Shown here piece after piece: positions 1 to 50,247 of a stretch of 50,247 nt of DNA (its first letter is position 1; each line of letters opens with the position of its first letter). The DNA lies in assembly GCA_017483665.1 (NCBI GenBank), contig JAFUVM010000075.1:1-50247 (forward strand), written 5' to 3'. The notes under the pieces are model-generated. The model saw nothing but the letters and a program-made list of their open reading frames with translations. It was not told where the DNA came from and ran no database searches. The stretch is from Bacteroidaceae bacterium (GTDB lineage Bacteria > Bacteroidota > Bacteroidia > Bacteroidales > Bacteroidaceae). A program made the position numbers and the translations under genes.

Positions 1-70
1 GGAAGACGGGGCTCAAACCCGCGACCCCCAGCTTGGAAGGCTAGTGCTCTATCGACTGAGCTACTTCCGC
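1..70 (-). tRNA. tRNA-Gly (anticodon TCC), 3' end cut by window edge
   Basis: On the minus strand the sequence starts GCGGAAG, has a normal D arm, an anticodon loop with TCC, and a T arm with GGTTTGAGCCC. The 3' acceptor strand reads CTTCC and then runs off the window, so only the last two acceptor bases, the discriminator and the tail are missing. It is the third tRNA of a minus-strand run (Thr, Tyr, Gly). In many Bacteroidales such a run precedes tuf; that is expected beyond the edge but not visible here. Confidence 0.93.
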
Positions 71-83
71 AATTCTGTGCGAG

Positions 84-169
84 TGGTGGGTGGTGATGGA
101 TTCGAACCACCGAAGGCGTAAGCCAGCAGATTTACAGTCTGCCCCATTTGGCCACTCTGGTAACCACCC
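84..169 (-). tRNA. tRNA-Tyr (GTA), CCA encoded
   Basis: Minus-strand class II tRNA of 86 nt. The acceptor GGGTGGT pairs with ACCACCC. The anticodon is GTA in loop CTGTAAATC, and a long variable arm is present, as expected for Tyr. The discriminator A is followed by an encoded CCA. It lies between tRNA-Thr and tRNA-Gly in the same run. Confidence 0.95.
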
Positions 170-209
170 TCCGTATTTGTCATCTTCGACCGCCTCGCCC
201 GGCGTGTCG

Positions 210-283
210 AGCCTCTTGTCGGATTCGAACCAACGACCCCGAGATTACAAATCACGTGCTCTGGCCAACTGAGCTAAAGAGGC
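210..283 (-). tRNA. tRNA-Thr (TGT)
   Basis: Minus-strand tRNA. The acceptor GCCTCTT pairs with AAGAGGC, the D arm is GCTCAGTTGGCCAGAGC, the anticodon is TGT, and the T arm is GTTGGTTCGAATCCGAC. It is the first tRNA of the run and lies directly downstream of a consensus Bacteroidetes promoter. Confidence 0.95.
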
Positions 284-326
284 ATTTGTAGCCGCCTTGA
301 CATGTGAGCACACGTCTAATCGGCGG

Positions 327-356
327 CAAAATTACTAAATATTTTTGAACTGGCAA
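327..356 (-). promoter_or_regulatory. Promoter of the tRNA-Thr/Tyr/Gly run
   Basis: On the minus strand TTG (356-354) is followed after 19 nt by TAATTTTG (334-327), matching the Bacteroidetes primary sigma consensus TTG-N19-TAnnTTTG. It sits between the hpf stop and tRNA-Thr, so the tRNAs have their own start site in addition to any read-through from hpf. Confidence 0.75.
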
Positions 357-372
357 AAACTTTCGTCGCTTT

Positions 373-672
373 TTAACGATTTTTTTGCTTTTCTTTGTAT
401 TTTGAAGCCTGGCGGACCAGGGATTCTACTGTTTTGTCGATTGCTTCTTCGAATGTGTTGCAAACTTCCTGGGCGAACAATTCGGTGCCTGGCATTACTA
501 CTTTCAGGGCTGCTTCCTTATTCATTGCGGTCTCAGGCTTTACAACTTTCAGTGACACCTCAATCTTTCTTATTTCTTCGTTGAACTTTCCGAGTTTGGA
601 GACTTTCTTTTCGATGAACTTCTCCAGTTTCTCTGTTGTCTCAAAGTGGATTGCATGAATGTTGATTTCCAT
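373..672 (-). CDS. hpf: Ribosome hibernation promoting factor, short form
   Basis: 99-residue HPF/RaiA (YfiA) protein. This family binds the 30S subunit in the mRNA/tRNA channel and promotes inactive ribosomes during stationary phase or starvation. The fold signature is visible: N-terminal strand MEINIHAIHFE, the helix EKLEKFIEKKVSKLGKF, strands with alternating charged residues, and a lysine-rich C-terminus. There is no C-terminal dimerisation domain, so this is the short type. It starts 16 nt after the xerC stop, so the two are probably co-transcribed, and it is followed by the tRNA run with its own promoter. Confidence 0.92.
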   Translation of the reverse strand: MEINIHAIHFETTEKLEKFIEKKVSKLGKFNEEIRKIEVSLKVVKPETAMNKEAALKVVMPGTELFAQEVCNTFEEAIDKTVESLVRQASKYKEKQKNR

Positions 673-688
673 AGTTACCTCCTTGTTT

Positions 689-1585
689 TTACGCCCGCGG
701 ATGGGCTTGGTTATACATTTCTTTCAACTGCTCGAAAGTGGTGTGGGTGTAGATTTCGGTAGTGGACAGGCTTTCATGTCCGAGCAGTTCCTTGACGGAC
801 TGCAGGTCGGCATTGTGGTTGAGCATTGCCGTGGCGAACGTATGCCGGAGCACATGAGGGCTGTTGCGCTGCTGTGTCGTGACCATCGACAGGTACTTTT
901 TGACGATGTTGCGAACCCTTACCGGTGTCATGCGGTTTCCCCGGCGCTCGTCCAGGAAGAGGTTTGTGTCCGGCATGCCGTGCCGGCTGGCAAACTCGTC
1001 GCGCAGGGCGAGGTAGCTTCGGAGGCTGTCGCCGAACTCATCGCCATAGAGGATGATGCGCTGCTTGTTTCGCTTTCCTGTGACCTTGAGTTGCATTTGA
1101 TCCAAATCGACATCCTTTTCTGTGAGGCCAATGAGCTCGGAGAGCCTTATGCCTGTGGTATAGAATGTGAGGAGAATCATGCGGTCTCGCTGTCCGGCGT
1201 AGTCCGGGCTGAAGAAGTCTCCGTCGAAGAGGCGGTCCATTTCTGTCTCGCGGACGTAGGCGGGCAGCTTCCTTTCAACCTTAGGGCTTTGCATGTTGTG
1301 CACGGGGTCGCGTGTGACGAGGCCTCGGCGCAGGAGGAATTTGTAGAAGGAGCGGAGCGAGCTGAGCCGCCGCTGCACGCTTGTAGCGACGTTGCCGCCG
1401 TCCATCATCTCCACCACCCACTGCCGCACGGCGTCGACAGGCATGTTTTCCCATGTCAGGTCAGTGTCCAGTGCTTCACAGAACCGCTTGAACGCTTTCA
1501 AGTCGGATTGGTATTCTTCGATGGTCCGCAGCGAGTAGTTACGTTCGTACCGAAGGTATTCTATGAAGTCTTCTATCCAATCCAC
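689..1585 (-). CDS. xerC: Tyrosine site-specific recombinase, XerC/XerD type
   Basis: 298-residue tyrosine recombinase of the Xer family, which resolves chromosome dimers at dif. An N-terminal SAM-like core-binding domain (about 1-90) precedes the catalytic domain. The full catalytic set is present: R147 (GIRLSE), K171 (GKRNKQ), H244 and R247 (HVLRHTFAT), H270 (LLGHESL) and nucleophile Y279 (IYTHT). The start is a GTG; no ATG fits better and a promoter lies 25 nt upstream. XerC and XerD cannot be separated from one gene alone. The chromosomal setting with rpsU, hpf and tRNAs favours the housekeeping recombinase over an integrase from a mobile element. Confidence 0.9.
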   Translation of the reverse strand: MDWIEDFIEYLRYERNYSLRTIEEYQSDLKAFKRFCEALDTDLTWENMPVDAVRQWVVEMMDGGNVATSVQRRLSSLRSFYKFLLRRGLVTRDPVHNMQSPKVERKLPAYVRETEMDRLFDGDFFSPDYAGQRDRMILLTFYTTGIRLSELIGLTEKDVDLDQMQLKVTGKRNKQRIILYGDEFGDSLRSYLALRDEFASRHGMPDTNLFLDERRGNRMTPVRVRNIVKKYLSMVTTQQRNSPHVLRHTFATAMLNHNADLQSVKELLGHESLSTTEIYTHTTFEQLKEMYNQAHPRA

Positions 1586-1609
1586 ACACTTCGCTTGTTA
1601 TTTCTTCTG

Positions 1610-1640
1610 CGAAGGTAGCTATAATTTCTGACAATCCAAA
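1610..1640 (-). promoter_or_regulatory. Promoter of xerC-hpf
   Basis: Minus-strand TTTG (1640-1637), a 19-nt spacer, then TACCTTCG (1617-1610). The -7 box differs from TAnnTTTG by one base. It would give a leader of roughly 15-20 nt before the GTG start. Confidence 0.55.
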
Positions 1641-1666
1641 GAGATTTGCCGAAATTTTAAGGACTT

Positions 1667-1858
1667 TTAATCTTCTACGCGATGAAGCTGCTGTACATAG
1701 ACGGCACGTTCCATAGCGAGGCGCTTCTTGACGGAGGGCTTGTCGAACTGCTGGCGTGCGCGGAGTTCCTTCACGACACCGGTCTTCTCAAACTTACGCT
1801 TGAACTTCTTCAAGGCCTTCTCAATGTTCTCGCCTTCTTTTACGGGTACTACAATCAT
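1667..1858 (-). CDS. rpsU: 30S ribosomal protein S21
   Basis: 63-residue bS21 protein of the small ribosomal subunit, positioned near the anti-Shine-Dalgarno region of 16S rRNA. The sequence starts MIVVPVKEGENIEKALKKFKR and contains the basic central helix typical of the family. It has its own consensus promoter and lies upstream of xerC on the same strand. Confidence 0.95.
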   Translation of the reverse strand: MIVVPVKEGENIEKALKKFKRKFEKTGVVKELRARQQFDKPSVKKRLAMERAVYVQQLHRVED

Positions 1859-1915
1859 TGTTGCTTTTTGTTATTAATTATGTTAGTTAATAGGGTTATG
1901 CACACAAATGCGGCG

Positions 1916-1945
1916 CAAAATTACACATACTTTTCGAATTGACAA
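1916..1945 (-). promoter_or_regulatory. Promoter of rpsU
   Basis: Minus-strand TTG (1945-1943), 19-nt spacer, then TAATTTTG (1923-1916). This is a perfect match to the Bacteroidetes consensus and predicts a leader of about 50 nt before the rpsU ATG. Confidence 0.8.
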
Positions 1946-2035
1946 AGCTTTTTTTGTAAAAATTTACAATTTTGTCTCTCTTCGGCCTTCGAAGGCTGCA
2001 TTTTTGCACTTTGTGCTTCGTTTTTGGAGACGAAA

Positions 2036-2067
2036 CAAAGGCTACTGCACGTCAGCTGTAGCCTTTG
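2036..2067 (-). terminator. Terminator hairpin after mdh
   Basis: Perfect 10-bp inverted repeat CAAAGGCTAC/GTAGCCTTTG with a 12-nt loop, 70 nt past the mdh stop. On the minus strand it is followed only by a short T-rich stretch (TTTCG), so it is a moderate intrinsic terminator. Confidence 0.6.
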
Positions 2068-2136
2068 CCGTCCGCGGGGTGCGGAGATTTCTGTTTGTCC
2101 CTATATATAATATATAATGAACGCGCGCGAGGGGGA

Positions 2137-3129
2137 TTAGAGGTTGGCGTTGTCTTCCTTCCAATCTGCTACGGCGGGGATGATGCCGAGCTGGATGATT
2201 TCGTCGCGCATCTTCTGCAGGTGCTCGTAGGAAGCCTGGAGGGCTGCCATCTCTTCGGCTGTGCCTTCGGGAGCGGTGAAGCGTACGCCGTCCTTGTCGA
2301 TGACAGTGGGCATAGCCATCATGACGTTCTTGAAGCCGCACTTCTCGCAGTTGACGTAGCATCCTGCGGGCCAGGTGAAGGGTTCGCCGCCCATGGCGCC
2401 TTCAATCATCTTGACTGCCTGGTAGGCGGGGCTCTGGAATGAAGAGCGTCCGCGCAGCTTGATGATGTTCGAGCCGCCCTGCGTGGTCATGTGCTTGATT
2501 TCTGCCCAGCGTTCGGGCGAGAGGGGAAGCTCGCAGAGGGGCTTGCCGTCGATTTTTGCCTTCGAAGCGAAGACTGCCATCTGTTCGCCGTGTCCGCCGT
2601 AGGTGTAGGCGCCGGTTACCTTGTCCTGCTGTACGCCGAACTCCTGTGCGAGCTGCTGCTGCAGGCGTGTGGAGTCGAGGGCTGCCAGCGAGGTGAGCTG
2701 GTTGGGCTTGAGGCCGGAGTGGATGAGGGCTGTGAGGGCTGTGACGTCGGCGGGGTTGAAGATGACGACGACGTGCTTCACGTCGGGGCAGTACTTCTTG
2801 ATGTTCTCGCCGAACTCGGCTGCGATCTGGCAGTTGCCCTTGAGCAGGTCCTCGCGGGTCATGCCTTCCTTACGGGGAGCGCCGCCGCTGGAGATGATGT
2901 ACTTGGCACCGGTGAACGCCTTCTCGGGGTCGACCGTGTAGCAGATGTTTGCGCCGGGGAAGGCGCAGTGGCACATTTCGTCGTAGACACCGTGAACGCC
3001 GGGCTCATAGATGTCGTACAGACAGATGTTGGGAGTGAGGCCGAGCATGAGCACGCTCTGCACCATGTTGGAGCCGATCATACCGCCGGCGCCTACGATA
3101 ACGAGTTTCTCGTCTGTCAGGAATTTCAT
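2137..3129 (-). CDS. mdh: Malate dehydrogenase (NAD)
   Basis: 330-residue LDH/MDH-superfamily enzyme interconverting malate and oxaloacetate with NAD(H), in the cytoplasmic central pathway. The dinucleotide loop is GAGGMIG (13-19). Active-site residues are visible: R85 and nearby R92 in the mobile loop (GGAPRKEGMTR), N125, D152 and R155 (LDSTR), and catalytic H180 (YGGHGEQM). Length and sequence match the Bacteroidetes MDH type. It is a single-gene unit with a consensus promoter upstream and a hairpin downstream. Confidence 0.93.
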   Translation of the reverse strand: MKFLTDEKLVIVGAGGMIGSNMVQSVLMLGLTPNICLYDIYEPGVHGVYDEMCHCAFPGANICYTVDPEKAFTGAKYIISSGGAPRKEGMTREDLLKGNCQIAAEFGENIKKYCPDVKHVVVIFNPADVTALTALIHSGLKPNQLTSLAALDSTRLQQQLAQEFGVQQDKVTGAYTYGGHGEQMAVFASKAKIDGKPLCELPLSPERWAEIKHMTTQGGSNIIKLRGRSSFQSPAYQAVKMIEGAMGGEPFTWPAGCYVNCEKCGFKNVMMAMPTVIDKDGVRFTAPEGTAEEMAALQASYEHLQKMRDEIIQLGIIPAVADWKEDNANL

Positions 3130-3171
3130 GTTTTTCTGTGTTATTTAGTTGTTAAACGTTGTTTCAGTCGA

Positions 3172-3201
3172 CAAAGTTACGAATAAGTAAGCAGAATGCA
3201 A
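3172..3201 (-). promoter_or_regulatory. Promoter of mdh
   Basis: Minus-strand TTG (3201-3199), 19-nt spacer, TAACTTTG (3179-3172), then a leader of about 35 nt to the mdh ATG. Confidence 0.75.
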
Positions 3202-3412
3202 AATGAAAATGCAATTTATTTTGCCTTGCCGAGAGAAAGTAGCTTCCGCAGGCCCAGGGACGATACTTTTTCCCTTGCGAGACGAAGCTTTCCTGGCTTT
3301 CCGCACGCACGCGCTACCTTATTATTTACACACAGCGGTGCTTTCGGGATAAGAGCGTGCCGTGTCGGAACTGACAAAACGCTCCTTTTTCTTCATATTC
3401 TTTGACTTATTC

Positions 3413-3443
3413 TTGCACAGTTTTGGGAAAAGCCGTACTTTTG
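3413..3443 (+). promoter_or_regulatory. Promoter of nagB
   Basis: Plus-strand TTG (3413-3415), 20-nt spacer, TACTTTTG (3436-3443). The nagB ATG follows 56 nt downstream. The 200 bases between this and the divergent mdh promoter hold no recognisable gene. Confidence 0.75.
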
Positions 3444-3499
3444 CACTCGGATAACTGTGAAACAGTATTGGATTTAACAACAAAAAACACTAAAAAGCT

Positions 3500-4291
3500 A
3501 TGCGCGTAATCATTGAACCCGACTATGAGAACCTCAGCCGCTGGGCTGCAGAGTATGTTGCTGCCAAGATCAATGCAGCGAAGCCTACACCCGAGAAGCC
3601 CTTCAAGCTGGGCTGCCCCACTGGCTCTTCTCCCCTCGGCCTCTACAAGCATCTGGTCGAAATGAACAAGGCTGGCAAGGTTTCCTTCCAGAACGTCATC
3701 ACTTTCAACATGGACGAGTACGTCGGACTGCCCGAGGAACATCCCGAAAGCTACCACTCCTTCATGTGGACCAACTTCTTCTCCCACATCGACATCACGA
3801 AGGAGAACGTGCATATCCTGAACGGCAACGCCAAGGACCTCGAGGCCGAGTGCACTCAGTATGAGGCAGCTATCAAGGCCGCCGGCGGCATCGACCTCTT
3901 CATGGGCGGCATCGGTCCCGACGGACACATCGCCTTCAACGAGCCCTTCAGCTCCCTGCAGAGCCGCACCCGCGTGAAGAGTCTCACCACAGACACCATC
4001 ATCGCCAACAGCCGTTTCTTCGATAATGACGTGAACCAAGTACCCAAGACGGCCCTGACCGTCGGCGTAGGCACCGTGATGGACGCCAAGGAAGTGCTCA
4101 TCGTAGCCAACGGACACGGCAAGGCCCGCGCCCTGCAGCACGCCATCGAGTGCGCAGTCAGCCAGGAATGGACCATCAGCGCCCTGCAGATGCACCCGCA
4201 TGCCATCATCGTCTGCGACGAAGCTGCCACCGACGAACTGAAGCACGGCACCTACAAGTACTTCAAGGACATCGAGAAAGACAACCTCTAA
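3500..4291 (+). CDS. nagB: Glucosamine-6-phosphate deaminase
   Basis: 263-residue NagB, which converts glucosamine-6-phosphate to fructose-6-phosphate plus ammonia and links amino-sugar catabolism to glycolysis. Key residues align with the E. coli enzyme even in numbering: D72 (NMDEY), D141 and H143 ([10 protein letters not shown]) and E148. The phosphate-binding loop is PTGSSP (40-45). There is no fused C-terminal domain. The next gene is a small membrane protein 133 nt downstream, separated by a heptad repeat element that starts just after the nagB stop. Confidence 0.93.
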
Positions 4292-4301
4292 ACCTTTTTT
4301 C

Positions 4302-4407
4302 AATTAAGAATTAAGAAATAAGAAATAAGAATTGAGGGGCAAAAATTGAGGGGCAAGAATTAAGGCACTTAACTCTTATTTCTTAATTCTTAATTCTTAA
4401 CTCTCAA
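4302..4407. repeat. Heptad-arm inverted repeat, AATTAAG type
   Basis: The left arm is four heptads (AATTAAG twice, AAATAAG twice). A centre contains GAATTGAGGGGCAA with a second near copy. The right arm is five or more heptads of the complementary type (TTAACTC, TTATTTC, TTAATTC twice, TTAACTC). The element begins about 10 nt after the nagB stop. The arms can pair into a long AT-rich hairpin, so it may also act as a terminator or mRNA 3' stabiliser. Confidence 0.8.
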
Positions 4408-4424
4408 CTAACACCCTTTAATCC

Positions 4425-4664
4425 ATGCAAACAACAATCATCGGCATCATCACCGGCATCCTGGCCGGATTCATTGCCAGCAAGCTTCAGAGCGGCTCGG
4501 GCAAAGGACTCCTCGTCAACCTCTTCCTCGGCGTCATCGGCGCCGCAGTAGGCGGCTGGCTCTTCAGCTTCCTGGGCATCCAGGCCAACGGCTTCATCGG
4601 CACACTGATTTGCGCCGTCATCGGTGCACTCATCGTGCTGTGGGTTGTATCGAAGATTAAGTGA
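4425..4664 (+). CDS. GlsB/YeaQ/YmgE-type small membrane protein
   Basis: 79-residue hydrophobic protein of the transglycosylase-associated family. Three membrane segments are visible (about 3-18, 28-48, 55-75), separated by short Gly-rich turns, including SGSGKGLLVNLFLGVIGA. Members are small inner-membrane proteins often linked to stress, but no biochemical role is established. It may be read from the nagB promoter through the repeat element, since no TAnnTTTG box is seen directly upstream. Confidence 0.85.
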   Translation: MQTTIIGIITGILAGFIASKLQSGSGKGLLVNLFLGVIGAAVGGWLFSFLGIQANGFIGTLICAVIGALIVLWVVSKIK

Positions 4665-4734
4665 ACAAATGTTAAAAACGTAGCTTTGTGCAAAAAAAAA
4701 CCTGCACGGTATAGGCAGTTTTCGGAAATTGTTG

Positions 4735-4742
4735 TACCTTTG
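4735..4742 (+). promoter_or_regulatory. -7 box of tRNA-His promoter
   Basis: TACCTTTG fits the TAnnTTTG consensus and lies 41 nt before the tRNA-His 5' end. No clear TTG is found at the usual distance upstream, so only the -7 element is called. Confidence 0.55.
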
Positions 4743-4783
4743 CAGCGCAATTGAGGCCAACCCCTCTTTGCACAAGCTAACAC

Positions 4784-4858
4784 GGTGACTATAGTTCAGT
4801 TGGTTAGAGCGTCAGATTGTGGTTCTGAATGTCGTGGGTTCGAGTCCCACTAGTCACC
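4784..4858 (+). tRNA. tRNA-His (GTG)
   Basis: Acceptor GTGACTA pairs with TAGTCAC, with the His-specific extra G at -1 (4784) opposite C73. The D arm is GTTCAGTTGGTTAGAGC, the anticodon is GTG in loop ATTGTGGTT, and the T arm is GTGGGTTCGAGTCCCAC. A strong terminator follows at once, so it is a single-tRNA unit. Confidence 0.96.
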
Positions 4859-4864
4859 CACCAG

Positions 4865-4899
4865 GAAACTTCCCCCAAAAAGGGAAGTTTCTTTGTTTT
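4865..4899 (+). terminator. Intrinsic terminator after tRNA-His
   Basis: 10-bp stem GAAACTTCCC/GGGAAGTTTC with a short loop, followed by TTTGTTTT. It lies 6 nt after the tRNA end. Confidence 0.88.
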
Positions 4900-4974
4900 C
4901 CGGCGGCCCGGACACCCCGCCACAAGCCGTTTCAGGACATACGGCACACTGAGGCGTTAAAAATAGTGAAACGA

Positions 4975-5006
4975 TTTGGCAGTCACGGGATTTTTTCGTA
5001 CCTTTG
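4975..5006 (+). promoter_or_regulatory. Promoter of ndk
   Basis: TTTG (4975-4978), 20-nt spacer, TACCTTTG (4999-5006). The leader to the ndk ATG is about 55-60 nt. Confidence 0.78.
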
Positions 5007-5070
5007 CAGCCGAAATGGAATATATGTGTCCGCCCGACACCGGACCGGACATAACACAACACTCTGCAAA

Positions 5071-5532
5071 ATGGAAAGAACCCTGGTGCTGCTCAAGCCG
5101 AGCACTGTAATGAGAGGTCTGATAGGTGAAGTAACAGCGCGTTTCGAGAAGAAAGGTCTGCGCATAGCAGGCATGAAGATGCTGCAGCTCAACGACCAAC
5201 TGCTCAACGAACATTACGCCCACCTCGTCGGCAAACCATTCTTCCCTGCACTCAAGGCTTCCATGATGCGGACACCGGTCATCGCCATGTGTCTCGAAGG
5301 CAGAGACGCCATCGAAGTCGTACGCTTCATCACCGGCTACACCAACGGACGCAAGGCAGAACCCGGCACCATCCGCGGCGACTACTGCATGAGCAACCAG
5401 CAGAACATCGTGCATGCATCCGACTCGCCCACCTCGGCAGCCATCGAGCTGCAACGCTTCTTCAAGCCCGAAGAGCTCTTCGACATGGGCGACCTCAACA
5501 TGGACCGACTCTACGCCGTAGACGAAGCCTGA
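5071..5532 (+). CDS. ndk: Nucleoside diphosphate kinase
   Basis: 153-residue NDK that moves the gamma phosphate from ATP to nucleoside diphosphates through a phosphohistidine. The active-site His is H115 in NIVHASDSP. The N-terminal MERTLVLLKPSTVMRGLIGE and YTNGRKAEPGTIRGDY are canonical. An open frame runs upstream through the tRNA-His region, but the ATG at 5071 matches the family N-terminus and follows a promoter. The LysM/M23 gene starts 40 nt downstream and is likely co-transcribed. Confidence 0.95.
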   Translation: MERTLVLLKPSTVMRGLIGEVTARFEKKGLRIAGMKMLQLNDQLLNEHYAHLVGKPFFPALKASMMRTPVIAMCLEGRDAIEVVRFITGYTNGRKAEPGTIRGDYCMSNQQNIVHASDSPTSAAIELQRFFKPEELFDMGDLNMDRLYAVDEA

Positions 5533-5572
5533 GCCGACCGCCCACTCAACACCGAACTAACAACCGCCTGGA

Positions 5573-6559
5573 ATGAAAAAAATACTCACCATAGCCCTGC
5601 TCTTCGCCCAGTGGACAATGTTCAACGGCTCGACAGCCTTTGCACAGGACCGGCTGGCAAGCATCGCCCCCATCGACCACAAGATGCGCGCCATCGACAG
5701 CATCTCGCTCATACGGCTCAGCGAGCAGGAATCCATCTACGAGCTGCAGGCTCCCGCAGCAGCACTCTATCCCACCTGGAACAACGACTACACACGCGAC
5801 TACGGCGTGGCGCTCCCCTCTGAATACCGCATTGATCTGAGGAAGTTCCACATGCCTTGCGACAGCCGCATGGTCACCAGCCACTACGGCTACCGACGCT
5901 CCTTCCGCCGTCAGCACTACGGCACGGACATCAAGGTGTTCGTCGGCGACACCATCCGCGCAGCCTTCTCGGGCAAAGTACGCGTCGTGGAAGACCAAGG
6001 CCGCCGCAGAGGTTACGGCAAATACATAGTGATTCGTCACCCGAACGGACTGGAGACTCTCTACGGACACCTGAGCAAACACCTCGTCAAGGCAGACCAG
6101 ATTGTCAAGGCCGGCGACGTCATCGGACTTGGCGGCAACACCGGACGCTCCACTGGCTCGCACCTCCACTTCGAGACACGCTTCCTCGGACAGTTCATCA
6201 ACCCCGAGAAACTCTTTGACTTCGAAGCCCAGGACGTGAAGGGCGACTACTATCTCTACTGCTCCAACGGCCGCGGCACCATGCTGGCAAGCAGCAACAT
6301 CGACGGCGGAGAAGAGGAGATGGACGAAGAGACAGCCCAGGCTCTCATGGCCAAGGAAGCCGAAAGCGAAGCATACCAGCAGAAGCGGATGCAGGAAATG
6401 AAGGCCAGACCGCGCACATCGGTGCATAAAGTCCGTACAGGCGACACGCTCTCGTCCATTGCACGCAAGTACGGCACCACCGTCGACCGCCTCTGCCGCC
6501 TCAACAACATCAAGAAAACCACCGTACTGCGTCTGGGGCAAATCAACCGCTACAGCTGA
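5573..6559 (+). CDS. LysM and M23 (LytM-type) peptidoglycan peptidase
   Basis: 328-residue secreted protein with a signal peptide (1-24, cleavage after AFA). The M23 metallopeptidase domain (about 90-215) retains zinc and catalytic residues H115 and D119 (HYGTD), H166 (YGHLS) and H197/H199 (SHLHFE), so it should be active on peptide cross-links of peptidoglycan. A charged linker (245-280) precedes a C-terminal LysM domain (284-327) for glycan binding. Unlike many members, LysM follows the peptidase domain. It is likely involved in envelope growth or cell separation. It follows ndk closely and ends ahead of a palindromic repeat shared with the convergent miaA unit. Confidence 0.88.
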   Translation: MKKILTIALLFAQWTMFNGSTAFAQDRLASIAPIDHKMRAIDSISLIRLSEQESIYELQAPAAALYPTWNNDYTRDYGVALPSEYRIDLRKFHMPCDSRMVTSHYGYRRSFRRQHYGTDIKVFVGDTIRAAFSGKVRVVEDQGRRRGYGKYIVIRHPNGLETLYGHLSKHLVKADQIVKAGDVIGLGGNTGRSTGSHLHFETRFLGQFINPEKLFDFEAQDVKGDYYLYCSNGRGTMLASSNIDGGEEEMDEETAQALMAKEAESEAYQQKRMQEMKARPRTSVHKVRTGDTLSSIARKYGTTVDRLCRLNNIKKTTVLRLGQINRYS

Positions 6560-6635
6560 TGTATAACCCTTGGCAGCACAGACACAAATCCTGCACCTCA
6601 AGGATATAAACATTTCACCCCAAGGATAAAAACAA

Positions 6636-6715
6636 TTTCCGTGCCTCTGAAATCTATTTCAAAGGCTTGGAAATAAATTTCAGTGGCTCGGAAATATATT
6701 TCCAAGCCACTGAAA
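6636..6715. repeat. Tandem 21-bp palindromic repeat, copy 1
   Basis: Four units in exact 21-nt phase start at 6636, 6657, 6678 and 6699. Each begins TTTC and has GAAA 14-17 nt later. The last two form a near-perfect 38-bp palindrome (6678-6715) with arms CAGTGGCT and AGCCACTG. A related four-unit array lies at 30049-30128. It sits between the convergent ends of the M23 gene and miaA, so it may terminate both. Confidence 0.85.
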
Positions 6716-6772
6716 TTGTTTTATAGCCTGCCGCAACGAACTTCATCGCAGGCGGGCAGGACTTTCGTCGCA

Positions 6773-7690
6773 CTAAGTCAGATTATTGTAGCCACGGATG
6801 ATACTCTCCACCTGCCCGTCGAGGGGCAAGGTGCCGTCCAGCCAATGAATGGTGAAGCCGCGCCGCTCCATGCCGCGGAACCAGGTCATCTGGCGCTTGG
6901 CAAACTGATGGATGCTGATTTCCAGCTGGCTCACCATCTCGTCGTACGTTAGCCGGCCCAGCACATAAAGGGTCAGATACTTGTATTCCAAACCATAATA
7001 AAGGAGGTCCTCCGCAGGCACATGCTCCAGGAGGCGGCGCACTTCGCCCACCATGTCCTCCTGTTCCAGGCGGTGACGCAGGCGCTGGCTGATGCGACAG
7101 CGGCGGAGGTCGCGATCTATGCTGATGCCTACGATGTAACTGTCCGGGGCGGGGAAGTCGCGCTCCAGCGTGCCATGCTCGCGATAGTAAGCCTGAATCT
7201 CGATGGCACGGATGGCACGTTTCGTGGTGTCGAGGTCGGTGACGTTGTGCAACGTCTTGTAGCCCTCCAGTATTGCCTTGAGCTCTGGCAGGGAAAGGTC
7301 CTTCAGCTCCTGGCGCAAGGCAGGGTTCTCCGGCACGGCCTCCATTTTGTAACCCTTCAGGACAGACTCGATGTAGAGCCCCGTGCCGCCGCAAAGGATA
7401 GGCCTGCGATGACGTCGGAGGATGTCATCGTAGGCCTTGTGAAAGTCTTCCTGGAAGCGGAAGAGATTGTACTTCTCTCCCGCCTCGCAGATGTCAATCA
7501 GATGATAGGGGATAAGTTGCCCCTCCACTTCGTAGTCGGCCAGGTCCTTACCCGTGCCGACGTCCATGCCGCGGTACACCTGCCTGCTGTCTGCGCTGAT
7601 GATTTCAGCGTCGCCCAGACGGGCAGCGAGGTGGGCGGCAAGCGTCGTCTTGCCGGAAGCCGTGGGGCCAAGGATGGTGATGAGCGGCAT
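6773..7690 (-). CDS. miaA: tRNA dimethylallyltransferase
   Basis: 305-residue MiaA, which adds a dimethylallyl group to A37 of tRNAs reading UNN codons. The P-loop is GPTASGKT (8-15). The substrate-site motifs SADSRQVYRGMDVGTGK and the GGTGLYIES segment are present. The frame remains open upstream, but the ATG at 7690 gives the conserved N-terminus MPLITILGPT and avoids overlap with the 51-aa gene ending at 7708. It is the last gene of a minus-strand run that begins with secreted proteins. Confidence 0.93.
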   Translation of the reverse strand: MPLITILGPTASGKTTLAAHLAARLGDAEIISADSRQVYRGMDVGTGKDLADYEVEGQLIPYHLIDICEAGEKYNLFRFQEDFHKAYDDILRRHRRPILCGGTGLYIESVLKGYKMEAVPENPALRQELKDLSLPELKAILEGYKTLHNVTDLDTTKRAIRAIEIQAYYREHGTLERDFPAPDSYIVGISIDRDLRRCRISQRLRHRLEQEDMVGEVRRLLEHVPAEDLLYYGLEYKYLTLYVLGRLTYDEMVSQLEISIHQFAKRQMTWFRGMERRGFTIHWLDGTLPLDGQVESIIRGYNNLT

Positions 7691-7707
7691 CGTCACAGGA
7701 TAAATGA

Positions 7708-7863
7708 TTACTCTTCGTCGTACCAGATTTCCCAACCGTTATTCTGTTTCACCAGAACCTCGCCGTTGGGGTCGGCACTAACGTTAATCAAGCTCACAGC
7801 CGTCATGCTTTCTGCCTGTACTTCGTTGACTTGCAATGCAGGCATCATATATGTCTTTTTCAT
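7708..7863 (-). CDS. Small Bacteroidales peptide of the MKKxYxxP type
   Basis: 51 residues starting MKKTYMMPALQVNEVQAESM and ending in an acidic, Trp/Tyr-containing tail (GWEIWYDEE). Short proteins with this N-terminal pattern (MKK, aromatic, P, then a hydrophobic/acidic stretch and a Met) are common near secreted proteins in Bacteroidales, and their function is unknown. The pattern resembles a leader region. The longer frame to 7923 reads through a GC palindrome and is not accepted as the start. The ATG at 7863 lies 8 nt from that palindrome, and miaA starts 17 nt downstream. Confidence 0.6.
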   Translation of the reverse strand: MKKTYMMPALQVNEVQAESMTAVSLINVSADPNGEVLVKQNNGWEIWYDEE

Positions 7864-7870
7864 TATATCG

Positions 7871-7914
7871 ACCCCCTCGATGCCTCCCCCGAAGGGGAGG
7901 TGACAAACGGGGGT
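7871..7914. repeat. Nested GC-rich palindrome
   Basis: An inner stem CCTCCCC/GGGGAGG with loop CGAA sits within an outer pair ACCCCC/GGGGGT. It lies between the stop of the large secreted protein and the 51-aa gene. It belongs to the same general class as the CCCTCCC/GGGAGGG elements found in coding sequences at 41209, 42188 and 44411. Confidence 0.75.
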
Positions 7915-7947
7915 ATGTGTCATTTGGTTCTTAACTATAAAAGCCTT

Positions 7948-10248
7948 TTACTTCACTAAAACTTTCTTACCGTTCACGATGTTGATGCCTCTCTGCACCT
8001 TGCCGAGGCGCTGGCCTGCGAGGTTGTAGACAGAAGAGTCTTCACTCTTCACTCTTAATTCTTCATTCATGCCGGTTGCTTCGTCTTCGTCGAAGAAGAA
8101 TGCCTTGACTTCGGCTGCAGGAGCTGTCAGATAGCAACGGTTAGCCTTCACAGTGGGCTGGTTGTTTCTGCCGGTAGCTACCTGATAGAAGCCGATACGC
8201 TCGTTGTTGTTCTGCAGGACATAAGAGCCGGCGGGGGCGGGAGTGTCCGTGTAGACACCTGTAAGCAAGCCGACGGTGGGCATACCCTTGACGATGATGC
8301 CGCTGACAACCATCTCAATTGCCGCAGGGGTCTGAACGACAACCGGCGTGTTGGCGGGAAGGACGGGCGTCTCGATGGCCGTGAGCGTCAGGAGGCCCTT
8401 CTCGTCGGCTCCCGTAACGGTGCTGACGTATTGCTGATATTCCTCGGGCAGAACGACAGCGAAGGGAGCGCAGAATGTGCCGATGAGGGACTCGCCGACG
8501 GCAAGTGTAGCCTCGCCTTTGTCGCCGACCTCAACGCGGACAGGAGAGCCGGGGATGTCGATATTGAGAAGAACATAGAAGTAGCCGTTCCTGATAGTGC
8601 CTTCCATCACGAGAGGAATGTCGCCCAGCATGGGACCCATCCACATGTCGACGCCTTCCTTGTCGCCTGCGGTAATCTGAATCGTGCCGTCGAAGGAGAA
8701 CTTGCCCTCGCTGTCGACCTCGAGGCCGTCGATGGTGACGTTGCCGATATTTGTGGTCTCACCGAGGCTGAAGTTCTTCAGGTTGAAGTCGAGCGTGTTC
8801 GCATCATTATAACGATACGTCACGTCGATGGAGGTCTCCACGGGTGTGCCGTTCCCGACAGACACATACTTCTCATAGGTAACCGTCGCAGGCTCATCGT
8901 TGTAGACGAGTTCCACGTCGTCGACATACAGGTGGTCGTCTGCCTGGCCCTGACCGGGATCGGCGTTTGTTGCGAGGTTGACGATGATGTACATCTGTCC
9001 GTCGGTATAGCTGCCGGTCCACTCGAAGGGAACCTCGAACATCTGCCATTCGCCGTTTGTGGCGGGGAAGTCCTTCCTGGCCTTTGCGATGACATGAGCC
9101 TTTTCCTCGTCCGACTCGAAGGAAGGATCGCTGTAGGTGATGTAGTCGTAAGCGTCGTGTACCACAGCCTCCATGTGAGCGTTGGGATGTTCTGCGTTCT
9201 CAGCGGCAGGAACGAACTTTGCCCAGAAGCGGATAGCGCTGGGAATCCGGGAGAGCGTCTCGCTCTTCTTGGGGTCGGAAGTCTTGCTGAAGTTGTAGTT
9301 GCCCTTGTCTGATGCAGTCGTAGCACCGGCGTTGATACAGCCGGTCGTCAGGTTGCCCTGGGCTGCGATGCCGAGGACGGAACGCGACCAGATGTCGACA
9401 CAGTAGAGACCGTTGCTGCCGGGACGCCCGCCTTCGACCATCTGTACCTGCTTAGCACGGGCGAAGCTTGCGAAAGAACCTTCGTTGGTCTGGAAGGAGT
9501 TCCAGTTGTCGGGGGCATCGTTGCTGCTTGTCACACCGCGCCAGTCCTCGAAGTCGCCGTTGCCAATCTGTGTCACGCCGGCTTCCACGTTGTTGATGAC
9601 GGTCACGAGAAACGCGATGTCCTCATAGCCTTCGGACGAGAGGGTAACCGTTGCCGTGCCAGGAGCCTTGGGGGTCAGCGTGCCGGCTTCGTCCACTTCG
9701 ACTACCGCCGTATTGCTGGAGGCGGCTGTTGCTGTGACGTTCTTCACCAGCAGGCCGTCGGGCACGGCAGGTGTGGCGTCGATGTTCACGTAGATATGAT
9801 CCTGGCTGAACTCAAAGTAAGGCAGAGTGGGGTCAACATATTCGAACTTTGCATAGAACGTCTGGGTTGCACTTTCCACCTTGGTGTCTGCCGTGATGGA
9901 GGCGATGTACGGATTATCGGTGCTTGCGGGATTGCCCGAGCACTCCTCTGTGGCGTACCAGCCTGAGAACTTGTAATCCTCGCCGGCCTGTGCGTACAGG
10001 TAATAGCTGTGGCTGGGCGCACTGCTCTGCTCGTCGGCTCCGGATTCTGCAGAAGACTCTGCTGCATATTCGCGAGCGTCCTCCTCGACGGCGGAGGCGT
10101 AACTTACGTATACCTTACCCTCTCCCTCGGCAACTTTGGCTGTTGCCTTGGAGTAATACTTGCTGTTGCCGGCCATAGCCGACACGCTGAACATGGTGAG
10201 CATCACCACGAGGAGGCTTTGGAGCCTCATGAGTCTGTTTTGTGTCAT
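7948..10248 (-). CDS. Secreted multidomain protein: Ig-like, PCMD-like, calycin-like, sorting tail
   Basis: 766 residues, function unknown. A signal peptide ends near residue 26 (AMA). Visible regions: an acidic, Ser/Ala/Glu-rich stretch (55-80), a Big_2-like Ig repeat (about 150-218, SNTAVVEVDEAGTLTPKAPG), a beta-rich region like putative carbohydrate-metabolism/binding domains (228-450, ending DDHLYVDDVELVY), a calycin-like domain (about 455-566), a beta-rich region (575-715) and a short C-terminal sorting-like tail (VYNLAGQRL to VLVK). The calycin-like part resembles the dockerin protein two genes upstream (FNLKNFSLG with FILKNFFLS; MLGDIPLVMEG with MMGEIPLKMKG). Residues about 727-736 are encoded by a heptad repeat. 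The DUF4105 gene ends 7 nt upstream. Confidence 0.7.
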   Translation of the reverse strand: MTQNRLMRLQSLLVVMLTMFSVSAMAGNSKYYSKATAKVAEGEGKVYVSYASAVEEDAREYAAESSAESGADEQSSAPSHSYYLYAQAGEDYKFSGWYATEECSGNPASTDNPYIASITADTKVESATQTFYAKFEYVDPTLPYFEFSQDHIYVNIDATPAVPDGLLVKNVTATAASSNTAVVEVDEAGTLTPKAPGTATVTLSSEGYEDIAFLVTVINNVEAGVTQIGNGDFEDWRGVTSSNDAPDNWNSFQTNEGSFASFARAKQVQMVEGGRPGSNGLYCVDIWSRSVLGIAAQGNLTTGCINAGATTASDKGNYNFSKTSDPKKSETLSRIPSAIRFWAKFVPAAENAEHPNAHMEAVVHDAYDYITYSDPSFESDEEKAHVIAKARKDFPATNGEWQMFEVPFEWTGSYTDGQMYIIVNLATNADPGQGQADDHLYVDDVELVYNDEPATVTYEKYVSVGNGTPVETSIDVTYRYNDANTLDFNLKNFSLGETTNIGNVTIDGLEVDSEGKFSFDGTIQITAGDKEGVDMWMGPMLGDIPLVMEGTIRNGYFYVLLNIDIPGSPVRVEVGDKGEATLAVGESLIGTFCAPFAVVLPEEYQQYVSTVTGADEKGLLTLTAIETPVLPANTPVVVQTPAAIEMVVSGIIVKGMPTVGLLTGVYTDTPAPAGSYVLQNNNERIGFYQVATGRNNQPTVKANRCYLTAPAAEVKAFFFDEDEATGMNEELRVKSEDSSVYNLAGQRLGKVQRGINIVNGKKVLVK
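8040..8067. repeat. Heptad repeat inside coding sequence
   Basis: Four tandem heptads (CTTCACT twice, CTTAATT, CTTCATT on the plus strand) lie within the 3' end of the large secreted protein gene. They encode the low-complexity MNEELRVKSE segment just before the C-terminal tail. The type matches the AATTAAG/AGTGAAG heptads seen at 4302-4407. Confidence 0.65.
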
Positions 10249-10255
10249 AATCCTT

Positions 10256-11416
10256 CTAAAGGTTACTTTTTGTACTTGTTGTTTGATATCTTGCAGTGTT
10301 TTTCTTTATTTCAACGTTGCAGGCTGCCATTGCTGCGGCGAGCACGAGGTGGGCGCTGTCCACTATCTGATGCGGGTAGAGGAGCATCCCGGCTATCCAA
10401 GCCAGACAGATGGCGGCGAAGGGCAATGCCCAGTGTCTGCGCCACCTCCATAGGAGGAAGGGCAGCGGACAGAAGGGGATGACGAGCCAGTTCCATTGCG
10501 TACAGGGCAAGTGGGACAAGGCTACCAGATAGAGCACGAACGCACCGAGCAAGAGGCACGGGGTAAGCACGGCTGCGCGGAACCAAACATTGTGCAGACG
10601 CAGGTTGACGAGCGAGAGCAGCAGCACGACGAGCGAGAGCATGAGGGGCGTCACACGGGCGGGCTGGACGGTTTTCGTGGTGGGCTGTAGCACGTTGCAT
10701 CCGTCCTCCACGAGCGGGATGCCGAATGCCTTGGCTCCTTGCAGCACCTCCACCAGCTCGCCGGGGATGATGACTTTGCGGCGGTTGTCGATGCGGACGT
10801 CGTTGGCCTCGCCTGACACGAACGTACACACGAAGATGTGGTTCCACTCGTTGACGATGCTGTCGCCGCCTATCTCCTTGCGCGAGCGACCGTACTTCTC
10901 CGGCCACGGAGCGTACTCCAGGCTGTCCCTGCCGATGGCTTCTTCCAGCCAGTCGAGCACCGAGACGGCACAGCTGCGGTTCATGTAGTCGTAGGGGACG
11001 GGCGAGTACTGCAGACGTTGGTCCATCTGTTGCCAGAGACGCTGCTTGACGCGGATGGGCAGGCGAAGCACATATTCCGTCACGCCTCGGCCTTCGGGTG
11101 CATACTGCGCCACGTATTCCTCGGTCGGAACGGCGCGAACGCCCATCTTCAGGCGTCCGGCAAAGAAGTCGAGCACTTTGTGGCTGACATCCTCGCTCTC
11201 GTAGCTGTAGACATAGTCCAGTCCGTGCGTAGGGCACTGCAGGCGGAGACAAGCATGTCCGAGGGCGGAATAAATCTCCTCGCCGGGGCTTGCCACGCAG
11301 ACGGAAGCGATGACGAAGTCCTCGGCCGGTTGCTTCGCGTCGGCAGAGTCGGTCTGAGCGAATGCACAGGCAGGCAGCAAGAGCAGCAGAAGGAGCAAGC
11401 GGCGGAGGACTTTCAT
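10256..11416 (-). CDS. DUF4105 (Lnb N-terminal-like) membrane protein
   Basis: 386 residues. A signal sequence with a Leu run (1-20, AFA) precedes a periplasmic DUF4105-like domain (about 33-245) that includes YSALGHACLRL, YVYSYES, a PYDYMNRSCAVSVLDWL segment and WNHIFVCTFV. The GHxxL plus Cys/Asn arrangement resembles NlpC/P60-like folds described for this group, but activity is not established. The C-terminal third has about four membrane segments (250-370). It lies between two calycin-like secreted proteins, 45 nt after one and 7 nt before the other, so the three probably act together at the envelope. Confidence 0.75.
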   Translation of the reverse strand: MKVLRRLLLLLLLLPACAFAQTDSADAKQPAEDFVIASVCVASPGEEIYSALGHACLRLQCPTHGLDYVYSYESEDVSHKVLDFFAGRLKMGVRAVPTEEYVAQYAPEGRGVTEYVLRLPIRVKQRLWQQMDQRLQYSPVPYDYMNRSCAVSVLDWLEEAIGRDSLEYAPWPEKYGRSRKEIGGDSIVNEWNHIFVCTFVSGEANDVRIDNRRKVIIPGELVEVLQGAKAFGIPLVEDGCNVLQPTTKTVQPARVTPLMLSLVVLLLSLVNLRLHNVWFRAAVLTPCLLLGAFVLYLVALSHLPCTQWNWLVIPFCPLPFLLWRWRRHWALPFAAICLAWIAGMLLYPHQIVDSAHLVLAAAMAACNVEIKKNTARYQTTSTKSNL

Positions 11417-11461
11417 TCTCTTTTGATTCTGTATTGCGCTGGGACGAAGTGTCGGCTCAGG

Positions 11462-12106
11462 CTATTCCCCGGCCATGATGTTGAGGACGGAGACGAAGTC
11501 GGCGATGTCGACCTTCTCGTCGCCGTTGAGGTCGGCAGCCTTGTTGTCGGAGCCTTCGGCCATGACGTTGAGGATGCTGACGGCATCGGCAATGTCAACC
11601 TTCCCGTCGCCGTTGAGGTCGCCGCGGGTACCGACGGGGCCAAAGTCATCGCTGCCGAGCTGAACAAAGATAATCTCGCCCTGTAAGTCGATGTCGATGG
11701 TGACGAAAAGTTTCTCATCGTTGAATTTACCTTTCATCTTCAGCGGTATCTCGCCCATCATCGCTCCGAACCATAAAAACACGCCGGGCGTGTCGCCTTC
11801 CTTGATGACCAACGAGCCGTCGAAGCTGATATACTTCAAGCCGTCAGCACCTACTTCGACGGGGAGGTTGCACATCTCCATAGTGCCTACGGGCAGTGGT
11901 TCGTCTCCGATACTGAGGAAGAAGTTCTTCAGGATGAAGTTGACGGTGCCGTCGCCATTGTCAACTACGGTGACAGGCGTCATCTGCGGCTCGCTGATTT
12001 CGCCGTCGATGGTGACGACGAGCGGCTCGGTGTAGACTTTCTCTTGTTGTGCCATGCCGCAAAGTGCAGCAAGGAAGCACACGATACTGAGTAAAATTTT
12101 CTTCAT
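11462..12106 (-). CDS. Secreted calycin-like protein with dockerin type I repeats
   Basis: 214 residues. The signal peptide (1-19) ends at GMA. A calycin-like domain follows (about 24-150). The C-terminus has two 22-residue Ca-binding repeats (162-183 and 191-212), each with DLNGDxKVDIAD and a hydrophobic helix, the layout of a dockerin I module. The calycin-like part is paralogous to residues 455-566 of the 766-aa protein in the same run. Dockerins normally dock to cohesins; none is in the window, so the partner is unknown. The ATG at 12106 is chosen over the longer frame because it gives a standard signal peptide. Confidence 0.75.
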   Translation of the reverse strand: MKKILLSIVCFLAALCGMAQQEKVYTEPLVVTIDGEISEPQMTPVTVVDNGDGTVNFILKNFFLSIGDEPLPVGTMEMCNLPVEVGADGLKYISFDGSLVIKEGDTPGVFLWFGAMMGEIPLKMKGKFNDEKLFVTIDIDLQGEIIFVQLGSDDFGPVGTRGDLNGDGKVDIADAVSILNVMAEGSDNKAADLNGDEKVDIADFVSVLNIMAGE

Positions 12107-12195
12107 AATTTGGTTTTTGTTATTTGGGTGTGTTATGTGTTCAGATTCTTTTGCGAAGCAGTCGCATAAAGGCATTAAACATTCGAAACCGGGTG

Positions 12196-12203
12196 CAAAG
12201 GTA
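12196..12203 (-). promoter_or_regulatory. -7 box upstream of the calycin/DUF4105/miaA run
   Basis: Minus-strand TACCTTTG. The nearest upstream TTG (12230-12228) is 24 nt away, longer than normal, so only the -7 box is called. It predicts a leader of about 80-90 nt. Confidence 0.5.
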
Positions 12204-12353
12204 CGGAAAATAATCTTTCGAGGGTGGCAATTAAGGTAAAAGATGGCATAATACCGACTTTCTCACTCGTTTAATGATTATTTTGACGATATTAAAAGTA
12301 AATATATTCAACTAAATATAACGTGAACTCGACGAATATGGAAACTTACAGCC

Positions 12354-12538
12354 GTAACTATTCAGCAAATAGCGTCGGCATATAACTGATGAAGCAAAAA
12401 GAAACGAATTGAGATAATTATAATAATTCCTATCCGCGAAGAAGAATAACACTTCCATTTGCGCGAGTTTATTATTATCATTATTCCAATTCGTTTCCTA
12501 ATAACAAGATACCTGTTGACCTTCCGCTGAATAGTTAC
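12354..12538. mobile_element. 185-bp MITE with IS66-type ends
   Basis: Perfect 13-bp terminal inverted repeats GTAACTATTCAGC (12354-12366) and GCTGAATAGTTAC (12526-12538) are flanked by perfect 8-bp direct repeats TTACAGCC (12346-12353 and 12539-12546). Ends beginning GTAA with an 8-bp target duplication are the hallmark of the IS66 family. The interior has no transposase; it contains a second inverted repeat GAAACGAATTG/CAATTCGTTTC (12401-12411/12487-12497) extended by AT-rich pairing. It is thus a non-autonomous element that needs an IS66 transposase from elsewhere. The rest of the 687-nt gap between genes (12107-12793) holds a promoter box and a terminator hairpin, with no gene seen. Confidence 0.9.
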
Positions 12539-12726
12539 TTACAGCCTATCATGTGTTAAACAAACACAAAGCCACAAAGACACTAAGCAACTCACCATAG
12601 TGTGACGAGGTTGTCAGGTACTCGTCAGGGTCTTATCAACTGAGTTACTTACTGTTAAGAACAAATATGATGAGTGACGAGTGGTTTGCGCTTCCGGAAT
12701 AAGCGCAGGGCGCTTCAGAAATAAGC

Positions 12727-12760
12727 AGAGGGCGTGCCTGCTGAAACAGACGCGCCCTCT
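12727..12760 (-). terminator. Hairpin after the SusD gene
   Basis: 8-bp stem AGAGGGCG/CGCCCTCT around an 18-nt loop, 34 nt past the stop of the last gene in the FAS1-SusCD operon. There is no strong T run on the minus strand, so its efficiency is uncertain. Confidence 0.55.
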
Positions 12761-12793
12761 CGGGAAGTTCTTTGTGCTGTTATGTGCTGATGT

Positions 12794-15280
12794 TTACTCC
12801 TCGGGGATGGGGAGCCACCAGTTGTTCATGTTGGACAGCCAAGCCTTCAGGCCGCTGTCTTCCGAGCCTCTGCGCATAGCAACACGCTCGGCCAGATACT
12901 GCGGACCGCGGTGCAGCGAGGCACGGCAGAGGTCGCTGAAGCGACTGCCCTCGAAGGCAAGCTCCAGAGCCATCTCGTCGACGATGAGATCCTCTACGGC
13001 TTCCTTCACGTCATCGTCGATGGTGCCGCTGTAGATTTCCTCTGCGGTGACATCCCTCTGCTTGACGTCCTTTATCTTCTTTGCTACCTGGTCTACGTAG
13101 TTGTAGGAAGAGCGGCCGATATATTTGCCACTCCAATACTCGGGATCGTCGTAGAAGACAAGACCGCAACCGCGCTGGTGAACACCAATGGTGTAATAAA
13201 CGCCTGCAATTGCTTCGGGGTATGTAGAACTCGTAAGGGTGGTGACAAGCAACTTGCCCTGCTCCTTGTAAGGAATTCTGACGGTACGGCTTAATCCCTG
13301 CAGGTAAGGCTGGTTGAAGTCCATGAACTCAGGATGATTGGCAGCATTAGCCACCTCGCGACGATCCAGATAGTAGCATGCAGCATTAGCTCCGCCATTG
13401 ACAGGCTCGTTGCTGAAAGAGTTGGCATCTTTGGGTGCCCAGCGGATGCTATTCAATGCCTCGACGTACAAGTTGCCGTTCATATCGAAGATAGTACGCG
13501 GTTCTGCCATCGGATTTTCGGTGTTCTGAGAAGCTATGTACTCAGCCTGTAAGTAGTTCAGCACGGCCTCGAGAAGCTCAACCGGTGTGTCGCAGGTGCC
13601 GACAGCGGGAGAGGGAATGGTGTCGCCCGTGACGGCATCCACATAGCAATAGATAGAGTCGGACACCGCATAGTCGTAGGCCGTATAATTATACAAGCCG
13701 TACCACTGTGTCCTGTTCCGGTTGAGGGAGGCGTACCTCGTAGCAGGATCGGTGGGGAACCATTCGGAATTCGAGCAGATACCCGTCTTGAGCACAGCAA
13801 ATGCATAGCTGGGGAAGCCTGCGCCGTTCAGCGCCTCGGCAAAGCGCAGCCATACGGTGCTCTTGCGGTAGACAACGGGATAGGTCTGCGTGAAGATGCC
13901 GCTGGGGTTCTGCTTGGAAACCATCTTGCCATAGAGCACGTCGTCGCCTACGCGGAAGGTCCACTGCGAACCGTTGTCTTCGTAAATCCAAGCGCGACGG
14001 GCGTCGCCCACTCCGGGGATTACATCGATAGTGTCGGGCGTGAATTGGCCGTTGTTGGCCGTACCAACGTAAATCTCGTACTTCTGGCTGTCGCAAAGAG
14101 CTTCGTAGCCACGGCTGGGGATGAGCTGACGCTCGTAGTTGCGGGTCAGGCCGACGCTTGCGGTGGCACTCTCACCGCCAGAGGTTCGCATCTGGGCTTC
14201 GAAGCCGAACAGACGAGAGATGTCGGTCAGAACCTTACCCTCGAGCTTACCTTCGTTGCTGGGAATACAGGTGATGGATTCTATCTCCCTGTCTGCTGCA
14301 CCCGTCTCGGTAAAGGGATTGTTATCAAAATCTAAAACAGATAAGCCGGTAGAAGGAAGGCTCGAATAGCTGTAGAGGGGATTGTCGCGTTTGTCGTCGA
14401 GCTGGCCATAGCTGATGTAGTTGTCTGCAGAGAGCGGACCGCCATACTTCGAATTGAGGAAGTTGTAGTAGTGCGTGGCAGCCTTCATGTAGTCGGCCTG
14501 CGACTGCGAGGCGGCAGCCTTCAGCAGATAGAGGTCGCCCAGCACGATGCTGACGGGGAACATGCAGCGGCTGCTGTGGCAGACGAAATGGGTGTTACCG
14601 GCATTGGCATCACCATAGTTGAGGTACTCGGGATAGCCGTACATCTTCTCCACCTGCTCCATCTTCTCCAGGTCCGGACCGAGCTGCTCGGCCAGCGCCT
14701 CGGGGGTAACCTTGGGATAGTTGCCTCCGGCGGTGAAGTTGTTGATGTCGTCGGTGGTGAGCATCGGCTCGGTGTAGAAGGGCACACGGTTCGGGCCGTA
14801 AGCATAGAACAGCTGCATGTACACCCATGCACGGATGGCCTGCACCTGAGCATACTCCTTGATCATATACTTGCGGTTCGTGCCGGTGGTGAGGCTCGTG
14901 TCGCACATGGCGATGTAAGCGTTACAACTGTTGATGATGTGGTAGTAGTCGCTGACCTTCAGGTATGCACAGGCACCATCCTTGTACTTCTCGGAGCCTG
15001 TGTAACCCATACCGAAGTTCATAATAGGAGCGATGGTATCGCTGATGACTCCTGCTTCCACCAGGTCGCCACGGCACTCGTTGAGGATAACGTAGCGCTC
15101 AGCCACGTTCTGCAGAGACTTGAGAATACCCCAGTAGGAATAGAGGGTGTCCTCGGCGACCGTGTATGAGTGACGCTCGCTGTCGGGAGAGAGCATGTCC
15201 TGGCAGGATGTGGTGGACATGCCCAGCATCATGCTCAGCAACAGCATGCATATAATTGATTTGCTTTTCATCTTATTCAT
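12794..15280 (-). CDS. SusD/RagB-family outer-membrane lipoprotein, long
   Basis: 828 residues, well above the usual 500-650 of SusD proteins. The lipoprotein signal ends in TTSC (Cys26), so the protein is lipidated and expected on the cell surface as the lid of the SusC channel. SusD-like features are the N-terminal helical TPR-type region (ERYVILNECRGDLVEAG, IINSCNAYIAMCD, QAIRAWVYMQLFYAYG) and the C-terminal segment with ELAFEGSRFSDLCR. The central insert (about 330-560) accounts for the extra length and may form a substrate loop. Its SusC partner lies immediately upstream, separated by a 9-bp tandem repeat. The substrate is not indicated by any enzyme in the operon. Confidence 0.88.
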   Translation of the reverse strand: MNKMKSKSIICMLLLSMMLGMSTTSCQDMLSPDSERHSYTVAEDTLYSYWGILKSLQNVAERYVILNECRGDLVEAGVISDTIAPIMNFGMGYTGSEKYKDGACAYLKVSDYYHIINSCNAYIAMCDTSLTTGTNRKYMIKEYAQVQAIRAWVYMQLFYAYGPNRVPFYTEPMLTTDDINNFTAGGNYPKVTPEALAEQLGPDLEKMEQVEKMYGYPEYLNYGDANAGNTHFVCHSSRCMFPVSIVLGDLYLLKAAASQSQADYMKAATHYYNFLNSKYGGPLSADNYISYGQLDDKRDNPLYSYSSLPSTGLSVLDFDNNPFTETGAADREIESITCIPSNEGKLEGKVLTDISRLFGFEAQMRTSGGESATASVGLTRNYERQLIPSRGYEALCDSQKYEIYVGTANNGQFTPDTIDVIPGVGDARRAWIYEDNGSQWTFRVGDDVLYGKMVSKQNPSGIFTQTYPVVYRKSTVWLRFAEALNGAGFPSYAFAVLKTGICSNSEWFPTDPATRYASLNRNRTQWYGLYNYTAYDYAVSDSIYCYVDAVTGDTIPSPAVGTCDTPVELLEAVLNYLQAEYIASQNTENPMAEPRTIFDMNGNLYVEALNSIRWAPKDANSFSNEPVNGGANAACYYLDRREVANAANHPEFMDFNQPYLQGLSRTVRIPYKEQGKLLVTTLTSSTYPEAIAGVYYTIGVHQRGCGLVFYDDPEYWSGKYIGRSSYNYVDQVAKKIKDVKQRDVTAEEIYSGTIDDDVKEAVEDLIVDEMALELAFEGSRFSDLCRASLHRGPQYLAERVAMRRGSEDSGLKAWLSNMNNWWLPIPEE

Positions 15281-15298
15281 TTCTTTTTGGTTTATATA

Positions 15299-15374
15299 GG
15301 ACTTATAAGACTTATAGGACTTATAGGACTTATAGGACTTATGGGACTTATGAGACTTATGAGACTTATGAGAC
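15299..15374. repeat. 9-bp tandem repeat between SusC and SusD
   Basis: Eight full copies of a 9-mer (GGACTTATA, with A/G changes at the first and last base) and a partial ninth, in perfect 9-nt phase. The array begins 18 nt upstream of the SusD ATG (15280) and ends at the SusC stop codon (15376-15374). As it fills the SusC-SusD spacer, copy number would set the distance between them. Confidence 0.88.
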
Positions 15375-18300
15375 TATAGGTTAATCGAGACACCGAAGTT
15401 GAAGCTGCGGCCGCTGGGAAGCAGACCCGTGTCGATGCCCTGATAGAGGCTGCTGTTGCGGCAGCTCATCTCGGGATCGGTGCCCAGATACTTGGTGATG
15501 GTGAAGAGGTTGTTAGCCTCGCCCCAAACCTTCAGACCAAGCAGCCAGCTGTTGCTGTAGGGAATCTTGTAGGTGAGACGCACGTTCTTGAGCTTCAGGT
15601 AGCTGCCGTCCTCAATCCAACGGTCGCTCATACGCTCGTTGTTGCGCCAGATCTCGCTGTCGGTGTAGCAAGCCTTGGGCATGTCGGTGTCCTGACCTTC
15701 GCACGTCCAGCGGCGCAGGGCTGCAGTGGTCTGGTTGTAGGTCGTGTTCAGACCTTCCAGCTCGCTGCGCTGATAGTTGTACACGTCGTTGCCGAGGCTG
15801 TACTTGAAGTTGACGTCGAGGCGGAGATTCTTCCATGTCAGGCTGGTGAAGATGTTGCCGTAGATGTCGGGGTTGGGGTTGCCGATGACAACCTTGTCGG
15901 CATCGTCGATGACACCGTCGCCGTTCTGGTCGACAAAGTGAACGTCGCCTGCTCCGAAGTTGTAGAACTTCTTGCCTTCGTCCTCAAGGCCGGTGGGATA
16001 CTTCAGGTAGTCAGTACCATTGTAGGCTGTAGCCGCATCACTTTCTTTGGCAAAGACACCTTGGGTCTGCCAGCCGAAGAAGCTGCCCACGGCCTCGCCC
16101 ACGGCTGTGAGGACGTTGTCCTGTCCGTAGATGCTGGAAGTGTAGCCGTGAATGGTATTCGTCACGGAGCCGTTGTTGGCATCCACCTGGACGATGGTGT
16201 TGCTCTGGCCTTCGGGAAGAGCTGTGATCTTGTTGTTGTAGTGGCCCAGGGTTGCACCCAGTTCCCACTTCCAGTTCTTCTTGTTGATAATGGCCGCTGT
16301 GGCATTGAACTCAAAGCCGCGGTTGGTGAGTGCACCTTCGTTGGTCCAGTACTTCTTCATGCCAGCCATATAGTGAAGCTCCTTGAGGGTGAGCAGGTGG
16401 TCTGTCTTGTTCCAGAAGAGGTCGAGACCTGCGGAGAGGCGGTTGTTGAGGAATACGCCCTGGAGAGCAACGTTCCAACGTGTGATGGTCTCCCACTGGA
16501 TGGTACTGTTCTCGATGTTGTTGAGGTAGAGGCCGACGGTGTTGTTCGTCACCTTCATGCTCTCCCAATAGGTGCGGGCTGCATAGTAGTCGAGGTCGTC
16601 GTTACCGCTCTGGTCGAAGCCGGCCGTCAGTTTCAGGTAGTTCACCTTGGACGATGTGGGGAACCACTTCTCGTTGGTGATGAGCCAGCCCAACTGTACG
16701 GAGGGGAACACACCCCAGCTGACGCCGCCCAGCTTGATGCCCTGCTTGGTGTTCTTACCGAAGCGGCTGCTGGACTGCATGCTCACCGTGGCATCTGCGA
16801 AGTAACGGTTGGCGTAGTTGTAGTTGGCGTCCAGGTAAAGCGTCATGTCAATCCAGTTGTCATTGGTGCCACCATAGTTCAGGTAGGCCATGTTCTTGTT
16901 CATGACGGGCAGCTTATCGTTCTCGTTGTTGTAGCCACGCATGTAGTTGTAGCTATAGGAGTAGTTATTGTAGCGCCAGCCGCCAAAGACGTTCACGGTG
17001 TGAGCGCCGTAGATGTTGCGCCAGTCCAGGCGAAGGTCGTTCTGCAGGGTTGTCTCTTTGGCGAAGAGCGTCTTCTGCACGGCATTGATTTCGCCCAGGT
17101 CCTGGAGGAAGTAGTTGGTCGTACCGTTGACGGGCAGGAAGTACTTCTCGCTGTTGCGCGTCATCAGGAAGTTGAAGCGGTCGCTGATGCTGAAGGTCCT
17201 CGTCACCTCCCACTTGGGGCTGACGTTCAGGTCAATCTGCGTGGTCTGTGCATAGTTCTTGTTCTCGCCGGGAGCGTTCTCAAGAATCCAATAGGGGTTG
17301 CGCAGAGCCTCGTTGATGCCGTTGTCGCCGAGCGTGAGGGGGAAGCGGAAGGGATTAGCCACCCAGTTGTAGCTGTTGCTGGCATACTTGCCGGCGTACT
17401 CCTTCGACAGGGTCAGGTATTCGCCTGAAGGAAGAGTGGGATTGCGCTTGTGAGCATCCTCGTCGTAATAGTAGGCATAGGGGCTGATGAAGGGTGCCTG
17501 GATGAGGCCGAGCACATTGGTAGAGCCGATGTTCTGCATGGAGTAGTCGTCGCTCCAGCCATTGTCCAGAATGTCATAGCTGGTCTGGTTGTAAGCGATG
17601 TCCAGACCTGTGCGCAGCCTCTTGAAGACCTGAATGTCGGTGTTGAAGCGGAGGTTCAGACGGGAGAAGTCAGTGCCCTTGCCTGTGCTGTTGCTGTTGG
17701 TGTAGCCCAGCGAAAGAGCATACATGCCGACGTCGTCGCCACCTTCCACATTAATCTTATAGTTCTGCGTCGCAGCGGTGCGGTACATGTCCTTCTGCCA
17801 GTCGGTGTCGTTGTCGAACACCTTGCGGTAGTAGTTCGACGGGCTCTTGTCCAAGAATGCATACTGGCTGAGGCTGCTTGCAGACATGTTCTTGATGGTG
17901 CTCGTCATATCGCTCAGATAAGAGCTGTACTCGTTGCCGTTGAGCATGCTCAGCCTTTTGGGAGCCAGCTCGAAGCCGCCGTAGATGCGTACACCGATCT
18001 TCGTAGCCATGCTCTTGCCGCGCTTGGTGTTGATGATGATGACACCATTGCCACCCTTGGCACCATAGAGGGCCGTACCGTTCTTGATGACCTGCACGCT
18101 CTCGATGTTCTCGGGGTCGATGCCGGCAAGAAGGTTGTTGTAGAAGCCTTCGTGCATGGTGACGCGGTCGTACTGCGGGTCAATCATGTTGCCGTCCAGG
18201 ATGATGAGCGGCTGGGCATTGGCATTGATGGACGTCACGCCACGGATGGTCTTGTACGACCCGATGCCGGGAACGCCGTTGCGCAGGATGGTGCGAACAT

Positions 18301-18817
18301 CGCCGGAAAGCAGACGCTCGATGTCCTGGTCGACAGAAAGGCCGCTGCTCTCGTTGATGTAGGCCGTCTTCTGCGATATGATTGTTGTTTTGTCGGTGAA
18401 GTTGCTGTTGAAGTCGGCTGTTATCAGGTTGGCATTTGCCACGCCGTCCTTCACTGCCACCTGCAGGGGATTGTACCCTTCGGCATAGACATAGACAGCA
18501 TCAGAGAACACGGGAATGGAGAACTTGTACGTACCGTCTTCGCCGGTCAGGACAGAGTAGCGCTCCAAGCCCAGGGCCTGAATGCGGACACCGCCCATCG
18601 GCTCGCCCGTTGCATCGTCGATGACCAGGCCGCGAACCTCCTTCATCTCGTACGTCTTCTCCGGCTTGGCAGTTCTCTTAACGACAACCGCCTCCTCTTC
18701 TTCGACGTCTTCCTCCTGTGCATAGACATTTGTCACGCAAAGACAAGAAAGAGCCGTAAAGCATAGACTTATACCCAAAGTCCTATGCAGGAATGTATTG
18801 TTGAATGTCTTTTTCAT
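15374..18817 (-). CDS. SusC/RagA-family TonB-dependent transporter (pair 1)
   Basis: 1147-residue outer-membrane transporter. The signal peptide ends near residue 34 (YAQ). An acidic stretch (35-42) is followed by a carboxypeptidase-regulatory-like domain (about 60-135), a plug domain (about 150-265) with RTILRNGVPGIGSYKTIRG and ALYGAKGGNGVIIINTKRG, and a large beta-barrel to the C-terminus (NFGVSINL). It should import a ligand captured by the SusD lipoprotein using TonB energy. It follows the FAS1 lipoprotein by 30 nt and is followed by the long SusD gene, so FAS1-SusC-SusD form one module. Confidence 0.92.
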   Translation of the reverse strand: MKKTFNNTFLHRTLGISLCFTALSCLCVTNVYAQEEDVEEEEAVVVKRTAKPEKTYEMKEVRGLVIDDATGEPMGGVRIQALGLERYSVLTGEDGTYKFSIPVFSDAVYVYAEGYNPLQVAVKDGVANANLITADFNSNFTDKTTIISQKTAYINESSGLSVDQDIERLLSGDVRTILRNGVPGIGSYKTIRGVTSINANAQPLIILDGNMIDPQYDRVTMHEGFYNNLLAGIDPENIESVQVIKNGTALYGAKGGNGVIIINTKRGKSMATKIGVRIYGGFELAPKRLSMLNGNEYSSYLSDMTSTIKNMSASSLSQYAFLDKSPSNYYRKVFDNDTDWQKDMYRTAATQNYKINVEGGDDVGMYALSLGYTNSNSTGKGTDFSRLNLRFNTDIQVFKRLRTGLDIAYNQTSYDILDNGWSDDYSMQNIGSTNVLGLIQAPFISPYAYYYDEDAHKRNPTLPSGEYLTLSKEYAGKYASNSYNWVANPFRFPLTLGDNGINEALRNPYWILENAPGENKNYAQTTQIDLNVSPKWEVTRTFSISDRFNFLMTRNSEKYFLPVNGTTNYFLQDLGEINAVQKTLFAKETTLQNDLRLDWRNIYGAHTVNVFGGWRYNNYSYSYNYMRGYNNENDKLPVMNKNMAYLNYGGTNDNWIDMTLYLDANYNYANRYFADATVSMQSSSRFGKNTKQGIKLGGVSWGVFPSVQLGWLITNEKWFPTSSKVNYLKLTAGFDQSGNDDLDYYAARTYWESMKVTNNTVGLYLNNIENSTIQWETITRWNVALQGVFLNNRLSAGLDLFWNKTDHLLTLKELHYMAGMKKYWTNEGALTNRGFEFNATAAIINKKNWKWELGATLGHYNNKITALPEGQSNTIVQVDANNGSVTNTIHGYTSSIYGQDNVLTAVGEAVGSFFGWQTQGVFAKESDAATAYNGTDYLKYPTGLEDEGKKFYNFGAGDVHFVDQNGDGVIDDADKVVIGNPNPDIYGNIFTSLTWKNLRLDVNFKYSLGNDVYNYQRSELEGLNTTYNQTTAALRRWTCEGQDTDMPKACYTDSEIWRNNERMSDRWIEDGSYLKLKNVRLTYKIPYSNSWLLGLKVWGEANNLFTITKYLGTDPEMSCRNSSLYQGIDTGLLPSGRSFNFGVSINL

Positions 18818-18847
18818 AATTCTGCTAACGTATTACTGTGGGACAAG

Positions 18848-20902
18848 CTAGTTCTTTCTCTTCAGGATAATCTTGTCAATCACAAGGTCATACACAAAAC
18901 GCGGGGGATTCGGGTTGGCATCTGTAACCTTGGGGTTGACATCCGTCTTGCTGGCAGCGCCCTCAATGTAAAGAACAGGGTAAGAGAAACGCATGTTCTT
19001 GTATGACGTGGGGAACTCAAAGTCTGTTGCTACGGTGATGGTGTCGACCTTCAGACCTTCAGAGACAACGTTCTTGGCCAGGCTTTCCCTTGTCTTCTCC
19101 GAACCGTCCTTGTTATAGGTGATCGATACATTGAACTTGTATTTGTTCCTGGATGCAAGCTCCCGCACGTAGGTTGTGTCAATCTTGCCCGGTATAGGCA
19201 CATACATGGTATCGCGTACCATCACACCATTTTCATCAAAATAGTAATAAGGAATCGTATCCTTCATGTAGTAGTCGCTGGGGATTGCACCGAGGTTGGC
19301 GATGTCCATGTACCAACGCGGAACGAGGACAACCTGGATGTCATACTTGCCGCTCATGACCTGAGCACTGGGCACGTATGCAGTAGGACTGTTGCCCTCG
19401 AGCTTAATCTCGAGCTTGGGGGCAGAGTTCGCATCCTTGCCGGGAAGGTGATAGAAGTTGTTGTTGCTGACTGTGCCGTACAGGTCAGAGATGTCCTTGT
19501 AGTTCGTGTTCGAGAACGTCCATCTCCTGGCACCGGAGCCAACCTTGAACTGAGTGCCCTGGCCTTCCGTATTGTAGAAATTGTAACCACTCTCGATTTC
19601 GACTTCTACATCAGGCGTAAGGAACTTCTCGGGAAATTCCAGGGAATTGACCATATAAGCATAGCCGTTACTCATCAGGACGGGCTCTGCATTGAAGAGG
19701 TTGGTGGTCTTCCAATCGTCAACATTGCGAAGGGTATCGCCATAGGTGTTGAGCAGATAGTCAACGCCCTGGCCCTTGGTTTCGATAAACTCCTCAATCT
19801 TCCACATCGTGTTGTCGCTCTTCTTGGGCTGCTTGTGGATGTTGAAGACGAGGGGAGCAATGATGTCCATGCCAAGGCTCATCCTCTGCAGGGAATCGGG
19901 GTCAAGCCCCTTGATTGTGGTCTTGTTGCCCAAGTCGCCTTTGGTCTTGTCTTCATAAGAGTTGGCATACTTGTAGGCGGACTGCAACTTGTTGAACATT
20001 GCATCCCAAGCCTGGTCGGTAGGCATGAGCATAATGAACACGGAGTCCTCTGCGTTGATGGCTGCGCCGAAGCACTTCTCTGCCATCTGCCACTTCTCGC
20101 GACCTTCCTCCGGCAAGTATGTACGACCCGAGAAGAGTCGGTTGGAAGTGAAGTAAACGCTGTCCACGTAGGTGGGGTTACCGTTCTCGTCGGGAAGGCC
20201 CTCGATGCTGCGAGCTGTGGAGAAGTAGGTTGTATCCTTGCTCACAACATACTCGCCGAACTTCGTTCTCGGCTCGGTAAACTTGAGCTGCTCGTAGAAG
20301 TTGTAACGGAACGGAGCGATGCCCTTCAGGTTGTGAATCACACCATTGAGCAAGGCGATGTTGTTCTCGTCCTTATCAGCAGAGAGGGGAATCTCCTGGA
20401 GGCTTCCTGTTCCCTCTGCACGGTCGAAGATCAGGTTCTTGCCGTTAATCATCTTCACCGTATCGGTTGCCGCAACTGTGATGTTGTGACGGAACAACGC
20501 GATATGGTTGCCGAGGAACTGCTGCTGTACGTTGTAGCCGTCCTCTACCTTGTCGCTCTGGCACATGCCAAGCCACTTCTCATACTCTGCCTCGGAGAGG
20601 ACATCGTTGTCAGGAATCCAGAGGGTGTTCACCTGTCCGCCGTTGAGGATATCTGCATAGGTGTAAGTGGGGACAGGATGTGTGTTGTCCTTGTAGTACT
20701 TGGCATTCTTGGCAATCGTACCGAAGCGGCTGTACTTGTCCCAGTTTTCCTCAATGTAGTTCCACAACGTCTTTGATGTTCCTGAGACGGACACATCACT
20801 GTCGTAATGCTCGTCCCACGTGTCGGTACAGCCGGTGACAGCCGTCAGAGCTGCACCCAAGGCGATTGCACCGATATATTTGTTAAATCTGTTATTAGCC
20901 AT
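18848..20902 (-). CDS. FAS1 (fasciclin)-like lipoprotein B
   Basis: 684 residues from the ATG at 20902, which gives a clean lipoprotein signal ending VTGC. Fasciclin-type features are recognisable: TLWIPDNDVLSEAEYEKWL, FLGNHIALFRHN, MLMPTDQAWDAMF and the repeated pattern of a hydrophobic strand then N/D-rich turn. FAS1 domains mediate cell-surface adhesion or ligand contacts. It lies between SusD of the upstream module and SusC of this one (43 and 30 nt gaps). In Bacteroidales such FAS1 lipoproteins often accompany SusCD pairs; the ligand is unknown. A second, larger FAS1 protein heads the operon. Confidence 0.8.
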   Translation of the reverse strand: MANNRFNKYIGAIALGAALTAVTGCTDTWDEHYDSDVSVSGTSKTLWNYIEENWDKYSRFGTIAKNAKYYKDNTHPVPTYTYADILNGGQVNTLWIPDNDVLSEAEYEKWLGMCQSDKVEDGYNVQQQFLGNHIALFRHNITVAATDTVKMINGKNLIFDRAEGTGSLQEIPLSADKDENNIALLNGVIHNLKGIAPFRYNFYEQLKFTEPRTKFGEYVVSKDTTYFSTARSIEGLPDENGNPTYVDSVYFTSNRLFSGRTYLPEEGREKWQMAEKCFGAAINAEDSVFIMLMPTDQAWDAMFNKLQSAYKYANSYEDKTKGDLGNKTTIKGLDPDSLQRMSLGMDIIAPLVFNIHKQPKKSDNTMWKIEEFIETKGQGVDYLLNTYGDTLRNVDDWKTTNLFNAEPVLMSNGYAYMVNSLEFPEKFLTPDVEVEIESGYNFYNTEGQGTQFKVGSGARRWTFSNTNYKDISDLYGTVSNNNFYHLPGKDANSAPKLEIKLEGNSPTAYVPSAQVMSGKYDIQVVLVPRWYMDIANLGAIPSDYYMKDTIPYYYFDENGVMVRDTMYVPIPGKIDTTYVRELASRNKYKFNVSITYNKDGSEKTRESLAKNVVSEGLKVDTITVATDFEFPTSYKNMRFSYPVLYIEGAASKTDVNPKVTDANPNPPRFVYDLVIDKIILKRKN

Positions 20903-20944
20903 ACTTATATGTCGTTTAATAACTGGTACCTTATTCATTCTCTC

Positions 20945-22909
20945 TTACTGTTCGTACTTGGACTTGTTCCACACGGGATTCTGCTCGATGGCACCGTTGC
21001 TGGCCTTCACCTCCATGTAGTAGATGGGGCAGTAGAGTCCCCAGCGGTTCTTGAAGCGGTTCTTCAGTGTGGTAGCATAGTTGCTGTACGCATTCTTGAG
21101 GAACTCGTCGACCATCTTAGCCACGCCGGTCTGTCCGTTTGTCACGCCAGGTTCGCGCGGGTCCTCGGGGTCGTTCTTCGTGTAGGAGTTACGCTCAGCA
21201 TAGCGCACCAGGTCGAACCAACGCTTGCCCTCGCCGAGCAGCTCAATCTGACGCTCGTTGAGCACCAGCTTGACGTTGTCGACGTTACCGGTCGTAGTGC
21301 CGCCCGATGTGCTGGTCTTCTCTTCGGTAGCACGGATGTTACCGATGGTTCCCTTCGTAGCGTCTTCGTTGGGCACCTTGCTGCCGTCCCTGAAGTTGCA
21401 GTATGAACGACGGTGGATGGCGTTGCAAATAGCCTTGACCGCATTGGCGTTGGAGTTACCCAGGCAAGCAAGAGCCTCTGCCTTGATAAGCATCACGTCC
21501 GTCATACGATAGACAATCCAGTTGTTATACTCAACCGAGGAATATCTCAGGCTCTTGATTTCGCGGTTGGATGAAGTTCCGTCCATTGTCAGGAAGGGAT
21601 TGGAACCAATTTGATACTTCATGCAATAGTAGCCTGCCTGAGCCTGTGCACTAGCGGACTGGATGTTACCGGTAGCCAGCTTGTTCTGGCAGCAGACCCA
21701 GAGACGTGAGTCCCACATGCCGCCACAGTCAACATCCGTTCCGGAAATGCCACCTACGTAGAGGGGATCGAAGGCTGCCTTGCAAACCTGGAGGTGTGTT
21801 CCGTTGCCATAGCCATAGAGGCTGTTGACAATCTCGTTCTTCAATCCGTCACTCACGCGGTACTGCAGCTCGAAGATACTCTCGCGGCTGTTGCCCGTCT
21901 TGAAGATAGAGGTAAGAGCCTCCAGACGCGGGACAACTGACTGCGAAGCACCTTCGAAGGTGGTGTTCTTGATCATGCTGTAGCTGGAACCGAGGCCGTA
22001 GTTGATTGTCTCTTCAGAAGAAGTGTTGAGGCCGGCGCTGTTCCTCTCCTCCTCGTTCTGCCTGGCAAGAGCCTGCAGACAAAGTTCGGAATAGTCGACA
22101 GCCATCTGGTAGTCTTCGAGGTAGGAGTATTTCCTCCACTCGCCGCCGATGATTCCGGAGTCCAACGTATTCTTGTCATGACGTCCCTGGTGCAGGGAAG
22201 CACGCCACAGGTACATGTCGGCCAGCATTGCATAGATGGCACTGTTGGTAATCATGCCCTTCGTGTCGGTCTTGGCAGAGAAGCGGTTGCGGGCCTGCCC
22301 CTTCACGCTTTCGCAGTCGCTGATAATCGAGTCGAGCACAGCGAGCTGGTTGGTGAGGGGGAAGTTGTCAACTTCAGAGTCGGAATTGACAACCCTCGTG
22401 GTGTAAGGGATGTCCTTGAAGGCACGAATCAGATAGAAGTAGTTCAGGGCACGGAGTGCCGTCATCTCGGCTCTCATCTGATACCATTCGCCGGTGGTGA
22501 ACTGCTTGTCCTTTTCGAGGACCTCAGCACCATGCTGCAACACCTTGTTGCAATAGTTGATGGTGGTGTAGACACTTCCCCAGTCGAAGACATCCATACT
22601 GGAGTCGGGCATACCGGTCATAATCTCGTTGTACATGTCGCGCTGCTTCTGGTCGCTGTGGTCGATGCTGTTCAGCTCGTAGCTGTCGGAGCGGAGGTCG
22701 CCCCACACAGCGAACTTGGCAACGGTGCTTGCCATTTGCCTGTAAGCTCCGTAGCGCACGCCCTCCAGGTCGTTCTTGTCTTCCCAGAAATTCTCCTCTA
22801 CGACACGGTCCTGGGGATAGATGGTCAGCCAATCCGTGCAGGAAGTTGTGCTGAGGGCCAAAAGTCCCGTGAGGCAAGCAGCTTTATATATATTAATAAT
22901 GTGTTTCAT
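20945..22909 (-). CDS. SusD/RagB-family outer-membrane lipoprotein (pair 2)
   Basis: 654 residues with a lipoprotein signal ending TTSC (Cys24). Typical SusD features are DWLTIYPQDRVVEENFWEDKNDLEG at the N-terminus, helices of the TPR scaffold (MTALRALNYFYLIRAFKDIPY; AIYAMLADMYLWRA), and the C-terminal LVLNERQIELLGEGKRWFDLVRY. Length is normal for the family. It starts 12 nt after the stop of its SusC partner and works with it as the surface ligand-binding lid. Confidence 0.93.
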   Translation of the reverse strand: MKHIINIYKAACLTGLLALSTTSCTDWLTIYPQDRVVEENFWEDKNDLEGVRYGAYRQMASTVAKFAVWGDLRSDSYELNSIDHSDQKQRDMYNEIMTGMPDSSMDVFDWGSVYTTINYCNKVLQHGAEVLEKDKQFTTGEWYQMRAEMTALRALNYFYLIRAFKDIPYTTRVVNSDSEVDNFPLTNQLAVLDSIISDCESVKGQARNRFSAKTDTKGMITNSAIYAMLADMYLWRASLHQGRHDKNTLDSGIIGGEWRKYSYLEDYQMAVDYSELCLQALARQNEEERNSAGLNTSSEETINYGLGSSYSMIKNTTFEGASQSVVPRLEALTSIFKTGNSRESIFELQYRVSDGLKNEIVNSLYGYGNGTHLQVCKAAFDPLYVGGISGTDVDCGGMWDSRLWVCCQNKLATGNIQSASAQAQAGYYCMKYQIGSNPFLTMDGTSSNREIKSLRYSSVEYNNWIVYRMTDVMLIKAEALACLGNSNANAVKAICNAIHRRSYCNFRDGSKVPNEDATKGTIGNIRATEEKTSTSGGTTTGNVDNVKLVLNERQIELLGEGKRWFDLVRYAERNSYTKNDPEDPREPGVTNGQTGVAKMVDEFLKNAYSNYATTLKNRFKNRWGLYCPIYYMEVKASNGAIEQNPVWNKSKYEQ

Positions 22910-22921
22910 ATTGTAGCAATT

Positions 22922-25900
22922 TTAGAATCCAAGGGTTAAACTACACGTGAATGACTTGGAGCGGGGAGTACGGTTGTTGTCGCGGCAAACGGCGAATCCC
23001 TGCGGGGAGACGTCGGGGTCGACACCCGTGTACTTCGTCCAGCACCAGAGGTTGTTGAGAGAAGCAAACAGCTTGAGCTGGTTGATACCGAGCTTCTTGA
23101 GGAAGGGCTTCTTGACGTCGAAGTCGTAGGTCAGCTGAACGTACTGCAGACGCAGGTAGTCGCCGTCCTCCACGTAGCGGTCGCTGGGCAGGGAGTTGTA
23201 GCTCTTGTAGCCGTTGACGTTGCTCAGTGCACGCGGGATGACGGTCTCGTCGCCGTTCTTGCGCCAGCGCCATGTTGTAGCGAAGCTCTGGTTCTTGTTG
23301 TTGAGCATGCTCTCCAGGTTCATACGAGCCATGTTGACAATCTGGTTGCCCATACGGAAGTTGAAGCCTGCATTGAGTGACAGCCTACCGAAGTAGAGGT
23401 TGAGGCCGAAACCACCATTGCACTTGGGGTTGGAGTTGCCGAGGTAGACCATGTCGTAGCGGTCAATCTGGCCGTCGTGGTTGATGTCCTCGTAGATGGC
23501 GTCGCCGCCCTGGAACTGATAGCGGTAACCTTCGTTGTAGCAATAGTAGAGGGGCAGGGGTATACCCTTGGCATCGGTCAGCATGCGACCGTCGGCGTCA
23601 TAGGCGATGGGGCAGAGAGGCACCTCGTTGGCACCGAGCTGCTCGAGCTGACGCCCCTGGCGACGTGCGTCGGCAGCAGCGGTGTTGATGGGCTCGTTGT
23701 AGTTGATTACGCCGTCGGCACCTGCGTAGCCGCTGTTGCCTTCTTCGGCGTAGCCATAGCTGGCAACAGACTGGCTGGTGATGCCGTTGTGGTCGTAGTC
23801 GTACTTGTAGACGCCCAGATAGTGGAGGCCGTAGATGGAGCCGAGGGCGTTGCCGATCTGTACGCGCTGGTTGTAGTCGAGGTTGCCGGGCTGATAGGTC
23901 TCGGAGCCGTTCAGGCTCTCGAGGATAAGGGGATTCATCTCCTCTACCTCGTTGAAGTTCTGTGCGATGTTAGCACGCAGCTTCATAGAGAACTTGCCCA
24001 CCTTGCAGATGCGTGATGTGGAGAAGTTGAGCTCCCAACCCTTGTTGCGGAGGACACCTGCGTTGACCTTGGCCAGACTTGCGAAGCCGTTGGCACTGGC
24101 GATGCGGAGGTTATCCATCAGCAGGTCGGTGGTGCGGTGGTCGTAGACTTCTACTTCGAACGTCACGAGGTCGTTGAAGAAGCCGGCATTGAAACCGAGG
24201 TTCATCTTTCTGGTCTTCTCCCAACGCAGCTCGCCGAGCGAGAGGTTTTCGGGACGGATGACCTGGTGGCCGTTGTAGTAGCCTGCGGTAGCGTACTTGT
24301 TGTACTGGTTGCTGCCGCTGCCTGCGCTAAGACCTGTGATACCCCATGAGCCGCGGACGGCGAGCATGCTCAGCCAATCCTTGCTCCACTGCATGAATCC
24401 TTCGTCGATGATGTTCCAACGTGCACCTACAGAGGGGAACGTTCCGAACTTGTGTCCGCGACCGAAGCTTGTGCTGCCGTCCATGCGGACAGATGCGTCG
24501 ACGGAGTACTTACTCTTGTAGGAGTAGTGAGCCTGGGCCAGGAAGCTCAAGCTGCGCCATTCGCCGTTGCTGGAGCTTGCGTCGCGGGTCAAAGCCACGA
24601 CTGTGGGGTCGGTGATGCCGTTGGGCACGTTCCACAGGCCGAGGTTCTGCGAGCTGCTGCTACCGGTAGCCAGCTCGAAGCGTGCCAAGCCGCCCAGGCT
24701 GTGGTCGCGGTTCGGGAATGCGGAGTAGTACTGCAGGTCGTGACGTGTGGTGAACTCGAGGGACTTGTACTCGTCGTTGCTGACGTAGTTACGTTCGTTG
24801 GATGTGAGTTTTGCGGCATTGTCGCCGCCCCAAACCCACGGCATGGTGCGAAGTTCGCTGGGGCAGTACTGGTCGTTGCTGGTGTTGTAGATGTTGAGCT
24901 GTACGTCGCCCACGTAGTTGAGCTTGTGGTGGTCGTCGTCCTTGCCGAGGAGCTTGTACTCGATGCTGAACTGCGGTGTGAGGTTGTACTGCTTCTGGTT
25001 CCACCAAGCCTTCATGGCACGAGCGACGGGGTTGCCGTTCACGAACATGTCGTTGAGGTCGAAGGAGGTCAAGGTTCCGTCGTTGGGGCGTCGTCCGGTG
25101 TCACCTGTACTGTAGACGGCAGCCAGCGGCAGCATGTTGAAGTAGTTGCCGGTGAGGTTGCCCTCGGCATCGTACTCGTAGACGCTCATGTTAGGCATGG
25201 CGTTGCGTGCGCGGTCGAGGATGTCGTTGCCGTAGTTCTTGTGGTTGGTGGTGAAGGCCAGGTTGATGTTGCTCGAGAACTTGATGCGGTCGCTGACCCA
25301 GTAGTCGAGAGCCGTAGAGGTGGTGAAGCGGTCGAGCTTCTGACCGATGATGGAACCTGTGCTCTTGTCGTAGTTGGCACTGATGCGGAAGGTAGCCTTT
25401 TCGCCACCGCCGGAGAGTGCGACGGTGAACTTGTGCTCCTGTCCGAACTGCTGTACCTTCTTCACCCAGTCCGTATTGTGGTTATAATGATTATATATAT
25501 AACGTTGGTCCTGGATGTAGTCCAGCTCAGGCAGAGACGTGTTGATGTGGTTGGGGTTGTAGTATGCTTCCTTGAGCATCATGGTGTAACCGTCGCCGTC
25601 GAGCATCTCGTAGCCGGAGGGCTGCCATGTTCCGCTGAACTTGTAGGTGAAGTTGACGCGAGTCTTACCGCGCGAGCCGCGGCGTGTCTTAATCTCGATG
25701 ACACCGTTGGAGCCCTTGGAGCCCCACTTGGCTGTGGTAGCGGCATCCTTCAGCACGGTAATGCTCTCGATGTCCTCGGGGTTGACCTGAAGCAGGGAGG
25801 AGAACTGTTCCTCGTTGTCCATGGTCTCGAAGTTGATGTCCTGGGCATCTTCGGGAAGTTCGAAGATGTGGTCGTTGAGGACGATCAGAGGCTGTGCGTT

Positions 25901-26455
25901 ACCGTTGATGGTGGATGTACCACGCAGACGCATGGTAGTACCGGAACCGAGGTTACCGGAGTTGGGCACGATGTCGAGACCAGCGATCTGACCCTGCAGG
26001 GCCTGGTCGACGGACTCGAACGAGAGACCTTCCATATCGTCCATGTTGAACTTCTGTACGGCTCCGGCGAACTCGCGGGCAGGAATCTCGAGGCCTGTGG
26101 TGGGTGCGTTCTTCTTACCCTGTACGGTGACCTCCTTGATGGTCTTCGTATTGTCCTGCAGCTTCACGGGGAAGATGTTCTTGCTGCCGATGACCTGGCT
26201 GTACTTCTTGTAGCCGATGTAGGTAATCTCCAGGGTGTTCTTCGGGTCCTTGATATTCATGGTGAAGTTACCATTCATATCCGTGACAGCCTGGCTGACA
26301 ATACGGTTGTTCTTATCTATCTCCTTGACGTTGGCACCAATGATGACGTCGATATCATCAGAAACGGTACCTGAAATACGCCGTTGCTGTGCGCTTGCGG
26401 GCAACGCCATGAGTGCGACTACCCAAAGCAGGAAAAGCTTAGTTATTTTATTCAT
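22922..26455 (-). CDS. SusC/RagA-family TonB-dependent transporter (pair 2)
   Basis: 1177 residues with signal peptide 1-22 (ASA). A carboxypeptidase-regulatory-like domain (about 26-105, ISGTVSDD, IGANVKEI, LEITYIGYK) is followed by the SusC signature KEVTVQGKK, a plug (about 125-245: ALQGQIAGLDIVPNSGN, SITVLKDAATTAKWGSKGSNGVIEI) and a barrel ending in F (SLTLGF). It is a classical member of the family. It starts 12 nt after the large FAS1 gene and is followed by its SusD partner, so translation is probably coupled along the operon. Confidence 0.94.
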   Translation of the reverse strand: MNKITKLFLLWVVALMALPASAQQRRISGTVSDDIDVIIGANVKEIDKNNRIVSQAVTDMNGNFTMNIKDPKNTLEITYIGYKKYSQVIGSKNIFPVKLQDNTKTIKEVTVQGKKNAPTTGLEIPAREFAGAVQKFNMDDMEGLSFESVDQALQGQIAGLDIVPNSGNLGSGTTMRLRGTSTINGNAQPLIVLNDHIFELPEDAQDINFETMDNEEQFSSLLQVNPEDIESITVLKDAATTAKWGSKGSNGVIEIKTRRGSRGKTRVNFTYKFSGTWQPSGYEMLDGDGYTMMLKEAYYNPNHINTSLPELDYIQDQRYIYNHYNHNTDWVKKVQQFGQEHKFTVALSGGGEKATFRISANYDKSTGSIIGQKLDRFTTSTALDYWVSDRIKFSSNINLAFTTNHKNYGNDILDRARNAMPNMSVYEYDAEGNLTGNYFNMLPLAAVYSTGDTGRRPNDGTLTSFDLNDMFVNGNPVARAMKAWWNQKQYNLTPQFSIEYKLLGKDDDHHKLNYVGDVQLNIYNTSNDQYCPSELRTMPWVWGGDNAAKLTSNERNYVSNDEYKSLEFTTRHDLQYYSAFPNRDHSLGGLARFELATGSSSSQNLGLWNVPNGITDPTVVALTRDASSSNGEWRSLSFLAQAHYSYKSKYSVDASVRMDGSTSFGRGHKFGTFPSVGARWNIIDEGFMQWSKDWLSMLAVRGSWGITGLSAGSGSNQYNKYATAGYYNGHQVIRPENLSLGELRWEKTRKMNLGFNAGFFNDLVTFEVEVYDHRTTDLLMDNLRIASANGFASLAKVNAGVLRNKGWELNFSTSRICKVGKFSMKLRANIAQNFNEVEEMNPLILESLNGSETYQPGNLDYNQRVQIGNALGSIYGLHYLGVYKYDYDHNGITSQSVASYGYAEEGNSGYAGADGVINYNEPINTAAADARRQGRQLEQLGANEVPLCPIAYDADGRMLTDAKGIPLPLYYCYNEGYRYQFQGGDAIYEDINHDGQIDRYDMVYLGNSNPKCNGGFGLNLYFGRLSLNAGFNFRMGNQIVNMARMNLESMLNNKNQSFATTWRWRKNGDETVIPRALSNVNGYKSYNSLPSDRYVEDGDYLRLQYVQLTYDFDVKKPFLKKLGINQLKLFASLNNLWCWTKYTGVDPDVSPQGFAVCRDNNRTPRSKSFTCSLTLGF

Positions 26456-26467
26456 AGTGTTGTTGTT

Positions 26468-29400
26468 TTAGCGGATAGCGTATCTCCTTAAATATTGTAT
26501 AGCACTCTGTGTGGTCTCCCATGTCTTGGTGTGGTCGCCGTCGATGACCTCGGTGTGGTTGAGGTAGCCGGGGATGCTGTGTATGACGGCGGCACTGGAA
26601 GAGTTGATCTGGATACCCTTCATGGCCACGTTGACGGGAGAGGTGTTGCAGGATACGTCGCGTGCCAGGATGTTGCGGACATCCACTCCGTTCACCTCGT
26701 CGAGGGTTTCGAAGGGAGCTGTGACGCCTGACATGCTGTTGTTGTTCTTCTTCCATACGACATCGTCGCAGACGCGGAGCTTGGTGCCGTCGCCAGATGC
26801 GATGCGGTCGACGTGCAGCTTGCAGAAGAGTTCAGTGAACTTGTCGTAGCTGGCCGTCACCATCTCGTTGGCAGGCAGGACTGTCTTGTCGGCGAAGACG
26901 GAGTTGTCGGCGAAGTGATAGCGGACGAAGTTGGTGAGATAAGTTATCTTGGCCGAGATGCGGATGCTGTCCTCGAGGGTAGCGAGGGAGTCGGTGTACT
27001 CTATCTCGCCGTCGGCATCGAGCTTGGGCAGTCCGGTCTCGTCGTCGATGTAGGGCTTGCAGTGGGTGTGGTAGTCCTCGTAGATGTCCTCCCATGTGGG
27101 CAGGCCGTGTGCGATGGCGTCTTCCACAGCGTCGTTTGTGGGAACGAAGATGGTGTAACGGTAGTTGTTGAAGAACTGCACGTTGTAGTCCAGGCCGTTG
27201 TCGCCGATGAAGATCTTGAACTTCTTGAGGGCAGACTCGCGCTGTGTCTTGCTGAGCGTTCCGTCTACAAGTCCGCAACCGATAATCTCGGTTTCGTAAG
27301 CGTCGGCTGTGCAGAGGTCGTAGAAGGCGCTGTAGGGTGTTTCGCCGCCGAAGCCAACCTTACCTGCTGCGAACTGGTCCAGGTCGTTCGTGAAGATGCT
27401 GTATACGCTGCGGTAGGTGGGTACGAGGGGAGCGTTGAGGACGTAGGTGTGACCGTTGTCCACGTCGCGGATCTTTGTGAGCTTGCAGGAGGTGACGCCG
27501 GGTTCGTCGCTGACGATGCCGAGGCGCTCGTTCTCGAGCTGGAGGCCGCCCTTGACTGCTGTTACGACACCCTCGTCGTTACGTACTACCTTCACGGCGT
27601 TGCCGTTCTTCGAGAGGTAGTACTCGTCGAGAGGTATGGAGCGGTCGATATTGTAGTAGTCCTGATCCTCGAAGGTCATGGGGTTGGTGCCGTCGTGCAC
27701 GATGGTGTGGCTCTCCAGGATGTCCTTCAGACGGTTGGTGACCTCGTTGTTGTTGTAGAGGCTGGTGCCGGGCACTACGTTGCCGATGGTGCCGAGCTTG
27801 GGATCGTCCAGTCCGTTGCAGTTGTAGGGGCAGTAGTAGTTTCTGAACCTCAGCTTGACGGGGAAGGAGCCGCCCACGAAGTAGAATTCGATGGCACGGG
27901 GTGTACGGCTCTTCATGCTGGCGGGGTCGTAGTAGTAGAAGAGTGCGCTGTCGGAGGGCAACAGGAAGGTGAACTTACTCTGCATGGCCTTGAGGTATGC
28001 GTAGTAGTTCAGGTTCATGTAGTCGTCGTAGATGGCAGACTTCATAATAAGGTTTGTCTTACTAATGAACGCGGGCGCGGTAACGGAGCGGTAGTCGGCG
28101 GGGACACAGGTGCGGTCCATGACGTAAACCACGCCGTTGCTTGCCACGAGACAGGTGTCGACCTGTGCCAGTGCTTCGTCCACGTTCTCGAAGAGGGGCT
28201 CCATGGCGTCGTCGGTGAGCTTGCTCCACTTGCTGGGAACGGAGCCTACGAAGGAGCGCTGCATGAAGTTGTTGACGAGGGAGTAGATGGTGCCCAGGGG
28301 GATGGCGTCAATCTGGCGGTAGAGCTCGTCGACGGTTGTGGCGCGTGTGTAGGGAATCTCGTCCTTTGTGCCTTCGTTGGCGTAGTATGTGCGGATGAGG
28401 TCCTCACCGGCGTTCTGGAAGTAGTGCCACATTTCCTTGTCGCTGGGCACGAAGATGGCGGCCATGTCCTTGCGGACGTCCACTTCGTCGTAGTAGCCGT
28501 TCCATCCCGGGTCGTAGAGCAGACCGGGAGCGATATCGGAGGTGTTCTCGTCCTTGTAGGGGTTGTAGGTCCTGTAGGTTCCCAGAGGTCCGGGCTCGAA
28601 GCGTTCGGGCTTGTCGTTGGCATCCAGCTTTGTCACGTAACCGCCCTTTGTAGAGTAGTTATTATAAGAGAAGTATCTCTTTGTAAAGATGGAGTCGGTG
28701 AAGTTGGGATAGAGAATCTTGTATGCCTCCGTGATGCGTGCGCTGTAGAAGGGAGCGCTGAAGCGGTCGAGGATGTGGCTGAAGATGTTCGTCTTGCCGT
28801 TGGTACGTATGACCTCAGCCATGTTTGTGACGGGGCAGAGGGGCTTCTCGGTGACGTTGATGTAGCCGTTCTCGCAGACGCCGTCCTTCTCCTTGAGGAG
28901 TGCATCGTAGATGTGCACGTCGCTCGGGTTGCGAGGGTGATTCATGAAGACGGCAAAGTCCTCGTCCTTGACCACGTTCCTGGACATGTGCTCTGCGGTG
29001 AAGTGGAGCATCATGGGCACTGTGGAGTCGGTAGCCATGTAGATGCCGTGTCCGCCCTTCTCGGCGCGGAAGCGCTCCCAGTAGTCCTTGTCGGTGGTGG
29101 AGTAGCTGAAGGGAAGATCGTCGGAGGGGACGTAGGTGATGGAGTCGGTGACGAGCACGTCGGTGTATCGACGCATGTACTCACCTCTGGTGGGAGAGTT
29201 TGTTCCGCTCGACTCGCTGCTTGCCAGGTTCTCCATGACGATGGCGTTGTTGAGCATACTGGTGTGAATCAGCAGCTTTTTCTGAGACTGGCTCAGGTTC
29301 TCGTAGCTTGTGGCATTGTGCCAGGGGTTGCCTTCGGGCAGCGTTGCGTTGTGGGCAAAGAATGCATCCCAAGCGGAGTCGTTCGCCACGAAGACGGTCT

Positions 29401-29662
29401 TCGAACCGGTACGGTTGAGCACGTCGGTCAATGGACGCATGTTCTCGGGATTCACATCCTTGTCGGCCAACAACTTCAGATAGGTTCTGAAATTGCCCTT
29501 CTGCTCGAGGCTTTGATAGATGCTTGAGCTGAGCCAGCTGGGCTTTTCATCGTCCAGAATGAACTCATCCTTACAAGCATACATCAGCCCGCAAGCTGCC
29601 AGCAGGCATACCACCCGTGAGGAATGTCTGCTCCATTTGCTTAAACGGTTTGTCATACGCAT
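26468..29662 (-). CDS. Large FAS1 (fasciclin) multidomain lipoprotein A
   Basis: 1064 residues, first gene of the operon. The lipoprotein signal ends MYAC (Cys30). Several FAS1 units can be read, beginning with SLEQKGNFRTYLKLLADKD and TVFVANDSAWDAFF, later DMAAIFVPSDKEMWHYF, FTFLLPSDSALFYY and YTIFVPTNDAVEDAI. That gives about four adhesion-type domains on the surface. A second ATG two codons in is equally possible as the start. No catalytic motif is seen. A long open frame on the opposite strand is a codon-bias shadow. The protein may act as a surface adhesin or ligand collector for the SusCD pair behind it. Confidence 0.85.
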   Translation of the reverse strand: MRMTNRLSKWSRHSSRVVCLLAACGLMYACKDEFILDDEKPSWLSSSIYQSLEQKGNFRTYLKLLADKDVNPENMRPLTDVLNRTGSKTVFVANDSAWDAFFAHNATLPEGNPWHNATSYENLSQSQKKLLIHTSMLNNAIVMENLASSESSGTNSPTRGEYMRRYTDVLVTDSITYVPSDDLPFSYSTTDKDYWERFRAEKGGHGIYMATDSTVPMMLHFTAEHMSRNVVKDEDFAVFMNHPRNPSDVHIYDALLKEKDGVCENGYINVTEKPLCPVTNMAEVIRTNGKTNIFSHILDRFSAPFYSARITEAYKILYPNFTDSIFTKRYFSYNNYSTKGGYVTKLDANDKPERFEPGPLGTYRTYNPYKDENTSDIAPGLLYDPGWNGYYDEVDVRKDMAAIFVPSDKEMWHYFQNAGEDLIRTYYANEGTKDEIPYTRATTVDELYRQIDAIPLGTIYSLVNNFMQRSFVGSVPSKWSKLTDDAMEPLFENVDEALAQVDTCLVASNGVVYVMDRTCVPADYRSVTAPAFISKTNLIMKSAIYDDYMNLNYYAYLKAMQSKFTFLLPSDSALFYYYDPASMKSRTPRAIEFYFVGGSFPVKLRFRNYYCPYNCNGLDDPKLGTIGNVVPGTSLYNNNEVTNRLKDILESHTIVHDGTNPMTFEDQDYYNIDRSIPLDEYYLSKNGNAVKVVRNDEGVVTAVKGGLQLENERLGIVSDEPGVTSCKLTKIRDVDNGHTYVLNAPLVPTYRSVYSIFTNDLDQFAAGKVGFGGETPYSAFYDLCTADAYETEIIGCGLVDGTLSKTQRESALKKFKIFIGDNGLDYNVQFFNNYRYTIFVPTNDAVEDAIAHGLPTWEDIYEDYHTHCKPYIDDETGLPKLDADGEIEYTDSLATLEDSIRISAKITYLTNFVRYHFADNSVFADKTVLPANEMVTASYDKFTELFCKLHVDRIASGDGTKLRVCDDVVWKKNNNSMSGVTAPFETLDEVNGVDVRNILARDVSCNTSPVNVAMKGIQINSSSAAVIHSIPGYLNHTEVIDGDHTKTWETTQSAIQYLRRYAIR

Positions 29663-29736
29663 TGTTTTATTTAGTTTTTTTGTTGTTTTTCTACGTTTTC
29701 ATGCGCTTTTAGGGCTTTTACACGCACTAAACAGAG

Positions 29737-29744
29737 CAAATTTA
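29737..29744 (-). promoter_or_regulatory. -7 box of the FAS1-SusCD operon
   Basis: Minus-strand TAAATTTG, with a TTG 22 nt upstream (29769-29767), slightly longer than the usual spacing. The leader is about 70 nt. The rest of the 527-nt gap to 30190 contains the palindromic repeat at 30049 and a terminator hairpin but no credible gene. Confidence 0.5.
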
Positions 29745-30048
29745 CGTTTTTTTTAACGAATCGCGACAACTGCCTATGATAAAAGCCTTCATTTTAATGT
29801 TTTTTAACAAAAGAAGGTTAATTTTTATCAAAGTATGTTGCGTTTTGGGGAAGAAAATGCAGATTTTCCGCCTGAAACACGTGTCGCGACGAGAAAGTGA
29901 GCCGTTCGCCCCTCGACGGGGAGCATTTTGGGTTCAATCTGAACGCCTGCGACGGGAGGAAAAGGGAAGAGAAAGCTTTACCATTACGACAGGAATACAA
30001 ATCAGATGTATGACTTTCACAATTCCTACGCGGCGGGGAACAAAACTA

Positions 30049-30128
30049 TTTCAAAGGCTTGGAAATATATTTCAGTGGCTTGGAAATATATTTTAGAGCC
30101 TTTGAAATATATTTCCAAGCCACTGAAA
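30049..30128. repeat. Tandem 21-bp palindromic repeat, copy 2
   Basis: Four units in exact 21-nt phase start at 30049, 30070, 30091 and 30112. Unit 4 is the exact reverse complement of unit 2 over 17 nt; unit 3 is close to the reverse complement of unit 1. So 1-3 and 2-4 can pair, which allows either alternative hairpins or a pseudoknot. The array is flanked by GGGGAACAAAA on the left and TTTTGTTCCC on the right, another inverted pair. It is related in sequence to 6636-6715. Confidence 0.85.
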
Positions 30129-30138
30129 AAGTTTTTAT

Positions 30139-30168
30139 CCGCAGGACTATGGATTTTGTTCCCTGCGG
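30139..30168 (-). terminator. Hairpin after the M6 peptidase gene
   Basis: 7-bp GC stem CCGCAGG/CCTGCGG with a 16-nt loop, 21 nt past the stop. On the minus strand it leads into an A/T-rich tract with a T run at 30131-30126. Confidence 0.5.
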
Positions 30169-30189
30169 CGGAGAAAAAGTTGCTGTGTA

Positions 30190-32466
30190 TCAGCGGGAAA
30201 GGTAGACTTTCCCGCCACGGAGATAGATGCCCGTGCGGGGCACTTGCTGCAGGCGGCGGCCGGAGAGGTCGTAGATGGCATCGGAGCCTTCGGCATCGTC
30301 CGCGCGTACATCATCTATTGCATCGGGGATGACAACCTCCATCCAGTCGCTCCATTCGGAAGTGCCGTCGGCACAGACGGCCTGCACGCGGTAGTAGTAG
30401 ACCAGCGCGTCGGTGGTGCGGACGATGTGGCTGGTGGCAGTCAGGCCTGTGTAGGTGGTGACCTTGCCGTTCGAGCCGCTCATGTCCTGGATGTCGACTT
30501 GGTAGAGGTAGAAACGTTTCTTGACGGCTGTGGATGCGAACTTCACCTGGCTTCCGGCGGGGACGTCGGCAAAGGTGAGGCTGTAGCTCTGGCGGTCGGC
30601 GCTGAGGGCGACGGTCTGGGTGGCGACGGTCTGTGAGCCGTTGAGCACGCTCACGACCACGCTGCTGCCATCGGTCCCGAAGTCGGCGGCGTCGAAGCCG
30701 ACGTACAGCTCGCCGTCCTTGTTGTTCAACTTGGGCGTGACGATGTAGCCGCTGGCCTTCTGTGCGGAGAGACGGATGGCGTCGCTGGCGGTGCCGTAGA
30801 TGTAGGACGACCTCCATCCGCTGTCCTTCATGTACGAGTCCAGCGTGCTGCTGCCGATGGTCTGACCGTCGGAGATGGAGCTGAAGCCGGAGAAGTCCTC
30901 GGAGAGGAGAGTGGCGCGGGAGGGTTCGTCGGACACTTCCTCCACCTGAAGGTTGTAGCTGGTGGCACCGTCCACAGCGAGCCAATTGGCTTCGAAGGCA
31001 TCGGCGGAAAGGACGGTGGGCAGGGCCAGCTCGGGAGCCGACAGGGGAACATAGTTGCCATAGACGAAGCTGATGGTGCCGTCGGCTGCCTCGGCGATGT
31101 CGTGTATCAGGTTCTGGTGCTTCTTGGTGCCGCCTTTCTCGGAGGTGAACCACGTGAGCTGCTCTACGCTCTGCACTTTCTTCCGGCCGGGATAGGGGTC
31201 GCCTGCCTCGTCATCGGTCGTGATGTTGTAGTAGTACGCGCCGTCCTCATACAGGAGTTCGCCCACCTGTCCGTCGGCAGGCAGGAAGGTCATGCGCTGG
31301 TGGGACTTGGTGTTGTTGACGTTGTTGTTGTACCACGCCGTGGCATTGTAGTCGATGTGCCAGACCATGAGGCCGTGGCCGTAGTTGTACCTGCCGAAAG
31401 TCTTCTGCTGACGGTTCTCGAGGATATAGTACTCGTTGTTGTTGCCGGTGTTCTTGATGACGTAGGCCACGCCCTCGGAATTGATGGCGGGCATGTCCGT
31501 CACCTTCGTCGGTTCGGTCAGCGGAATGAGGTCAATCCATCCGGCCATCCAGCGTTCGTAGGCGGTGTAGGGCGACGGCACCTCGCCTATCTGGCGCGGT
31601 CCGTTGTAGGAGCCGCCGTCCATCACGTCCCAGTTCTGGGCTGCTGTGCCGCCGCTGTAGTCCGTATCGTAGAAATCGGGGTAGCCCAGGCAGTGGCTGA
31701 ACTCGTGACAGGCCGTGCCGATGCCGTTGAGCACCGACTTCGAGGCGAGCTCGTTGGAGACGGCATACGTGTCGATGATGACGCCGTCCAGTCGCTGGGC
31801 GCCGGAGCCGTTGCCGTAATACTGGCCTGCGGAAAGCTCCCACTCGTGGGGCCAAATGTAACCCGACTCGCCGTAGGACGTCACACCGGCATAGATGACG
31901 TAGACCTGGTCCACCTCGCCGTCGCCGTCCCAGTCGTAGTCGGCAAAGTCAATCTCCTCGTCGGCAAGCTTCAGGGCTTCGATGACCATCTCGGGAGCAC
32001 GGTCGTCCAGGTTAGCATTGGGCGCCGTGCCGTAGTAGTCGTGGTTCTTGGAAAGGGTGAGCGGACCGATGACGTCGAAGTCGATGTCGAGCAGACCGTA
32101 GCTCTGTTCGAGGAAGTAATCGCGGACGGAGCCGACGTGGTTGCTCAGGGAGTAGCCACGCTGGCTGAAGCGGTTCTTCCACTGCGTGGAGGCATTCGCC
32201 TGCATTTTCGTGTCGGAGAACTGGACAAGCAGGACGAGTCCCCGCTTTGTCTCGGGCTGTGTCTTGGCCCGGAGCGGCCCTGCGGCATGGCGGAGCTGCA
32301 GGTTGGCATTGCGCATCTTCTCCAGACGGGCCAGGCGGTGCTCGTTGACGCCGGGCAGTCTGTGGGTGTGATGGGGACGATGGCGCAAGCCGCCCGAATA
32401 AGGCTGTGCGGCCACGGCAAGGCTGCAGAACAGCGCCACAAGGATTGCCATAAGGTTTTTCATCAT
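30190..32466 (-). CDS. Secreted M6-family (immune inhibitor A-like) metallopeptidase
   Basis: 758 residues. Signal peptide 1-20 (AVAA). The zinc motif HEFSHCLGYPD (H254, E255, H258, D264) is the HExxHxxGxxD type of the M6 family. An acidic Ca-binding-like loop DWDGDGEVD lies at 179-187. The C-terminal half has a galactose-binding/jelly-roll-like region (about 530-660), an FN3-like segment (TYTGLTATSHIV, YYYRVQAVCADGTSEWSDW), and a short sorting-like tail (AIYDLSGRRL to VYLSR) like that of the 766-aa protein. It is expected to be an extracellular protease. Its promoter region overlaps the divergent thiD promoter. Confidence 0.87.
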   Translation of the reverse strand: MMKNLMAILVALFCSLAVAAQPYSGGLRHRPHHTHRLPGVNEHRLARLEKMRNANLQLRHAAGPLRAKTQPETKRGLVLLVQFSDTKMQANASTQWKNRFSQRGYSLSNHVGSVRDYFLEQSYGLLDIDFDVIGPLTLSKNHDYYGTAPNANLDDRAPEMVIEALKLADEEIDFADYDWDGDGEVDQVYVIYAGVTSYGESGYIWPHEWELSAGQYYGNGSGAQRLDGVIIDTYAVSNELASKSVLNGIGTACHEFSHCLGYPDFYDTDYSGGTAAQNWDVMDGGSYNGPRQIGEVPSPYTAYERWMAGWIDLIPLTEPTKVTDMPAINSEGVAYVIKNTGNNNEYYILENRQQKTFGRYNYGHGLMVWHIDYNATAWYNNNVNNTKSHQRMTFLPADGQVGELLYEDGAYYYNITTDDEAGDPYPGRKKVQSVEQLTWFTSEKGGTKKHQNLIHDIAEAADGTISFVYGNYVPLSAPELALPTVLSADAFEANWLAVDGATSYNLQVEEVSDEPSRATLLSEDFSGFSSISDGQTIGSSTLDSYMKDSGWRSSYIYGTASDAIRLSAQKASGYIVTPKLNNKDGELYVGFDAADFGTDGSSVVVSVLNGSQTVATQTVALSADRQSYSLTFADVPAGSQVKFASTAVKKRFYLYQVDIQDMSGSNGKVTTYTGLTATSHIVRTTDALVYYYRVQAVCADGTSEWSDWMEVVIPDAIDDVRADDAEGSDAIYDLSGRRLQQVPRTGIYLRGGKVYLSR

Positions 32467-32531
32467 ATATACTTTACTTATATAAATAGGTTAATAGGTG
32501 TCTTTCATGCACAAATCACATGTTGCAGCTG

Positions 32532-32539
32532 CAAATTTA
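32532..32539 (-). promoter_or_regulatory. -7 box of the M6 peptidase gene
   Basis: Minus-strand TAAATTTG with no clear TTG partner. It lies only 10 nt from the TTG of the divergent thiD promoter (32550-32552), so the two polymerase sites must overlap. Confidence 0.5.
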
Positions 32540-32549
32540 GCCATTTTTT

Positions 32550-32580
32550 TTGATACTTCCGCCGAAACGTCGTAACTTTG
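32550..32580 (+). promoter_or_regulatory. Promoter of the thiD-like gene
   Basis: TTG (32550-32552), 20-nt spacer, TAACTTTG (32573-32580). The ATG at 32590 lies only 9 nt after the -7 box, so the transcript would be leaderless or nearly so. Confidence 0.7.
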
Positions 32581-32589
32581 TGCCCCAAT

Positions 32590-33357
32590 ATGGAGAAAAA
32601 ACCGAAAACAGGCAAAGTATTCCTCATTGCGGGCAGCGAACCGCTGGGGAGTGCAGGCGTGCAAGCCGACATCAAGGCCATCACGCGATGCGGGGGCTGG
32701 GCCGCCGCCGCACTGACATGTATCGTGGACGAGGACGTGAACCGCATCAAGGGCATCCATCACCTGCCGGCCGAGCTCATCGTCTCGCAGGCGGAGTCCT
32801 TCCTGAGCACCGTCGGAGCCGACTGCATCAAGACCGGCGTGCTGCCCACCGAGGAAATCATCCGCGCCGTGGCAGGCGTGCTGCGCCGCTACGACCGGCA
32901 GCCCATACTCATCGACCCCGTCATCGTCAACTTCGCAGGCGAACAACTGGTGAGCGACGCTGCCATCAAGGCATACAAGGACGAGCTCTTCCCCCTCGCC
33001 ACGCTCATCACCCCCAACATCCGCGAGGCGGAGTTCCTGCTGGGGCACTCCTTCCGCAACCCCGAAGAGGACCTGCAACGGCTCAGCCAGTGGGGATGCA
33101 GCGTGCTGGTGAAGAGCGTCGTCGAAGGACGCTATCTGGTGGACTACCTCTACGACCGCACAACCGGCACACTCACGCCGCACCCCAAGAAGAAACTCCA
33201 GCTCGACGACCGCAACGGCACGGGCGACACCCTGGCAAGCGCCATTGCCACACATCTGGCAGCGGGAGAAAGTCTGCCCGTCGCCGTGACGCGTGCCGAA
33301 GCCTACATGAGCTACTTCCTGGCCGGTCCGCGCTACTATATCAGCGTCGCAAAGTAG
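32590..33357 (+). CDS. thiD: ThiD-like hydroxymethylpyrimidine kinase, divergent
   Basis: 255-residue ribokinase-fold kinase of the ThiD/PdxK group. ThiD phosphorylates HMP and HMP-phosphate in thiamine synthesis. Family features are IAGSEPLGSAGVQADIKA (13-30), IDPVIV (108-113), TPNIREAE (141-148) and the anion hole NGTGDT (209-214). In ThiD of Salmonella the last motif carries Cys213; here residue 213 is Asp, as in pyridoxal kinases and ribokinases, and the usual TAQNT segment is replaced by TCIVDED. Substrate range may therefore differ; HMP kinase, pyridoxal kinase or a related role are all possible. There are no other thi genes nearby. Confidence 0.78.
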   Translation: MEKKPKTGKVFLIAGSEPLGSAGVQADIKAITRCGGWAAAALTCIVDEDVNRIKGIHHLPAELIVSQAESFLSTVGADCIKTGVLPTEEIIRAVAGVLRRYDRQPILIDPVIVNFAGEQLVSDAAIKAYKDELFPLATLITPNIREAEFLLGHSFRNPEEDLQRLSQWGCSVLVKSVVEGRYLVDYLYDRTTGTLTPHPKKKLQLDDRNGTGDTLASAIATHLAAGESLPVAVTRAEAYMSYFLAGPRYYISVAK

Positions 33358-33371
33358 GCACAGCAACAGAA

Positions 33372-33416
33372 GAGGCCGCCACCTGCCGGGAATTTCCTCC
33401 CGCAGGTGGCGGCCTC
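33372..33416. terminator. Bidirectional terminator between thiD and BY-kinase
   Basis: Perfect 15-bp stem GAGGCCGCCACCTGC/GCAGGTGGCGGCCTC with a 15-nt loop, located between two convergent genes. It lacks a long T tract on either side but is very stable. Confidence 0.72.
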
Positions 33417-33466
33417 GATTAGAGCCAGCCCCGCATAGGGCTTGCGAAGTGTATGGGTCCCCCCGG

Positions 33467-35941
33467 TTACTTCTCCGTGTGTTCCTTGCTGGTGTGGTCG
33501 CCGTAGTGCCCATAGACACCATAGCTGCCGTAGCCATACTTGCCGTACTTGCCGTAGCGGGCATAGCGGCCGTACTTGCCGTACTTGCCATAGCCGTAGT
33601 AGTAGCCGTACTTCTTCTTCCTCATGTCCACACCGTTGAGCACCAGGTTGATCTTGGGCAGCTTGCCTTCAGCGCTAAGGGCGTTGATGATGTCGAAGTT
33701 CGAACGCGGGCTGTAGTCGGCACGGCACACCAGGATAGCCATATTGGCGACGCGCCCGATGGCAAGCGTATCGCTCACCAGGGCAATGGGCGGCGTGTCG
33801 AGCATGACATAGTCGTAGTGTTCCTTCAGCAGGTTGACGGCCCACTCGAGCTGTTCACGCGACAAGAGCTCGGACGGGTTGGGCGGGATGATACCGGCCG
33901 GCAGCACATCGAGGTTCTTGTTGACTACGCCGTGGATAATCTGGGAGTCCAGCACATCGAATGAGTTGCTGTTGCCGGAAAGGAAAGTCGTGATGCCCTT
34001 CTTGTCTGCAGGCAGGCCGAAGAGCTTGACCAGACGGGGCTTGCGGATGTCGAGGCCGACCACAACAACCTTTTTGCCCATCAGGGCCAGCGACATGGCC
34101 AGGTTGGTGGAGACGAACGTCTTGCCCTCGCCGGGAATACAGCTGGTGCAGAGAATGACCTTCTCGCCGGACTCCAGGATGAAGCGCAGATTTGTACGCA
34201 GGCCACGGAAAGCCTCTTCCATCGAATTGTTCGAGTTCTCGCGCACGACAAGCGCCTTCTCGCCGTCCACACTCTTGTCGGCCAAAGGAATGTCGGCCAG
34301 GACGTTCAGCTTCGTCAGCTTCTCCAGGTCCTCGCGCCCGCCGATACGGAAGCGCAACAGATCCGACAGGAAGATGATGCCCACAGGGAAGGCCATGCCA
34401 AGAATCAAGGCAATCAGCCAGATGATAGCGCTCTTGGGGGAAACCTTACCTATGCGCTGGGGCGAATCGATGATGCGGGCCTTGGCTGCCGTACTTGCCA
34501 GGGAGATGTAGTTCTCCTCGCGCTTCTGCAGGAGCATGAGGTAAAGGTTAGCCTTGATTTCCTGCTGACGGCTCATGTTTGTCAACGCACGTTCCTGCGT
34601 AGGCGTGCTGCTGATGCGGCTGCTGAACATGTGATACTGACTGTCGGCACTGGCCTTCTGCGTCATCACATCGCTGCGGATGGCCTCAAGGCTCATCCTG
34701 ATGGAAGGCCACATCTCCTCGAGCTGCGACGTAAGACGCTGTACGAAGGGGTTGTCCTCGCTCGACGACTTGAGCAAACGGTTGCGCTGCAGCACATAGT
34801 CGTTGTACTTCTTTATCACCTCGTTCAGGTTGGCATTGTCCAGACCGAGGTTGGCCGGGATGACCTGCATGGCGTTGGCCGGGTTGTTCATGTAGTTGAC
34901 CAGGGCATTGATGAGGTTGAGCTGTGTCTCGAACTCCACTTGCTTCTTCTGGTACTCCGTCGTGCTGGTCAACGCCGTCGTAGCGTCATTGGTCAGGTTA
35001 ATCAGTTCGTTGCTCTTCTTGTACTGCTCCAGTTCGCCTTCCGTGACGTCCAGGTCGCCGCGGATGAAGTCGAGACGTTCCTTGATGAACTCCTCGGTCT
35101 TCATGGCAACCTCGTTCTTGTCCTCGTTGGCATCTTCGTTGTAGCACTTGATGAGCTCGTTGAGGTAGTCGAGCGAACGCCCTACCTGCGTGTCGGTGAA
35201 CGTGACGTTGGCAACGGTCGTCGTCTTGCTGGTGGCTGAAGCTGAAAGCTTCTGTCTGTAGATGCGAGCGGCGAGGTCGATAGGGAGGATGGTGGCATAG
35301 AGCGTCTCGTCCTTCCACTTCGTGCCGGGGTTCTGCTGGAAGATGATGACACCCATCGGCGTGTTGATGCTGCCGGGCAGCTTCTTTACCTCACGCTCGA
35401 AGGTGATGGGCTCCTTCTGCTCCGGCAGATACACCTTACCCTTTACCTTCAGTCCCTTGCCCTCCTTGTCAATCTCGAGCATGATGGGTGCCTGCAGCAC
35501 AATAAGCTGGTGCTGCGGCATGTCGACGATAATGGGGTTGTTCTGATACTGCTCCTGCTTGCGGACACGTCCTTGGATGGCATAGCTGACATAAAGCTTC
35601 AGCGATTTCACCACACGACTGTTGACGTTGGTACTGTTCAGGATTTCCAACTCGTTGTCGAAACCGTTACTGTTGGAGAAGATACCCATGCTCTCCAGGT
35701 TCATCTGTTGTCCGCTCATCGAGCGCTTGCGGCCATCATCGTCCTTTATCAGCACCTTCATGGCTGAGTTATAGACAGGGCTTGTGTAGCGTAAATACAG
35801 GAAGGCAAGGCTCAAGGCGATAAAGGTGGACAGGAGAATCCACTGCCAATTAAGCACAACGATAGTCCATAGGTTAGCTAAGCTAAAGATACTGGACTCC
35901 TCTTCCTTTTGCAATTCTTCGTTAGCAACGTAATCTGCCAT
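33467..35941 (-). CDS. Wzc-like chain-length regulator with BY-kinase domain
   Basis: 824-residue polysaccharide co-polymerase and tyrosine autokinase. It has a Wzz domain with TM segments near 28-50 and 502-522, a long periplasmic coiled region between, then a cytoplasmic BY-kinase domain. Walker A is CIPGEGKTFVSTN (K607), Walker A' is VVGLDIRKPRL, and Walker B is YVMLDTPP. The C-terminal tail (from about 773) has 15 tyrosines in 36 residues, mostly as KYG or RYG repeats, far more than usual, and is the autophosphorylation cluster. It is divergent from a sugar-phosphate transferase gene; no Wza-type exporter is in the window. Confidence 0.92.
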   Translation of the reverse strand: MADYVANEELQKEEESSIFSLANLWTIVVLNWQWILLSTFIALSLAFLYLRYTSPVYNSAMKVLIKDDDGRKRSMSGQQMNLESMGIFSNSNGFDNELEILNSTNVNSRVVKSLKLYVSYAIQGRVRKQEQYQNNPIIVDMPQHQLIVLQAPIMLEIDKEGKGLKVKGKVYLPEQKEPITFEREVKKLPGSINTPMGVIIFQQNPGTKWKDETLYATILPIDLAARIYRQKLSASATSKTTTVANVTFTDTQVGRSLDYLNELIKCYNEDANEDKNEVAMKTEEFIKERLDFIRGDLDVTEGELEQYKKSNELINLTNDATTALTSTTEYQKKQVEFETQLNLINALVNYMNNPANAMQVIPANLGLDNANLNEVIKKYNDYVLQRNRLLKSSSEDNPFVQRLTSQLEEMWPSIRMSLEAIRSDVMTQKASADSQYHMFSSRISSTPTQERALTNMSRQQEIKANLYLMLLQKREENYISLASTAAKARIIDSPQRIGKVSPKSAIIWLIALILGMAFPVGIIFLSDLLRFRIGGREDLEKLTKLNVLADIPLADKSVDGEKALVVRENSNNSMEEAFRGLRTNLRFILESGEKVILCTSCIPGEGKTFVSTNLAMSLALMGKKVVVVGLDIRKPRLVKLFGLPADKKGITTFLSGNSNSFDVLDSQIIHGVVNKNLDVLPAGIIPPNPSELLSREQLEWAVNLLKEHYDYVMLDTPPIALVSDTLAIGRVANMAILVCRADYSPRSNFDIINALSAEGKLPKINLVLNGVDMRKKKYGYYYGYGKYGKYGRYARYGKYGKYGYGSYGVYGHYGDHTSKEHTEK

Positions 35942-36003
35942 TTCTTTTGAAGTTTTGTATGTTTCTGATATTAACTCTTATGTATGGAATGCCATTCAGC
36001 GTG

Positions 36004-36032
36004 CAAAGATACATATTATTATAATAATGCAA
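36004..36032 (-). promoter_or_regulatory. Promoter of the BY-kinase gene
   Basis: Minus-strand TTG (36032-36030), 18-nt spacer, TATCTTTG (36011-36004). The leader is about 55 nt. Confidence 0.65.
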
Positions 36033-36105
36033 AAGGATTTGCCTGAAAATTTGTTTCTTTGCGACATTTCTCTGCCAAAAGTATTCCGTTTTGCCCAAAA
36101 AGTTG

Positions 36106-36113
36106 TACATTTG
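36106..36113 (+). promoter_or_regulatory. -7 box of the sugar-phosphate transferase gene
   Basis: TACATTTG on the plus strand, 43 nt before the ATG. There is no good TTG at 19-20 nt. It is divergent from the BY-kinase promoter, so the two polysaccharide genes share a control region. Confidence 0.5.
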
Positions 36114-36156
36114 CGTGCGAGTATATGCACTTTGACCGTATTACTCACGAACAACA

Positions 36157-37530
36157 ATGCAAACAGAAGGCACCAACACACATATCTGGCGAACGCGGCG
36201 GCACTGGCTGCGAGGCGGCCTGACCATCCTGATTGAGACGCTTATTTGGACGGGCTGCGTGTACGTGGCTGCGATGACGCTGGGAGCGAAACCATTGACG
36301 AGCACACATCTTTTGTCGCCGACGGCCGTCCTCATGGGCTGGGGATTCGTGTCTCTCCTCATCGCGACACACTTCATTCCCAGCAACGCCTTTAGCCGGA
36401 CCGCACGCAGGGACGAGGTGGTGGCCTGCGCCATGAAGACCGCCCTGGCCTTCGGCATGCTGAGCCTCGTGGTCTTTACGGAAAGGACTTCCCTGCAACT
36501 CCTCAGCTTCGCATTCTTCTGCATCGCGCTGACCGTGGAACGGCTCGTCGTCAACAGCTGGTTCATCCGCTACTGCACCCAGCCCGCCCACAGCGAGCAT
36601 GGCGTCCTCATCTGCCGCGGGGAAGACATAGCACAGCAGCGAGCGCTTCAGCAGAACACGTATGGCTTGACGCTGAGCCGCATAGAGATGGGCGACGCTC
36701 TGTCCGGATTTGACCCCATTGCACAGCGCCTGGCGGAACATCTCACTGCCCACCGGGAAACGACATCCGTCTACTGCACCCCGTCGGCTCTGTCCTCTGC
36801 GGAGATGGAGGCGGTGGCACACACCTGTCGCGAGCAGGGAGTTGTGCTGCACCTGCTGCCTCTGCCGAAAGAGACGCTGAGTCCGTTGGTCCGCTGCGAA
36901 TGCCGCGGCACCATCTGCGTGCTGTCCCCCGACAAACGTCCCCTGCGCAGTCTGGCAAACAAGGCGCTCAAACGCACAACGGACATCGTGCTGAGCCTCC
37001 TCGTCCTGCTCACCGTCTTTCCGCCCTTTGCCCTCGTCGCATTCATCTGCATCAAGCGACAAAGCCACGGTCCGATACTCACATTCAGACACATGTGCGG
37101 CATGGACGGCAAGACGTTCCACAGCCTGACCTTCCGCACGCGGCACTACAATGCAGCGCCCTCCTTCCTCGATGGCTCCGACGACCCCGGCTATTTTCCC
37201 TTCGGCAAGTTCCTCAGCCGCTCTCGCCTCGAGATGCTGCCGCAGTTCCTCTGCGTGCTCAGGGGAAGCATGTCCATTGTCGGTTCGCAGACCATGACGC
37301 CTCAAGGCCATGCCAACTACCGCCACGAGCTGCAACGCCTCTTTGCCTCGGGCTACAGGCTCAAGGCCGGCATCACAAGCTACCAGTTCCCTGGGAAGAC
37401 GGAAGGCAGTCCTGAGGCCGACGTATGGTACTGCCGCAACTGGGGTTTCTGGCTCGATGTGCGCATCATGCTCAAGAGGCTCGGGACCCTGCGAAGCCGC
37501 TCGAAGGCAAAGTCTATTAATTATATATAA
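36157..37530 (+). CDS. WcaJ-like polyprenyl phosphate glycosyl-1-phosphate transferase, altered active site
   Basis: 457 residues. Four N-terminal TM segments (about 18-135) lead to a divergent middle domain, then a fifth TM (about 275-300) and the C-terminal bacterial sugar transferase domain. Family marks are KRTTDIVLS (near 269), GPILTFRHMC, VLRGSMSIVG and DVWYCRNWGFWLDV. The catalytic dipeptide (DE in DELPQ) reads EM here (RLEMLPQ, E359-M360), and VGPRP reads VGSQT (375-379). Known members start exopolysaccharide repeat units on undecaprenyl phosphate; these changes make normal activity doubtful. The gene is otherwise intact and sits next to the BY-kinase. Confidence 0.82.
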   Translation: MQTEGTNTHIWRTRRHWLRGGLTILIETLIWTGCVYVAAMTLGAKPLTSTHLLSPTAVLMGWGFVSLLIATHFIPSNAFSRTARRDEVVACAMKTALAFGMLSLVVFTERTSLQLLSFAFFCIALTVERLVVNSWFIRYCTQPAHSEHGVLICRGEDIAQQRALQQNTYGLTLSRIEMGDALSGFDPIAQRLAEHLTAHRETTSVYCTPSALSSAEMEAVAHTCREQGVVLHLLPLPKETLSPLVRCECRGTICVLSPDKRPLRSLANKALKRTTDIVLSLLVLLTVFPPFALVAFICIKRQSHGPILTFRHMCGMDGKTFHSLTFRTRHYNAAPSFLDGSDDPGYFPFGKFLSRSRLEMLPQFLCVLRGSMSIVGSQTMTPQGHANYRHELQRLFASGYRLKAGITSYQFPGKTEGSPEADVWYCRNWGFWLDVRIMLKRLGTLRSRSKAKSINYI

Positions 37531-37583
37531 TGTAGAGAACCATTAAAAGCAAACACAAAATACTCAAATCGTAAAGAAACATC

Positions 37584-38210
37584 ATGTCGATATTCAGTAA
37601 GTTATTCGGTCGAAACAAGGAAGAAGCACAGGCGAAGGCAGGCGGCATGGAGGACTTCATGCTCCTCATCCGCGTCTACTACCAGGCAGTCATGGCGTCT
37701 CAGCTGGGCATCAGCAACCTGGCCGCCCTACCCGACCTGCGCATCTTCAAGCAGACCTACCGCGTAGCCACGCTCAACAACAAGCTTGGCATAGCAGAGA
37801 AGAAGCACTGCCGCGGGCTCATGCAGGACATCTACGGCATCAGCGACACGTTCTTCTCGGAGATTGACGGCAGCATCAAGAAGCGCTGCCACAAGGTTCA
37901 GGACGCACAGACCTACCTCATCCAGTTCCAAGGCTTCAGCCAGGACCTCATGATGCTCATGGGCAACCTCATGCAATGGAAGATGCGCTTGCCGAGCTTC
38001 CTGCGCGGCGCTCTGCGAGAGATGGTTGCAAAGCAGGTGCACGAGATACTGACCAAGAACGACTGGAAGGACGAAGGCGTACGCCGCACCTGCGTCAGCA
38101 TCCGCAAGTACCAGAACACGCTGGGCTACTCGGAAGCATGGATGACAGAGTACGTGCACACTATCGTTATGCTCGCAAAGAAGGAACCAAAGAAAAATAG
38201 TGAGCAATAA
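37584..38210 (+). CDS. Conserved protein of unknown function
   Basis: 208 residues, not recognised. It is soluble, rich in Lys, Met and Gln, predicted mostly helical, and has no signal peptide or TM. A Lys/Arg-rich start (MSIFSKLFGRNKEE) is followed by helices such as ALPDLRIFKQTYRVATLNNKL and LIQFQGFSQDLMMLMGNLMQW. It lies 53 nt after the sugar transferase and directly before the cell-division genes zapB-like and zapA, which have their own promoter beginning just past its stop. A structural or division-related role is possible but not shown. Confidence 0.72.
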   Translation: MSIFSKLFGRNKEEAQAKAGGMEDFMLLIRVYYQAVMASQLGISNLAALPDLRIFKQTYRVATLNNKLGIAEKKHCRGLMQDIYGISDTFFSEIDGSIKKRCHKVQDAQTYLIQFQGFSQDLMMLMGNLMQWKMRLPSFLRGALREMVAKQVHEILTKNDWKDEGVRRTCVSIRKYQNTLGYSEAWMTEYVHTIVMLAKKEPKKNSEQ

Positions 38211-38212
38211 AC

Positions 38213-38243
38213 TTGCATATCGCAAAAAAAAGTATTATCTTTG
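38213..38243 (+). promoter_or_regulatory. Promoter of the zapB-like/zapA/rny run
   Basis: TTG (38213-38215), 20-nt spacer, TATCTTTG (38236-38243), immediately downstream of the previous stop codon. The leader to the ATG at 38267 is about 15-20 nt. Confidence 0.78.
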
Positions 38244-38266
38244 CCCGCAAATTGAGTCATTTTGTC

Positions 38267-38566
38267 ATGAACCAGGAACTGAAAGAACTTGTCACGCGTC
38301 TGGAAACACGCGTCAGGCAGCTCATCCTGCAGCAGGAAAAGCTGCGGAAGGAGCAGGAACGCCTGCAGGGACAACTGAGTGCAAAAGATGACGAAATACT
38401 CAACTTGCAGATACAGAACGAAGAGCTAAAACAGCAATACAGCCGTCTGAAGATGGCAAAATACATCGATATGGCCGACAACGACGTCAAAGACATGCGA
38501 GGCCGTATCCGTACAATGGTGCGCGACATTGACCGTTGCATCTCGATGCTCAAGGTAACGCAGTGA
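38267..38566 (+). CDS. ZapB-like coiled-coil protein
   Basis: 99 residues, almost entirely coiled coil (about 3-70), with heptad-spaced leucines and many E/K/Q: ELKELVTRLETRVRQLILQ, EKLRKEQERLQGQLSAKDDEI, LNLQIQNEELKQQYSRLK. The ATG at 38267 is chosen over an upstream frame start because it follows a consensus promoter. Its position just before zapA and its length suggest a ZapA partner in Z-ring stabilisation; this is inferred from position and structure type, not from clear sequence identity. Confidence 0.72.
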   Translation: MNQELKELVTRLETRVRQLILQQEKLRKEQERLQGQLSAKDDEILNLQIQNEELKQQYSRLKMAKYIDMADNDVKDMRGRIRTMVRDIDRCISMLKVTQ

Positions 38567-38570
38567 GAAA

Positions 38571-38661
38571 GATTAGAGATTAGAGATTAGGGATTAGAGA
38601 ATAGGGATTAAAGATTAGAGAATAGGGATTAAAGATTAGGCATTAGGGATTAAAGAATAAA
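38571..38661. repeat. 13-copy direct heptad array
   Basis: Thirteen consecutive heptads of the GATTAGA/GATTAGG/GATTAAA/GAATAGG type in perfect 7-nt phase. They start 4 nt after the stop of the ZapB-like gene and end 11 nt before zapA. There is no inverted arm and no spacer, so it is not a CRISPR array. The heptad unit is of the TTARRRR class found in the inverted-arm elements near recA. Confidence 0.9.
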
Positions 38662-38672
38662 AATCAGGTATA

Positions 38673-38972
38673 ATGGACGATACCCTCTCTATAACTCTCC
38701 GGTTCGGCTCGTGGACATTGCCCATGACCATCAGGCGTGACGAAGAAATCTACTATCGTCAGGCCGAAAAACTTATCAAGGAGAGGTTTGGTTTCTATAC
38801 AAGCAGTTACCCGGGACAAAGCTCAGAGATGTATTTGGTGATGACCGTTCTCGACATTGCCTTGCAGAGCAAACGGCAGGAGGCAGAAGGCAACGCAGAG
38901 CCTGTGTTGCAACTTCTCCGACCGCTGCTCGCGGAGGTCGAGACCGCACTGGACAAAAAAAACGAGAAGTGA
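38673..38972 (+). CDS. zapA: Cell division protein ZapA
   Basis: 99 residues. ZapA is a small FtsZ-associated protein that bundles protofilaments and stabilises the Z ring. The N-terminal beta-hairpin (LSITLRFGSWTLPMTIRRDEE) is followed by a helix (YYRQAEKLIKERFGFYTSSY) and the C-terminal coiled-coil helix (EMYLVMTVLDIALQSKRQE). The neighbours match the Bacteroidetes arrangement of a short coiled-coil gene, zapA and rny. The downstream 74-nt gap before rny contains no clear terminator. Confidence 0.88.
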   Translation: MDDTLSITLRFGSWTLPMTIRRDEEIYYRQAEKLIKERFGFYTSSYPGQSSEMYLVMTVLDIALQSKRQEAEGNAEPVLQLLRPLLAEVETALDKKNEK

Positions 38973-39046
38973 ACAGTGGCAAACTAAATGGTCCACTCAC
39001 AAGGAGCAAGTGACCCGAGTATTAACAATTATCAAACATTAAATCT

Positions 39047-40615
39047 ATGCCAACAGGTATCATAGCAGCCCTGCCCATTGCTATTGCCATAATTATCTTT
39101 TTCGTACTGGTGGGCATCTGGTACTTCGTCGTGGTGCCCGCCAAACGGAAGGCTCTCGCCGACGAAGCCCGCGAGAACGCAGAGAAGGAGGCAGAAGTAA
39201 TCAAGCAGAAGAAGCTGCTCGAAGTAAAAGAGAAATTTCTGAGCAAACGTACAGAGCTCGAGAAAGAAGTGCGGCAGCACAACCAGCAGATTCAGCAGGC
39301 CGAGAACCGCATCAAACAGCGCGAAATGCAGCTCAACCAGAAACAGGACGAGCTGACACGCCGCAAGCAGGACGCCGACGCCCAGCGCCAACGCATGGAG
39401 ACACAGCAGGCCATGCTCGAGAAGAAGGAAGAGGAGCTCGGCGCACGTTTCTCCGACCTCATCAACCAGGAACGCACGAAGCTGGAGGAAATCTCCGGAC
39501 TCAGCGTCGAAGAGGCACGCGAACGTCTCATCGAGACACTCAAGGACGAGGCCAAGACCAACGCCGCAGCCTACATCAACGAAATCATGGACGATGCACG
39601 CATGACAGCCACCAAGGAAGCCAAGCGCATCATCATCCAGACCATCCAGCGCGTCGCTACGGAAACGGCCGTCGAGAACTCCGTCACCGTCTTCCACATC
39701 GACAACGACGAGGTGAAAGGCCGCATCATCGGCCGCGAAGGACGTAACATCCGAGCCCTCGAAGCAGCCACCGGCACCGAGATCGTCGTGGACGACACAC
39801 CCGAAGCCATCGTCATCAGCGCCTTCGACCCCGTGCGCCGCGAGATATGCCGACTGGCACTCCACCAGCTCGTCAGCGACGGACGCATCCACCCGGCACG
39901 CATCGAGGAAGTCGTGGCAAAGGTGAAGAAGCAAATCGACGAGGAAATCCTCGAGGTAGGCAAGCGCACCACCATCGACCTCGGCGTACATGGCCTGCAC
40001 CCGGAACTCATCCGCATCATCGGCAAGATGAAGTATCGCAGCAGCTACGGACAGAACCTCCTGCAGCATGCCCGCGAGACGGCCAACCTCTGCGCAGTCA
40101 TGGCCAGCGAGCTCGGCCTTAACCCCAAGAAGGCAAAGCGTGCCGGTCTGCTCCACGACATCGGCAAAGTGCCCGACGAGGAACCGGAGCTGCCGCACGC
40201 ACTCTACGGCGCTAAGCTTGCCGAGAAGTACAAGGAGAAGCCCGACATCTGCAATGCCATCGGCGCACACCACGACGAAATGGAGATGACGACCCTGCTT
40301 GCACCCATCGTGCAGGTCTGCGATGCCATCAGCGGCGCACGCCCCGGTGCACGTCGCGAGATTGTGGAGGCCTACATCAAGCGCTTGAAGGACCTGGAAA
40401 ACATAGCCATGAGTCACCCGGGCGTCGTGAAGACCTACGCCATACAGGCTGGCCGCGAGCTCCGCGTCATTGTCGGTGCCGACAAGATTGACGACAAGCA
40501 GACCGAACAGCTCAGCACCGACATTGCCACCAAGATACAGAACGAGATGACGTATCCCGGCCAGGTGAAGATAACAGTCATTCGCGAAACACGCTCCATC
40601 GCCTACGCGAAATAG
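39047..40615 (+). CDS. rny: Ribonuclease Y
   Basis: 522-residue membrane-anchored endoribonuclease that starts mRNA decay. One N-terminal TM (about 5-30) is followed by a long coiled coil (35-200), a KH RNA-binding domain with [10 protein letters not shown] (225-234), and an HD domain with the catalytic HD pair at H370-D371 (LLHDIGK). Length and domain order are normal. It is followed 25 nt later by a strong terminator that closes the zap-rny unit. Confidence 0.95.
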
Positions 40616-40640
40616 CGTCAAGGCGCCTTCCTATAGCAAA

Positions 40641-40668
40641 AAGCCCGAGGTGACTCGGGCTTTTTTTT
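40641..40668 (+). terminator. Intrinsic terminator after rny
   Basis: Stem AAGCCCGAG/CTCGGGCTT with a GTGA loop, followed by a run of eight T. This is a textbook plus-strand terminator. Confidence 0.95.
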
Positions 40669-40739
40669 GTGTCATAAACGACGGGACAGCGGGCGATGGA
40701 GCAGATTATTGCGAGCAAGGGAATTGCTCGCCACACTTC

Positions 40740-43700
40740 CTATTCCTGCTTTCGGGGCTTCTTCTGGAACTTATAGACGACGTGCAGGAGGCCGTAGCGC
40801 GGCAGGACACCTGTGTAGGTCTCCGTGCGACCCTGGGCGTTGATGGTGCGCGTGATGTTGGAGAGCTGGCCGAGGATGTCGAAACCATCGAGCATGACAA
40901 TCCAGTTGCCCTTGAACAGGGCACGGCTCAGACGGGCGTTCCAGACGACGTCGGCTGTATTGAGCGAGGCGTCGGTATAGCCCGTGCGCCCGTAGAGCGT
41001 GAGGTCGGTGGTGAGGTCGAACTGCCAGGGCAGATGGACGATGGCGTCCGCGCCGATGCGGTACTGCCAGGCATTGATGTTCTGGAACGTCGTGCGGTCG
41101 CTTGTGTAGCGGTTCCAAGCCACATCCGACGAGAAGCCGAGGGTGTGTTTGCCCAGCGAAAGACTCACTTTGGGCGAGAAGGAAAGGGTGGCGGAACGGA
41201 CGACACTGGCCCCCTCCCCGCTCCCCCTTTGGGGGAGTGCCTCATTGCCGCTTGCCTCTCCTGCTGCCGAAGGAACACTCTCCCAAAGGGAGGCTTCGGT
41301 TTGGCTAATATCGACGCTGTTCCTGTAGCTGAACTGTGTGACCATGCCGGCGCTGTGCTTCTTGCCGTCACCAAAGCTGTAGTTGATGGTGTGCTTGGCC
41401 GAGGCGTCCCAATTGCCGTTGACATTCGTGGGGATGAACGTGCGGCGGCCGGTGGAGCGGTCGTAGATCTGACCCATGCCTATCGCATTGTGTGTGAAGC
41501 CGTAGCTGAGGTCGACGCGGTTGTGCATGCGCTTCTGGAGTGAATACAGATTGCCGTCGAGGACCGCATCGGTGCGGATGGCGTAGCGAAGGCCGGGGTT
41601 GCCGATGCGGATGTTCATGGGGTCTGTGTCGTCGACGATGCCTGCATGGTTCAGCAGCTCGGGCGCTTCGTTCCTTACCCGCACTTCGAGTCCGGCATGA
41701 TGACCTTCCTTGGTCCTCAGCCAGGGCTTTGTCTTGAACTCGAACGTCGGGCTGAATCGGTGGAGAAGGGTGTCGATGCTGCCTCGCTCGTAGTCGTGTC
41801 GCTGCGCATTCAGCGTGGCATCTATCCTGAAATCAAGGTAGAACTGCCCCCAAGCCTTCTGCCCCAAGCCGTATTTGAAGTCGGCCCAAAAGGCGTTTGT
41901 GTTGTCAATGTAATGTGCCAGATGACTGTTCGTGCGGTCGAAGACCTGCTGATACTCGGTCACGCTGGGCAGCAAGTCGATGGGTTTCGAGAAGCTTGAG
42001 TCGGCATTCGGCAGGCGGTCGAGGCGGTAGATGCTCTCCTGCTCGCGCTGATTGCTGTGGGAGAACCGATAGCCCAGCACCAATTGTCGGTAGTGTTCGC
42101 CAAGCATAAACGTATATTGGACGAAGGAATTGAGCTTAAACTTGCTACGAGGCGGGGCATCGATGTATTGGTGGCGGAACAAAGGACCAGCAGACCCTCC
42201 CCAACCCTCCCTTAAAGGGAGGGAGTTCTCCCCCTTTAAGGGGGAGTTAGAGAGGGTCTGCTGTCGGCTGAACTCCTGCCTTTTGTTCTCCTTGTAATTA
42301 CCGTTTATGCCGAAGTTCATATAGTCGCCCGAGCCTTTTATCTTCAGCGTCTCGAACAGATAGGCAGTCGCCTCGATGTCGTGCCCCGTGCCTTTGCTCT
42401 CGCGGAGCTGTCGGTTGATGAGCGTGTCGCGCAGGTTCGGACGGGGAGATGTCGGGGAGAAGAGGTCGTCGAGCAATTGATGGCTGACCTCGACGGGCGC
42501 AGAGAAGAGGGCCGACGTGCTGCCGGAGGCGTTGCGGAAGTAGCGGTATTTTGCATCGGCTGTTGCGTAAGTCCGCAGTTTCTTGCCGTTATGGATGAAG
42601 CGGTTCCACAGCGAGACGTCCCACGCTTCGTTCTTCATATTGCCGAAGCCATAGTCGTATGTGTCGCCGTCGGGCAGGAAGGTCTGCGTCGTGGTGCGCG
42701 TGTCTTGCCATTCCTTCGCATGATGCGCTTCGACATAGACAAAGTAATCGCGCTTCTTGTCGTCCGACATCAGGTTGGCATCCACGCGGACCAACTCGTT
42801 GCGGCTCAGCTTGCCGGACCTGTCGGGCTGCCATCCGTCGCCCCAAACCAAGTCGCCCGAGCCCTCGTCGCTCAGGTTGTTTGCCTTGGCATAGAGGCGT
42901 ATGTTCGACCGCTCATCGCTCCGCATGGCAAAGAGGCGTGCCAGGTAGGGCGTCTCGTCCTGCCGAAGTCCTGCTCCGGCCTCGATGTTTGCTATCCAGC
43001 CGACCATGTATTCGCGCTTCAGCCGCACGTCGATGACGTGGTGCTGCGTGCTCTCGTCGGTCCGCCCGAGCCACTCATTCTCCTCGGTCTGCTTGTCATA
43101 GACGGCCACATCCTTCACCGTGTAGGCCGGCAGGTTCTCGAGCATCAGCTTCCGACTGCCTTTTAAGAGGTCCTTGCCGTTCAGCAAGAGGTCGTCCACG
43201 AACTTGCCGTTGTGGTAGATGCGTCCGTCGCTCTTGAGCTCGACGCCCGGCAACTGACGGAGCAAGGCGTCGAGCATCGAGCCTTCCGCCAGTTGGAACT
43301 GGCTGGCATCGTACACGACGGTGTCACCCCTGAAGTAGAATCGGACGCGCGATGCCTTGACGGTCACCTCCTGGAGGGTCGTCGAAACCTTGTGCAGATA
43401 GAAGGGCGAGACGTTGCGCGACGTTTCCCGTCGGCCCACACGGTCCACCTCATAGCTAAAGCAGGTCGTCCGATAGTCGTCCATCGAAATGCGGAAGATG
43501 TAGTGGCGGGGCAGGGCGGGCACCTCTATGTTGTAGCGCGCCATATCGTAGTCCACTTCCTTGCCGCTCCCGTCGTAGTAGAAAGCGGACTGCCTGGCAC
43601 GGACCGAGTCGATGAGCGTGCTGTCCTCGGCCAGAAGTTCCACCTTCGCGTCCATCAGGTGCTGGCGTGTGCGGGCATCGCAGACCACACCGGAGAGCTT

Positions 43701-44006
43701 GATGGTGCGCGGCTTGTAGCTACGGTCGTACTGGATGAAGATCTGCTTGTCCCTTATCTTCGCCTTGACGGGAAGTCCCTTGCAGAGGCGCTTCACGGCC
43801 TCCGTCATGGAGAGGCCCGTGAGGTCGGCATGGACGGGAAACTGGTCGAGGTCGTTGGCAATGAAGTTGATGGTGTAGTCCGACTTGACGTCGCGCAGGG
43901 CGGCAAGTGCCGTGGCAAGCGATTCGCCGCGGAAGTGGAGGTCGCGAGCCGAGAGGCTGAGGCCGGAGACTACATATATAATAATGTACAGGGCGAGTCG
44001 TTTCAT
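40740..44006 (-). CDS. TonB-dependent-type outer-membrane receptor with STN domain
   Basis: 1088 residues, carrying two inserted palindromic elements. Signal peptide 1-20 (SARDL). An STN-like signalling domain (about 22-92, DYTINFIANDL, LTGLSMTEAVKRLC) is followed by a carboxypeptidase-regulatory-like region (about 100-200), a plug-like part (LQEVTVKASRVRFYFRGDTVVYDASQF, 211-240) and a large barrel to a charged C-terminus. The STN domain and the upstream sigma/anti-sigma pair suggest ligand-dependent trans-envelope signalling of the FecA-FecR-FecI type. Its start overlaps the anti-sigma stop by 4 nt. Residues about 582-607 and 904-933 are encoded by palindromic elements and are probably in surface loops. 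Confidence 0.85.
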   Translation of the reverse strand: MKRLALYIIIYVVSGLSLSARDLHFRGESLATALAALRDVKSDYTINFIANDLDQFPVHADLTGLSMTEAVKRLCKGLPVKAKIRDKQIFIQYDRSYKPRTIKLSGVVCDARTRQHLMDAKVELLAEDSTLIDSVRARQSAFYYDGSGKEVDYDMARYNIEVPALPRHYIFRISMDDYRTTCFSYEVDRVGRRETSRNVSPFYLHKVSTTLQEVTVKASRVRFYFRGDTVVYDASQFQLAEGSMLDALLRQLPGVELKSDGRIYHNGKFVDDLLLNGKDLLKGSRKLMLENLPAYTVKDVAVYDKQTEENEWLGRTDESTQHHVIDVRLKREYMVGWIANIEAGAGLRQDETPYLARLFAMRSDERSNIRLYAKANNLSDEGSGDLVWGDGWQPDRSGKLSRNELVRVDANLMSDDKKRDYFVYVEAHHAKEWQDTRTTTQTFLPDGDTYDYGFGNMKNEAWDVSLWNRFIHNGKKLRTYATADAKYRYFRNASGSTSALFSAPVEVSHQLLDDLFSPTSPRPNLRDTLINRQLRESKGTGHDIEATAYLFETLKIKGSGDYMNFGINGNYKENKRQEFSRQQTLSNSPLKGENSLPLREGWGGSAGPLFRHQYIDAPPRSKFKLNSFVQYTFMLGEHYRQLVLGYRFSHSNQREQESIYRLDRLPNADSSFSKPIDLLPSVTEYQQVFDRTNSHLAHYIDNTNAFWADFKYGLGQKAWGQFYLDFRIDATLNAQRHDYERGSIDTLLHRFSPTFEFKTKPWLRTKEGHHAGLEVRVRNEAPELLNHAGIVDDTDPMNIRIGNPGLRYAIRTDAVLDGNLYSLQKRMHNRVDLSYGFTHNAIGMGQIYDRSTGRRTFIPTNVNGNWDASAKHTINYSFGDGKKHSAGMVTQFSYRNSVDISQTEASLWESVPSAAGEASGNEALPQRGSGEGASVVRSATLSFSPKVSLSLGKHTLGFSSDVAWNRYTSDRTTFQNINAWQYRIGADAIVHLPWQFDLTTDLTLYGRTGYTDASLNTADVVWNARLSRALFKGNWIVMLDGFDILGQLSNITRTINAQGRTETYTGVLPRYGLLHVVYKFQKKPRKQE
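41209..41296. repeat. GC-palindromic element in the receptor gene, copy 1
   Basis: Hairpin CTCCCCCTTTGGGGGAG (41221-41237) and a second hairpin ACTCTCCCAAAGGGAG (41277-41292) flank a 39-nt centre. They encode residues about 904-933, rich in Gly, Ser and Glu. The reading frame is kept. Confidence 0.75.
42188..42263. repeat. GC-palindromic element in the receptor gene, copy 2
   Basis: A perfect 12-bp outer inverted repeat CAGCAGACCCTC/GAGGGTCTGCTG surrounds two hairpins, CCCTCCC/GGGAGGG (42205-42223) and CTCCCCC/GGGGGAG (42228-42246). The element is 76 nt and encodes residues about 582-607 without breaking the frame. Confidence 0.85.
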
Positions 44007-44638
44007 CTGCCGTCCTCCTTCCTTTCGTACGATTCGACGTGCAGAGTGTCGAAGTCCTGAATGAGTCGGAAGCCATCGAACATGTTCAGCGTCTCCACGA
44101 ACTCGGCGAGCGTCTGCGTGGTGTGGCAGGTGATGTAGAGGCGGAGCTGCTGCGGCTGCTTGTCGTGGAAGACGACCTGACGGTTGTAGTGCCTGCTGAC
44201 GACGGCGAGAATGCTGTCCAGGCGGATGTTCTCGAAGCGGAAGATGGTGTCGCCGTCCATCACCTCGTAGTAGAAACGCTGGCTGACGGTCTCCGTCGTG
44301 TCGGCCTGCACGGGGGCTTGCGGCGCTTTGTGCCAGTCGGAGAAGACGCGGTAACCGGCCAACGACATGAGGCCGAGGAAGGCAAAGGCAATGAAGATGG
44401 CGGCGACACGGACCCTCTCCCGACCTCTCCCTTGTAGGGAGAGGAGTAGTTTGCGCAGCCGTTTGTATTCACTCCTCTCCCTACAAGGGAGAGGTCGGGA
44501 GAGGGTCTTCTGCCACGCCGCCTCTGTGTCCGGCTCCCTGTCGAGTTCCACCATCGCCTGCTCCAGCTGCTGGTCGGAGTAGCGCTCCGGGTGCTCCTGC
44601 ATGTCGAGAAGCAGCTCTTTGTCGTACGAAGGGTTCAT
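44003..44638 (-). CDS. FecR-family anti-sigma factor with DUF4974-type domain
   Basis: 211 residues. A short cytoplasmic N-terminal region (1-76) is followed by a TM segment (about 80-98) and a periplasmic part (about 125-211; YYEVMDGDTIFRFENIRLDSILAVVSRHY, LNMFDGFRLIQDFDTLHV) of the FecR/DUF4974 type. It should hold the ECF sigma factor at the membrane and sense the receptor's STN domain. A perfect 37-bp inverted repeat encodes residues about 44-76, between the N-terminal domain and the TM. Start and stop overlap the sigma and receptor genes by 4 nt each, so the three are translationally coupled. Confidence 0.83.
   Translation of the reverse strand: MNPSYDKELLLDMQEHPERYSDQQLEQAMVELDREPDTEAAWQKTLSRPLPCRERSEYKRLRKLLLSLQGRGRERVRVAAIFIAFAFLGLMSLAGYRVFSDWHKAPQAPVQADTTETVSQRFYYEVMDGDTIFRFENIRLDSILAVVSRHYNRQVVFHDKQPQQLRLYITCHTTQTLAEFVETLNMFDGFRLIQDFDTLHVESYERKEDGR
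44411..44507. repeat. 97-nt element with perfect 37-bp inverted arms in the anti-sigma gene
   Basis: The left arm 44411-44447 and right arm 44471-44507 are exact reverse complements over 37 bp, around a 23-nt centre. Each arm also contains its own palindrome (CTCTCCC and GGGAGAG). The element encodes RPLPCRERSEYKRLRK and LLLSLQGRGRER in frame. It is the strongest cruciform candidate in the window. Confidence 0.95.
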
Positions 44639-45177
44639 AAGCTTCTGGGATTAAACTGTTTCTTAATGGACGTAATGATGTGCGAGAGGTGTTTCCACAC
44701 GGCAACCTTGCTGATGCCCTCCTTCGCGGCAATCTCCTCGTAGCTGTAGCCTTCCGTGAAGCGCAGGCCGAAGATGCGCCGGTCCTGTTCCGAGAGATGT
44801 CCGACGACGTACTCCACGATGTCCGAAAGCCGTTCGTCCGACGAACATTGACCATTGAACATTGAACATTGACCATTGTGTATTGAATCTTCGCCATTAT
44901 TGGCTGTGCCATTTGCCGCTGCGAAATGGTCAATGGTCAATGGTGAATGTTCAATGGCCTTATGCCTGAGCCGCTTCAGGCAACGGTTCCTGACGCTCGT
45001 CAGCAAGTAGCGTTCCTCCGCGTCCGGCTCGAGTTCCGTCTGCCCACGGAGCAGGCTCTCGAAGATGTCGCTACAGACATCCTCGCTCTCCTGCCCGTCC
45101 AGGAGCAGCGTCCGCGCCACTCTGTACATCCGGGCATAATGCTGCATGAACAGCCGTCTGACGGTCTCTCGTTCCAT
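44635..45177 (-). CDS. ECF-type RNA polymerase sigma factor
   Basis: 180 residues from the ATG at 45177; an upstream TTG in frame is less likely. Sigma2 (about 1-72: QHYARMYRVARTLLLDGQESEDVCSDIF) is followed by an unusual 39-residue linker and then sigma4 (about 113-172: LSEQDRRIFGLRFTEGYSYEEIAAKEGISKVAVWKHLSHI) with its helix-turn-helix. The linker (74-112) is exactly encoded by a heptad-arm repeat element of 117 nt, i.e. 39 codons. With the downstream FecR-type and STN receptor genes it forms a FecI-FecR-FecA-like signalling unit. It has a consensus promoter. Confidence 0.9.
   Translation of the reverse strand: MERETVRRLFMQHYARMYRVARTLLLDGQESEDVCSDIFESLLRGQTELEPDAEERYLLTSVRNRCLKRLRHKAIEHSPLTIDHFAAANGTANNGEDSIHNGQCSMFNGQCSSDERLSDIVEYVVGHLSEQDRRIFGLRFTEGYSYEEIAAKEGISKVAVWKHLSHIITSIKKQFNPRSL
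44843..44959. repeat. Heptad-arm element, GAACATT type, inside the sigma gene
   Basis: The left arm has seven heptads (GAACATT, GACCATT, GAACATT twice, GACCATT, GTGTATT, GAATCTT; 44843-44891). The right arm has five (AATGGTC twice, AATGGTG, AATGTTC, AATGGCC; 44925-44959). The arms are inverted relative to each other around a 33-nt centre. Total length 117 nt, a multiple of three. Confidence 0.92.
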
Positions 45178-45240
45178 CACGCCTTTTCTTATATAACCCT
45201 TCAAGCGGGGGAAAAACTAACCCCGCAGGCAAAATTTTTG

Positions 45241-45271
45241 CAAAGGTACTTCTTTTTTCCGAGTTTTCCAA
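45241..45271 (-). promoter_or_regulatory. Promoter of the sigma/anti-sigma/receptor operon
   Basis: Minus-strand TTG (45271-45269), 20-nt spacer, TACCTTTG (45248-45241), about 63 nt before the ATG. It matches the housekeeping consensus, so basal expression does not need the ECF factor itself. Confidence 0.75.
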
Positions 45272-45348
45272 TGTCTTGAAGGCAATTCTGCGCTTCCGCA
45301 TGGCGAGACATGGCGCGAGGAGTTTCCCGGCACGGCACGGTGTGTTGA

Positions 45349-45414
45349 TTGAACTGTCATGAACATTCAATTGAACATTCATGATGATTCAATTGAACAT
45401 TCATGACAATTCAA
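45349..45414. repeat. Three tandem 22-bp palindromes
   Basis: Units at 45349, 45371 and 45393, each of the form TTGAA, 3-6 nt, TCATGA, 3-6 nt, TTCAA. Every unit is itself palindromic and they abut with no spacer. The array lies between the sigma promoter and the MITE-like element at 45467, in a 475-nt region without genes. Confidence 0.88.
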
Positions 45415-45466
45415 CGAAGGCCTCAGGCTGTTCAGGCCGCCAAAGCCTTGCATCCGCGAAAAAAAA

Positions 45467-45628
45467 GAGGGTGTGTCAAAATTCAACCATCAGCTTTTAA
45501 CCACGAATTGCACAAATTACACGAATTTATAATAAGCTAACAATCAGCAGCCAATCAATTCGTGTAATTCGTGCAATTCGTGGTTAAATTATAAAAGAGA
45601 GTATGTTCGTTTGTTATGACACACCCTC
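45467..45628. mobile_element. 162-bp MITE-like element downstream of recA
   Basis: Perfect 12-bp terminal inverted repeats GAGGGTGTGTCA and TGACACACCCTC. Inside lies a long hairpin: arms of about 32 nt (45497-45528 and 45558-45589) built from 9-mers of the CACGAATTG type, with one mismatch, around a 29-nt centre. No target duplication is evident. It contains no coding sequence. It lies just past the recA stop and may also serve as its terminator. Confidence 0.72.
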
Positions 45629-45653
45629 CCGGCTCGTTTTGTGCAGTTTGCAG

Positions 45654-46685
45654 TCAGTCTTTCTTCCCTTTCATGGCCTCGTATATCTTGGCCGTGATCT
45701 CTTCCAGAAGCTCGGGATTGTCGCGCAGGACTGCCTTCGTAGCCTCCTTGCCCTGACCAAGCTTCGAGCCGCCGTAGCTGAACCACGACCCGCTCTTCTG
45801 TATGATGTCGAAGTTGACGCCCAGGTCGACCACCTCTCCCTCACGGCAAATGCCCTCGCCGTACATAATCTCGAACTCGGCACGGCGGAAGGGAGGCGCC
45901 ACTTTGTTCTTCACCACCTTCACCTTCACCTCGTTGCCGATGACGTTGTCGCCGTCCTTGATGGGCGACGACTTGCGGATGTCGAGGCGGACCGACGCGT
46001 AGAACTTCAAGGCATTGCCGCCCGTGGTGGTCTCAGGATTGCCGAACATGATGCCAATCTTCTCGCGCAACTGGTTGATGAAGATGCAGGTGGTGTTCGT
46101 CTTGCTGATGGTAGCGGTGAGCTTGCGCAGGGCCTGACTCATCAGACGGGCTTGCAGGCCGACCTTGTTGTCGCCCATGTCGCCCTCGATCTCCGCTTTC
46201 GGCGTCAGGGCAGCCACAGAGTCGATGACGATGATGTCGACCGCTGCGCTGCGGATCAGCTGGTCGGCTATGTCGAGAGCCTGCTCTCCGTTGTCGGGTT
46301 GCGAAATGAGAAGTTCGTCGACGTTCACGCCCAGGTTGGCAGCATAGAAGCGGTCGAAGGCATGCTCGGCATCGATGAAGGCCGCGATGCCCCCTTGCTT
46401 CTGTGCCTCGGCAATGGCATGAATGGCCAGCGTCGTCTTGCCGGACGACTCGGGACCGTATATCTCAACGATTCTACCTCTGGGGTAGCCGCCCACGCCC
46501 AGCGCGTAGTCCAGCGCGATGGAGCCCGTCGGGATGACCTGGATGTTGTCTATCTTCTCTTCGCCGAGCTTCATGATGGAGCCCTTGCCGAAGTCCTTCT
46601 CTATCTTCGCCATAGCCGCCTGCAGCGCCTTCAGCTTCTCGCTCTGCTGCCCAGGGGCAGCTGCTTCCATTTCTTTCTTTGCCAT
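45654..46685 (-). CDS. recA: Recombinase A
   Basis: 343-residue RecA, the DNA strand-exchange and SOS coprotease protein. The P-loop is GPESSGKT (77-84), and the core contains [50 protein letters not shown] and the usual L1/L2 regions. Length is normal. No recA promoter is recognised: the 14 nt upstream lead straight into the heptad arm of the S23 element, so recA is probably expressed by read-through from the upstream dehydrogenase promoter or from a start inside the element. Confidence 0.97.
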
Positions 46686-46699
46686 AGTTGTGATTTTTT

Positions 46700-47199
46700 G
46701 GGGTTAGGGGTTAGAGGTTAGGGGTTAGAGAATTGTCCCTGAGCCCCTGATTCTCGCGTCCATAACCAAGTTATACTTTTTTCTTTTCTTCTAAATTATT
46801 TCTAAGACCTATTATCATCTTTGCTATAGTAGCAATCCTCTTTTCCTGCGTTTCCATTTCGGTTGCCGTGATGTAGCCCAAAAGATGAGCAATCTCAAAC
46901 TGGCACATAACCTCCATGAGCGAGCCGTTGCTGACCTCGAGGAAGTGTATTCGTTCCTTTATCGAGAACCTACCCATGCCTTCAGCAATGTTAGAAGGTA
47001 TCGATACCGCAGCACGTTGTATTTGGTTAGTCAGGCCGTATGATTCCTGTGGCGGGAACTTCTTGGTGAGATTGTAGACGTCTGCTAACAGCAGCATTGA
47101 CTGTTGATAGACTAAGAGCTTCCTATAATAAAAGTCTTGCATCGCACATCCAGCTTCCAAAAACTATTCTCTAACCACTAACCTCTAACCACTAACCAC
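46700..47199. mobile_element. S23/IVS-like element with inverted heptad arms
   Basis: Arms 46700-46733 (GGGGTTA twice, GAGGTTA, GGGGTTA, GAGAAT) and 47166-47199 (reverse complement GTGGTTA twice, GAGGTTA, GTGGTTA, GAGAAT) match at 31 of 34 positions; all three differences are at heptad position 2. Between them lies one AT-rich gene for a four-helix-bundle protein. The right end is 1 nt from the dehydrogenase stop and the left end 14 nt from the recA ATG. Two short elements nearby (47586, 48631) have the same inner junctions. The layout resembles the 23S rRNA intervening sequence with its S23 gene, but outside rRNA. Confidence 0.75.
46771..47142 (-). CDS. Four-helix-bundle protein, 23S rRNA IVS (S23) family
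   Basis: 123 residues from the ATG at 47142; an upstream TTG is less likely. The sequence fits the S23/four-helix-bundle family: MQDFYYRKLLVYQQSMLLLADVYNLTKKFP, LTNQIQRAAVSIPSNIAEGMGR, KERIHFLEVSNGSLMEVMCQFEIAHLLGYI and TQEKRIATIAKMIIGLRNNLEE. The family is named for proteins encoded inside 23S rRNA intervening sequences, and relatives include the Avd accessory protein of diversity-generating retroelements; function is unclear, nucleic-acid binding is suspected. Base composition is visibly more AT-rich than recA and the dehydrogenase on either side, which suggests acquisition. It is bounded by inverted heptad arms. Confidence 0.88.
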   Translation of the reverse strand: MQDFYYRKLLVYQQSMLLLADVYNLTKKFPPQESYGLTNQIQRAAVSIPSNIAEGMGRFSIKERIHFLEVSNGSLMEVMCQFEIAHLLGYITATEMETQEKRIATIAKMIIGLRNNLEEKKKV

Positions 47200-47200
47200 T

Positions 47201-48520
<1,320 letters not shown>

Positions 48521-48556
48521 TGTTTGTATGTATCTGTTGGTTTGTTTTAGCGAATG

Positions 48557-48587
48557 CAAACTTACAAAAAAAAGTCCAAAGCGGCAA
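48557..48587 (-). promoter_or_regulatory. Promoter of the dehydrogenase-S23-recA run
   Basis: Minus-strand TTG (48587-48585), 20-nt spacer, TAAGTTTG (48564-48557), 36 nt before the ATG. Its TTG lies in the loop of the terminator hairpin of the upstream gene. Confidence 0.75.
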
Positions 48588-48598
48588 GACTTTGGACT
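48565..48598 (-). terminator. Intrinsic terminator overlapping the next promoter
   Basis: On the minus strand, stem AGTCCAAAG/CTTTGGACT with an 8-nt loop is followed by eight T. It closes the Spy-like gene. The T run abuts the -7 box and the loop holds the TTG of the dehydrogenase promoter. Confidence 0.9.
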
Positions 48599-48630
48599 CT
48601 TTTTCTTTGTTAGAGCGATGTATTTTAGCA

Positions 48631-48718
48631 GTTAGAGGTTAGGGGTTAGGGGTGAGAGGATTGCTGTGGAAGCATGTATTCTCTAACCTCTGACCTCTGA
48701 CCACTAACCACAGACCTC
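48631..48718. repeat. Short heptad-arm element after the Spy-like gene
   Basis: The left arm ends GAGGAT at 48661 and the right arm begins ATTCTC at 48678, giving a 16-nt centre as in the element at 47586. Arms are built of GAGGTTA, GGGGTTA, GTGGTCA and GAGGTCA heptads. The right arm touches the stop codon of the Spy-like gene. Confidence 0.9.
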
Positions 48719-49282
48719 TCAGAACCCGGGGCCGCCGAAGCCGCCACGAGGGCCGCCGCCGAAGCCACCGCGCCCGCCGCCTTCGCCAAAGCCGCCGCGA
48801 CGTTCGCCGTTACCTTGGCCGCGCTGGCCCTGACCGCGACCGCCCTGGCCGCGCTGCGGGGTGAGCACCTTCAGTACCTGACTGGGGGTGAGCACCTTGC
48901 CAAACTCTGCGGCATACTTCTTCTGCACCTCCAGACGCTTCTGCATCGTCTGTATCTGCTGCTCTTGGCGGTCGAAGTTCTCCTGGATTCTGGTTGTTGC
49001 CTCCTCGTCGGTCATTTCCTTCTTCTCGTCGTCCTGCTCTCTGTTCCTTCCGCCTTGCATCTGATTGGTGGCGAACATCTCTTTCTGGTAGGCCGTGAAG
49101 GTCTCGATGAAGGTCTTCTCGGCATCGACCTTCAGCTTGAAGTCCTTTGCCATGCGTGTGCCGGCGGCTTCGATGCGCTCGTTGATGGCCTTTTCGCGTT
49201 CTTCTGCACTCATGCGCTCCTGGGCGCTAAGGGCAGCACAGCTCAGCAGAGCCACAACTGCCATTACGATAGTCTTTCTCAT
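48719..49282 (-). CDS. Periplasmic Spy/LTXXQ-like protein with Gly/Arg-rich tail
   Basis: 187 residues from the ATG at 49282, which gives a signal peptide ending ALSA (1-20). A charged helical body (about 22-140) has KAINERIEAAGTRMAKDFKL, TFTAYQKEMFATNQMQ and FGKVLTPSQVLKVLTP, the last resembling the LTPxQ motif of the Spy/CpxP group of periplasmic stress proteins. From about 142 the tail is Gly, Arg and Gln, then RGGFG repeats (GGGRGGFGGGPRGGFGG), unusual for this family. Low-complexity RGG tails bind RNA or promote condensation in other proteins; here in the periplasm the role is unknown. A heptad-arm element follows its stop codon directly. Confidence 0.75.
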   Translation of the reverse strand: MRKTIVMAVVALLSCAALSAQERMSAEEREKAINERIEAAGTRMAKDFKLKVDAEKTFIETFTAYQKEMFATNQMQGGRNREQDDEKKEMTDEEATTRIQENFDRQEQQIQTMQKRLEVQKKYAAEFGKVLTPSQVLKVLTPQRGQGGRGQGQRGQGNGERRGGFGEGGGRGGFGGGPRGGFGGPGF

Positions 49283-49383
49283 TGTGTTGAATTTTAGGGT
49301 TAGCATTGTTTTCTTGTCACACCCTTTTGACTGCATGAAGCGGCAAAAAGTTTAACGCGAAACGCCGCGCTAACGATTTTTAA

Positions 49384-50217
49384 CTATCGCACGGTGATGT
49401 GGAAACATCCCTGCTTTATCTCGTACTTGACATAGCAGCGGCCCTGTTCGCGGACGTCGCGCAACACCTCGCTGAGCACCCACTTCAGCGTGTCGTTCTG
49501 CACGGCGCGGCGCGGCGGTCCGCCCGGCGGGGAGACGGTGGAAAAGCGGTTGTAGCAGATGTCGAACGTCGTGCCGAAGAGGTGGCAGCTCTGTTCGGTG
49601 GCATTCCCGTTTTGCCGTTGCAGGCGGGCCACGTCGTGTTCCGTCCTCAGAACGCTCGATACGATGAGTCTGTGCAGGGGGATACCTTTTATATATAGGC
49701 TGTCGAGGTAGTTGCGGCTGATGGTGGCGAGCAGGTCGGAGGCGCGCGGGACGAGGTAAGGGATGCTGTGCGTCATGCCTTTGTCGATGCAGTAGAGGGG
49801 GTTGGCACCGACGTAAACCAGCTCTTTCGTGAGGTATTCGGCCTCTGCCCGGTTGAGGACGGGCCGGACGCCCCAGCGCCTGGCAGCCAGTATCTGCACG
49901 TCCTGCACGTCGGGGAAGCACTTGGTATACGACGGGACGCTGCGAACGGGATGCCACTTCCTGCGCCCGGCAGAGTCTTCCGGCACGGAGGGGAGGCTCG
50001 CGCTCTGCGCCGTTTCGGTTGTTCCCACGTGCCGGGAATCCTGTTCCCGCGTGCCGGAACCAGTATTCCCACGTGCGGGAACGGAATCCTCCGCGGCAAG
50101 CGTTTCTTCTTGCTGCACGTCGCCCGCCACTCCGGGACACGTCCATCTCACGACTCCGAGCACCAGGACCGCACCCCCGAACAGGCTTAAAAATATCTTC
50201 TTCTTGAGTCTTCTCAT
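49384..50217 (-). CDS. DUF5715-like envelope protein with M15-like motif
   Basis: 277 residues from the ATG at 50217; the longer frame starts with a TTG that overlaps the promoter box. One N-terminal TM or signal anchor (about 9-28) is followed by a repeat-encoded low-complexity linker (about 45-70) and a conserved domain (about 95-277). SCHLFGTTFDI resembles the SxHxxGxAxD motif of M15 peptidases, with a second His in CFHITVR at the C-terminus. I recall this as DUF5715 in Bacteroidales; zinc peptidase activity is plausible but not proven. The linker comes from three tandem 22-bp palindromes. Confidence 0.7.
   Translation of the reverse strand: MRRLKKKIFLSLFGGAVLVLGVVRWTCPGVAGDVQQEETLAAEDSVPARGNTGSGTREQDSRHVGTTETAQSASLPSVPEDSAGRRKWHPVRSVPSYTKCFPDVQDVQILAARRWGVRPVLNRAEAEYLTKELVYVGANPLYCIDKGMTHSIPYLVPRASDLLATISRNYLDSLYIKGIPLHRLIVSSVLRTEHDVARLQRQNGNATEQSCHLFGTTFDICYNRFSTVSPPGGPPRRAVQNDTLKWVLSEVLRDVREQGRCYVKYEIKQGCFHITVR
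50021..50083. repeat. Three tandem 22-bp palindromes in coding sequence
   Basis: TTCCC starts recur at 50022, 50044 and 50066, exactly 22 nt apart. Each unit reads TTCCC, ACGTGC-like centre, GGGAA, so each is palindromic. They encode the linker VPARGNTGSGTREQDSRHV of the DUF5715-like protein. Confidence 0.85.
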
Positions 50218-50232
50218 GGCTTTTTCGTTGTG

Positions 50233-50240
50233 CAAAAGTA
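50233..50240 (-). promoter_or_regulatory. -7 box of the DUF5715-like gene
   Basis: Minus-strand TACTTTTG, 15 nt upstream of the ATG at 50217; the TTG partner would lie beyond the window. The leader would be only about 8-10 nt. Confidence 0.55.
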
Positions 50241-50247
50241 CAATAAA

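Follow-up and report, generated by a model that had tools for sequence, protein, structure and literature searches.

A proposed class of very small mobile elements in which one S23 gene lies between inverted tandem heptad arrays

Introduction

Intervening sequences (IVSs) of 23S rRNA genes that bear an S23 gene are reported from Leptospira, Coxiella, Xanthomonas and others; they have been known for more than 25 years, yet neither what they do nor where they come from is considered clear (PMC4990558). In the Coxiella IVS, tandem GACAGAT heptamers stand before the S23 gene, the first of them holding the RNase III site, and an older proposal cited in the same paper holds that IVSs are mobile and that their open reading frame is needed for mobility (PMC4990558). 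Non-autonomous hairpins and a specificity between arms and protein are not among the features described for IVSs in the available parts of that paper.

Heptamer repeats have been described separately. The units GGGAATC in Xanthomonas, GGGGAYT in Nostoc and TAACTGA in Beggiatoaceae, cyanobacteria and some Bacteroidetes have a period of 7 nt and are mostly intergenic, like the S23 arms reported here. For the Xanthomonas repeat, 70 and 75 inverted pairs are given for two genomes (PMC4692102), and in a survey cited in PMC4679880 heptamers outnumbered all other classes of longer simple repeats in the majority of genomes. The main texts of these two papers do not mention S23, and the roles that they discuss are G-quadruplex or translational ones. 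The S23 family has also been connected to Avd of diversity-generating retroelements, a homology noted earlier (PMC10053308).

Here we describe an element that shares with 23S IVSs the S23 family, a similar size, complementary ends and sense orientation, as well as heptamers before S23 (as in Coxiella) and inverted heptad arms (as in Azospirillum), but which lies outside rRNA genes, whereas IVSs are described inside them. A literature search, which covered mostly titles and abstracts, few subscription papers and no preprints, found no work in which S23 genes located elsewhere than in rRNA are linked to heptad arms or assigned to a mobile class. We propose, with a probability of roughly three in four, that this element belongs to a widespread class of very small mobile elements, each consisting of one S23 gene between inverted arrays.

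Results

The S23 element next to recA

The window (the whole stretch of DNA that was analysed, 50,247 nt) carries an S23 gene and two heptad arrays between a saccharopine dehydrogenase gene and recA:

46697..47200, - strand: whole S23 heptad-arm element, in the same sense as the dehydrogenase, S23 and recA frames; the junction is S23-free in relatives
47163..47197, - strand: upstream arm, 5' of S23, GGTTAGT GGTTAGA GGTTAGT GGTTAGA plus GAATAGT
46771..47160, - strand: S23 / 23S_rRNA_IVP gene, 129 codons from the TTG at 47160 or 123 from the ATG at 47142
46702..46736, + strand: downstream arm in inverted orientation on the 3' side of S23, separated by 16 nt from the recA start codon

On the - strand, the dehydrogenase frame runs as far as 47201 and the recA frame begins at 46685, so the element occupies the whole gap, as the initial annotation had stated. 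An inverted-repeat search found the arms (46702-46736 and 47163-47197) to be 35 nt long and 91% complementary, and re-alignment bore out an earlier 34-nt reading in which 31 positions match and the mismatches (positions 2, 9 and 23) fall in a single heptad phase. This phase-matching had been taken to suggest that arms are corrected heptad by heptad, which was not supported; such correction is not needed because the differences reflect position 7 of the unit GGTTAGN, which is degenerate (A 51, G 32, T 26 and C 0 among the copies in the examined sequence).

To obtain the arm score, the upstream flank was locally aligned to the reverse-complemented downstream flank, and the score was compared with mismatched pairs, i.e. 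the upstream flank of one S23 locus and the downstream flank of another. The window element scored 26, compared with a mean of 8.5, a 99th percentile of 14 and a maximum of 21 for 480 mismatched pairs; in a second set of 438 pairs the mean was 8.2 and the maximum 24.

The encoded protein belongs to PF05635 (E = 2.4e-35) and also to TIGR02436, 'four helix bundle protein'. PF05635 was the only Pfam domain found in it, with no transposase, recombinase or HUH/Y1 domain, and to our knowledge S23 has no known catalytic domain. Two marks of an IVS, S23 and complementary, stem-capable ends, were both present in an element that lies not within any rRNA gene but between the dehydrogenase gene and recA. 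The S23 gene is also enclosed by inverted tandem arrays with a unit of 7-9 nt, a mark of the proposed heptad-arm class. An Rfam search of the window returned tRNAs only and no family for the hairpins. No sigma-70-like promoter match was found around the element, which is weak evidence since only this promoter type was covered.

Other identities were rejected, namely a CRISPR array (the window units are contiguous 7-nt repeats that have no spacers and are inverted about S23), a known defence-system protein (no PADLOC match) and spread by phages (0 tblastn matches at E 1e-3 in 50,697 phage records, with the window protein as the one query).

S23 loci, arrays and hairpins in the window's genome

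A profile search located PF05635 at 14 places in the 3.06 Mb draft genome, and 11 of these were examined (L007 is cut by a contig end, and L013 and L014 had no tblastn match). Inverted arms were found at all 11, with scores of 14-27, and their units, read by eye, vary by locus (GTTGACGA, AGTAGTTA, GGATTAG, CATTGAC, TGTACAA etc.). Each element sits in the spacer between two genes of the same direction, after the stop of the first and before the start of the second; at L012 the S23 frame is short (67 codons).

The pattern GGTTAGNGGTTAG / GGTTAGNGGTTAGN had 250 matches genome-wide and 0 in the backwards-read control. In 655 kb, part of which was chosen for hits, 91 of 109 GGTTAGN matches had a convergent match on the opposite strand within 200 nt and thus form S23-less hairpins. 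When compared with the ends of the window element, GGTTAG hairpin cores gave a mean of 8.9 forward, 7.9 in reverse and 6.9 shuffled, which is only suggestive of a relationship between the two.

Tandem arrays of period 7 numbered 49 in 373 kb, a sample that includes the window together with C16 and C17, both chosen for known GGTTAG arrays. Without these stretches there were 29 in 284 kb, compared with 0, 0, 0, 8, 15, 3, 3 and 2 arrays of periods 4, 5, 6, 8, 9, 10, 11 and 12, respectively. An inverted partner within 900 nt was found for 18 of the 57 arrays of period 7 or 8 and none for the other 39; the partnered arrays comprised 14 hairpins (gaps of 23-61 nt), 3 that involve the window S23 element and 1 with a gap of 644 nt. 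Outside the window element, 39/55 arrays matched an S23 arm of their own genome, compared with a mean of 4.4 and a maximum of 17 for foreign control sets of 11 S23 arms from other genomes; when hit-chosen stretches were left out the numbers were 24/37 versus 2.8 (maximum 10). Further repeats are present in the window itself (no strand assigned):

47586..47670: S23-less GGTTAGN hairpin inside the saccharopine dehydrogenase gene, where the reading frame stays open
48631..48711: a further inverted pair of GGTTAGN arrays, lying upstream of the dehydrogenase gene, with a partner score of 11, below the threshold of 13
4304..4400: TTAAGAA-type heptad hairpin, resembling the arms of the same-genome S23 locus L012
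44852..44957: CATTGAC-type heptad hairpin, resembling the arms of the same-genome S23 locus L006
38570..38597: single GGATTAG-type heptad array, with the unit of the same-genome S23 locus L005

Most relatives aligned at 47586..47670 are shorter and have no hairpin, and one (G073) has a different unit. At 44367-44582 of the window, overlapping ORFs on both strands encode similar peptides (RTLSRPLPCRERS, LSLQGRGRERV), which points to a GC-rich inverted repeat within the ORF 44003-44638.

Arrays of this kind might be slippage microsatellites or regulatory sites, with S23 as a cargo or host regulatory gene lying between them by chance. Arrays often stand just before start codons, for which translational regulation has been proposed, and two strains differ mostly by 7-nt steps, as reported in PMC4679880. 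Slippage, however, makes no inverted pairs, ties no unit to the enclosed S23 and gives no preference for period 7 over periods 4-6 and 10-12, and Avd, from the same family, has no arms. We consider this explanation highly improbable.

Presence, absence and switching at orthologous sites

The element is not fixed at recA. No S23 is present there in G053, which among 101 sampled genomes from the genus is the closest at this locus (its dehydrogenase gene is 93% identical), and the junction is also S23-free in G013, G036 and G090. In G073 the same junction holds an S23 element with the unit GCAAGGR, versus GGTTAGN in the window. An armed S23 at the same place in a second species would be expected if the element and its arms were an ancestral, fixed part of the recA operon, but this idea was rejected on the four S23-free junctions, and with the difference in unit between the window and G073 it retains virtually no probability. 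In the four S23-free genomes a single CGTTATN heptad array stands before recA (L046, L049, L053 and L063).

Mobility was assessed by comparing ten S23 sites of the window's genome in eight relatives, giving 80 site-by-relative cells. The sequence was contiguous across the junction in 33 cells, several of which have a single short array of another unit, and 14 cells had an S23 match; the remaining cells contained other inserts or incomplete matches. Twenty short inserts (78-267 nt) were fetched and classified by eye. Only L322 and L325 are heptad hairpins, and two more are single heptad arrays; of the other palindromes, nine belong to a 9-nt type (CACGAATTG, ACGGATTTA) and seven are GC-rich. 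The 9-nt palindromes (L313-L315, L320, L321, L323, L324, L326, L329) may represent the non-autonomous counterparts of an S23 type with 9-nt units. The GC-rich type (GACCCMCCCC...CTCCC/GGGAG; L316-L319, L327, L328, L330) uses the same spacers as the S23 elements, which suggests that small palindromes of unrelated kinds share operon spacers as landing sites.

Between species the arms switch unit jointly, at recA as well as at two other sites: site L005 has GGATTAG, GGATTAA or AGATTAA depending on the species, with both arms changed together, and site L010 has TGTACAA or ACTATTT. One insert of 249 nt (L312) has arms identical at 46/47 positions and the S23 middle deleted; of the gene only 23 codons at the start and about 15 at the end remain, in different frames. 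L312 is a decayed, internally deleted S23 copy inside intact arms. Another insert, of 650 nt (L306, at site L008 in G065), has AATTCAAA-type arms with a score of 28 and no S23 match at E 1e-3. In the window's genus the elements measure about 420-650 bp.

For S23-less hairpins, a contiguous junction was found in relatives for 6 of the 10 searched, with poor alignments at the ends, and the 'empty' hairpin junction of G065 still had a GGTTAG array. No target-site duplication could be read from the empty sites, which were diverged or had a short stretch replaced.

The layout in other genomes and on plasmids

In Bacteroidota, the phylum of the window, S23 is present in 116 of 148 genomes. The median arm score was 14, and scores of at least 15 were obtained at 38 of the 80 loci used (out of 83), or 37/79 after removal of L011, whose row duplicates L006, versus 0.6% of mismatched pairs. 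A set from many phyla, found with a peptide pattern in genome contigs (73 of 80 loci used, 7 dropped for short flanks), gave a median of 15 and at least 15 in 38/73 versus a null of 1.1%. About half of the S23 loci were thus below this strict threshold. No rRNA match was found in the examined DNA around the 80 genome-contig loci (0/80).

When the loci were pooled, the best joint period was 7 in 112/152, 8 in 28 and 9 in 4, whereas control flanks taken further out at the same loci gave period 7 in 15/142 and favoured the codon-like periods 6, 9 and 12. A joint match of at least 0.75 was reached at 68/152 S23 loci versus 1/142 control flanks, and each arm has 3-5 units in 73 of 89 tallied loci. 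Near-identical loci were retained in the main arm, period, Mantel and tree tests and thinned in later reruns.

In the order of Dokdonella, 34/81 genomes carry S23, and the arm score was at least 13 in 15 of the 29 loci taken versus 3.4% for the null; the arm units there include GGGAATC (L443) and GGGATTC (L448). From 35 plasmid matches 10 were taken, and all nine that have both flanks are armed, with scores of 14-31 (L512 has no upstream flank); the plasmid hosts are Nostoc, Anabaena, Calothrix, Stanieria, Picosynechococcus, Pseudanabaena, Geminocystis and Azospirillum. S23 genes elsewhere, in Bacteroidota, many phyla, the Dokdonella order and on plasmids, thus do have inverted heptad arms, as had been expected for an IVS-like mobile element. 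In 20 genomes lacking S23 no period-7 arrays were found in 366 kb, versus 6 in 344 kb for 20 genomes with S23, a comparison of small counts in which the S23-positive genomes were hand-picked and 5 of the 40 stretches are short contigs.

A MAG of candidate division WOR-3 (G255, the source of L205) had 29 S23 matches, the highest number among 14 genomes. This set of 14 was chosen partly for strong arms, and the figure of 26/30 is therefore no unbiased rate.

Arm units follow the S23 protein

The higher the identity of two S23 proteins, the more similar were their arms when compared in the same sense: mean arm similarity was 4.5 below 20% identity and 8.6 at 60-75% (Mantel test, 0/2000), and no rise was observed when the arms were compared in antisense. 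With one locus per 60%-identity group, the correlation was weaker but persisted (r = 0.13, 1/2000; 82 loci). Some of the similar pairs cross phyla as judged by record title, e.g. L177 with L216 and L206 with L211. Unit length (7 or 8) changed 13 times on the S23 tree, whereas 200 shuffles gave 25.6 changes on average and never fewer than 20, and the nearest neighbour of an octad locus was itself an octad locus in 19/28 cases (0/5000 permutations), or 14/23 after thinning to below 70% identity (0/5000). The initial annotation had suggested that S23 is a mobility factor; this co-divergence of arm and protein supports such a role only indirectly, and S23 may have it.

The elements also have a strand sense. 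AG exceeds CT in the upstream arm at 80 of 93 loci, with the reverse at 4, and at 101 of 141 loci (out of 152) both neighbouring genes are co-directional with S23, with both opposite at 10. This orientation bias could be purely selective.

The inverted layout could in principle be kept by selection for an RNA stem, if the arms were an RNA device whose pairing in mRNA lets RNase III cut out the S23 message, in the manner of 23S rRNA IVSs. The sense RNA is predicted to fold with the arms paired (z = -2.70, 0/100 shuffles as good). However, among the arm mismatches at 93 loci, 158 were transversions, and the 49 that are wobble-compatible in the sense RNA were outnumbered by 69 reverse transitions (p = 0.08, opposite to the direction expected for an RNA stem). 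Given that the mismatches have no G-U bias, an RNA stem is unlikely to maintain the arms, and RNA-stem selection as the reason for the arms was rejected on this direction test. Moreover, partnerless arrays are common, and a stem would not explain why the unit goes with the S23 protein. The stem may still be cut, and it may isolate or destroy the S23 message, but as an explanation of the arms the RNA device is unlikely.

Near-invariant S23 residues and comparison with Avd

Six residues are near-invariant in S23 (Q40, R43, S47, N51, E54 and E77 in window numbering from the ATG), and all are present in the window protein. Each occurs in 67 or 68 of 68 non-redundant S23 proteins found by HMM, a set from which the 80 pattern-found loci were excluded because a peptide pattern had been used to find them. 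Both solved S23 structures have five chains, and we take the S23 oligomer to be a pentamer.

Avd resembles S23 through weak profile matches: the window protein matches the Avd model NF033474 with E = 1.2e-5 and 25.6 bits, which fails the cut-off of 80, and S23 matches the Avd model phrog_3206 with E = 2.4e-8. In a survey of Avd, 26 of 30 loci were used. Among the 24 Avd-type homologues, 15 of which are above the Avd cut-off, none had arms scoring at least 13, and none had the complete six-residue set, with a few having one or two of the letters. L493 and L494 carry all six S23 residues and were not counted as Avd; neither has an inverted arm of at least 13, and one has a period-7 signal of 0.77.

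These matches bear on the possibility that an unlinked reverse transcriptase or host enzyme moves the elements and that S23 is a nucleic-acid chaperone, in the way that the reverse transcriptase of diversity-generating retroelements uses Avd. Insertion in sense-oriented sites and in rRNA would also suit an RNA route. Against this, Avd has no arms and the six S23 residues are not conserved in it, so that the two proteins could have a fold in common without having the same partner, and we regard this explanation as doubtful.

A 23S rRNA intervening sequence with heptad arms

One of the plasmid loci, L511 of Azospirillum lipoferum, is a 23S rRNA gene (Rfam LSU, 2147 bits) with an S23 insert that has inverted heptad arms (score 21). 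The 23S copy on plasmid AZO_p1 of the same strain has no insert. Compared with this copy and with A. ramasamyi (98.4-99.6% identity), the insert of 452-454 nt replaces a hairpin tip of 17-19 nt. Since the Azospirillum IVS has the same kind of arms, IVSs look like an rRNA-resident branch of the heptad-arm elements. The earlier reading of the window element as a mobile, IVS-related element living outside rRNA is supported by this link, by the arms at other loci, by the absence of fixation at recA and by the Coxiella heptamers.

Published heptamers and cas operons

Solimonas (L145, genome G249) has one S23 match, which lies between GGGAATC arrays, and 79 GGGAATC doublets, many of them as inverted pairs. 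Dokdonella has 19 doublets, and of six genomes from other groups five have 0 and one has 1. On C31, C48 and C57 of Solimonas some inverted GGGAATC pairs are about 240-300 nt apart and not about 50; these are perhaps longer S23-less elements.

S23 elements with heptad arms were also found in cas operons on plasmids of Anabaena sp. 90 (L504), Pseudanabaena galeata (L509) and Picosynechococcus PCC 7003 (L508), in the arrangements cas6-S23-cas4 and Cmr2-S23-Cmr3. In PCC 7002 the Cmr2-Cmr3 junction has no S23 (91% identity), and in Dolichospermum UHCC 0315A cas6-cas4 has no S23 (98.7%) but another stretch of 273 nt in that place. A '23S rRNA IVP' entry appears in a CRISPR-association figure (PMC10910872), and insertions of this kind may be the reason why that published screen scored S23 as CRISPR-linked.

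Discussion

We propose a new class of mobile elements that have one S23 gene between inverted arms, in each of which a unit of 7 nt (or 8-9 nt) is most often repeated 3-5 times. The proposal is based on the layout, its spread over phyla, the empty and filled junctions, the S23-less hairpins, the deletion derivative L312, the co-divergence of arm and protein, the sense bias and the Azospirillum IVS. Mobility would follow from the differences seen between the sequences of related species.

How such an element might move can be outlined. An S23 oligomer would bind its own arm unit in DNA, conceivably with one arm unit per subunit, a guess that the 3-5 units in 73/89 loci fit and do not prove. S23 would then pair the two ends of the element and drive insertion into transcribed spacers or hairpin tips, and S23-less hairpins with the same arms would be moved in trans. 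The S23 gene would be read from host transcripts, with which the absence of a sigma-70-like promoter match agrees weakly. S23 itself is a candidate for cutting and joining because its residues Q, R, S, N, E and E are near-invariant and not conserved in Avd; alternatively, a host nuclease or a replication-linked exchange of hairpins could do this. Exchange at hairpins is a guess suggested by the insert that replaces a hairpin tip and by the palindromes that alternate in the same spacers.

REP/BIME palindromes with RAYT are a system of genome-wide non-autonomous palindromes and few gene-bearing copies with matching ends. The S23 elements are similar in having S23-less palindromes genome-wide and few gene copies with matching ends, but their ends are tandem 7-mers and the S23 loci of one genome differ in unit. 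With MITEs and insertion sequences that have terminal inverted repeats they share inverted ends and an internal deletion derivative (L312), and they differ in having no recognised transposase or recombinase, no target duplication that could be read from the diverged or altered empty sites, and tandem arrays as ends.

On balance, and with less assurance than for the class itself, we favour the view that S23 acts as mobility protein, and possibly as catalyst, for a new class present in many phyla in which each lineage reads its own 7-, 8- or 9-nt word, and that the 23S IVSs, the Xanthomonas, Nostoc and Beggiatoaceae heptamers and the S23 genes of cas operons are members, remnants or insertions of it. 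One small protein family, with its own inverted arm word and its S23-less hairpins, would then link the IVSs to heptamer repeats that so far have had no agreed origin, and the class would be one of mobile elements without a known type of transposase. Screens that score S23 as CRISPR-linked would call for caution, and the pairing of protein and word could be decoded over hundreds of natural variants.
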